From a virus, in the IMG/VR virus record IMGVR_UViG_3300032246_000693, positions 1 through 36,777 of that record: a DNA stretch of 36,777 bases. The stretch is one strand, 5' to 3'. Within the stretch, counting starts at the first letter, position 1; each line of letters opens with the position of its first letter. Shown piece after piece: positions 1 through 36,777 of this stretch. The position numbers and the translations under genes were made by a program. The notes below the pieces were generated by a model that was given only the letters and a program-made list of their open reading frames with translations, was not told where the DNA came from and made no database searches.

Positions 1-204
1 GAGCAAGTTCAGTCGTGGACTTTATCAACACAAGGTATCCAAGCATTAACATCTGCTGACCTTTCAAGATGGACAGTTCCATCACCAGGCACTATTGGTG
101 GAGCAAAGGTAACTGTTGGTTCTGTGGGTATAAATGAGAACTCTGGACAGTATACGTATCCATATGGTAAGGCACTTAGTGGTGGTGGAGGCATTCTCAA
201 ATAA
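1..204 (+). CDS. C-terminal fragment of an unidentified protein (5' end outside window)
   Basis: An open frame runs from base 1 to a TAA at 202-204 and encodes the last 67 residues of a protein, ending in a Gly-rich tail (SGGGGILK). The fragment has many Ser, Thr and Gly residues and no motif I recognise. Its stop codon overlaps the ATG of the gp33 gene (TAATG), the same tight coupling seen between other genes of this genome, so it is very likely a real gene in the same operon. A structural protein is possible from the composition, but that is a guess. Confidence 0.6.
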   Translation, partial: EQVQSWTLSTQGIQALTSADLSRWTVPSPGTIGGAKVTVGSVGINENSGQYTYPYGKALSGGGGILK

Positions 205-428
205 TGCCCACTAAAGATGAGATGATGAAGTTCGCATTGGCAATCGAAGGTATGGTTGCCAATACGGACTACACCTATTTGGAAGCTATCTGTGAATACT
301 GCAAAGAAACAGGACTTGAGATCGAGGTTGCTGCAACACTGGTCAATCCAAATCTCAAGTCTAAGATGCAGGAACAAGCAGAGAAGTATAACTTAATCAA
401 AGGCAAAAGTAATAGATTACCCATATGA
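204..428 (+). CDS. 33: gp33-like late transcription coactivator
   Basis: This 74-residue protein resembles the short gp33 of marine T4-like phages: an N-terminal MPTKDEM start, a helical body containing the EAICEYCKETG segment, and an LKSK...NRLPI tail. In T4, gp33 bridges host RNA polymerase and the sliding clamp gp45, and together with sigma gp55 it allows clamp-activated transcription from TATAAATA late promoters. T4 gp33 is 112 residues, so this is a compact version. It overlaps the preceding stop by one base and the gp59 start by four (ATGA). The order gp33-gp59-(extra gene)-gp32 matches the T4 order 33-59-32, which supports the call. Assigned by similarity recalled from the family and by synteny. 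Confidence 0.8.
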   Translation: MPTKDEMMKFALAIEGMVANTDYTYLEAICEYCKETGLEIEVAATLVNPNLKSKMQEQAEKYNLIKGKSNRLPI

Positions 429-1036
429 CAGGATATGAAGCTTTTTGTTTATACTCCTCACTCAAACTCCACTTCACACAAGAATCATACGATTACTTTA
501 AGTATTATGGTAAATCGAAAACCAGTGTAGAGGCATTTGAGAATAGAAAGGATAAGTGGCACTTTTATAAACTCAGTCGGAGATTTTCAAATGCTGAACA
601 AGGTAGAGATTTTATTATTGCTAATCTTTTGCGTGATTCTGATGTGTGGATTGGATATTTACTAACGAATGATGCAGATGTAGTATATCGTGATAGACAG
701 AAGGTAATACAGTCGTTGACTTATACTTTTACCAATGATATTGCACCAATAATGAATCATAAGAACCCTGATGAGTTATTGAAGGTACCATCCAATGGAT
801 ATCCAGTATTATTGTCTATGATATTGTATGGTGACATTTCATTGGAAACTGGATGTATACTTAATGCTATATTGAACTTCTTGCCGATGTGGGATAGAAA
901 GGTAGTGGATACGATCCATTATCCAAATCTCAGTTTGAGGATGAAGAAGTATACACCATTCATTCCTTTTGAAGTGACAAAATACAAACTATTACTGAAG
1001 AAAGAACTACATGAAAATACAGAAACTATACCTTGA
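425..1036 (+). CDS. 59: gp59-like loader of the gp41 replicative helicase
   Basis: A 203-residue protein, close to the 217 residues of T4 gp59. The N-terminal part has the family's pattern: MTGYEAFCLYSSLKLHF, then YDYFKYYGK at about residues 22-30, then RKDKWHFYKLSRRF at about 41-54. In T4, gp59 binds forked DNA and gp32 and loads the gp41 helicase for origin- and recombination-dependent replication. It starts at an ATGA overlap with gp33 and its end overlaps the next gene by 26 bases, so translation is coupled. Its partner gp32 is encoded two genes downstream, as expected for T4-like replication clusters. Confidence 0.85.
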   Translation: MTGYEAFCLYSSLKLHFTQESYDYFKYYGKSKTSVEAFENRKDKWHFYKLSRRFSNAEQGRDFIIANLLRDSDVWIGYLLTNDADVVYRDRQKVIQSLTYTFTNDIAPIMNHKNPDELLKVPSNGYPVLLSMILYGDISLETGCILNAILNFLPMWDRKVVDTIHYPNLSLRMKKYTPFIPFEVTKYKLLLKKELHENTETIP

Positions 1037-1574
1037 TATGGATGGTGTTCTGTCCGATTTCGGTAAGAGGTATAAAGAACTATACAGGATACAACCAAAG
1101 TCAAGTCGTGAACGTGGTGAGAAACAGGATGACAACTGGAATTGGTTTGTTGAAGGTAAGAACTTTGAAAGTCTTGACAGATATGCTGGTTGTATTGAGT
1201 TGCTTGAGTTTATAAGCACCCTAAATATACCAGTGGAGATACTCTCATCATCTGGTGGGTTTATTCACCACGAAGAGGTAAAGAAGCAAAAGAAGTTATG
1301 GTTGAAGAGGAATGACATTCACTACACTGCGAATATCGTTCCTGGTAGACATCTTAAAAAAGATTATGCTAAACCCAATGTTATTTTGATTGATGACACA
1401 CAAGATGTTATCGATGATTTCAATATGGCAGGTGGTATAGGTATTCTTCATAAGGATATACAGCAAACTATAAAGATTCTTCAAGAGGTGCTTGACACCG
1501 AAGAGGAAGTATTATATAATGATAAAGTGGATAAGACGCAATACATTCACGTAAACACTAACTATACGAGGTAA
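1011..1574 (+). CDS. HAD-superfamily 5'(3')-deoxyribonucleotidase-like protein
   Basis: A 187-residue protein beginning MKIQKLYLDMDGVLSDF. The D9-M-D11-G-V motif I is the HAD nucleophile/acid pair. A motif II candidate is ILSSSGG at about residues 77-83, and a motif III candidate is NVILIDD with D128-D129. This spacing, and a cap region rich in Trp and Lys at 30-60, fit the NT5C type 5'-deoxyribonucleotidases, which remove phosphate from deoxynucleoside monophosphates in the cytoplasm. The start ATG lies within the 3' end of gp59, only eight residues before the catalytic Asp, as is usual for this family. The last about 30 residues (from 158) are acidic and then basic and look family-unspecific. 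It is inserted between gp59 and gp32, where T4 has no gene. Substrate is inferred from family only. Confidence 0.8.
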   Translation: MKIQKLYLDMDGVLSDFGKRYKELYRIQPKSSRERGEKQDDNWNWFVEGKNFESLDRYAGCIELLEFISTLNIPVEILSSSGGFIHHEEVKKQKKLWLKRNDIHYTANIVPGRHLKKDYAKPNVILIDDTQDVIDDFNMAGGIGILHKDIQQTIKILQEVLDTEEEVLYNDKVDKTQYIHVNTNYTR

Positions 1575-1578
1575 ATAA

Positions 1579-2457
1579 ATGAGCGATTTTTCAAAACTTA
1601 AACGTAACAGCAATTCATTCGAGAAACTTACCAAAGCAATCGAATCGACATCAACAAATGCAGAAGCAGGTTCAAAAGATGATGACCGTTTCTGGCAACC
1701 CGAAGTAGACAAAGCAGGTAATGGTATGGCAGTGATTCGTTTTCTGCCAGCACCCGCAGTAGATGGTGATGAAGCATTACCGTGGGTTCGTTATTGGAAT
1801 CATGGTTTCCAAGGTCCTGGTGGTTGGTACATCGAGAACTCGTTGACCACTCTCAATCAAAAAGACCCTGTATCGGAGTATAACTCTGTACTGTGGAATT
1901 CGGGTATTGAAGCAAACAAAGAAATCGCACGTAAGCAGAAACGCCGTTTGACATACATCGCAAACATTCTGATTGTATCTGATCCAAAGCATCCAGAGAA
2001 CGAAGGTCAAATCAAACTGTATAAGTTTGGTAAGAAAATCTTTGACAAAATCTCTGAAGCAATGAATCCAGAGTTTGCTGATGAGACACCACTTAATCCA
2101 TTTGACTTTTGGGCAGGTGCCAACTTCAAGATCAAGATTCGTCAAGTCGAAGGTTATCGCAACTACGACAAGTCTGAGTTTGATAAACCATCTGAGTTAC
2201 TTGATGGTGATGACAAGAAGTTGGAAGCACTGTGGAAGAAAGAATACTCACTCAAAGAGTTTGTTGACCCAAGTCAGTTCAAGTCTTACGATGCATTGAA
2301 AGCAAAGTTGGATAAGGTTCTTGGTCTGGATGGTGTTGCACCAGTAACGACTAAGGCAGAAGATACTTTTGTTGCACCGAAGGCATCTGCTGCTGCACCA
2401 AACTTAGATGAAGATGAGGACTTGGAATACTTCAGGTCACTAGCAGAAAACGACTGA
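1579..2457 (+). CDS. 32: gp32-like single-stranded DNA-binding protein
   Basis: A 292-residue protein (T4: 301). The basic N-terminus (KLKRNS, residues 7-12) matches the cooperativity motif region. The core keeps family landmarks: GPGGWYIENS (79-88), YIANILIVSDP (126-136), PENEGQIKLYKFGKKIFDK (139-157) and a FWAGANFKIK strand. The C-terminus is an acidic tail (NLDEDEDLEYFRSLAEND) of the kind that in T4 contacts replication partners. It coats ssDNA during replication and repair. Unlike T4 gp32 there is no cysteine in the whole protein, so the T4 zinc site (His64, Cys77, Cys87, Cys90) cannot form. A good Shine-Dalgarno, GAGG, lies 8 bases before the ATG. The gene is followed by a strong terminator. 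Confidence 0.95.
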   Translation: MSDFSKLKRNSNSFEKLTKAIESTSTNAEAGSKDDDRFWQPEVDKAGNGMAVIRFLPAPAVDGDEALPWVRYWNHGFQGPGGWYIENSLTTLNQKDPVSEYNSVLWNSGIEANKEIARKQKRRLTYIANILIVSDPKHPENEGQIKLYKFGKKIFDKISEAMNPEFADETPLNPFDFWAGANFKIKIRQVEGYRNYDKSEFDKPSELLDGDDKKLEALWKKEYSLKEFVDPSQFKSYDALKAKLDKVLGLDGVAPVTTKAEDTFVAPKASAAAPNLDEDEDLEYFRSLAEND

Positions 2458-2485
2458 GTAAATTAACTCAGTAGTATACAAAAAG

Positions 2486-2509
2486 AACCCCACCTAGTGT
2501 GGGGTTTTT
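2486..2509. terminator. Bidirectional intrinsic terminator between gp32 and the leftward tail unit
   Basis: An 8-bp perfect stem, AACCCCAC (2486-2493) pairing with GTGGGGTT (2499-2506), closes a 5-base loop. A T-run follows on the plus strand (2505-2509). An A-run at 2481-2484 gives a T-run on the minus strand. It lies exactly between two convergent genes and can stop both transcripts. Confidence 0.92.
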
Positions 2510-2510
2510 C

Positions 2511-4481
2511 TTATGCCATTTTTCCCATATACCATTCTAGTGCATTATTATAAACATCAGCAGTTGCTAACATTGGAGCTCCTGAACCACCAGTAGAAGT
2601 GTTGATTGTTTTATTATCAATCACTGAAATAGGTGTATTCTTTTCATCTTTTAATAATCCTTCATTTGCTTTTCTATTTAATTCTTGAACTTCTTTTAAT
2701 TTTCTTTTGCTAGAATCTTCTATGTTTAATACTGGTGCTGCTGCATCCATAACTGTTTTAGCAACTGATGCTTTATCTTTACTTAATGGAGCATTTCCTG
2801 CTGCGGTTGCCTTAGATACATCACTTTGACTAGGAACTTTATTTTCATTTAAAGCATATCTACTTGGTGATAAATCATAAGCTTTTTTTGCATGTTCTGC
2901 ATATTTTGCCGCAGCATCCTTATTTGCAAATTGAAGATGTATATGTGGAGCAGTTGCTTTTCCATCCCCCATCTTTTCATATTGGACTAGATATTCATTC
3001 GGTTTTAATCCAGCACTTGTTAATTCTGCCGTTATATTGGCAACAGTATTATTAATTTCTTCTTTACTTGCATTTTTGTTTAATCCAAAGTCTGCTGCCA
3101 ATCCCATAGTGTGTAAACTACCTTGTGCTTCTTTGTGGTGAAACTTATCATTCAATCCTGTTACAGCATTGATAGTAGAACCACCTATACCTTTATTAAT
3201 AATTGCTTGAACTGCAAGGTCAACTCCTTCACGATGTTTGAATGCTGAAACATCTCCAGATGCTGATCTAAGTGGGACAATATTTCCCAAATCTTTAGTG
3301 AAAGGTTCTGCTTTAGTTGGAGTTAATGGTATAGTCATACCATTTGCCGATGCTGGAGGTGATACTGAACCAGTTATCGAAGGATTTTGGGGTCTTTCAA
3401 ATCCCATCGCATCCAGTGCTCGATTTACCAGTGCTCGATTTGCTTGATTTAATAAAAATCCAGCTTTATTTTCTTTCCCACCACCTTCTTTTTTTTCTTT
3501 CGCTAATTTACTTTGGAAAAAATCATCTGGTGCAGGTGCATCTTGTTTGAATGCTAAAGGTGTTGAGGAAGATTTATCAGTTGAAGATACTGGTTCTATC
3601 TTTTCAGTGATTACTCCACCCTTATCTTTTATTTCTTTTTCTATCCGTTCTCTTTGTTTTGGGTCAGTAACAGCATTTGGACCGTATTTTCTATACATCT
3701 CATTTGCATATTCGTCTTTTTGCTTTTGAATCGCTTCAAGACTTTCTGCACTTGGTTTGGGTATTAAGTTAGCGAGATACACTAGACCAGCAGCGAGTGC
3801 CACAAAACCTGCTGCCAATGCTGCTTCTGGTCCAAGAAGTAATCCTAGAAAACCAAGTCCCTTTCCTACGTTCGATACAATAGATAAAAATGAATCTACA
3901 GCACCTTTAATCATAGAAATAATTGGACCGATGAAATCTTGTATGGTTTCAAGTAACGTGGCAAAGAATCCCTTCTTTTCTTTTTCTTCTATCTTTTTTT
4001 CTTTGGTTGGTTTTTTTTCTTTTGTTTGATTTTGATATTGAGATTCTCTTTTTTTGGCATTCTGAAAGAACATATCATTATCATATGTTGGTTTTACACC
4101 CAATGATTTAAGTAATTTTTGTATGTTCTGTCTGGTGATATTAGTATCACGAGCCATCTGTGGTAAGACAATTGAATTCTTCGCCACTATTTTGAATTGC
4201 GATTTTAATAAATTTAAACTTCTATCCACACTGTTTAGTATATTTTCAGCATTTTCACTAAACCCTTTTGATTCATCATTTTTTAATTTTTCAGCACCAG
4301 TTTTAGCTTTATATCCACCAAGAGATGGGAACAGAGCGGTCAAAGCACTATTCTTTTTGAATAGATAATTTCGGGGGTCAATTCTTTCCTTAGCTCGTTC
4401 ACTAAAAGCAGTTTTTAATGAACTCCCAACTCCCTTACCTTGTTTTCTTTGTTCTCTGACTATATCTGTAAAAGTTGCCAT
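2511..4481 (-). CDS. Tape-measure / baseplate hub protein (gp29-like) with M15-type peptidase domain
   Basis: A 656-residue protein encoded immediately downstream of gp26 and its extension, the position of the tape measure in many tailed phages and of hub genes in T4 (26-51-27-28-29). Residues 1-60 are basic and contain KERIDPRNYLFKK. Residues 143-170 are Lys/Glu-rich. A long hydrophobic stretch at about 171-240 contains the Ala/Gly/Leu-rich FLGLLLGPEAALAAGFVALA, typical of tape-measure membrane segments. Residues about 380-535 carry a metallopeptidase-like pattern: SLHTMGLAADF with H457 and D464, and APHIHL with H513 and H515, matching the zinc ligands of M15 DD/LD-carboxypeptidase folds. 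The T4 gp29 is 590 residues and has no such domain as far as I know. It probably sets tail length and may open peptidoglycan during infection. The gp29 equivalence is by position and features, not sequence identity. Confidence 0.7.
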   Translation of the reverse strand: MATFTDIVREQRKQGKGVGSSLKTAFSERAKERIDPRNYLFKKNSALTALFPSLGGYKAKTGAEKLKNDESKGFSENAENILNSVDRSLNLLKSQFKIVAKNSIVLPQMARDTNITRQNIQKLLKSLGVKPTYDNDMFFQNAKKRESQYQNQTKEKKPTKEKKIEEKEKKGFFATLLETIQDFIGPIISMIKGAVDSFLSIVSNVGKGLGFLGLLLGPEAALAAGFVALAAGLVYLANLIPKPSAESLEAIQKQKDEYANEMYRKYGPNAVTDPKQRERIEKEIKDKGGVITEKIEPVSSTDKSSSTPLAFKQDAPAPDDFFQSKLAKEKKEGGGKENKAGFLLNQANRALVNRALDAMGFERPQNPSITGSVSPPASANGMTIPLTPTKAEPFTKDLGNIVPLRSASGDVSAFKHREGVDLAVQAIINKGIGGSTINAVTGLNDKFHHKEAQGSLHTMGLAADFGLNKNASKEEINNTVANITAELTSAGLKPNEYLVQYEKMGDGKATAPHIHLQFANKDAAAKYAEHAKKAYDLSPSRYALNENKVPSQSDVSKATAAGNAPLSKDKASVAKTVMDAAAPVLNIEDSSKRKLKEVQELNRKANEGLLKDEKNTPISVIDNKTINTSTGGSGAPMLATADVYNNALEWYMGKMA

Positions 4482-4484
4482 ATG

Positions 4485-4681
4485 TTATCTTTGTTGTTGT
4501 TTTAATTTAATTTTCTCGTTTTCTTCTTCAATATATTTTATTAGCATATTAACATAAATTGATTTTTCCCACGGCATCATACTTTCCAAATCACTTAAAC
4601 TATATTTGTGGTGTTGCATTAGTGCAAAGTTAGTTTCATAGTAATTATATAAAGTATCGTGTCGTAGGATTATTCGAAAAA
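4485..4681 (-). CDS. gp26 -1 frameshift extension (small gp51/gpT-like ORF)
   Basis: In the -1 frame relative to gp26 an open frame runs from the end of gp26 to TAA at 4485-4487. Entered by frameshifting after gp26 residue 241 it adds 64 residues (FRIILRHDTL... to KIKLKQQQR), giving a fusion of about 305 residues. The first ATG inside it, at 4617-4619, would give only 44 residues and splits a segment (YETNFALMQHHKYSLSDLE) that looks like one continuous helical domain. The C-terminal half is charged and likely coiled coil. Its stop is three bases from the tape-measure start. The arrangement equals the G/GT tail-assembly chaperone pair upstream of tape-measure genes. The protein-coding pattern is convincing; frameshift versus internal start is undecided. 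Confidence 0.72.
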
Positions 4682-5401
4682 ATTTTGGATTCCCTCCAAA
4701 ACAATTTTTTCTTTATATCCACATTTTCCACAATTAAAATCTATTTCTTTTGTAATTTTTGGAATAGTTTCAAAAAATTCTTCCAACTTTTTAAATTGTT
4801 TGCGATTCATATTTTCAATAAATTCGGTCAATTCATTTTCAGTTACATCTTTAGCATAAAATATTTCATCTGTATTGTAAATGTAATCAATGCAACTCAA
4901 TACAGTTTTCATTAGTATTTCGGTATCGGATAATCCTTTTAATTTTTCAATCAATTTAAAAGTGGGATATTTCATAACAACTCCCATCGTATCAGATAAT
5001 TCAATCTTGTTAGTGTGGTTTTTCGAAATTTCTGGTTTCACATCCAATAGATTAAACGAAACATCTACTAAGTTTCCACAAGTTTTTTCTTCTTCACCCA
5101 CATGAATTTTATTATTACATTTGTACTTTAATTCTGCCATTTCACCAATTGATCTAGCTCGTAAATTATAAAATAAAAATTCCAAATCAGACATTGGTAA
5201 ATTATCAATAACAATATCTTCCGTCAAACAACAGTTATTAACAATTTGTTTAATAGCATTTAAAGTTGAATCTTGGTCATCTGCTTCTACTGCCATTAAA
5301 AATAGTTTTTCTTCTTTAACCAAAAATGGTCTATATTGGATTTTCTTTTTCGATAGAGGTAAAATCAAATCATATATTGGTACATCAAGTTTTGGTAACA
5401 T
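4670..5401 (-). CDS. 26: gp26-like baseplate hub assembly protein
   Basis: A 243-residue protein with the pattern of the T4 baseplate protein family (gp26; T4 gp26 is 208 residues): an N-terminal LPKLDVPIYDLILPLSKKKI, then YRPFLVKEEKLFLMA (23-37). Two cysteine pairs, C95/C108 in KYKC...KTCGN and C224/C227 in FNCGKCGY, look like a zinc ribbon in two halves. In T4, gp26 is needed to build the central hub. The start ATG at 5401 has a GGAG about 7 bases upstream. The gene lies between the tube-family gene and the tape measure. Its last codons contain a slippery heptamer that could shift ribosomes into the downstream small ORF. Confidence 0.85.
   Translation of the reverse strand: MLPKLDVPIYDLILPLSKKKIQYRPFLVKEEKLFLMAVEADDQDSTLNAIKQIVNNCCLTEDIVIDNLPMSDLEFLFYNLRARSIGEMAELKYKCNNKIHVGEEEKTCGNLVDVSFNLLDVKPEISKNHTNKIELSDTMGVVMKYPTFKLIEKLKGLSDTEILMKTVLSCIDYIYNTDEIFYAKDVTENELTEFIENMNRKQFKKLEEFFETIPKITKEIDFNCGKCGYKEKIVLEGIQNFFE
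4679..4685 (-). promoter_or_regulatory. Candidate -1 ribosomal frameshift site A AAT TTT
   Basis: Read on the minus strand in the gp26 frame the codons are CAA AAT TTT TTC GAA TAA. A AAT TTT is a perfect X XXY YYZ slippery heptamer (same class as A AAU UUA of Rous sarcoma virus), placed four codons before the gp26 stop. A one-base backward slip enters the 64-codon extension ORF. I could not identify a clear downstream pseudoknot or an upstream internal Shine-Dalgarno by eye. Confidence 0.65.
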
Positions 5402-5421
5402 AGTATAACTCCATTAGTTTT

Positions 5422-6057
5422 TTAAATTGTTTGTGTAAAACTTCGATAGGAAAATTGGACAGATAATCTTTGGATACCATCATCACCCCAATTTAATGGT
5501 TGGGGTGCATAACTTACTGGAAAACAATTTCTTAATATTACTCTATTAACCATTTTTTCTTCTATTGCACCACCGAACTCAAAATTATAACCCTCAGATT
5601 TGACTCCAAGTGGTCGAGTGGTTTGTTCTGTTGGCATCGTTTTTCCATCCCACGTTTCATTGAATTGTGTTATGATTATATCGGTCAAATATGCTCCCGC
5701 AGAACCATCAATTCCTCCAGGAAATTTTAAATTATTTGTGTCATCTGGAGTAATATATTCTATCCAATCATCAAAGATTTTTCTTTCATGACCTTTAATG
5801 GTACATAATAAATTCAAAGTTATTTCGTTAGCATATTGTTTGTGAATTGCCATCTTATATGCTGGACCATAAACTTTAACATCCTGTGTCGCTAAAACTT
5901 TACCTGGCAAATCTACAGTTTCACATTGTAATTGTAATGAACGTATATCCACACCAAGTCCATTCGGTACTCTTATATCAACTATAAATCTATTCGATTT
6001 TGCAAAACCTAATTTTTTATCGGCATTATGCCAAAAATTTGATGGTGAAAATGCCAT
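5422..6057 (-). CDS. Tail tube family protein (gp54/gp19-like)
   Basis: A 211-residue protein with the signature of the T4 tail-tube family: SNFWHNADKKLGFAKSNRF near the N-terminus, then LQCETVDLPGKVLATQDVKVYGP (about residues 43-65) and KHERKIFDDWIEYI-like text (KGHERKIFDDWIEY at about 108-121), followed by YLTDIIITQF. T4 gp19, the major tube protein, is 163 residues. The initiator gp54, at 320, shares the fold. Because it sits among hub and baseplate genes and not beside a sheath gene, I favour the baseplate tube-initiator role (gp54), which polymerises the first tube ring on gp48. It could be the major tube protein gp19. It overlaps the preceding gene by one base (TAATG). Confidence 0.72.
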   Translation of the reverse strand: MAFSPSNFWHNADKKLGFAKSNRFIVDIRVPNGLGVDIRSLQLQCETVDLPGKVLATQDVKVYGPAYKMAIHKQYANEITLNLLCTIKGHERKIFDDWIEYITPDDTNNLKFPGGIDGSAGAYLTDIIITQFNETWDGKTMPTEQTTRPLGVKSEGYNFEFGGAIEEKMVNRVILRNCFPVSYAPQPLNWGDDGIQRLSVQFSYRSFTQTI

Positions 6058-6638
6058 TAAAATTTGTCCTCTGAGTCTGCGAATACTTTACTTGTTGTTG
6101 CTCCCACAAAGGATTCCATAGGCAGCAATACTGCTATGTCCCATTCATCTGCTGTTATTTCCAAGAAACGAGATTGCACATGACTGAACAAATATCGTTT
6201 AATACACGGTGTTGCTTCAAATGCTTTTGATGCTGCTGCGAGATATCCATAACTGATTCGCAGTTTGGTACTCTCATTATAATTTTTGTTGGATGCAATC
6301 TCACTAAGTTTGTCCAATAGATTAATCCGATGCCTTGGGTGTATGTAATGTAAGTTCAACCCTAAGAATCCATCTTTGTATCGTTCTATTGGAATAACCA
6401 ATGGGAACCTATCGTAGTATGGCATCGAATCTTTCGTTTTCGGATCATAAAAATAGAAATACATCTTTCCAATTATGGACGAATCCTTGAGCCTCTTCCT
6501 ATCAGACATCAATGTTGACTGAGTTGGATTGAGCTCTTTGATTTTGTTTTTCAACCAATCCCTTGACTGAACAGTGCGTGGTTCTATGCCCTGTTTTGCC
6601 AGTGATGATTTGATTCTATCTAAAAGTGTTTTCGCCAT
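6057..6638 (-). CDS. Probable gp2-like DNA end protector protein
   Basis: A 193-residue protein. The most distinctive stretch is MYFYFYDPKTKDSMPYYDRF (residues about 59-78), then PLVIPIERYKDGFLGLNLHY and a PRHR segment, a pattern I associate with the proteins annotated as DNA end protector (gp2) in T4-like phages. In T4, gp2 caps the DNA ends that enter the cell and shields them from RecBCD, and it is encoded beside gp4 as here. It does not show the FGTLFNDI/VPISYGP pattern of tail-completion protein gp3. T4 gp2 is 274 residues, so this would be a short version. Synteny with gp4 is the strongest support. The family name remains uncertain. Confidence 0.5.
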   Translation of the reverse strand: MAKTLLDRIKSSLAKQGIEPRTVQSRDWLKNKIKELNPTQSTLMSDRKRLKDSSIIGKMYFYFYDPKTKDSMPYYDRFPLVIPIERYKDGFLGLNLHYIHPRHRINLLDKLSEIASNKNYNESTKLRISYGYLAAASKAFEATPCIKRYLFSHVQSRFLEITADEWDIAVLLPMESFVGATTSKVFADSEDKF

Positions 6639-6642
6639 AACC

Positions 6643-6650
6643 TATTTATC
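6643..6650 (-). promoter_or_regulatory. GATAAATA late-promoter-like octamer touching the gp2 start
   Basis: Minus-strand GATAAATA follows the gp4 stop directly and ends four bases before the next ATG (6638). It matches seven of eight bases of the T4 late promoter TATAAATA, but transcription from it would begin at or near the start codon. Function uncertain. Confidence 0.3.
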
Positions 6651-7082
6651 TCAAATGCCTAAGTCTTTCTCGGTGAGTATCTTGAACTCCCAACCGTGGT
6701 CTTTACAGAATTCGGTTGCTGCCTTCCACTTACATTCATTGATAACATAGGTAATCGATTCTTGAATGAACCGTTTGGTCTTCTTTTTTTGTGTGGGAGG
6801 TCGTGTTTCTCGATCAGGTTTGACTTCGATTATGTAAGTCATTACCTTTCCATTCTTTAGTTTCATTTGGGAAATAAAATCGGGGAAGTAACGATGCTTC
6901 TTCTTATCCACAGGACTGTAATATGGAATGGGTAATTCCTCCGATGCCCACCAGATAACGGAGGGGTTATCATCCAAATACTTCATAACTCGTAACTCCC
7001 ATGAGGAACGGTAGATGATGTTGGATGGATTGCCTTTATACTTTGATGGGTTTTGTGGGTAAAACTTTCCTTTGTATGACAT
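6651..7082 (-). CDS. 4: gp4-like head completion protein
   Basis: I choose the ATG at 7082, giving 143 residues that begin MSYKGKFYPQNPSKYKG, the conserved family N-terminus; T4 gp4 is 150 residues. An in-frame GTG four codons upstream (7094) is possible but would add only MRVF, and a GAGAG lies 4-8 bases before the ATG. The body has nuclease-like features: SSWELRVMKYLDDNPSVIWW, HRYFPDFISQM and a YIIEVKPD strand, i.e. the D...ExK arrangement of PD-(D/E)XK folds. Gp4 acts late in head maturation, before tail joining. It is the first gene of the leftward unit and is divergent from gp48. Confidence 0.9.
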   Translation of the reverse strand: MSYKGKFYPQNPSKYKGNPSNIIYRSSWELRVMKYLDDNPSVIWWASEELPIPYYSPVDKKKHRYFPDFISQMKLKNGKVMTYIIEVKPDRETRPPTQKKKTKRFIQESITYVINECKWKAATEFCKDHGWEFKILTEKDLGI

Positions 7083-7087
7083 AAATA
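7080..7087 (+). promoter_or_regulatory. T4-type late promoter CATAAATA upstream of gp48
   Basis: CATAAATA, one mismatch from the T4 late consensus TATAAATA, begins 47 bases before the gp48 ATG. It overlaps the divergent gp4 start. The same CATAAATA occurs at 29791. Together with gp33 encoded in this window, late-gene control of the tail operon is likely. A second, weaker TTATAAAC lies at about 7099-7106. Confidence 0.6.
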
Positions 7088-7126
7088 CTCTCACAAGTTA
7101 TAAACTTTCACTTTAAGAAACTATAT

Positions 7127-8338
7127 ATGGCAAATTCGAATAGAGATATCCTTGTCAAAGATTATGGGGTAGGTTCATCAAGTAAAATAAAAGAATTGAT
7201 GGGTGGTAAGGATTTTGGTTATAATATTATACAATATCCAGATAATCTAGGTACTGAGGGTTTTGGTAGAAGTCATTATATAATGTTTCATATTCTTCAA
7301 CAAAGAGAATCACAATATAAAACTCAAGAAGTATCGGGTGGTGAATTTTCTGCTCAGACAGAAAATTCAAGGCGTGGTTCATATGTAAATACCCCTTTTG
7401 GTTCAGTTGTAGAAGGAGCTGCTAAATTGTTTACACCCACTACTAATAGTGGAGAAAGCACTCAATCTTGGTATAATCCCCTCATCCCTCAATCTCTTAC
7501 AACAGCAGCAGACTTTGCGGGAACCGTACTTACGAGTGGATTGGGAGAAATTAAAAAACTTGGAACAAACATCGAAAAAATTGAGTTTGTAAGAACCGTC
7601 ACTAAAACACAAAATAGTATTGCACTCTATATGCCCGATACTTTAAATTTTGTGCAGGGTCAAGGATATGAAGATTTAGCCATGGGTAATAGTTTAGTCA
7701 CTGCTTTATTTGCAGGTGGTGGAGCTGTATTCGATAGTATAAACAAATTTCGTAATAGTAGTGGTGGTTCAGCCAATGCCAAAATACTTGGTGATGCATT
7801 AATTAAAAATATGTCACCGTTTGTCGTTAATGCGATAGGACAAAAGTTTGGAAGTTTTGGAAAAGCAGTAGCTGCTGCTGGTCAAGGATTTGTTACTAAT
7901 CCAATGATTGAAGTTGTATATTCTTCCCCTTCACTTAGAACCTTTAGATTCGATTTTGCATTTTATCCACAATCACAAAAAGAAGCACTAGCAGTTCAAA
8001 AAATTATTCAAACATTCCAATTTCATCAAGCACCAGAGGTTTTGAACAATGGAACAAATGGATATTTTTTAGTTCCCCCATCAGAATTTGATATTGAATT
8101 CTATTATGCAGGAACAGAAAATGTTAATATACCATCTATATCTACTTGTGTATTAACAAGTATGGATGTGGACTATGCACCAAATGGATTCACTGCTTAT
8201 GAAATTAACAATGAACCAGCAAGTTATGGTGGAACAGGTATGCCAGTGGCAATAAAAATGAGTTTAGAGTTTAAAGAAACTACTATGGTATTTAAATCAT
8301 CACGACAGTTTAATAAAGTAAAAAATCCACCAGCATAA
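7127..8338 (+). CDS. 48: gp48-like tail tube cap / baseplate protein
   Basis: A 403-residue protein (T4 gp48: 364). The N-terminal third contains FGYNIIQYPDNLG and HYIMFHILQQRESQYK. A central segment, NSIALYMPDTLNFVQGQGYE, resembles the ALYMPxT motif common to gp48 of T4-like phages. A C-terminal tube-like domain contains NPMIEVVYSSPSLRTFRFDF at about 262-281. In T4, gp48 sits on the central hub and, with gp54, starts tail-tube assembly. It is the first gene of the long rightward baseplate unit, with a late promoter upstream but only a weak Shine-Dalgarno. Between the two domains is an Ala/Gly-rich, moderately hydrophobic stretch. Confidence 0.82.
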   Translation: MANSNRDILVKDYGVGSSSKIKELMGGKDFGYNIIQYPDNLGTEGFGRSHYIMFHILQQRESQYKTQEVSGGEFSAQTENSRRGSYVNTPFGSVVEGAAKLFTPTTNSGESTQSWYNPLIPQSLTTAADFAGTVLTSGLGEIKKLGTNIEKIEFVRTVTKTQNSIALYMPDTLNFVQGQGYEDLAMGNSLVTALFAGGGAVFDSINKFRNSSGGSANAKILGDALIKNMSPFVVNAIGQKFGSFGKAVAAAGQGFVTNPMIEVVYSSPSLRTFRFDFAFYPQSQKEALAVQKIIQTFQFHQAPEVLNNGTNGYFLVPPSEFDIEFYYAGTENVNIPSISTCVLTSMDVDYAPNGFTAYEINNEPASYGGTGMPVAIKMSLEFKETTMVFKSSRQFNKVKNPPA

Positions 8339-8351
8339 TAAAAGGTAAAAA

Positions 8352-8993
8352 ATGGCAGAGTATTTTAGATATTTTCCCCGAACAATTTATGCACAAGATG
8401 CAGAACAGGGTTCTGTTGACTTAATAACTAATCTCGTTTCACGATTTTCTTTTGAGAAGAATTTTAAAGAAAATACTTCAACATTTCAAAAATATGATAT
8501 AGTTGATGGTGATACTCCCGAATCTATAGCGTACAAACTTTATGATTCCGCAGAGAGACATTGGATTATATTAGCAATGAATGATATTGTTGATCCACAA
8601 TATGATTGGCCGTTAGACCAAATTACTTTAGGTAATTTTATTAATTCAAAATATACTGCAAATGCTAATGTGGGGCAATCTGGATTATCGTGGGCGCAAT
8701 CACATATACATTCATACTATAAAATTGAAAGACGGACAACAATATCAACTCGTGATTATAAAGAAGATACCATTGAAGTGGACGCTAATACCTATGCAAA
8801 TATAGCAGCAACTTCTACAATAGTTACTATTCCCAATGGAGTACAAGTAAAAATAGAAGTTTCAAAGAATACTAAAACTTATTATGAATATGAGGTTGAT
8901 TATAATGAGAGAAATAGAACAATCAATATTCTAAAACCTGAATTTATTGAATCTGTTACGTCTGAATTTAAAAGAGTTATTGGAATAGAATAA
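8352..8993 (+). CDS. 53: gp53-like baseplate wedge protein
   Basis: A 213-residue protein (T4 gp53: 196). Family landmarks are YFRYFPRTIY at the N-terminus, then the LysM-like segment YDIVDGDTPESIAYKLYDSAERHWIILAMN (about 48-77) and DPQYDWPLD. Gp53 locks the inner baseplate ring by joining neighbouring wedges around the hub. An AAAGG Shine-Dalgarno lies 7 bases before the ATG. Order gp48-gp53-hub fits a compact baseplate operon. Confidence 0.92.
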   Translation: MAEYFRYFPRTIYAQDAEQGSVDLITNLVSRFSFEKNFKENTSTFQKYDIVDGDTPESIAYKLYDSAERHWIILAMNDIVDPQYDWPLDQITLGNFINSKYTANANVGQSGLSWAQSHIHSYYKIERRTTISTRDYKEDTIEVDANTYANIAATSTIVTIPNGVQVKIEVSKNTKTYYEYEVDYNERNRTINILKPEFIESVTSEFKRVIGIE

Positions 8994-8995
8994 TA

Positions 8996-10336
8996 ATGGC
9001 ACAGTTTAATTTAAAAGAATCAACTCAAGTAAAAATACGAAAAATAGATATAATATCAAATATTGGAACACTTGATGTTACTGCCATTTTTCAAGAGTTG
9101 AACATATATGATACCATTTTTTTTCCTTCTATATCTGGTAATATAGTAATACTTGATACTAATAATATTACTGGTCAAATTGATTTTAAATCTTGTTTCT
9201 TATCAGTTGAACTATCAAAAGGTGATGAAACTGATGGACCAACAATATTCAAGAAAACTTTCAGGATATACAATCAGTCTGATAGAATAATAAAAAATCC
9301 ATCATCTGAAATATATGTGTTGCATTTTATATCTCAAGAACTAATAGAATCATTAAGTTACAGTGAAAATAATAAAAAAATATGTCAATATTTTGAGGGT
9401 ACATATACTGATGCCGTAAATATTATTTTATACAATTATTTGCAAGTTCCCGATAAAAAAATTGGTATTATAGAAAGCACTAAAGGATTACATCAATTTA
9501 CAATTCCAAATTTAACTCCTTTTGATGCTATGGATTGGTTAGTAAAAAGATCAATTACATTTGAAAATCTTCCAAATTTTATGTTTTTTGAAAATAAATC
9601 TGGATATAATTTTGTTTCATTAACTTTTTTATTAAGTAGACCTTCAATTGAAACTATAAATTTTGATATTAAAAATGTTGATGATCCAAATCAAGAATTT
9701 TTAGGTGCTAGGGATGTGCAAGTAATTGAACAAAATCATTTAGGTAAAGCAATTAAAGATGGAATATTCTCTGGAACTATGATTGAGTTTGATAACTATT
9801 CTGGTTATTACAATGAGAAAACTTATGGTTTTACTGACATAACAAAAAAATTGAATAATAAAAATTCACACGGGACTTCGGTTACAAATAGAAATGGAAC
9901 TGATCTCGGTACATCTTATGCAGCAAGAACGATAACATCAATTTCTCCAGTGGGAAGACAGACGGGTCCTGTTGGTAATTTTTTAAAACAGAATGATCCA
10001 TTAACGGCAACTATAGTTGATGATACTAATAATTGGAAATTTCCAAGAAGAGCCATATTCTCTAATCTAATACAAAAAAGATTACGTATGACTGTGCCTG
10101 GAAATTTTATATTTTCATCGGGATTTAATGTTGATTTGAAAGGTTTCAATTTGTCTATGGTATCAAAGGGAGATAGTAAAGATGTTTCAACAAATGGTAA
10201 GTATATGATTATTGCTGCACGACATATGATTAAACCACAAAAACATGAAACTATATTAGAGCTGGCATCAGAATCTACAAATACTCCTTTCTCTGGTTCT
10301 GAAAATGCAGCACAACAGGAGGCAAAATTCAAATGA
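8996..10336 (+). CDS. gp27-like baseplate hub protein
   Basis: A 446-residue protein (T4 gp27: 391). The start MAQFNLKESTQVKIRKIDI leads into a beta-rich domain (INIYDTIFFPSISGNIVILD-like text at about 33-54), then helix-containing EGTYTDAVNIILYNYL (about 133-148) and NLTPFDAMDWLVKRS (about 171-185), a pattern typical of gp27/gpD-type hub proteins, where two tube-like domains alternate with lectin-like insertions. The next gene encodes the gp5 OB-fold that binds gp27 in T4, and the two overlap by ATGA. I rate this as hub protein by fold pattern and synteny; direct identity to T4 gp27 is low. Confidence 0.68.
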   Translation: MAQFNLKESTQVKIRKIDIISNIGTLDVTAIFQELNIYDTIFFPSISGNIVILDTNNITGQIDFKSCFLSVELSKGDETDGPTIFKKTFRIYNQSDRIIKNPSSEIYVLHFISQELIESLSYSENNKKICQYFEGTYTDAVNIILYNYLQVPDKKIGIIESTKGLHQFTIPNLTPFDAMDWLVKRSITFENLPNFMFFENKSGYNFVSLTFLLSRPSIETINFDIKNVDDPNQEFLGARDVQVIEQNHLGKAIKDGIFSGTMIEFDNYSGYYNEKTYGFTDITKKLNNKNSHGTSVTNRNGTDLGTSYAARTITSISPVGRQTGPVGNFLKQNDPLTATIVDDTNNWKFPRRAIFSNLIQKRLRMTVPGNFIFSSGFNVDLKGFNLSMVSKGDSKDVSTNGKYMIIAARHMIKPQKHETILELASESTNTPFSGSENAAQQEAKFK

Positions 10337-11655
10337 CAGATATGACAGATGACTATGGAAATGAATATTATGTTACAAAATGGGTTGGTGTTGTAGAAGA
10401 TAGAAAAGACCCCGCAGGAACTGGTCGTGTAAAAGTTCGAATTGTTGGAATTCATCCAGAGGACACTTACAATCTCCCAACCTCTAAATTGCCGTGGGCG
10501 CAAACTGAGATGGGTGCAAGTTCATCTCATTTTTTTAGTGGACCAAGAGAAGGTGATTGGGTAACTGGTTATTTCATAAATGGTGATACTCAGTATCCAG
10601 TAGTAACAGGTGTAACTAATGGAATCAGGTCACAACCTTTTAGAGTTCCCAATCCAAATGCTAATATTATTAGGAATGCAGTTAATACCAAACTGAGAAA
10701 TGATTCGGCACAGTTGGATTCTTTAACGAGACAATTCAATTTACTATCAGTTAAACCTAGTGGTAAAGGTTTACTTGAGATTGCCAAATTGTCTGTACAA
10801 ATAAATTTAAAAAAACAATCTGTTTTTAATTTATCTCAATTAAAAACTAATCTGGATACTAGATACAATACAAGAGTTCAATATGGATTTATTGACAATA
10901 GAAGTATCGCAGAAGTAAATGCTGGTGCGAAAGTTCCTAGTAGATGGGATAAGTATGCACCAGATTATTACGAAGGTCAACCAACAATTCCACAATATGC
11001 TAGAGGTATTGTAGTTGGTTCTGCGAATCAATACTCTGTTAGGAATAGAGCACACGTTTGTGATCTTGCACAACGAGTTAGGCATAAATTAGGTCAAGCC
11101 GCATTTGCAATTCAGGCATCCACTGCAATTAGAGAAGCAATTAAAAATTTAGTAGAAGCTTTGGGAATAAATCCAGTATCATCTTTTGTTGCAGATGTTG
11201 CAAGAAAAATTGCTGGATATTTGCGAAAGGTACTTAAAATTTTAAAGATGGTTAATAGATTTGTGAAAGATGTTATACAGCAAGTTTTGTTAATGAAAGC
11301 TATAATTGAATTCATAAAAGCATTACCTGATTATTTGAGGAAACTGTTTGATAGATGTCTGAAAGAAATATATCGTGAATTAGCTACATTTGTTTTTGAT
11401 TTAATTTCAAATGCATTTCCAGATACTGATGCTGGTGCATCTGCTACTTTTCAAGCAATCGGTGATGCAGTTAGTACGGCATCGCAAGTCATCGATGCAG
11501 CAAATGAAACTATAGCTTTAGGTAAACAATTGCAATCTGCATTGAATCCCGATACTCCAAGTGGGTTTAGTCCTGCTGAAACTGAAAGAATAATAGCATC
11601 ACAGTTTCCAGATTACAATAATATCAAAGAAAAAACACTCGGTCCAATACTATAA
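10333..11655 (+). CDS. 5: gp5 N-terminal OB-fold hub protein without lysozyme domain
   Basis: A 440-residue protein. Residues about 14-95 are the gp5 OB-fold: KWVGVVEDRKDPAGTGRVKV, then IHPED, LPWAQTEMGASSSHFFSGPR and GDWVTGYFINGDTQYPVVTG. This domain caps the gp27 trimer. In T4 it is followed by a lysozyme domain, but here residues about 105-440 are a Lys- and Ala-rich, largely helical region (VRHKLGQAAFAIQAS, then KIAGYLRKVLKILKMVNRF and so on) with no visible E-(8)-D-(5)-T lysozyme motif. The spike domain is a separate downstream gene. The helical part may extend the hub or contact the tape measure. Start overlaps the previous stop (ATGA). Confidence 0.82.
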   Translation: MTDMTDDYGNEYYVTKWVGVVEDRKDPAGTGRVKVRIVGIHPEDTYNLPTSKLPWAQTEMGASSSHFFSGPREGDWVTGYFINGDTQYPVVTGVTNGIRSQPFRVPNPNANIIRNAVNTKLRNDSAQLDSLTRQFNLLSVKPSGKGLLEIAKLSVQINLKKQSVFNLSQLKTNLDTRYNTRVQYGFIDNRSIAEVNAGAKVPSRWDKYAPDYYEGQPTIPQYARGIVVGSANQYSVRNRAHVCDLAQRVRHKLGQAAFAIQASTAIREAIKNLVEALGINPVSSFVADVARKIAGYLRKVLKILKMVNRFVKDVIQQVLLMKAIIEFIKALPDYLRKLFDRCLKEIYRELATFVFDLISNAFPDTDAGASATFQAIGDAVSTASQVIDAANETIALGKQLQSALNPDTPSGFSPAETERIIASQFPDYNNIKEKTLGPIL

Positions 11656-11663
11656 GGTAGATT

Positions 11664-12758
11664 ATGGCATCATTAGAAGAACAACTAGCAGAATATAAAG
11701 CAGCAATAGCAAAACAAATTCCTGTTGGATTGGCATCTGCTACAACTCCACAGGGGACAGCAGAAACACCAACAGCAGCAAATTTGAATGATGCTGCTAG
11801 AAATCTGAATAGGAATCTTTATAAAGCAGAAGAAGAGCTTTTGTTTCAGAATTTCCCATCTCCTTATGCTTGGGTTACTCCTCTACGTCAAATGGAACAG
11901 AGGGATGGTGGTGGAAATCAAGCTGAAGCAAAAGGCATAAATCCAGTTCACTATGGTCACATGACTGTTTTTCAGGATAAAGAATCTAAAAGTGGTGTGT
12001 ATATGTCGTCTGCTCCAGATGAAACATTCATTGCTTTAGAGCATGGTAATTCTGCATCATACATGGAAATACAAAACAATGGAGATACTGTACAGCAGAT
12101 TTATGGTAATGGGTATAGGATTGTAGCTAAGAATGAACATGTTTTGATTGAGGGATTCTGTGTTATAAAAGTTGCTGGTAACTGTCAATTAGAAGTTGAA
12201 GGTGATAGAATAGAACATGTGAAAGGTGATTACAAACTACGAGTTGATGGCAATTATGATATCACAGCAACTAAAGGATACATGCTTACCACTGCTGAAG
12301 ATGTTGACATATACGTGCATGGAACAACAAGTGCATTAACACTTCATGCACCGAATGTACCTGCTCTTACTCCTGGAATTATTTTAAATGGAAGTGCATT
12401 GGTTGAGGGTTCTCTCGATGCATCTTCTGTATCTTCTGCGGGAGCAGTAACTGCTAAACTAAGTTTGTTTGTTGGTCCTGATGGTATAGTTTGTGCGGGA
12501 GGAGCATTGATTGGATTCGCTCTTGGAGTTCCCATACCTGGATTTTTGAACGCATCATTGGAAGTGAGTGCGCCAATGGTAAAAGATATTGGTGGATATT
12601 TGTTGACCTTGAGGGGACTTTATAATTCACACAATCATTGGGCACCACATTTTGAGGGAATAACAGCCCCAACTGCAATGCAAGATGTATCTGGCGCAGG
12701 CGGTGCTCCTGCATCTTTAGGGTCAATGGCAGGTGGTCAGATGACTAGTTTTAGTTAA
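11664..12758 (+). CDS. Central tail spike (gp5C-like beta-helix needle)
   Basis: A 364-residue protein. Residues 170-201 contain four exact VxGxxxxx octapeptides (V170, V178, V186 and V194 start VAG, VEG, VKG and VDG), the repeat that forms the triple-stranded needle of T4 gp5C. The preceding region has the strand pattern GHMTVFQDKESKSGVYMSSA and IALEHGNSASYMEIQ, as in gp5/VgrG-type stems. Near the C-terminus YNSHNHWAPH has H323, H325 and H329, like the His-x-His iron site at the tips of several phage spikes. It likely pierces the outer membrane as a trimer. Encoded just after the OB-fold protein, with an AAGG Shine-Dalgarno, so the two genes together replace the C-terminal part of gp5. Confidence 0.85.
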   Translation: MASLEEQLAEYKAAIAKQIPVGLASATTPQGTAETPTAANLNDAARNLNRNLYKAEEELLFQNFPSPYAWVTPLRQMEQRDGGGNQAEAKGINPVHYGHMTVFQDKESKSGVYMSSAPDETFIALEHGNSASYMEIQNNGDTVQQIYGNGYRIVAKNEHVLIEGFCVIKVAGNCQLEVEGDRIEHVKGDYKLRVDGNYDITATKGYMLTTAEDVDIYVHGTTSALTLHAPNVPALTPGIILNGSALVEGSLDASSVSSAGAVTAKLSLFVGPDGIVCAGGALIGFALGVPIPGFLNASLEVSAPMVKDIGGYLLTLRGLYNSHNHWAPHFEGITAPTAMQDVSGAGGAPASLGSMAGGQMTSFS

Positions 12759-12770
12759 TGGAGATGCGTA

Positions 12771-13811
12771 ATGAAAAATAGTGTATTTGATAGATTAGGT
12801 TATAATTTTGATTCAACTAATTTTGAAGGTTCAGAAAGTCTATCAACAGCAGCATTGAATTCTTTAGAGATGAGAAAAAGAATGATGGCGACTTGGCAAT
12901 ACGATCAAGTTGCCAGAGGTGATACTGCTCGGACAAATTATTTTAGAAATCCTACATCGAATCTTTATATTAGTTTACGTAGCACAGCAAACAATCTTAG
13001 TAGATTGGCTTCTAATCTCTCACTATCTAATGTTGCAATATCAGCAAATTCATTTGTAATTGAGTTGGATAAATTCAAATCACACACTGATAATATTTCA
13101 GGTGTTTTAACTATGAGTGGGAGAGATATAGATTATGATATACCACAATATGATTCTGCGATGGCTATTGCTGAACAAACAGTGACTTTACTTTATTCTG
13201 CTGATAATGTTGCAAATTCAGTTGGTGCATTAGGTAGTTTTACTAGTCTCTTTATTAATAAACAATTAAGTGCTAATGATACTATACTTGCTGCTAATTT
13301 GGTATCATTGAATAATTCAGTAGTTTATAGTGGATTACCTTTAACAGCATCTTCAAATTTGGGTGGAGTGGCAATCGAATCAATCAATTCTTATATTGCT
13401 ATTGCTAACACTATGATTGCTACACGCAGAAACCACGATTGGAATTTCTTTGCAAAAGCACAGCAAATTTCTGCTGATATGGGTATAGTATCTCAATTCA
13501 ACTCTATGGGTAATATGAGATCAAGTCTCATATATTATAAAATAGGAACAGATGCTTTGATAGCAAATTTACAAGCACCTGTAATTCATAGTTCAAATAC
13601 TGGAATCTCTTCCTCATCTAATACTGCTGATGCAACATCAAATTCTGATTCTATACGTGAGGCAACACTTGCCAAGTCTAATACGGCATTTGCAAATTAC
13701 TATGCAACGGCATCATCAATCCAAGAAGAAATACTTCCAGATTATGGAGTTGCATTGACACAAGACCAAATTGTTATGAACTATATCAAATCAGTAACAC
13801 AAAACACTTAA
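12771..13811 (+). CDS. Unknown protein between spike and gp25, probable virion component
   Basis: A 346-residue protein I do not recognise. It is rich in Ser, Asn and Ala. The middle (about 60-215) has alternating Ser/Asn and Leu/Ile (NLSRLASNLSLSNVAISANS) that suggests long helices. A low-complexity Ser/Asn/Thr stretch (SSNTGISSSSNTADATSNSD) lies at about 276-295, followed by a helix-rich end. No signal peptide or transmembrane segment is evident. It is between two baseplate genes in a tightly packed operon and has a GGAG Shine-Dalgarno, so a structural or assembly role is inferred from context alone. Confidence 0.6.
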   Translation: MKNSVFDRLGYNFDSTNFEGSESLSTAALNSLEMRKRMMATWQYDQVARGDTARTNYFRNPTSNLYISLRSTANNLSRLASNLSLSNVAISANSFVIELDKFKSHTDNISGVLTMSGRDIDYDIPQYDSAMAIAEQTVTLLYSADNVANSVGALGSFTSLFINKQLSANDTILAANLVSLNNSVVYSGLPLTASSNLGGVAIESINSYIAIANTMIATRRNHDWNFFAKAQQISADMGIVSQFNSMGNMRSSLIYYKIGTDALIANLQAPVIHSSNTGISSSSNTADATSNSDSIREATLAKSNTAFANYYATASSIQEEILPDYGVALTQDQIVMNYIKSVTQNT

Positions 13812-13817
13812 AGGTTG

Positions 13818-13825
13818 AATAAATA
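13818..13825 (+). promoter_or_regulatory. AATAAATA late-promoter-like octamer before gp25
   Basis: AATAAATA ends four bases before the gp25 ATG at 13830, just after the stop of the previous gene. It differs from TATAAATA at one position, but the spacing would give an almost leaderless transcript. The Shine-Dalgarno-like AAAGG at 13810-13814 is further from the ATG than usual. Function uncertain. Confidence 0.28.
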
Positions 13826-13829
13826 GCAT

Positions 13830-14234
13830 ATGGCTACAGTTACCACAGATACAGTAAGAGACTTTCGGGATTTGGACTTATCGTTCAATATCCATCCTGT
13901 CAAAAAGGATATTAATAAACATATCGGCGTTAAGGCAGTTATTAATTCGATAAAAAATTTAGTCCTCACCAATCACTACGAAAAACCATTTCAACCAGAA
14001 ATTGGATCAAATGTTCGTAAACTATTATTTGAACATTTAAATGATTTAACAGCAATTGCTTTACAAAGAGAAATATCTGAGGTTATACGAAATTTTGAAC
14101 CTAGAGCAAATATATCTAAAATTTCTGTTACTGCTGATTATGATAACAACGGATTCAGTGTTGACCTTGAATTTTATGTAATTAATCAATCCAATCCAAT
14201 TACAATTACTTTTTTCCTCGAACGGAATCGATAA
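13830..14234 (+). CDS. 25: gp25-like baseplate wedge protein
   Basis: 134 residues, nearly the length of T4 gp25 (132). Typical features are DLDLSFNIHPVKKDI near the N-terminus, then AVINSIKNLVLTNHYEKPFQPEIGSNVRKLLFE (about 36-68), the conserved gp25/lysozyme-like family core, and an ISKISVTADYDN strand. Gp25 joins the inner wedge with gp6 and gp53 and connects to the sheath. Its stop codon is directly followed by the gp6 ATG (TAAATG), so the two wedge partners are translationally coupled. Confidence 0.95.
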   Translation: MATVTTDTVRDFRDLDLSFNIHPVKKDINKHIGVKAVINSIKNLVLTNHYEKPFQPEIGSNVRKLLFEHLNDLTAIALQREISEVIRNFEPRANISKISVTADYDNNGFSVDLEFYVINQSNPITITFFLERNR

Positions 14235-16283
14235 ATGGCAACTGCTCGTTTACAAGTCACAGACCTTGATTTTGATACAATCAAAAATAATCTAAAGAAT
14301 TTTTTAAGACAGCAATCAGAGTTTACTGATTATGATTTTGAAGGTGCTGGTTTAAATGTCCTGTTAGATATTCTGGCATATAACACTCACTACAATGCAT
14401 ACTATTTAAATATGGTTGCAAATGAATCCTTTTTGGATACTGCTACCACACGTGATGCTGTAGTGTCGCACGCTAAGACTCTTAACTATGTCCCCTATTC
14501 TGTGACTGCTCCAAAAGCTACTATTAATGTGTCTGTTCAGACAGGAACAACAGATGATGGAACTGCAACTATTCCAAGAGGATTTACATTCTATTCAGAA
14601 CTTATAGATAATAATTCATATAATTACATTACAATAGAAGATATTACAGTATCTAAAACTGGAACAACATACGAATTTGAAAATATAAAAATATATGAGG
14701 GACAGTATGTAACTTCAACACAGGTATATACAAAATCCTCAAACCCAAAATCTACTTTTACAATTCCAAATGCAAATATAGATACAAAAACATTAAAAGT
14801 TTCTGTTACTCCTGTTACTGGAAATACACAATCAGAAACATATAATCTTGTTTCTAACATTCTTGATGTAACAGGTCAATCTAAAATTTATTTTTTAAAT
14901 GAAAGTATTAATGGAAAATTTAATGTAAGTTTTGGTGATGATGTAATTGGTGCTGCATTACTAGATGGGTCAACTGTAACTATGACATATCTAGTTAGTT
15001 CAGGAGCAGTATCAAATAAAGCAAATAATTTCAATTCTTCTGGAATTATTGGCAATTCTTCTAATATTAATGTAAGTATTGTATCTCCATCTGCTGGCGG
15101 TTCTGATCGTGAGAGTGTAGATTCAATTAAGTTTTCTACTGCATCTCAGTTTGCCACTCAAAATCGTTTGATTACATTCAAAGATTATGAAACATATATT
15201 CTACAAAATTATACTTATTTGGATTCTATTTCGGTATGGGGTGGTGAAGATGAAGAGAAACCAGTGTATGGTAAAGTATTCATTTCATTAAAACCCAAAA
15301 CAAATTATTATATTTCAGAAGCAGAAAAGCAACGAATTATTGATGAGATTATCAAACCAAAGGCAGTGGTGTCAACTGATGTTGTTATTCGTGACCCTGA
15401 ATATTTGTATTTGTTAGTTGATAATACAGTTCGATATGATGCACGAAAAACATCATTGACTGAAAGTGCTTTGAAAACGAATATACGAAATACTATTTTA
15501 AACTATAGTAACCTCTATCTTAATAAATTTTCTTCTAAGTTTGTTTTATCTAAACTTCAAAAATCTATTGATAATACAAATTTAAATGCATTCTTTGGAA
15601 CGCAAAGCAATCTTCGTGTTCAGAAAAGATTGTTGCCTTCATTGATATCAACCAAACCCTATAGTGTAAAATTCAACATACCTTTACATCGAGGAACAAT
15701 TGGTAATAGATTAACATCTACTTTTTTCAAAACATTTGATGCTTTGGGTGCAGAGCAAGAAGTTCAGTTTGAAGAAGTTCCACAATCATTTTCTGGAATT
15801 TCATATATTCAAGTATTGGATGCAGGTGTCAATTATACTTCACCCCCAACCGTAACTATTTCTGGTGATGGTATTGGTGCAGAAGCAGTTGCAGTTGTTG
15901 TCAATGGAAAAATTTCTAAGATTGAAATGGTGAATAGGGGTATTGATTATACACGTGCTATCATTATTATTTCTGGTGGTGGTGGATATGGTGCGACTGC
16001 TATTCCTGTAATTGATTCAAGAACTGGTACACTACGAACAGTTTATTATAATCAATTATCGGAAAGACAAATTGTTAATCCTAATGCTGGAATTATTGAT
16101 TATAACTTAGGAACTTTGACAATCAACGACATCCGTATCAATTCAGTTTCTTCTGCTGATGGATATATTCGTTTTACTATACAAGCAGAAAATACAGTAG
16201 TTAGCACGAATAGGAATACCATTATAACTATTGATGGTGCTGATCCTACTTCTATTTCAACTGTAATGATATCAGAACAATAA
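14235..16283 (+). CDS. 6: gp6-like baseplate wedge protein
   Basis: 682 residues (T4 gp6: 660). The N-terminus has the gp6/gpJ family pattern: DFDTIKNNLKNFLRQQSEF, GAGLNVLLDILAYNTHYNAYY, NESFLDTATTRDAVVSHAK and LNYVPYSVTAPKATINV (to about residue 100). The central part has ASQFATQNRLITFKDYETYI (about 300-319). Residues about 523-594 form an extra Gly-rich beta module with two GxxY turns (VLDAGVNYTSPPTV and MVNRGIDYTRAIII), also seen in the next proteins of the operon. Gp6 forms the inner iris ring of the baseplate. Its stop shares an A with the next start (TAATG). Confidence 0.92.
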   Translation: MATARLQVTDLDFDTIKNNLKNFLRQQSEFTDYDFEGAGLNVLLDILAYNTHYNAYYLNMVANESFLDTATTRDAVVSHAKTLNYVPYSVTAPKATINVSVQTGTTDDGTATIPRGFTFYSELIDNNSYNYITIEDITVSKTGTTYEFENIKIYEGQYVTSTQVYTKSSNPKSTFTIPNANIDTKTLKVSVTPVTGNTQSETYNLVSNILDVTGQSKIYFLNESINGKFNVSFGDDVIGAALLDGSTVTMTYLVSSGAVSNKANNFNSSGIIGNSSNINVSIVSPSAGGSDRESVDSIKFSTASQFATQNRLITFKDYETYILQNYTYLDSISVWGGEDEEKPVYGKVFISLKPKTNYYISEAEKQRIIDEIIKPKAVVSTDVVIRDPEYLYLLVDNTVRYDARKTSLTESALKTNIRNTILNYSNLYLNKFSSKFVLSKLQKSIDNTNLNAFFGTQSNLRVQKRLLPSLISTKPYSVKFNIPLHRGTIGNRLTSTFFKTFDALGAEQEVQFEEVPQSFSGISYIQVLDAGVNYTSPPTVTISGDGIGAEAVAVVVNGKISKIEMVNRGIDYTRAIIIISGGGGYGATAIPVIDSRTGTLRTVYYNQLSERQIVNPNAGIIDYNLGTLTINDIRINSVSSADGYIRFTIQAENTVVSTNRNTIITIDGADPTSISTVMISEQ

Positions 16284-18811
16284 TGAACAATTTAAAAACT
16301 TCGGTTCTTATAAATCGACAGATTCCCGAATATATTAGGGATGAGTATCCTGCTTTCATAAATTTTGTTGAAGCATATTATGAATTTCTTGAGACTAAAC
16401 AAGCAACTGCCAATAATGATTTAGTTACATCTGCCAAAGATTTAAGAACTTCATTTGATGTTGATGCTTCTATTAATCAATTCGAAGATGTTTTTTTCAA
16501 CACATATGCTAATCTATTGCCACGTGATGTGAAAGTAGATAAAGCAACACTGATAAAAAATGTTTTACCTCTATACCTATCCAAAGGTTCAGAGAAATCA
16601 TTTAAGTTTTTATTCAGAATGTTATTTGATGAAGAGTTGGATATCATTTATCCTAAGAATAATGTTCTTCGTGCTTCTGCTGGTAATTGGGTTGTGGATA
16701 ATAAACTTCGTATCAACCAGGATTTAGCAACGGTTTATACATGTGATGGAACAGTTAAAACATTTATTCTGGCACAATATTCTAATCTTGATGATATTAC
16801 AGTTTATGTGAATGGTTCAGTTCAAACAACTGGATTTTCATTACGCAAAGAATATCGTAAGATTATATTCGATACTGCTCCATCAAATGGTTCAATCGTA
16901 AAAGTTGTTTATCGTGCATTCAATATTGATCTCTTAAACAATAGAAAAATAACTGGAGCATCTTCAGGTGCTACTGCTATTGTTGAGAGAGCATCACGAA
17001 GAATTATTACTGACCAATTAAATTTAGGTCTTCCAATCGAGTTAGTTATTAGCACAAAAACTTTGCTAGGTAATTTTAAAAATGGTGAAGTTGTAAATAC
17101 GGATATTGTAGATTCTAATGGTGTGTTGATTTCTGTTCAAGCAACTACATTTTCTATTATTAGAAGAATTAATATAATAAATGGTGGTAATAGTTATAAT
17201 GTTGGTGATGTTGTAGTGGTTAGTGGGGGAGGTTCAACTATCGATGCTACTGCTATTATTGATGATGTCTTTGAGGGTTATATTGATAACATCAATGTGA
17301 ACAGTGGTGGTGCGGTATTTACGGATGCATCGGGTATCAATGTTTATGGTAATGCTGCTTCCTTTCTAAGTCTTGTGGTTGATGGTGTTGATACTACTGG
17401 TGCTAATGCTGGTAATATTTACTCTGTATCAACTGACACAATTTCTGATTTTCCCACATTAAGTATTTTAGATTCTAACTATGGTTTTACTGGTCAAAAA
17501 GTTACTAACTCGAATTCTACAACACGTATATCAGATGCTCTTACATTTCAAAATCTAACAGTTGGTCCAATCACCAACGTAAAAATATTACTATCGACTA
17601 CCCCAACAACCATAACACCAATACTTGATGCTGTGGGTGCTACTTATCAAGTAGCAAATAATACAGTTACTCATACAACAAAAGGGTTTGGTTCAATAGG
17701 TCGATTCAAAATAAATTCGGGTGGTTCGGGATATATTCCAGGAGATGAAATAGTATTTGGTCCAAATCCACGTATGTGTTTTGGGTCTGGAGCTGCTGCC
17801 GTAGTTTCTCGTACAAGTGCTACAGGCGCCATCACTCGTATTGAAGTTCAACCACCAAGAATTACTGGAACTGTAAATATTCTTTCTACGAATGCCTATG
17901 TCACAGGAACAGGAACATTTTTTAGTGATGAGTTGAAAGTCAACGATAGGATTGTCATTAACAACGAATCTCGATATGTGTCTACCATTTATTCTAATAC
18001 CTCGTTGAGTGTTAATGTTGCATTCCTAACTACATCAACAAACAAAAAAGTTGGACTCTATGATAAACTGCCTTTGGGTGGTATAAACTATGTGGCAAAT
18101 AGTTTTCCCGCAGTGACTGTATCGTCTGCCACTGGTTCTTCTGCCAACATTGAAATATTTTGCTTGGCATCAGACGGTGAACAATTATCTGCTGCTAATT
18201 CGATTGCTCAACCAGGATCAATTCTAAGTGTGAAGATTATTAATCCTGGTTCTGGATACCAATATTTACCGATTGTAGATTTAACGGGAAAAGGTAGTGG
18301 AACTGCTACTGCTAATGCCGAGATTGAAAGATCATATCTAGCAACAGAGGGAAGATGGACAAGCACCGAATCTATTCTTTCTGCCGCTGACCGTAGATTA
18401 GCAGGTTCAGGATATTATATCGATTACTCATACATAACTTCTTCGACTGTGGAATTCACCAAGTACAAGAAAATATTGAAAGATTTGTTGCATCCAGTTG
18501 GGTTTGTTAACTATGCTAATTATAATAGGACTAGTGAGATTGTCGGAAATGCCATAGATGCATCAAATGTTAGTTATATAACAATTTCTGGTACAGTAAA
18601 TGTCAACTCATCGATATATGTAACAGGGATAAATACTCGTTTCAACATAGCAAATACTAAAGGTATCCTTACGGTTGGTTCGTATATATCGGTAAACAAT
18701 CAGATTAGAACCATCAGTTCTATTCAAAGTAATACCGTATTAACTGTATCAACCCCATTTACGCAAAATGCAAGTTACCAAACAATTTACATTTCAACCA
18801 CAAGTTCTTGA
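16283..18811 (+). CDS. Baseplate wedge protein, gp7-like by position
   Basis: 842 residues, between gp6 and gp8 where T4 has gp7 (1032 residues). The N-terminal 120 residues are the most distinctive: IPEYIRDEYPAFINFVEAYYEFLE, then LLPRDVKVDKATLIKNVLPLYLSKGSEKSFKFLFRMLFDEELDI, a pattern common to structural proteins beside gp6 in marine T4-like phages. The rest is beta-rich with three copies of a GxGY module, near residues 293-316, 472-490 and 646-680. Near the C-terminus, repeated segments of the type TGTGTFFSDELKVNDRI (about 550) and VTGINTRFNIANTKGILTVG (about 775-795) look like short stem repeats. Naming it gp7 rests on synteny. Confidence 0.65.
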   Translation: MNNLKTSVLINRQIPEYIRDEYPAFINFVEAYYEFLETKQATANNDLVTSAKDLRTSFDVDASINQFEDVFFNTYANLLPRDVKVDKATLIKNVLPLYLSKGSEKSFKFLFRMLFDEELDIIYPKNNVLRASAGNWVVDNKLRINQDLATVYTCDGTVKTFILAQYSNLDDITVYVNGSVQTTGFSLRKEYRKIIFDTAPSNGSIVKVVYRAFNIDLLNNRKITGASSGATAIVERASRRIITDQLNLGLPIELVISTKTLLGNFKNGEVVNTDIVDSNGVLISVQATTFSIIRRINIINGGNSYNVGDVVVVSGGGSTIDATAIIDDVFEGYIDNINVNSGGAVFTDASGINVYGNAASFLSLVVDGVDTTGANAGNIYSVSTDTISDFPTLSILDSNYGFTGQKVTNSNSTTRISDALTFQNLTVGPITNVKILLSTTPTTITPILDAVGATYQVANNTVTHTTKGFGSIGRFKINSGGSGYIPGDEIVFGPNPRMCFGSGAAAVVSRTSATGAITRIEVQPPRITGTVNILSTNAYVTGTGTFFSDELKVNDRIVINNESRYVSTIYSNTSLSVNVAFLTTSTNKKVGLYDKLPLGGINYVANSFPAVTVSSATGSSANIEIFCLASDGEQLSAANSIAQPGSILSVKIINPGSGYQYLPIVDLTGKGSGTATANAEIERSYLATEGRWTSTESILSAADRRLAGSGYYIDYSYITSSTVEFTKYKKILKDLLHPVGFVNYANYNRTSEIVGNAIDASNVSYITISGTVNVNSSIYVTGINTRFNIANTKGILTVGSYISVNNQIRTISSIQSNTVLTVSTPFTQNASYQTIYISTTSS

Positions 18812-18817
18812 TAAATA
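18810..18817 (+). promoter_or_regulatory. GATAAATA late-promoter-like octamer before gp8
   Basis: GATAAATA overlaps the upstream TGA stop and ends six bases before the gp8 ATG at 18824. No Shine-Dalgarno is visible for gp8. It is the third octamer placed just before a start codon in this window (others at 6643-6650 minus and 13818-13825). It may be a promoter, or chance in AT-rich junctions. Confidence 0.3.
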
Positions 18818-18823
18818 GAAATT

Positions 18824-20392
18824 ATGACCACAACAGTAACAACTAAAAAATTAGCATTCAATTCTGCCGAACAGTTTAAGGAAAGCTTCACTGAAGCAGC
18901 ACTTACTGTTGGTTATGTTTTTGTGGGAAATCATCTGGTCTATGCCAATGAGTCATCCCCCGATTCTATAGTTGATACAATTGTCGATGAGAAGGACACG
19001 TGGGATAATATGATGGCTGCCAAAAGAATAACTGGCAATGACGTTGAACTGGTTATCCCGAAAGTAACGTGGACTGCAAATACAAAATATCGTCAATATG
19101 ATGATACTATTACAGTATCTGATTTGCTTTCATCAAATACTTCACAGAATTTAAAACCGATGTATGTGTATACATCGGCACGTAATGTATATAAATGTTT
19201 GTCCAATAATGCTTCTGCAAACTCCACAGTAGAACCCACTGGTGATTACACATCATCAAATGGTAACATCGCAACTGCTGATGGATACATCTGGAAGTAT
19301 ATGTACAATGTCAAACCATCCAATAAATTCCTGGCAGATGCCTGGATTCCAGCACCAGTTTCAACTGCACAATTAGATTATGGTGTCAATAATATTGGTG
19401 TGGTTGATGGTGAGTTGACTACGATTGTTGTTGTTGATAAAGGTTCTGCATACTATCATAATAATGTTACTGTGACATCATATGCCACAGGATGCACTAT
19501 TCTTACTCTTGCTAACACAACAAATGTAGTAGCAAATATGGCAGTGTCTGGTTTGGGTATTCCATCACAGACATATATTTCTTCATTGGATATCCCAAAC
19601 AATAAAATAACATTATCACGTGCTGTTACTGCTAATGGCGGAGGCACTGCTGCAAATCAATTGTCTATTACTACCAGGATTTATATTGATGGTGATGGTA
19701 TTGGTGCAGTTGCAACTCCAGTTCTTTCTGGATCAACTACTGGTAATCTATCTAAAGTTACAATAACAACTATTGGAACTGGATATAGTCGTGCTAATGC
19801 GTATGTATATGGGACAGGTACAGGTGCTAATACTGCAAATGTTAGGTGTATTGTTGCACCAAAATATGGACATGCATATAATCCTGCTAAAGAGTTGGGT
19901 GGATCGAATGTGATGGTATCATCAAGGATTGGTGAGATTGATTCTACTGAAAATGGTAAGATATCATCAAATACTACATTTAGACAATTTGGTCTCATTA
20001 TAAACCCACATAAATACGGAGAAGCTTCCGTTGTCACAAATGCAAATGCCAATTCATTCATTTCACAAACTACCGATCTCACAGTAGTTTCTGGAACAGC
20101 ATATGCGTTGGATGAATATGTTTATCAGGGAACAGCAGCAAATAATGCCAGTGCCTATGGACATATTATAGATCAATCCACAAACACAGTTAAATTGACT
20201 CACGTGCATGGAACATTTACAACTGGTCTTTCCCTAACTGGTGCAAACTCTGGTACATCCAGGATTGTTGTTCGTGGTTCCAATCCAGAATTTGAACCAT
20301 ATACAGGAGATATTTTGTATACAGAAAATGCATTAAAAACGACTCGTACAGAGGGTCAAGCAGAAAATATAAAACTCATTGTTAGATTTTAA
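18824..20392 (+). CDS. 8: gp8-like baseplate wedge protein with inserted beta modules
   Basis: 522 residues, against 334 in T4 gp8. The N-terminal part is characteristic: LAFNSAEQFKESFTEAA, YVFVGNHLVYANESSPDSIVD, DTWDNMMAAKRI and, at about 105-165, MYVYTSARNVYKCLSNN and YIWKYMYNVKPSNKFLADAWIP. Gp8 dimers join gp7 and gp10 in the wedge. The extra length is mainly from about 197 to 346, where a GxGY-type Gly-rich beta module occurs at about 285-346 (RIYIDGDGIGAVATPVLSG and TIGTGYSRANAYVYG). A conserved gp8-like C-terminus (NPEFEPYTGDILYTENA) follows. Confidence 0.9.
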   Translation: MTTTVTTKKLAFNSAEQFKESFTEAALTVGYVFVGNHLVYANESSPDSIVDTIVDEKDTWDNMMAAKRITGNDVELVIPKVTWTANTKYRQYDDTITVSDLLSSNTSQNLKPMYVYTSARNVYKCLSNNASANSTVEPTGDYTSSNGNIATADGYIWKYMYNVKPSNKFLADAWIPAPVSTAQLDYGVNNIGVVDGELTTIVVVDKGSAYYHNNVTVTSYATGCTILTLANTTNVVANMAVSGLGIPSQTYISSLDIPNNKITLSRAVTANGGGTAANQLSITTRIYIDGDGIGAVATPVLSGSTTGNLSKVTITTIGTGYSRANAYVYGTGTGANTANVRCIVAPKYGHAYNPAKELGGSNVMVSSRIGEIDSTENGKISSNTTFRQFGLIINPHKYGEASVVTNANANSFISQTTDLTVVSGTAYALDEYVYQGTAANNASAYGHIIDQSTNTVKLTHVHGTFTTGLSLTGANSGTSRIVVRGSNPEFEPYTGDILYTENALKTTRTEGQAENIKLIVRF

Positions 20393-20402
20393 AGGTTAGT
20401 TA

Positions 20403-23400
20403 ATGGCTATTAATACAAATTTTAATACAGACCCCTATTATGATGATTTCGATGATGGTAAAAACTATCATCGCATACTTTTTAAACCTGGGTATGCTGT
20501 ACAGGCACGTGAACTAACTCAACAACAAACAATCCTACAAGACCAAATTAATAAGTTTGGTGATTATATTTTTCAATCTGGTTCAGTAGTTACTGGTGGT
20601 AAGAATAACTTTCAGACTGTTCAGTATATTAATATTGCTCCAACCTATGCCTCAACTGATATTGCTGCTGGTAATTTTGAAGGTAAGATTATTCAAAATT
20701 CCGCAAACACAAAACGTGCATATGTAATCAAAACATATGATCCAGTTACGGCAAATGGCCAACCAATCACTTTAATTGTCAATCAAATATTTGGTGATCC
20801 GTTTGGAAATACAGAAGTAATTTATACGGCAAATGCTGATGTTGAAGCAATTACCTACTATGCAAGTACAACTTCGAATGGTGCAACAGGTAACTGTCAA
20901 GTGTGGTCTATTACCTCTGGTGTTTATTACTATGGTGGCTACTTCATCACAACTCAAGATGCATCTATTGCCATCAACAAATATAGCACAACTGGTAATG
21001 CTTTAGTTGGTTACGATGTTACAGAAACTATTGTTAATAATAGTCAAGATACTTCGTTACTTGATCCTGCTCAAGATGCATCAAACTTCCAAGCACCAGG
21101 TGCTGACCGTTTTAATATTGAACTAACTTTAAATACTCGTCCACTTGACAGCACTGATAAAACACAATTCATTGAAATTGCTAGAGTTGTTAATGGAGAA
21201 TTGATTTCATCTGTAGAAACTCCATTATGGGGTAAGATTGAAGAAACAATTGCTCGTAGAACGTATGATGAATCGGGTGATTATATTGTTAGACAATTCG
21301 ATATTGGTTTGGATACAAATGCAAGTAATACTGCTCGGTTAGATATCACATTATCTCCTGGTAAAGCCTATGTTAAAGGTTACGAGTTTAGCACAATATC
21401 AGCAACAAAATTAACTGTTGATAAACCACGAACTAAATCAAACGTAACTAATAAGACAATAAGTTCTGGTTATGGTGCATACATCTATGCGAACAATTTC
21501 TATAATACTCTTCCGACTAATCTATATGGAACAGTAGATATTCATTGTGTTGATGCAGCGTCAGTTAATACTGGTAATACTTCTCTTTTGGCAAATACAA
21601 AAATTGGAACTGCCAAAATCAAATCGATAGCATATGATTCATCATCAAATGTATCGAATGGTGGTGCATATGTTTATTCAGTCTATTTGGCAGATGTTAA
21701 TACTGGTTCACTCTATGACACTACAACATCTAATTCTGGTGGTTATGCTATTGCTGGTGTGGGTAACACTACAACATTCACATTACCAGGATTATTTTCA
21801 TTAACAAATCAAGCATATCAGGGTGCAATAATCAGAATGACTTCTGGTCCTGGTTCTACTGATGGAACACGAAGAATTGCTTCGTATGAAGGTGCTACTC
21901 GGAATGTAGTAGTATCTACTGCTTTTTCCTCTCCTATTAATACACAATCTCGTTTTGCAATCGACTTTGATTTTGGTCAAGCAGAATCATTGGCAGTGTA
22001 TTCTGGAACTACACGTGTTGCTGGTGCGAATGTTCATGTATATTCAAAAAATATTCCAGCATTATATTCCCCAACATATATTTCAGAACCACAATTTGAA
22101 CCCTTAATTTTCGATTTAGGTGATTCGAATGTTTCTGATAATTCAACTTCATATTTTAATTATCAGTATGAGAGATTATATCAGGGAGTAACTTTATCTG
22201 CTGGTGTTACAACAGCACTTACTGTTGGTTCGGGTGAAACTCTTGTAGCAGCAACAACAACTGCTTCCAAATCTGAATACTATACGATAGTATGTACCGC
22301 AGCAGGAACTAATACTGGTCCTGATGGTGGATATAAAGCAGGACAGTTAATACCCTCAAGTTTATTTACTGTAGATACTACAGCACGAACTATCACTGTT
22401 ACTGGTGGTGGTAATATGACTGTCAATTTATATGCTACACTGAGTGCAACTAATCCAACATCAAAAACTAAAACATTTATTCGTGCTAATACTGCTGTTC
22501 AAACACAAGTAGTTGCTAATGCAGTTTTTGGTTCAGGTAATACTTCTGCATATGTGTTCATTCCACATGGACAAACTCATATTGCACAAGGACTAGTTAA
22601 TAAATCTCCTGGTGTAGATCAAACATTATATGTTGCTGATATTCATTCTATTAATGCTATTTTCGATTATAGTAATTCAGCAATTACTACAGCAAACTCT
22701 GGTTCTGCAATTAACGTAACATCACGTTATACTTTGGTCACTGGACAAAAAGATTCGTATTATGATTGGGGTGCAATCAGATTGCTTCCTGGACAAACAC
22801 CTCCTGTTGGTCCTCTTTTAGTTCGTTATAACAGATTCACATCATCGGGTGCTGGTTTCTTCAATGTGGATTCTTATACACGATTGGGTGATGGTAATTT
22901 CACATATGGTGAAATCCCACAATATAAATCGAGAACTACTGGTACAACATATTCTCTAAAAAATTCATTAGATTTTAGACCAGTTCGTTTGGATGCGATT
23001 ACCACATACTCTGCAAACAACTTTGTATTTGATGTGAACGAAACGACTACTGGACCGAAAGTTCCTTTGAGTCTTACTGATTTTGTTATAAGTTATAGTT
23101 ACTATCTACCACGTGTCGATAGAGTTGTTCTTACTACCGATAGAAAATTACAAGTGTTACCTGGCATTCCAGGAATTAATCCTGTTGCTCCAGTAGAACC
23201 TAAAGATGCAATGACTCTTTATGTTCTTAACTATCCTGCTTACTTACAATATCCATTTACGACACAGATTCAACGTCTTCGTAATAAACGATACACGATG
23301 AAAGATATCGGTGGTCTTGAAAAACGTATTGAAAACTTAGAGTATTACACATCATTATCATTGCTTGAAATAGCAACGATGGGTAAACAAGATTTGTCTA

Positions 23401-26400
23401 TTCTTGATTCACAAAATTTACCACGATTCAAGAATGGTATTGTTGTTGATTCATTTGTAGATAAATCAGTTGCTGACTTTACTGGTCGTGATTTTGCTGC
23501 TGCTATTGACGTTGTTAATAATGAAGCACGTGGTTCGTATAACATCACATCAATCGGAGTTTTCTCCAACACTGATATTGCAAATACTACAGCAGTGAAT
23601 GATGTTAATGTTGAATATAGTGGACCAATGATAACGTGTGCTTCAACAACTGAAACTTGGTTGTCACAACCATTAGCATCCAAAACAATTAATATTAATC
23701 CATTTAACTTCATCAACTATCTTGGTAAAGTGAATCTCTATCCATCTTCGGATGTTTGGAATTCGCAGACTAGAGTTGAGTCTCAAGTGGTTGATTTAAC
23801 TGGCGGCACAGCAGCAGCAGATGCCTGGTCTTCAATCCAAAGTACATCGTGGGGTGCATGGCAAACCACATGGACAGGTGTATCTGATGTTACGATTCCT
23901 GGAACTGAAAGAACAACATCCACAACACAACAAATTAGTAAAGCAGAAGCAGTTTCTAAGGGTATCGATCAATCTAATGGTAAAGGTAAGAAATCACGAT
24001 TTGATGAACAGACTCTTACAACAACTTCAGCATCGTTAGTTACTACAACTACGAATGAATCTCGTTCAGGTATTTTATCACAAATTGTTCCAACAACTTT
24101 AACCAAATCATTGGGTGATAAAGTTGTTGATGTAAGTGTTATTCCTTACATGAGATCGAAAACTGTTTTGGTTACAGGAACAGATTTTAAACCATTAACT
24201 CCATTGTATTCTTTCTTTGATAATGTTGACGTATCAAAGTATATTACTAATGTTAATCAGTTCAAGTTTGCAAATAATAACCTACAGTTCCAAACTACTA
24301 TTGGTGATTCCGAACAAGTTACAATCAAAACTTCAGATACGAATGTTACATTAGGAACTGGTTATATCATTCAAACATCCAACAATAATGGTTTCATTGT
24401 TAATATCGACACTGTTAATTCTGTTGGTACATGGACAGGATATGCAAACGTCAAAGTTGTTGGTGCTGTAACTGGTACAGTAGCATATCTTTCTAGTTGG
24501 CAGCACTTTAGTGGATTTGCTGTTTCTGCAAATAGCACAGCAATGGTATTGGATTATAATGCTGGTGGTGCATCAAATGCCACGCAAACTACTTATCAAA
24601 GTAAAACAGTTACTATTACTAGTGGTACTGGTGCAGGACAACAACGAACTATTTCCGACTACAATCCAACAACACGCACATTGTCTGTATCGACACCGTG
24701 GACTACTGTTCCTGATGCGACTTCCAACTACACTATTGGTATGCCACAGACAACGGAAGAGGGTGCAATATCAGTTGTATTCAGTATACCTGGAGATACC
24801 TTCCGTGTAGGTGAAAAACATTTTAGATTAATCGATGTTCAAACTGGATTAGTAGAATCATCGGCAACGAATGGTGATGCCACATTCTTCTCACAAGGTG
24901 TGGTACAAACAGTTCAAGAACAATCTATTTCTGTGTTTGTCCCTAATGTGGTTAGAAGCACTGTTACGGAAGAAAGAACTAGTGAAAGAACTTCAGTTAA
25001 ACAAAACTCAAGTTCTACTTCAAAACAAATTGCAACATACTATGACCCATTAGCTCAGAATTTCTTAGTGAGTGCTTCTCAGTATCCACAAGGTATGTTC
25101 TTATCAAGTGTTCGTGTATGTTTCCAAACAAAGGATGTTTCAGTTCCTGTTACGATGCAAATTAGACCGACTGTAAATGGATTTCCATCATCAGGAACAG
25201 TGTATCCATTTGCTAGTGTAACATTGACACCCGATAGAGTAAACACAGTTGCACCAAACTCAAAACCTGATTTGACTGACCCAACCAAGTACACTGAGTT
25301 TGTATTTGATGCTCCTGTATGTTTACAACCAGGTGAACACTCTATTGTATTTGTTTCTAATTCGAATTCTTATTTCTTGTATTGTGCTAAGAAAGATGAA
25401 AAGAACTTTATAGATAACAACAATATTAGTGCATTACCTTATGTTGGTTCGTTGTTTGAATCGCAAAATGGAGCAACGTGGATTCCAACACCAGCAACAT
25501 CGATGTTGTTTAGTATGCAGAAAAAAGTATTCACAACTGCTACTGCTCTTGCACATTTTGAAGCAGATACATCAACGATTGCCGCCGATACTGTATATGA
25601 CTTGGCACACTTCATGACAACTGATGTTGTTCTCGCAAACACATCAATTAATTATGAGTTTATATCACAGCAGTATACAGGCAATACTACTCACTCATAT
25701 CTACCAATAGTTCCATTTGTGGATTATCGTATGGTCGATGGATATGATCGTCGTGTTCTAAACAAAACAACTGGTAATACTACGGTTAAGATTCGTGCTA
25801 CGATGGCAACTCAAAGTAGAGATGTGTCGCCGATGATTGATAAGACACGATTGAACTGGTTGGCAGTTGAAAATAAAATTAACAATTTACCACTGACAAC
25901 TTCAGGTGTGGTTCTTTCAAGTGGTGGTTCTGGATATGCAAACTCTGCCGATGTCACTGTAACTATTTCAAATGGTGGTGGTGTCGGTGCTGCTGCTACT
26001 GCTACCGTTACTAGCAATGTAATTACTGCTGTAACTATTACATCTCCTGGAACTGGATATATAACATCACCAACGATTACACTTACTCCTGGTTCGGGTG
26101 GTGGTTCGGGTGCAGTTGTAACATACAATGGTGAAGATAAGAGAACTGGTGGTACTTCTGCGATTCGTTATTATACAAAACGAGTTAATTTGGCAGAGGG
26201 ATTTGATTCATCAGATTTGCGTGTTTATCTCACGACTTATTTGCCTCCACTTTCTGGCATCCAAGTTTATTATAAAGTTCTTTCGAGTGGTGATGCTGAA
26301 ACATTTGAAGATAAAAACTGGGCTCCAATGACACAGTTGAACAATATCACATTTACTTCTGCGAATGAGAGTGATTATCGTGAATTGACATTTGCTCCAG

Positions 26401-26561
26401 GTATTAATAATGTTGCGAATAATTACATCAGTTATACTTCTGGAACAAGTTCATTCAATGACTTTGGTACTTTTGCAATCAAAGTTGTTCTTTACGGTCA
26501 AAGTACAGTTGATGTTCCACGATTCAAAGAACTTCGTGTAATTGCTTTACCTAGAGGTTAA
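20403..26561 (+). CDS. Giant DUF4815-type baseplate/tail structural protein
   Basis: 2052 residues, the largest complete gene in the window. The N-terminus (FNTDPYYDDFDDGKNYHRILFKPGYAVQARELTQQQTILQDQINKFGDYIF) has the pattern of DUF4815 structural proteins found after gp8 in marine T4-like phages. A long beta-rich body follows. Segments at about 1000-1010 (LEKRIENLEYYTSLSLLE at about 970-987) suggest a helical connection. Residues 1130-1250 are Ser/Thr-rich, and 1833-1912 carry two GxGY beta repeats. T4 has gp9, gp10, gp11 and gp12 at this position, so it may form the outer wedge and fibre attachment, but that role is inferred. Shine-Dalgarno AAAGG lies 10 bases upstream. Confidence 0.8.
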   Translation: MAINTNFNTDPYYDDFDDGKNYHRILFKPGYAVQARELTQQQTILQDQINKFGDYIFQSGSVVTGGKNNFQTVQYINIAPTYASTDIAAGNFEGKIIQNSANTKRAYVIKTYDPVTANGQPITLIVNQIFGDPFGNTEVIYTANADVEAITYYASTTSNGATGNCQVWSITSGVYYYGGYFITTQDASIAINKYSTTGNALVGYDVTETIVNNSQDTSLLDPAQDASNFQAPGADRFNIELTLNTRPLDSTDKTQFIEIARVVNGELISSVETPLWGKIEETIARRTYDESGDYIVRQFDIGLDTNASNTARLDITLSPGKAYVKGYEFSTISATKLTVDKPRTKSNVTNKTISSGYGAYIYANNFYNTLPTNLYGTVDIHCVDAASVNTGNTSLLANTKIGTAKIKSIAYDSSSNVSNGGAYVYSVYLADVNTGSLYDTTTSNSGGYAIAGVGNTTTFTLPGLFSLTNQAYQGAIIRMTSGPGSTDGTRRIASYEGATRNVVVSTAFSSPINTQSRFAIDFDFGQAESLAVYSGTTRVAGANVHVYSKNIPALYSPTYISEPQFEPLIFDLGDSNVSDNSTSYFNYQYERLYQGVTLSAGVTTALTVGSGETLVAATTTASKSEYYTIVCTAAGTNTGPDGGYKAGQLIPSSLFTVDTTARTITVTGGGNMTVNLYATLSATNPTSKTKTFIRANTAVQTQVVANAVFGSGNTSAYVFIPHGQTHIAQGLVNKSPGVDQTLYVADIHSINAIFDYSNSAITTANSGSAINVTSRYTLVTGQKDSYYDWGAIRLLPGQTPPVGPLLVRYNRFTSSGAGFFNVDSYTRLGDGNFTYGEIPQYKSRTTGTTYSLKNSLDFRPVRLDAITTYSANNFVFDVNETTTGPKVPLSLTDFVISYSYYLPRVDRVVLTTDRKLQVLPGIPGINPVAPVEPKDAMTLYVLNYPAYLQYPFTTQIQRLRNKRYTMKDIGGLEKRIENLEYYTSLSLLEIATMGKQDLSILDSQNLPRFKNGIVVDSFVDKSVADFTGRDFAAAIDVVNNEARGSYNITSIGVFSNTDIANTTAVNDVNVEYSGPMITCASTTETWLSQPLASKTININPFNFINYLGKVNLYPSSDVWNSQTRVESQVVDLTGGTAAADAWSSIQSTSWGAWQTTWTGVSDVTIPGTERTTSTTQQISKAEAVSKGIDQSNGKGKKSRFDEQTLTTTSASLVTTTTNESRSGILSQIVPTTLTKSLGDKVVDVSVIPYMRSKTVLVTGTDFKPLTPLYSFFDNVDVSKYITNVNQFKFANNNLQFQTTIGDSEQVTIKTSDTNVTLGTGYIIQTSNNNGFIVNIDTVNSVGTWTGYANVKVVGAVTGTVAYLSSWQHFSGFAVSANSTAMVLDYNAGGASNATQTTYQSKTVTITSGTGAGQQRTISDYNPTTRTLSVSTPWTTVPDATSNYTIGMPQTTEEGAISVVFSIPGDTFRVGEKHFRLIDVQTGLVESSATNGDATFFSQGVVQTVQEQSISVFVPNVVRSTVTEERTSERTSVKQNSSSTSKQIATYYDPLAQNFLVSASQYPQGMFLSSVRVCFQTKDVSVPVTMQIRPTVNGFPSSGTVYPFASVTLTPDRVNTVAPNSKPDLTDPTKYTEFVFDAPVCLQPGEHSIVFVSNSNSYFLYCAKKDEKNFIDNNNISALPYVGSLFESQNGATWIPTPATSMLFSMQKKVFTTATALAHFEADTSTIAADTVYDLAHFMTTDVVLANTSINYEFISQQYTGNTTHSYLPIVPFVDYRMVDGYDRRVLNKTTGNTTVKIRATMATQSRDVSPMIDKTRLNWLAVENKINNLPLTTSGVVLSSGGSGYANSADVTVTISNGGGVGAAATATVTSNVITAVTITSPGTGYITSPTITLTPGSGGGSGAVVTYNGEDKRTGGTSAIRYYTKRVNLAEGFDSSDLRVYLTTYLPPLSGIQVYYKVLSSGDAETFEDKNWAPMTQLNNITFTSANESDYRELTFAPGINNVANNYISYTSGTSSFNDFGTFAIKVVLYGQSTVDVPRFKELRVIALPRG

Positions 26562-26563
26562 TT

Positions 26564-26788
26564 ATGTTTGTTCAAATAGATGGTGAAAAGAATCTAGTTC
26601 GAGATATCTCTACTAGAGCTATTCTAAATAGAGACAGGGCAGGACTAGAAGAATATAAACTTCGCAAAGAACTAGCAGAACGAAAGCAAAAAGAAGAGTT
26701 GGAATTGAAAAACAAAGTAACTAAACTAGAAGAAGATATAACAGAAATCAAATCAATGCTTCATGAACTTGTAAAGATGAGAACATAA
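26564..26788 (+). CDS. Small coiled-coil protein, conserved in related phages
   Basis: 74 residues. The N-terminal 28 residues (MFVQIDGEKNLVRDISTRAI, LNRD) resemble a short conserved hypothetical found in marine T4-like structural operons; the rest (30-72) is a charged heptad-like helix ending in LEEDITEIKSMLHELV, probably a coiled coil. A GAGG Shine-Dalgarno overlaps the end of the preceding gene. Function unknown. Position after the giant baseplate protein suggests a minor virion or assembly component. Confidence 0.72.
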   Translation: MFVQIDGEKNLVRDISTRAILNRDRAGLEEYKLRKELAERKQKEELELKNKVTKLEEDITEIKSMLHELVKMRT

Positions 26789-26789
26789 G

Positions 26790-27335
26790 ATGTCAGCAAT
26801 CAATAGAGTAACAACCTCGAATACATTTCTACAGTGGATGTCATCTACTGATGCTGTAATTGGTACTGTCAATCTTCTTACGGATGGTAATGGTTCAACT
26901 TTTGTTGCAAATACTAACATTGAAATTTCTGGTGATGCTAATACTGCTAGTCTGAATGTAAAGACACGTGCAGACATCAACACTCTGCAAGCGAATACTG
27001 CAAACATTGCCAACATTAGTTTTAGTGGAAGTAATATTACTATTCCAGGCAATGTTGCAACACTAAATGTTACATCAAATGTTTATGTTGGTCGGGATTT
27101 ATTTGTTACTGGTAATGTAAATGTTACTGGTAATATTGTTCTTGATTCGATAGGATTTGATGATTTAACTATAGCAGGTTCGGCAAATATTGCAGAAACT
27201 TTATACGTTTCTGGACTTTCCACTCTCGCAAATGCTAATGTAGCAGTGATGAGTGGAGCAGCAAATACTAAAATATACAATTCAATCGCAGCATTACAAG
27301 ACGCAGCAGTTGCATATGCAATAGCATTAGGATAA
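26790..27335 (+). CDS. Small fibre-like structural protein
   Basis: 181 residues, rich in Asn, Thr, Ala and Val. After MSAINRVTTSNTFLQWMSSTD comes alternating short repeats (LQANTANIANISFSGSNIT; VTGNVNVTGNIVLD; SANIAETLYVSG) typical of beta-helical or triple-stranded fibre stems. The VxVTGNxxV type segment recurs in the long fibre at the right end (about residue 795). The ATG follows the previous stop by one base. It probably forms a short fibre or baseplate appendage; the exact role is unknown. Confidence 0.7.
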   Translation: MSAINRVTTSNTFLQWMSSTDAVIGTVNLLTDGNGSTFVANTNIEISGDANTASLNVKTRADINTLQANTANIANISFSGSNITIPGNVATLNVTSNVYVGRDLFVTGNVNVTGNIVLDSIGFDDLTIAGSANIAETLYVSGLSTLANANVAVMSGAANTKIYNSIAALQDAAVAYAIALG

Positions 27336-27348
27336 TCAGAGGACATTA

Positions 27349-27681
27349 ATGGCTAACAATTTTAAAAATTATTTTGCTGGTTCAGTTGGAACATCTACTG
27401 TTGATGTTTACGTTGTACCAGCAGCAACATCCGCAACTGTTATTGGTTTGAGTATTTCCAATCTCATCACGACACCTATTTCTGCAAATGTGATTGTATA
27501 CAATTCAACTGCGGCAAATACTTTGTTTATGGTAAAGAATGCAACGATTGCACCTGGTGGAGCATTAGTTCCTGTTGGTGGTGACCAAAAACTAGTATTA
27601 GAAGCAGGAGATAAACTGCAAGTTCAAACAGGAACTGCTACATCTGCCGATGTTATTTTATCTGTATTAGAGGTTAGTTAA
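27349..27681 (+). CDS. Small beta-sandwich structural protein
   Basis: 110 residues with an apparent beta-sandwich pattern: VDVYVVPAATSATVIGLSIS, then ANVIVYNSTAANTLFMVKNA, PGGALVPVGGDQKLVLEAGDKLQVQTG and a final VILSVLEVS strand. I have seen this arrangement (VIGLSxxN ... GGDQKxVLExGDxLxV) in small proteins of marine phage fibre regions. A GAGG Shine-Dalgarno is 8 bases before the ATG. Its TAA shares a base with the next ATG, coupling it to the fibre gene. It may cap or link fibres; function inferred from context. Confidence 0.75.
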   Translation: MANNFKNYFAGSVGTSTVDVYVVPAATSATVIGLSISNLITTPISANVIVYNSTAANTLFMVKNATIAPGGALVPVGGDQKLVLEAGDKLQVQTGTATSADVILSVLEVS

Positions 27682-28715
27682 TGGCTTATATTGGAAACAC
27701 ACCAGAAATAGGTTTCAATACCTTATCCGTTCAAAAGTTTAACGGTGATGGTGCTTGTACACAGTTTTCAATTTCTCAACCAATTAGTGATCCAAACTAT
27801 TTGGAAATACTTGTAAACAATGTACAACAAGAACCTTATGCTGCATATAATATAGCAAGTGGAGTAATTACATTCTCTGAAGCACCTTCAGTTGGTGCAA
27901 ATAATATTCAAGTTGGATACAAATCACAAAGTATAGTTTATTATAATCAGATTACTTCAAATCAATTAGTTGATGCTAGTATCGGTGGAACAAAATTAAT
28001 AAATGGTTCAATCACAGGTAACAAACTTGGAGTTACATCAGTCGGTACCAATAATATTGTTGTTGGTGCTATTACAGGTAATTTGTTATCAACAAATATA
28101 ATCAACTCAAACAATATTGTTGATGGTTCAATTCTTGGTAATGACTTGGGATTGTATTCCGTATCGGGTAATAATATTGGTATAGGTGCTGTTTCTGCTA
28201 ATAATTTTGCTGGTGGTGGTATTACATCAAACGTGTTATCATCCAATCTCTCAATTTCTGTTACTAGAGTTTCTGAAGCTATTAATATTAATTCAACAGT
28301 TATTGGATCAAATAGTGCTAGTGGAACAAATGTTAATTTAGATATTGTCAATACTACTGTATATTATTTTAGTTCAAATACATCAGGTAATGTAACATTT
28401 AATCTTCGTGGTAATACAACAAACACATTTGATTCATCTGTTCAAGTAGGTAATACTGTTTCTGTTGTTGTTACTTTACGTCATAATACAGCAGCATATC
28501 GTTCGGGTGTAAATGTAATGATTGATGGTGGATTAATTAAAACTACTATGGCAACTCCAGATACAGGTAATTTAATATTCTATTCTGGAAATACGTTACC
28601 TGCACATTCACCAATTACATCACTTGAATCTAATATGATTGGGTTGAACATCATCAAGAAAGCTGCAAACTCCTATATCGTTTATATGTCTAATAGTTTA
28701 TTTGGATTGACGTAA
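27681..28715 (+). CDS. Decapeptide-repeat fibre protein, copy A
   Basis: 344 residues. The N-terminal about 90 residues (MAYIGNTPEIGFNTLSVQKF ... FSEAPSVGANNIQVGYKSQS) form a beta domain seen in phage fibres. Residues 97-186 are nine 10-residue repeats of the form xxxSIxGNxL. The C-terminal about 150 residues form a beta domain (VYYFSSNTSGNVTFNLRGNT; VMIDGGLIKTTMA; MIGLNIIKKAANSYIVYMSN). It has a full-length paralog at 30255-31229. Its stop shares a base with the next ATG (TAATG), pairing it with the glycine-rich protein. Likely a tail-fibre stem carrying the adhesin encoded next. Confidence 0.8.
   Translation: MAYIGNTPEIGFNTLSVQKFNGDGACTQFSISQPISDPNYLEILVNNVQQEPYAAYNIASGVITFSEAPSVGANNIQVGYKSQSIVYYNQITSNQLVDASIGGTKLINGSITGNKLGVTSVGTNNIVVGAITGNLLSTNIINSNNIVDGSILGNDLGLYSVSGNNIGIGAVSANNFAGGGITSNVLSSNLSISVTRVSEAININSTVIGSNSASGTNVNLDIVNTTVYYFSSNTSGNVTFNLRGNTTNTFDSSVQVGNTVSVVVTLRHNTAAYRSGVNVMIDGGLIKTTMATPDTGNLIFYSGNTLPAHSPITSLESNMIGLNIIKKAANSYIVYMSNSLFGLT
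27969..28238 (+). repeat. Nine in-frame 30-bp repeats coding decapeptides (copy A)
   Basis: Units such as INGSITGNKL, VVGAITGNLL, VDGSILGNDL and GIGAVSANNF repeat every 10 residues. DNA units are degenerate but share blocks with the second copy at 30525-30794. Confidence 0.85.
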
Positions 28716-29764
28716 TGCCTATTCAAGCTGGATTTGGTAACGGTTCTTTTAGAACTTATGGATTAGCAACAAAACGTAAAGGTATTGAACGACCAGGACA
28801 AATTGAATATCTTGTTGTTGGTGGTGGTGCTGGTGGTGGATATGATAATGGTGGCGGTGGTGGTGGTGGTGGAGTCACTATGGGTACTACTACAATAGTT
28901 AGTGGTACATATGGAGCTATTATTGGTGCTGGTGGTTATGGTGGTAGCACAACTCAACCTTCTCCTGCTTCACCATTCGGTAACACTGTGAATGAATGGA
29001 GGGGTGGTGGTGGTAGTTATTCTGGTTTTGGGTTAAATACTCCTGATGCTCTAAATCCATCAACTCCTTATGGTGGTGGTGGTGTTCCACCTGGTGTCTA
29101 TATTGCTACAGGTGGCGGTGGTGGTGGTACGGGCGATGCTTCACATCCAGGATTTGGTCTTTCTTTCATCTACTGTACTGGCGCTGGTGCTGGTCCTGGT
29201 GGAACTGTACAAGGCGGTGGTGGAGGTGGAGGTGGCAATCCCGCAGATCATGGTGGTGGAGGTGGTGCATATAGCGGTGGTAATGGTGGTGGACCTGCTG
29301 CTCCAACAAGTTATCCGAAATGGGTAGGTGGCGGTGGTGCTGGTGCTGGTGGTGCTGGCGGTGATGGTGATGGTGGGGGAAATGGTGGTGCGGGTGGCAG
29401 GGGTACATTCAGTTCAATCTCTGGTTCATCAGTAGGTTATGGAGGTGGTGGCGGTGGTGGTGCTGGCCCAGCTGGCGGTTCAAATGGTGGCGGTGGTGGT
29501 TTTGGTGGTCCTCAAAACTCTGGTATTGGTGATGCAGGTGGTGGTGCTGGAACATATGGTGGTCCTGGAATTTCTGGAGCTTCAAATCGTGGTGGAGGTG
29601 GCGGTGGTGGTGCTACTGGTTATACTGGTGCTAATGGTGGTTCTGGTGTTATTATTATTCGTTATCCTAATACCTATGCAAATGCATCTACTACTAGATT
29701 ATATTCGGAGAGTGGTGGTTATAGAATATTCACATTTGATGCAACAGGTACTATAACATTCTAA
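28715..29764 (+). CDS. Glycine-rich fibre/adhesin protein, copy A
   Basis: 349 residues, with long glycine runs alternating with short aliphatic strands: IEYLVVGGGAGGG at about 29-41, then poly-Gly stretches separated by YGAIIGAGG, YIATGGGG and so on, and a C-terminal GSGVIIIRYP and GGYRIFTFDATGTITF. This is the glycine-rich domain common in marine phage fibres. The Gly blocks resemble the polyglycine-II sheets of gp38-type adhesins of T-even phages, so host-receptor binding is plausible, by analogy only. Paralog at 31231-32217 shares the N- and C-terminal frames. GGT/GGC codons give the region strong strand asymmetry. Confidence 0.78.
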   Translation: MPIQAGFGNGSFRTYGLATKRKGIERPGQIEYLVVGGGAGGGYDNGGGGGGGGVTMGTTTIVSGTYGAIIGAGGYGGSTTQPSPASPFGNTVNEWRGGGGSYSGFGLNTPDALNPSTPYGGGGVPPGVYIATGGGGGGTGDASHPGFGLSFIYCTGAGAGPGGTVQGGGGGGGGNPADHGGGGGAYSGGNGGGPAAPTSYPKWVGGGGAGAGGAGGDGDGGGNGGAGGRGTFSSISGSSVGYGGGGGGGAGPAGGSNGGGGGFGGPQNSGIGDAGGGAGTYGGPGISGASNRGGGGGGGATGYTGANGGSGVIIIRYPNTYANASTTRLYSESGGYRIFTFDATGTITF

Positions 29765-29790
29765 ACATTTATTATAGTCTAAAAATACAA

Positions 29791-29798
29791 CATAAATA
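29791..29798 (+). promoter_or_regulatory. T4-type late promoter CATAAATA before the XkdW-like gene
   Basis: CATAAATA lies in the 65-base gap after the first glycine-rich gene, 39 bases before the ATG at 29830, with AGGAG as Shine-Dalgarno at about 29819. Same octamer and similar spacing as upstream of gp48. Confidence 0.68.
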
Positions 29799-29829
29799 TT
29801 GAGTAATAACTTTTTTATAGGAGTGGTGA

Positions 29830-30243
29830 ATGAATAACAAAGAAATTGAATACGCACAATTTTTAATCGGTGCTAATAACAAATTAGTTTGTGGTATTGA
29901 TACGGCAATCAAAGCATTACGTCCAGGAGCCCGATATGATATGTCGGCATCAGGTGGACACTTTGAGTTTCTTCGTTGGGAGGATGATGCGGATACCAAA
30001 CCTCCAACAAAAGCAGAAATTATGGCAGAGTTAGAATATCAGAATAAGTTTATTGAGCATTATCAATATTTTATAGATCGTGCATCAAACTATCCCGATA
30101 TTACAGTTCTAGTAAACTTACTTTGGGAAGCAATGGATCAAAGTAAAATTCCTGGTAAGGGAACAGACTTCTATGAAACAATCAAAGAAGTAAATGATAA
30201 GTTTCCGAAACCAGAAGGTGATGCACCAGTAAGACCAGAATAA
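29830..30243 (+). CDS. XkdW-like protein, possible fibre assembly factor
   Basis: 137 residues. Residues about 17-65 (LVCGIDTAIKALRPGARYDM ... FEFLRWEDD, then PPTKAEIMAELEYQ) fit the short XkdW-type domain seen near tail-fibre genes: a small beta unit with xLxPGAxxxxS and W, then Pro-Thr-x-x-Glu leading to a helix. The rest is helical (YFIDRASNYPDITVLVNLLW) with a Pro-rich acidic tail (EGDAPVRPE). It separates the two copies of the fibre/adhesin cassette and has its own late promoter and AGGAG Shine-Dalgarno. A role in fibre assembly or as a fibre-attached protein is inferred; I have no direct evidence. Confidence 0.65.
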   Translation: MNNKEIEYAQFLIGANNKLVCGIDTAIKALRPGARYDMSASGGHFEFLRWEDDADTKPPTKAEIMAELEYQNKFIEHYQYFIDRASNYPDITVLVNLLWEAMDQSKIPGKGTDFYETIKEVNDKFPKPEGDAPVRPE

Positions 30244-30254
30244 TAGGAAAATAA

Positions 30255-31229
30255 ATGGCATACATTGGCAATCAAGTTTCATCAGTATTATTTACAGTCA
30301 ACACTTTTAGTGGAGATTCTTCTGCTACAAGTTTTGGACCGATGGATCGTGCGCCAGCAGGACCAGCATCCGTTGCTGTATTTGTTGGGGGTTCATATAA
30401 AACCCCATCAGTTGATTATACAATAAGTGGAGATTACGTCAACTTTACTACCCCACCAGCATCGGGTACTAATAATATTGTTGTTCACCATCTAGGTAAT
30501 GGTGTGATGGCAACACAAACTCCTGTTGATGGTTCTGTTACTGGTACTAAGATTACTTCTAATTCTATTCGGGGTAATAATATTGTTGCTGGTCAAATCA
30601 CAGGTAACTTGTTAGCAACTAATATAATCAATTCAAATAATATTGTTGATGGTTCAATTCTTGGTAATGATTTGGGTGCTGCTTCAGTTTCAGGTAATAA
30701 TATTGGTGTACAAGCAGTATCAGGTAACAACATTGGTATAGGTGCTATTTCTGCCAACAACTTTGCTGGTGGTGGTATTACCTCAAATGTTCTTGCATCA
30801 AATCTTTCTATTTCATTGACACGTGCATTAGAGTCTGCAAATATAAATGTTATTGCCCCCAATGGAAATGTCAATATTGACATTGCCAATAATGTTGTAT
30901 ATTATTTCAATGCAAACAGCACAGCAAACATTACGTTCAATCTTCGTGCTAATACACAGAATACATTTGATTCAGTAACAACTATTGGACAATCTGTAAC
31001 TTTAGCTATGATTGTAAAACATGGAACAACAAGACATGTTGCTAATGTGTATATTGATGGAGGTTTAATCAGCACAGGTTCAAACACGATTGTTTATCTT
31101 GGTAATACAAAACCAAACTATCAAACCATCACGAATCAAGAAACAAACATTTATGGTTATACGGTATTGAAAACTGCTGCTAATACATATGCTGTGTTTG
31201 CTTCTAATTCTTTATTTGCTCTAGGATAA
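30255..31229 (+). CDS. Decapeptide-repeat fibre protein, copy B
   Basis: 324 residues, paralog of the 27681-28715 protein. N-terminal MAYIGNQVSSVLFTVNTFSG and NNIVVHHLGNG differ from copy A except for the MAYIGN start. Residues 91-180 are nine decapeptide repeats, several identical to copy A (NIINSNNIVDGSILGNDLG; NNFAGGGITSNVL). The C-terminal domain aligns with copy A (NVVYYFNANSTANITFNLRA; ANVYIDGGLI; YGYTVLKTAANTYAVFASNS). Paired with the glycine-rich gene that starts two bases after its stop. It likely forms a second fibre or alternative tip. Confidence 0.8.
   Translation: MAYIGNQVSSVLFTVNTFSGDSSATSFGPMDRAPAGPASVAVFVGGSYKTPSVDYTISGDYVNFTTPPASGTNNIVVHHLGNGVMATQTPVDGSVTGTKITSNSIRGNNIVAGQITGNLLATNIINSNNIVDGSILGNDLGAASVSGNNIGVQAVSGNNIGIGAISANNFAGGGITSNVLASNLSISLTRALESANINVIAPNGNVNIDIANNVVYYFNANSTANITFNLRANTQNTFDSVTTIGQSVTLAMIVKHGTTRHVANVYIDGGLISTGSNTIVYLGNTKPNYQTITNQETNIYGYTVLKTAANTYAVFASNSLFALG
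30525..30794 (+). repeat. Nine in-frame 30-bp repeats coding decapeptides (copy B)
   Basis: Units include TSNSIRGNNI, VAGQITGNLL, VDGSILGNDL, GAASVSGNNI, GVQAVSGNNI and GIGAISANNF. Relative to copy A, one unit is missing early and one (GVQAVSGNNI) is extra in the middle, so the total stays nine. Confidence 0.85.
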
Positions 31230-31230
31230 T

Positions 31231-32217
31231 ATGCCAATTCTTGGTGCATTAGGTAATGGCGGTGCTTCAATGTTTGGAATAGGATTGAAGAGTCGTGGCA
31301 TTCCTAAAACACAAACAATTGATTATCTGATTATTGCTGGCGGTGGCGGTGCTGATGCTGGCGGTGGTGGTGGTGGGGGTTTTCGAACTGGCACTGGATA
31401 TCCTATATCAATAACACAGTATAACATTACTATTGGTGGTGGTGGTACAGGTGGATTTGGTAATGCAGGTGCTCCACAAACAAATGGTTCCAATTCAGGT
31501 TTTTGGAATGCATCAACATCACTTTGGTCTACTGGTGGTGGTTATGGTGGCACTGGTTATTCTGCTCCAAGAGGTTATGGTGCATCTGGCGGTTCTGGTG
31601 GTGGTGGTGGTCAAGATACTAATGGTACTGGTACGTATGGTACAGGTAATGCTGGCGGTTATACTCCATCTGAAGGTAATCGTGGTGGCAACGGTGGAAG
31701 TAATAATGCTAATTTTAGACACGGTGGTGGAGGTGGTGGTGCTGGTGCAGTTGGAGCAGATGGTTTTCAAGACCCAGGACCAGGTCAAGGATTTGGTGGA
31801 AATGGTGCTATAGGTTTAGCAAGTTCGTATAGTGGTACACCAGTAATTTATGCAGGAGGCGGTGGTGCTATAGGTGACCGTAATGATTATCGAGCATCGG
31901 GTGGTGCTTATGCTGGCGATAGTCCAGATGGAACTTCTCGAAATGCACCTAGTGGTCTTAGCAGTGCGCCTGGTGGTGCTGGTGATGGAGCATTGGGAGG
32001 TTCACAAAATGGTGGTGATGGTTCATCAAATAGAGGTGGCGGTGGCGGCGGTGCTAAATCTCCAGGAACAAGTCCACGTGGCGGTAATGGTGGTTCAGGT
32101 TTAGTTATTATTAGGTTTCCAGAAAACTTTGCAAATGCCACAACAACTGGATTGTATACTGTGGGTGGTGGTTATAGAGTTTATACATTTAATAATTCAG
32201 GCACATTAACATTCTAA
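31231..32217 (+). CDS. Glycine-rich fibre/adhesin protein, copy B
   Basis: 328 residues, paralog of the 28715-29764 protein. The N-terminus MPILGALGNGGASMFGIGL and IDYLIIAGGGG matches copy A in pattern, as does the C-terminus GSGLVIIRFP ... TTGLYTVGGGYRVYTFNNSG. The middle consists of poly-Gly blocks with different intervening segments (for example YGTGNAGGYTPSEGNRGGNG), so the probable surface loops have diverged. Start is two bases after the fibre gene's stop; AGGA serves as Shine-Dalgarno. Adhesin role inferred by analogy with glycine-rich tip proteins. Confidence 0.78.
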   Translation: MPILGALGNGGASMFGIGLKSRGIPKTQTIDYLIIAGGGGADAGGGGGGGFRTGTGYPISITQYNITIGGGGTGGFGNAGAPQTNGSNSGFWNASTSLWSTGGGYGGTGYSAPRGYGASGGSGGGGGQDTNGTGTYGTGNAGGYTPSEGNRGGNGGSNNANFRHGGGGGGAGAVGADGFQDPGPGQGFGGNGAIGLASSYSGTPVIYAGGGGAIGDRNDYRASGGAYAGDSPDGTSRNAPSGLSSAPGGAGDGALGGSQNGGDGSSNRGGGGGGAKSPGTSPRGGNGGSGLVIIRFPENFANATTTGLYTVGGGYRVYTFNNSGTLTF

Positions 32218-32225
32218 ATATTTAT

Positions 32226-32233
32226 TATAAATA
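32226..32233 (+). promoter_or_regulatory. T4-type late promoter TATAAATA
   Basis: An exact TATAAATA stands in the 49-base gap after the second glycine-rich gene, 41 bases before the next ATG, with GGAG as Shine-Dalgarno just before that ATG. Confidence 0.78.
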
Positions 32234-32266
32234 CGTTTAAATTGTTTTAACATAGGAGAGTATTAA

Positions 32267-32647
32267 ATGGCACATTTTGCACAACTTGATGAAAATAACA
32301 TCGTTACCCAAGTTATTGTTGTGGGTAATAACGAATTACTTAATGAAGAAGGTCAAGAACGTGAAGAACTTGGAGTAGCATTCTGTCAACGTCTCTTTGG
32401 TGGTAACTGGAAACAAACATCGTACAATAATAACATACGTGTTCGTTATGCAGGTATTGGATATTCGTATAATACTGAACTTGATGCCTTTATTCCCCCA
32501 AAACCATATCCATCATGGAGATTGGAAAGAACTACGGCAAGTTGGGTTGCACCAGTACCTAAACCATCTGGTGAATTAAGAGGTAGGTCATATGCATGGA
32601 ATGAAGAACGTCAGGATTGGGATGATATTACCCCAGGCGGTAGTTAA
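32267..32647 (+). CDS. MAHFAxLD-type small phage protein, copy A
   Basis: 126 residues, starting MAHFAQLDENNIVTQVIVVG. Followed by FCQRLFGGNWKQTSYNNNIR (about 40-59), then YAGIGYSYNTELDAFIPPKPYPSW (about 62-85) and a final SYAWNEERQDWDD. This is a small protein family widespread in marine phages near fibre genes; I do not know its function. The Trp/Tyr/Pro-rich strand pattern ending in WDxxxxxW suggests a compact beta fold. It has its own late promoter and GGAG Shine-Dalgarno. The next gene is a diverged tandem paralog. Confidence 0.75.
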   Translation: MAHFAQLDENNIVTQVIVVGNNELLNEEGQEREELGVAFCQRLFGGNWKQTSYNNNIRVRYAGIGYSYNTELDAFIPPKPYPSWRLERTTASWVAPVPKPSGELRGRSYAWNEERQDWDDITPGGS

Positions 32648-32669
32648 TTTTTAGAAACAGGAGTTTTGA

Positions 32670-33050
32670 ATGGCACATTTTGCAGAGTTGGATACGAATA
32701 CTAATCATGTAATACGAGTTATTGTTGTTGATAATCATAACATTCTTGATGAAAATGGGAATGAAAGTGAGACTGTTGGTATTGCTTTTTGTAAAAATAT
32801 TTTCGGTGAAGATACGAAATGGCTTCAATGCTCATACAATAGTTCATTCCGATTAAATTATCCAGGAACTGGATATCAGTATTATGAGGATTATGATATA
32901 TTTGTCCCCCCCAAACCATACAATTGTGGGTCATGGACTCTAAATATGACAACTGGACAATGGGATGCACCAGTTCCCAAACCAGACACATTTAGTCCAG
33001 AAGATAGATATGCATGGGATGAAAGCAGGAGAGAGTGGATTCCCTACTAA
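32670..33050 (+). CDS. MAHFAxLD-type small phage protein, copy B
   Basis: 126 residues, the same length as the preceding gene and clearly paralogous: MAHFAELDTNTNHVIRVIVV, FCKNIFGEDTKWLQCSYNSS, YPGTGYQYYEDYDIFVPPKP, and YAWDESRREW at the end. Identity is concentrated in the framework, while the middle and the linker differ. CAGGAG provides a good Shine-Dalgarno. The pair probably arose by tandem duplication. It ends just before a terminator, so the promoter at 32226 likely makes a two-gene transcript. Function unknown. Confidence 0.75.
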   Translation: MAHFAELDTNTNHVIRVIVVDNHNILDENGNESETVGIAFCKNIFGEDTKWLQCSYNSSFRLNYPGTGYQYYEDYDIFVPPKPYNCGSWTLNMTTGQWDAPVPKPDTFSPEDRYAWDESRREWIPY

Positions 33051-33078
33051 TATATTATTTTAATGAAAATGAAACATG

Positions 33079-33098
33079 AACCCGCTTTGCGGGTTTTT
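33079..33098 (+). terminator. Intrinsic terminator after the MAHFAxLD pair
   Basis: A perfect 7-bp stem AACCCGC (33079-33085) and GCGGGTT (33089-33095) with a TTT loop is followed by TTTTT (33094-33098). It separates the two-gene unit from the last fibre unit, which has its own promoter at once downstream. Confidence 0.9.
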
Positions 33099-33103
33099 GT
33101 TTG

Positions 33104-33111
33104 TATAAATA
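33104..33111 (+). promoter_or_regulatory. T4-type late promoter TATAAATA
   Basis: An exact TATAAATA lies five bases after the terminator T-run and 30 bases before the TTG start at 33134, with AAGGAG in between. A clean terminator-promoter-Shine-Dalgarno series. Confidence 0.8.
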
Positions 33112-33133
33112 ATGTATTAAAAGGAGAATAATT

Positions 33134-33469
33134 TTGGCTGCATTTGTAGAAATCTTTATTGAACAAGGTGCAAACTTATCCTCGACCGTAACTGTAACAG
33201 ACCCATTTGGGTATACAGTAAACTTATCAACATATTCAGCAGCATCACAGATTCGTAAATCTTATTATTCATCGTCAGCAAATACTTTAACAGCAACTAT
33301 TACCAACAATGCTGCTGGCGAAATTACTCTATCAATGACAGCAGCAAACACTGCTAATTTATCACCAGGTCGTTATATGTACGACTTGATAGCAATTGAT
33401 AGTGTTACAAACACCGTGACACGGGTTGTGGAAGGCATTGCTGTTGTGTTACCATCCGTCACAAGGTAA
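33134..33469 (+). CDS. Small structural protein with TTG start
   Basis: 111 residues. The start codon is TTG at 33134, preceded by a strong AAGGAG (33121-33126) at seven bases spacing; no in-frame ATG lies nearby. The sequence (AFVEIFIEQGANLSSTVTVT, GYTVNLSTYSAASQIRKSYY, GEITLSMTAANTANLSPGRYMYDLIAID, VVEGIAVVLPSVTR) has the strand order of small immunoglobulin-like or baseplate-associated phage domains. Related proteins occur before long fibres in marine phages. It precedes the long fibre by three bases and may attach it to the baseplate; this is inferred. Confidence 0.78.
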   Translation: MAAFVEIFIEQGANLSSTVTVTDPFGYTVNLSTYSAASQIRKSYYSSSANTLTATITNNAAGEITLSMTAANTANLSPGRYMYDLIAIDSVTNTVTRVVEGIAVVLPSVTR

Positions 33470-33472
33470 TCT

Positions 33473-36400
33473 ATGGCATTAATCGGTAAGGTAGCAGTCA
33501 ACCAACCATCACGAACTAAACTAACGGCAACTGGTGTCGTTGTTCCTAATGTCGCTCTTGCTGATCTGAATGATGTAAATGTATCTGGTTTACAGAATGA
33601 TTATACTCTAGTCTATAATTCTGATACTGCCAAGTGGGAAGTTAAAGCAGCAAACAATTTTACTGCTGTTTCTTCTGCCTATAGTCAAGCAAATGCTTCT
33701 TTTGATCGTGCTAACACTGCCAATGCCACAGCATGGACAGCATCAAACAACGTAGTTGCAGCATACAACACTGCTAATGCTGCTTTTGCTGCTGCGAATG
33801 TTGCACTATACACTCCGCAATACTATGTAAATTCAGCAGCACAGTTTGCTAACATTGCATATACTCATGCACAGTATTCGTTTATCACAGCAAACTCGGC
33901 AAGTTACTATGCTAACCTTGCGTATATACAGGCTAATGCTGCCTTTGCTGCTGCTAATAATGCATCGATTGATACCTTTGTTCGCAATCATGCAAACTCG
34001 GCATTCATAGAAGCAAACAGTTCGTTTATTCATGCCAATGCTGCCTTTGCGTATGCCAATTCGTTGGCATCAATTCCAGATTACTTAGCAAACTCAGCAG
34101 CAACTTATGCCAACGGTGCATTCATCCAGGCAAATGCTGCTTTCATTTCGGTCAATTCAGCATTTGCTGCTTTAAATACTACAGCAATATTTGCAAACAC
34201 TCCTTCGGTGGTTGCAAATGCTGCTTTCATTCAAGCAAATGCTGCATACAATACAGCGAATGCTGCCTTTGCTGCTGCAAATAGTATAAATCCAGCAGAT
34301 GCTTATGCTCGTTCCACTGCTAATGTAGCACTGATTCAAGCTAATGGTGCTTTTGTTGCTGCCAACACCGCAGAAATAAATCGTGTTGCTGCCAGCATAT
34401 ATGCCAACGGTGCATTTGCTGCTGCGAATGTTGCAGACTCAAAAGCAATCAGTGCTGGCAACTATGCGAATGCTGCCTTTGCTGCTGCGAATGCTTCTGC
34501 TGGTGGTAATGCAACTGATGGTTGGTCACGCAACCAGGCAAACTCAGCATTCATCCAGGCTAATGCTGCTTTCGCTGCTGCCAATACAGGTGTAGGTGCA
34601 GTTGGTGCATACAATCAAGCGAATGCTGCCTTCATTCAAGCAAATGCTGCTTTTGCTGCTGCTAACTCAGGTGCTGGCCAAGCAGGTGCATTCAATCAAG
34701 CGAATGCTGCTTTTACTGCTGCCAATGCTGCGATAGCAGTTAATGAAACACAAAACAATTCTATTATTGTCGCACTGAATACGGCTAATGCTGCCTTTGC
34801 AGTTGCTAATGCTGGTGGTGGTGCAGGTATTGATTCTTATGCTCGTACCACTGCAAATGGTGCTGTAGCAGTCAACCTAACACAGAATACAAATATTCAA
34901 TTTGCATGGAACACAGCTAACGCTGCTTTTGCTCAAGCAAATGCTGGCGGTGGTGCGGGTGTTGATTCCTATGCAAGAGATACTGCTAATGCTGCTTTTG
35001 CACAAGCAAACAATGCTGTTTCTGGAACTGTAGATTTATGGTCACGTAATACTGCTAATGCTGCATTCCTCAAAGCAAACGTAGCATGTACTCGAGCTGA
35101 CTTTGCTTATGCTACTGCTAATTCTGCTATATCAGAAGCAGACACTTTAGCAGCAAGAAATCAAGCAGCATACGATCAATCAAATGCTGCATTCAGTGCT
35201 GCTAATACATCCTACAATAATAGTGTTAGTGCAAATAATAATGCAATCGTAGCACTCAATCAAGCAAATGCTGCATTCATCACAGCAAATGCTGCGTTTA
35301 TTGCTGCTAATAATGCTACTGACCTTTGGGTTCGCAACCAGGCAAACTCAGCATTTATCCAGGCAAATGCTGCTTTTGCACAAAGTAATGCTGCTGCTAA
35401 TGTAGATATAACTCAGAATAATAGTATCACTGCTGCATTCATTCAAGCAAATGCTGCATTTACTGCTGCTAATAATGCTGCCGATACGTGGGTTCGTAAC
35501 CAAGCGAATGCTGCATTTACTGCTGCTAATGCTGCTACTGCCACAGATACGACACAAAATAATTCGATTACAGTTGCTCTTAATACTGCTAATGCTGCCT
35601 TTGCTGCTGCTAATGCTGCTACTGATACGTGGGTCCGCAATCAAGCTAATGCTGCTTTTGACCAAGCAAATGGTTCAGTAGCAGTTAATCTTACACAAAA
35701 TAATTCTATTGCATCGGCATTCTATCATGCGAATGCTGCATTTAGCCAAGCAAACACTGCTTCATTAGATGCAATAAATGCTGGCAACAAAGCAACCGCA
35801 GCATTCACACGTGCTAATAATTCACTGAATGCCAACACTGGTGGTCAGATTACTGGTGATGTTACTGTTACTGGTAACCTCGTAGTTGTTGGTAATACAG
35901 TCTATGCAAATACACTGACTGTATTAATTGCTGACAATATTATTACACTGAATGCAGCAATCAATCAATCTGGTTCTCCACTTGCCAATGCTGGTATTGA
36001 AGTTGACCGTGGTATACAACCGAATGCAACATTCCTTTGGGTTGAAGCAGATGGTAAGTGGGCTGCCAATAATGGCAACACCATGTTCTATGTTGGTTCA
36101 GAATCCGACATCACAGCAGCAGGTAACTATGCGAATGCTGCCTTCGCTGCTGCTAATACTGCTGCTGGTGGTTCAGCAGTTGATTCGTTTGCACGTAATA
36201 CTGCTAATGCTGCTTTCGCTGCTGCAAATAATATTTCTGTTGTTGGTAATACTATTCCTTTAGGTGTTCCTACAGATGGCAGTTTGACCAATGTTGGTGC
36301 ATATTCTGGATGGTCAACAGTGACATCGGTTACTGATGCGATTGATGACCTCAATGAAATGCTCGACAATGTTCGTTCAAATACATTTGTCAAGAGTGTT

Positions 36401-36777
36401 TCATTCACAGCAAGTCCTCTTGGAGCAGGTTCGGGTTCAGTAGTAACTTTAACAGTTGCTCCTGTTACCAGTAACGGAACTCTTCGTTACGATGTTGATT
36501 GGGGTGATGGTGGAGCAAACACAACTGCGTGTACAACTACAACTATTGCTCATACCTATACCGTTCAAGGTTCAAAAACAATTACAGTTCGTGCCTACAA
36601 CAACTCAGGTTCTGGAACTGGTAGTGAAGCATCCAATACACGTTCATCGTATGTGGTAATCTACACACCTGATCCAGTTATGGGATTCCGTTTCTATCGT
36701 GTATCTTCGGGTGGTAATGCACTGACATCTGCTGCCAACTTGTATTTCACAGAGGGTGATACTCTCTACATGGAAAA
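33473..36777 (+). CDS. Long repeat-rich tail fibre protein (3' end outside window)
   Basis: An open frame from ATG 33473 to the window end codes at least 1101 residues. The first 60 residues (MALIGKVAVNQPSRTKLTAT ... NDYTLVYNSDTAKWEVKA) form an attachment-like domain. Residues about 63-785 are dominated by heptad-type repeats of ANAAFxx (for example QANAAFIQANAAFAAAN), predicted trimeric coiled coil. From 790 there is a beta domain (GGQITGDVTVTGNLVVVGNT; NAGIEVDRGIQPNATFLW) common in phage fibres, another heptad patch, and a PKD-like domain near 996-1050 (YDVDWGDGG; IAHTYTVQGSKTITVRAYN). This is likely a main host-recognition fibre. No stop was seen in this frame. Confidence 0.88.
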   Translation, partial: MALIGKVAVNQPSRTKLTATGVVVPNVALADLNDVNVSGLQNDYTLVYNSDTAKWEVKAANNFTAVSSAYSQANASFDRANTANATAWTASNNVVAAYNTANAAFAAANVALYTPQYYVNSAAQFANIAYTHAQYSFITANSASYYANLAYIQANAAFAAANNASIDTFVRNHANSAFIEANSSFIHANAAFAYANSLASIPDYLANSAATYANGAFIQANAAFISVNSAFAALNTTAIFANTPSVVANAAFIQANAAYNTANAAFAAANSINPADAYARSTANVALIQANGAFVAANTAEINRVAASIYANGAFAAANVADSKAISAGNYANAAFAAANASAGGNATDGWSRNQANSAFIQANAAFAAANTGVGAVGAYNQANAAFIQANAAFAAANSGAGQAGAFNQANAAFTAANAAIAVNETQNNSIIVALNTANAAFAVANAGGGAGIDSYARTTANGAVAVNLTQNTNIQFAWNTANAAFAQANAGGGAGVDSYARDTANAAFAQANNAVSGTVDLWSRNTANAAFLKANVACTRADFAYATANSAISEADTLAARNQAAYDQSNAAFSAANTSYNNSVSANNNAIVALNQANAAFITANAAFIAANNATDLWVRNQANSAFIQANAAFAQSNAAANVDITQNNSITAAFIQANAAFTAANNAADTWVRNQANAAFTAANAATATDTTQNNSITVALNTANAAFAAANAATDTWVRNQANAAFDQANGSVAVNLTQNNSIASAFYHANAAFSQANTASLDAINAGNKATAAFTRANNSLNANTGGQITGDVTVTGNLVVVGNTVYANTLTVLIADNIITLNAAINQSGSPLANAGIEVDRGIQPNATFLWVEADGKWAANNGNTMFYVGSESDITAAGNYANAAFAAANTAAGGSAVDSFARNTANAAFAAANNISVVGNTIPLGVPTDGSLTNVGAYSGWSTVTSVTDAIDDLNEMLDNVRSNTFVKSVSFTASPLGAGSGSVVTLTVAPVTSNGTLRYDVDWGDGGANTTACTTTTIAHTYTVQGSKTITVRAYNNSGSGTGSEASNTRSSYVVIYTPDPVMGFRFYRVSSGGNALTSAANLYFTEGDTLYME
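33659..35839 (+). repeat. Degenerate ANAAF repeat tract within the fibre gene
   Basis: DNA units related to gctaatgctgcctttgctgct recur dozens of times, coding ANAAFAA-type heptads. Larger blocks also repeat, such as the VRNQANAAF ... TQNNSI segment near 35330-35720. Long direct repeats of this kind can recombine and change fibre length. Confidence 0.85.

Follow-up and report, generated by a model that had tools for sequence, protein, structure and literature searches.

A probable -1 ribosomal frameshift fuses a gp26-like tail assembly chaperone to a gp51-like extension in a T4-like phage contig

The gp26-like gene and the open frame beyond its stop codon

The window analyzed here, comprising all 36,777 nt of the IMG/VR record IMGVR_UViG_3300032246_000693, carries a gp26-like gene lying between a tail-tube family gene and a gene encoding a 656-aa protein (Table 1). 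The gp26 ORF matched PF12322 over the full length of the profile (positions 2-219 of 219; E=2.1e-59, 201.3 bits, gathering score 24.5), and a profile search matched it to phrog_150 with E=4.1e-63. The AlphaFold2 model of gp26 had a pLDDT of 93.3, and the highest probability among the PDB matches listed by Foldseek corresponded to the HK97 tail assembly chaperone 2ob9 (0.82, TM 0.51 on target), with a non-significant E=0.7. The PDB fold search with a gp51 model returned no match, to a chaperone or otherwise.

Table 1. Location of the genes and sequence elements discussed in the text.
Feature	Position	Strand	Remarks
Tail-tube family gene, upstream	5422..6057	minus	phrog_45
gp26-like gene, short form (TAC-N), 243 aa	4670..5401	minus	PF12322, phrog_150; TAA at 4672-4670
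SD-like GGAGGG	4692..4697	minus	9 nt 5' of U_UUU_UUC; probable stimulator
A_AAU_UUU heptamer, overlapping U_UUU_UUC	4679..4685	minus	Present in window, not conserved
U_UUU_UUC heptamer, probable frameshift site	4676..4682	minus	Conserved across relatives
-1 frame extension (TAC-C, gp51-like C-terminal part)	4485..4676	minus	63 codons + stop
656-aa protein in tape-measure position	2511..4481	minus	Position and hydropathy

The 3' end of the gp26 frame reads ATC CAA AAT TTT TTC GAA TAA, in which two slippery heptamers overlap. Slippage on either A_AAT_TTT or T_TTT_TTC would yield an identical 305-aa product (...IQNFFRIILR...), and the predicted fused protein contains ...GIQNFFRIILRHDTLYNYYETNFALMQHHKYSLSDLESMMPWEKSIYVNMLIKYIEEENEKIKLKQQQR across the slip site. 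No stop interrupts the -1 frame from 4712 onward; starting with CGA (4676), 63 codons lead to a TAA at 4487-4485. The preliminary description of this locus, which proposed a probable -1 frameshift at the end of gp26, placed A_AAT_TTT four codons before the stop. The heptamer is present, but it ends two codons before the stop; the spacing of three bases between the -1 ORF and the ATG that opens the following gene (4481) stands. So does the proposal that the ORF lacks a good start of its own: the earliest ATG, GTG or TTG in this frame is ATG 4619, which is preceded by 19 extension codons, and no Shine-Dalgarno (SD) sequence was found before it in the window. The extension matched positions 58-118 of 121 of phrog_634, the C-terminal half of a gp51-family profile (E=8.3e-27, 94.8 bits), and a profile search also aligned it to positions 234-278 of 282 of phrog_150.

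Canonical heptamers occur in frame 72 times in the approximately 10,800 codons of this AT-rich window, and 4 of its 31 genes have one within six codons of the stop, so that the heptamer alone is weak evidence. These counts would also suit a chance or decayed frame, in which AT-rich composition alone accounts for the heptamer and no extension is produced. This reading is contradicted by the homology of the extension to phrog_634, and by its deep conservation and the codon-level selection described below, which leave it a negligible probability. The case for a putative frameshift hence rests on the conservation and homology of the 63-codon -1 frame, and not on the heptamer itself. Elsewhere in the window, the gp48-like gene at 7127-8338 on the plus strand (phrog_230) has an in-frame A_AAA_AAT three codons before its stop, followed by 32 open -1 codons; this is probably a chance occurrence in an AT-rich genome.

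The gene downstream of the extension had been labeled a tape measure in the preliminary description. Its position fits, and its product has a hydrophobic segment at about residues 198-241, from which a tape-measure role is inferred; no Pfam or PHROG family matched the 656-aa protein, and no similarity was found to the N-terminal part of T4 gp29. Residues 445-515, approximately, hold an H..GLAADFG...HIH-like motif that recalls M15/VanY peptidases, with no Pfam match, and the neighboring gene in S-CREM1 is annotated as an M15 metallopeptidase. Two further features were observed on the plus strand. The gp5 hub/lysozyme family is seemingly split between 10333-11655 (phrog_430 positions 18-111 of 868) and 11664-12758 (positions 365-456), and 20403-26561, which adjoins baseplate wedge genes, encodes a 2052-aa protein matching phrog_358 (1134 bits), a large family without an assigned function.

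Conservation of the slippery site and reading of the extension

The comparative analysis used 80 IMG/VR loci picked by gp26 protein similarity, blind to the slip site. The pattern xxT TTT TTY was present 0-8 codons 5' of the gp26 stop in 80/80 of these loci, with a homologous -1 frame in every one whose contig reaches far enough, and in 84/84 after adding the window, S-CREM1, P-SSM2 and Pelagibacter phage Mosig. KVP40-like, Emmerichvirinae, Caulobacter and Pelagibacter phages likewise combine the -1 relation with a slippery heptamer.

Codon usage was assessed in the 73 genes remaining after dereplication at 80% identity, with expectations derived from the codon use of the same genes. The codon before Phe-Phe was AGT, TCT, GAT, AAT or GCT (Ser, Asp, Asn, Ala), its third base being T in 73/73 genes against 45.5 expected (log10 p -15). 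The first Phe of the pair was TTT in all 73 genes, with a background of 73%. Because genes are treated as independent, the p-values of these two comparisons are overstated. A set reduced to 58 genes with less than 60% identity still gave the all-TTT pattern a nominal p=4e-10; since these genes were chosen by having the slip site, this supports the size of the effect and not its universality.

The A_AAU_UUU heptamer that the preliminary description took as the slip site is not conserved, with AAT preceding Phe-Phe in 13/135 dereplicated genes and AGT, TCT, GAT, GCT, GGT or CGT in the rest. It was rejected as a general functional heptamer, the preceding codon being mostly AGT, TCT or GAT, and U_UUU_UUY was taken as the conserved site because it alone is universal, being present in all 80 loci. 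In this form, the alignment of relatives bears out both the heptamer and the -1 relation proposed earlier.

The same T run could in principle promote transcriptional slippage, with RNA polymerase adding a U and thereby placing some mRNAs in the -1 frame. All relatives do have a run of 6-9 T, but it consists of exactly six T followed by C in 102/135 dereplicated genes, and six T is short for slippage by bacterial polymerases. Moreover, the X_XXY_YYZ register and an SD-like element at ribosomal spacing fit ribosomal slippage, and we assign the transcriptional mechanism a very low probability.

A different arrangement was observed in 25 Ackermannviridae-type genes, which keep the -1 relation with GAR ATT TTC, GTT TTT or CTT TTY sites and not U_UUU_UUY. 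The loci with altered sites are L087, L090, L091, L096 and L222-L242. In some Ackermannviridae, a TAATG overlap makes reinitiation possible.

Several features make it very probable that ribosomes read the extension as a continuation of gp26. Beyond the gp26 stop, substitutions track the codon positions of the -1 frame (pairwise differences 0.29/0.21/0.49), and extension residues Leu8 and Phe16 were invariant in 71/71 relatives. In 19 of these 71 relatives, and likewise in the window by direct reading, the -1 frame has no ATG, GTG or TTG 5' of Phe16. One locus (L051) has no possible start ahead of the PWER motif, and in Aeromonas phage P19 (Ceceduovirus, L089:3196-3364) the first possible start is extension codon 31.

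These data bear directly on an alternative reading, in which the extension stands as a small gene of its own (gp51), initiated separately and perhaps coupled to the translation of gp26. Most cyanophage records annotate the extension separately, as a 'baseplate hub assembly catalyst', and some ATG lies between the slip site and extension codon 20 in 66/71 relatives. In addition, a start lies on or close to the gp26 stop in S-CRM01, Cr30 and some Ackermannviridae; for S-CRM01 and Cr30 it is an ATG a few codons at most from the slip site, so that these phages could also use reinitiation. Against an independent gene, there is no universal start column, the commonest (column 19) holding an ATG in only 53/71 relatives, and an SD sequence precedes this candidate ATG in 2% of cases, compared with 54% for gp26 starts. 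In the 19 relatives mentioned above, conservation of the frame reaches 5' of every possible start, and the slippery heptamer is both selected at the codon level and present throughout the gp26-similarity set. The preliminary description had named relatives combining both ORFs with no slippery site and a strong start as the case against frameshifting; with the site in all 80 loci and so few SD sequences, the comparison came out in favor of it. Taken with the structure of T4 gp51 presented below, we consider an independent gp51 very improbable, and favor the reading of the extension as the C-terminal part of a frameshifted gp26.

Two genes for two products in the T4 lineage

T4 gp51 comprises a complete PF12322 domain (3.9e-52) followed by the extension in a single frame, which argues further against the extension being an independent gene. 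Both T4 gene 26 and gene 51 are homologous to the gp26 domain, and the C-terminus of gp51 is homologous to the extension; hhalign profile comparison of gp26 and gp51 gave 97.7%. Vladimirov, Gautam and Davidson are said to have named 26 and 51 as the two T4 chaperone genes, and the PF12322 and extension matches in T4 gp51 agree with this pair. The T4 lineage obtains the same two products from two genes, 26 (short) and its paralogue 51 (in-frame fusion). T4 differs from the window in that two divergent genes without a slippery site make the two forms. The preliminary description had set the gpG/gpGT logic of lambda-like phages against the separate genes of T4, and this comparison holds, with gp26 as the short form and gp51 as the in-frame fused paralogue.

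Across 256 loci, 178 genes presented a -1 extension with a slippery site, 49 were fused long genes and 48 were short genes with neither extension nor slip site. The slippery site was absent from all 49 fused and all 48 short T4-type genes, where the same Phe-Phe is mostly encoded by TTC TTT. In the window, a single gp26-domain match was obtained in the 36.8-kb record and no second, in-frame fused gp26-like gene was found; with its slippery site and single gp26-domain gene, the window departs from the T4-type split arrangement.

In a maximum-likelihood tree of gp26, the short, long, frameshift and Ackermann-type groups require the minimum number of changes, each state occupying one branch. A single change separates the frameshift and T4-type states, on an unrooted tree whose groups are joined by long branches. 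KVP40-like phage D479 and Ceceduovirus P19 fall on the frameshift side. One contig (L202) carries tandem gp26-like genes, the first (1733-2426) with neither slip site nor extension and the second (2380-3142) with both, a possible parallel duplication.

Stimulatory signals, proposed mechanism and relation to known systems

At the SD-like site upstream of the heptamer, relatives use GAG in 77/104 cases against a background of 26% (p=4e-24), and the Leu codon preceding this GAG ends in G in 58/100, against 28% (p=7e-10). This codon choice indicates that the SD-like sequence is under codon-level selection, and its 9-nt spacing approximates that of dnaX-type -1 stimulators. T4 short genes were tried as an SD-negative control (53% vs 72%) and discarded, because the 3' end of T4 gene 26 seems to overlap with the ribosome site of gene 25.

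Folding of the RNA 3' of the slip site, suggested earlier as a check for a pseudoknot, predicted no downstream stem in the window by MFE (-0.4 kcal/mol). In relatives, the region is somewhat more folded than controls, with mean z of -1.15 to -1.34 over 70-100 nt against -0.2 to -0.6. A clear stem of 9-11 pairs lies 5 nt past the heptamer in about 10 of 71 relatives, of P-SSM2 type; its compensatory changes are few (mainly CG to TA and TA to GC) and also fall on codons.

Sequence comparison establishes the slippery site, the open frame, their conservation, the codon-level selection, the missing usable internal start and the paralogy. We regard it as highly probable that one T4-like chaperone gene yields a short (TAC-N) and a long (TAC-NC) form through a -1 ribosomal slip. 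In the proposed mechanism, gp26 would be the short tail assembly chaperone, TAC-N, and a minority of ribosomes would slip at AAU UUU UUC on the same mRNA. The SD-like GGAGGG, located some 9 nt 5' of the slip, probably restrains the ribosome while the two Phe tRNAs move back one base on U_UUU_UUC, and 63 further codons would then be read in the -1 frame to give the 305-aa TAC-NC, which shares its start with the short form. The short:long ratio would be set by the efficiency of the slip. Both forms may coat the tape-measure/hub protein and recruit the tail-tube protein, in the manner of lambda gpG/gpGT.

A broader proposal, for which we see about even chances, is that exchangeable, dnaX-like stimulators tune frameshifting in T4-like chaperones. 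In most marine lineages the stimulator would be the SD-like GGAGGG, at a distance of 9 nt upstream of U_UUU_UUC, joined in a P-SSM2-type subset by a 10-11 bp stem that begins 5 nt past the heptamer. The T4 lineage would have swapped the whole signal once for a gene duplication, its short:long ratio being fixed by separate expression.

The lambda slippery heptamer is G_GGA_AAG. As in lambda gpG/gpGT, the -1 slip would take place near the end of the short chaperone and the extension stops just before the next large gene; the window differs from lambda in its U_UUU_UUC heptamer and in representing a contractile, T4-like phage. Tail assembly chaperones of T4-like phages have been identified by Vladimirov, Gautam and Davidson (Virology 2022;566:9-15, pmid 34826709). 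As relayed in PMC10885494, that study describes one short and one long fused chaperone gene in some T4-like phages and, as relayed in a 2025 paper (PMC12846349), poly-T signals for -1 frameshifting within the TAC-N genes of T4-like phages. To the extent conveyed by these sources, the described systems resemble the window in their short and long chaperones and poly-T slippery site; the window differs in being an unclassified metagenomic contig. Since lambda-style frameshifting is on record for several groups of T4-like phages and the general idea dates to 2022, the window is a further, well-supported example of a reported mechanism. Three results may be new: the quantification of the SD-like element, the partial stem 3' of the heptamer and the tree with a single change. 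The SD-like and stem statistics provide directly testable stimulators.

Older reviews describe the G/GT frameshift as conserved in long-tailed phages 'except T4' (PMC5009743). The probable frameshift described here removes this apparent exception, and the data agree with the 2022 report in pointing to T4 as an alternative solution inside a frameshifting group. Sullivan et al. (2010, PMC3037559) observed that gp51 of cyanophages and vibriophages is missing the N-terminal ~200 residues present in T4 gp51. Their 'short gp51' corresponds to the same -1 ORF, treated there as a reduced separate gene and read here as the putative frameshift extension of gp26. Many cyanophage and vibriophage records would accordingly contain truncated 'gp51' entries, whose proper annotation would be as the C-terminus of gp26 reached by frameshifting. 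In P19 the entry is missing, the conserved -1 extension being wholly unannotated in GenBank.
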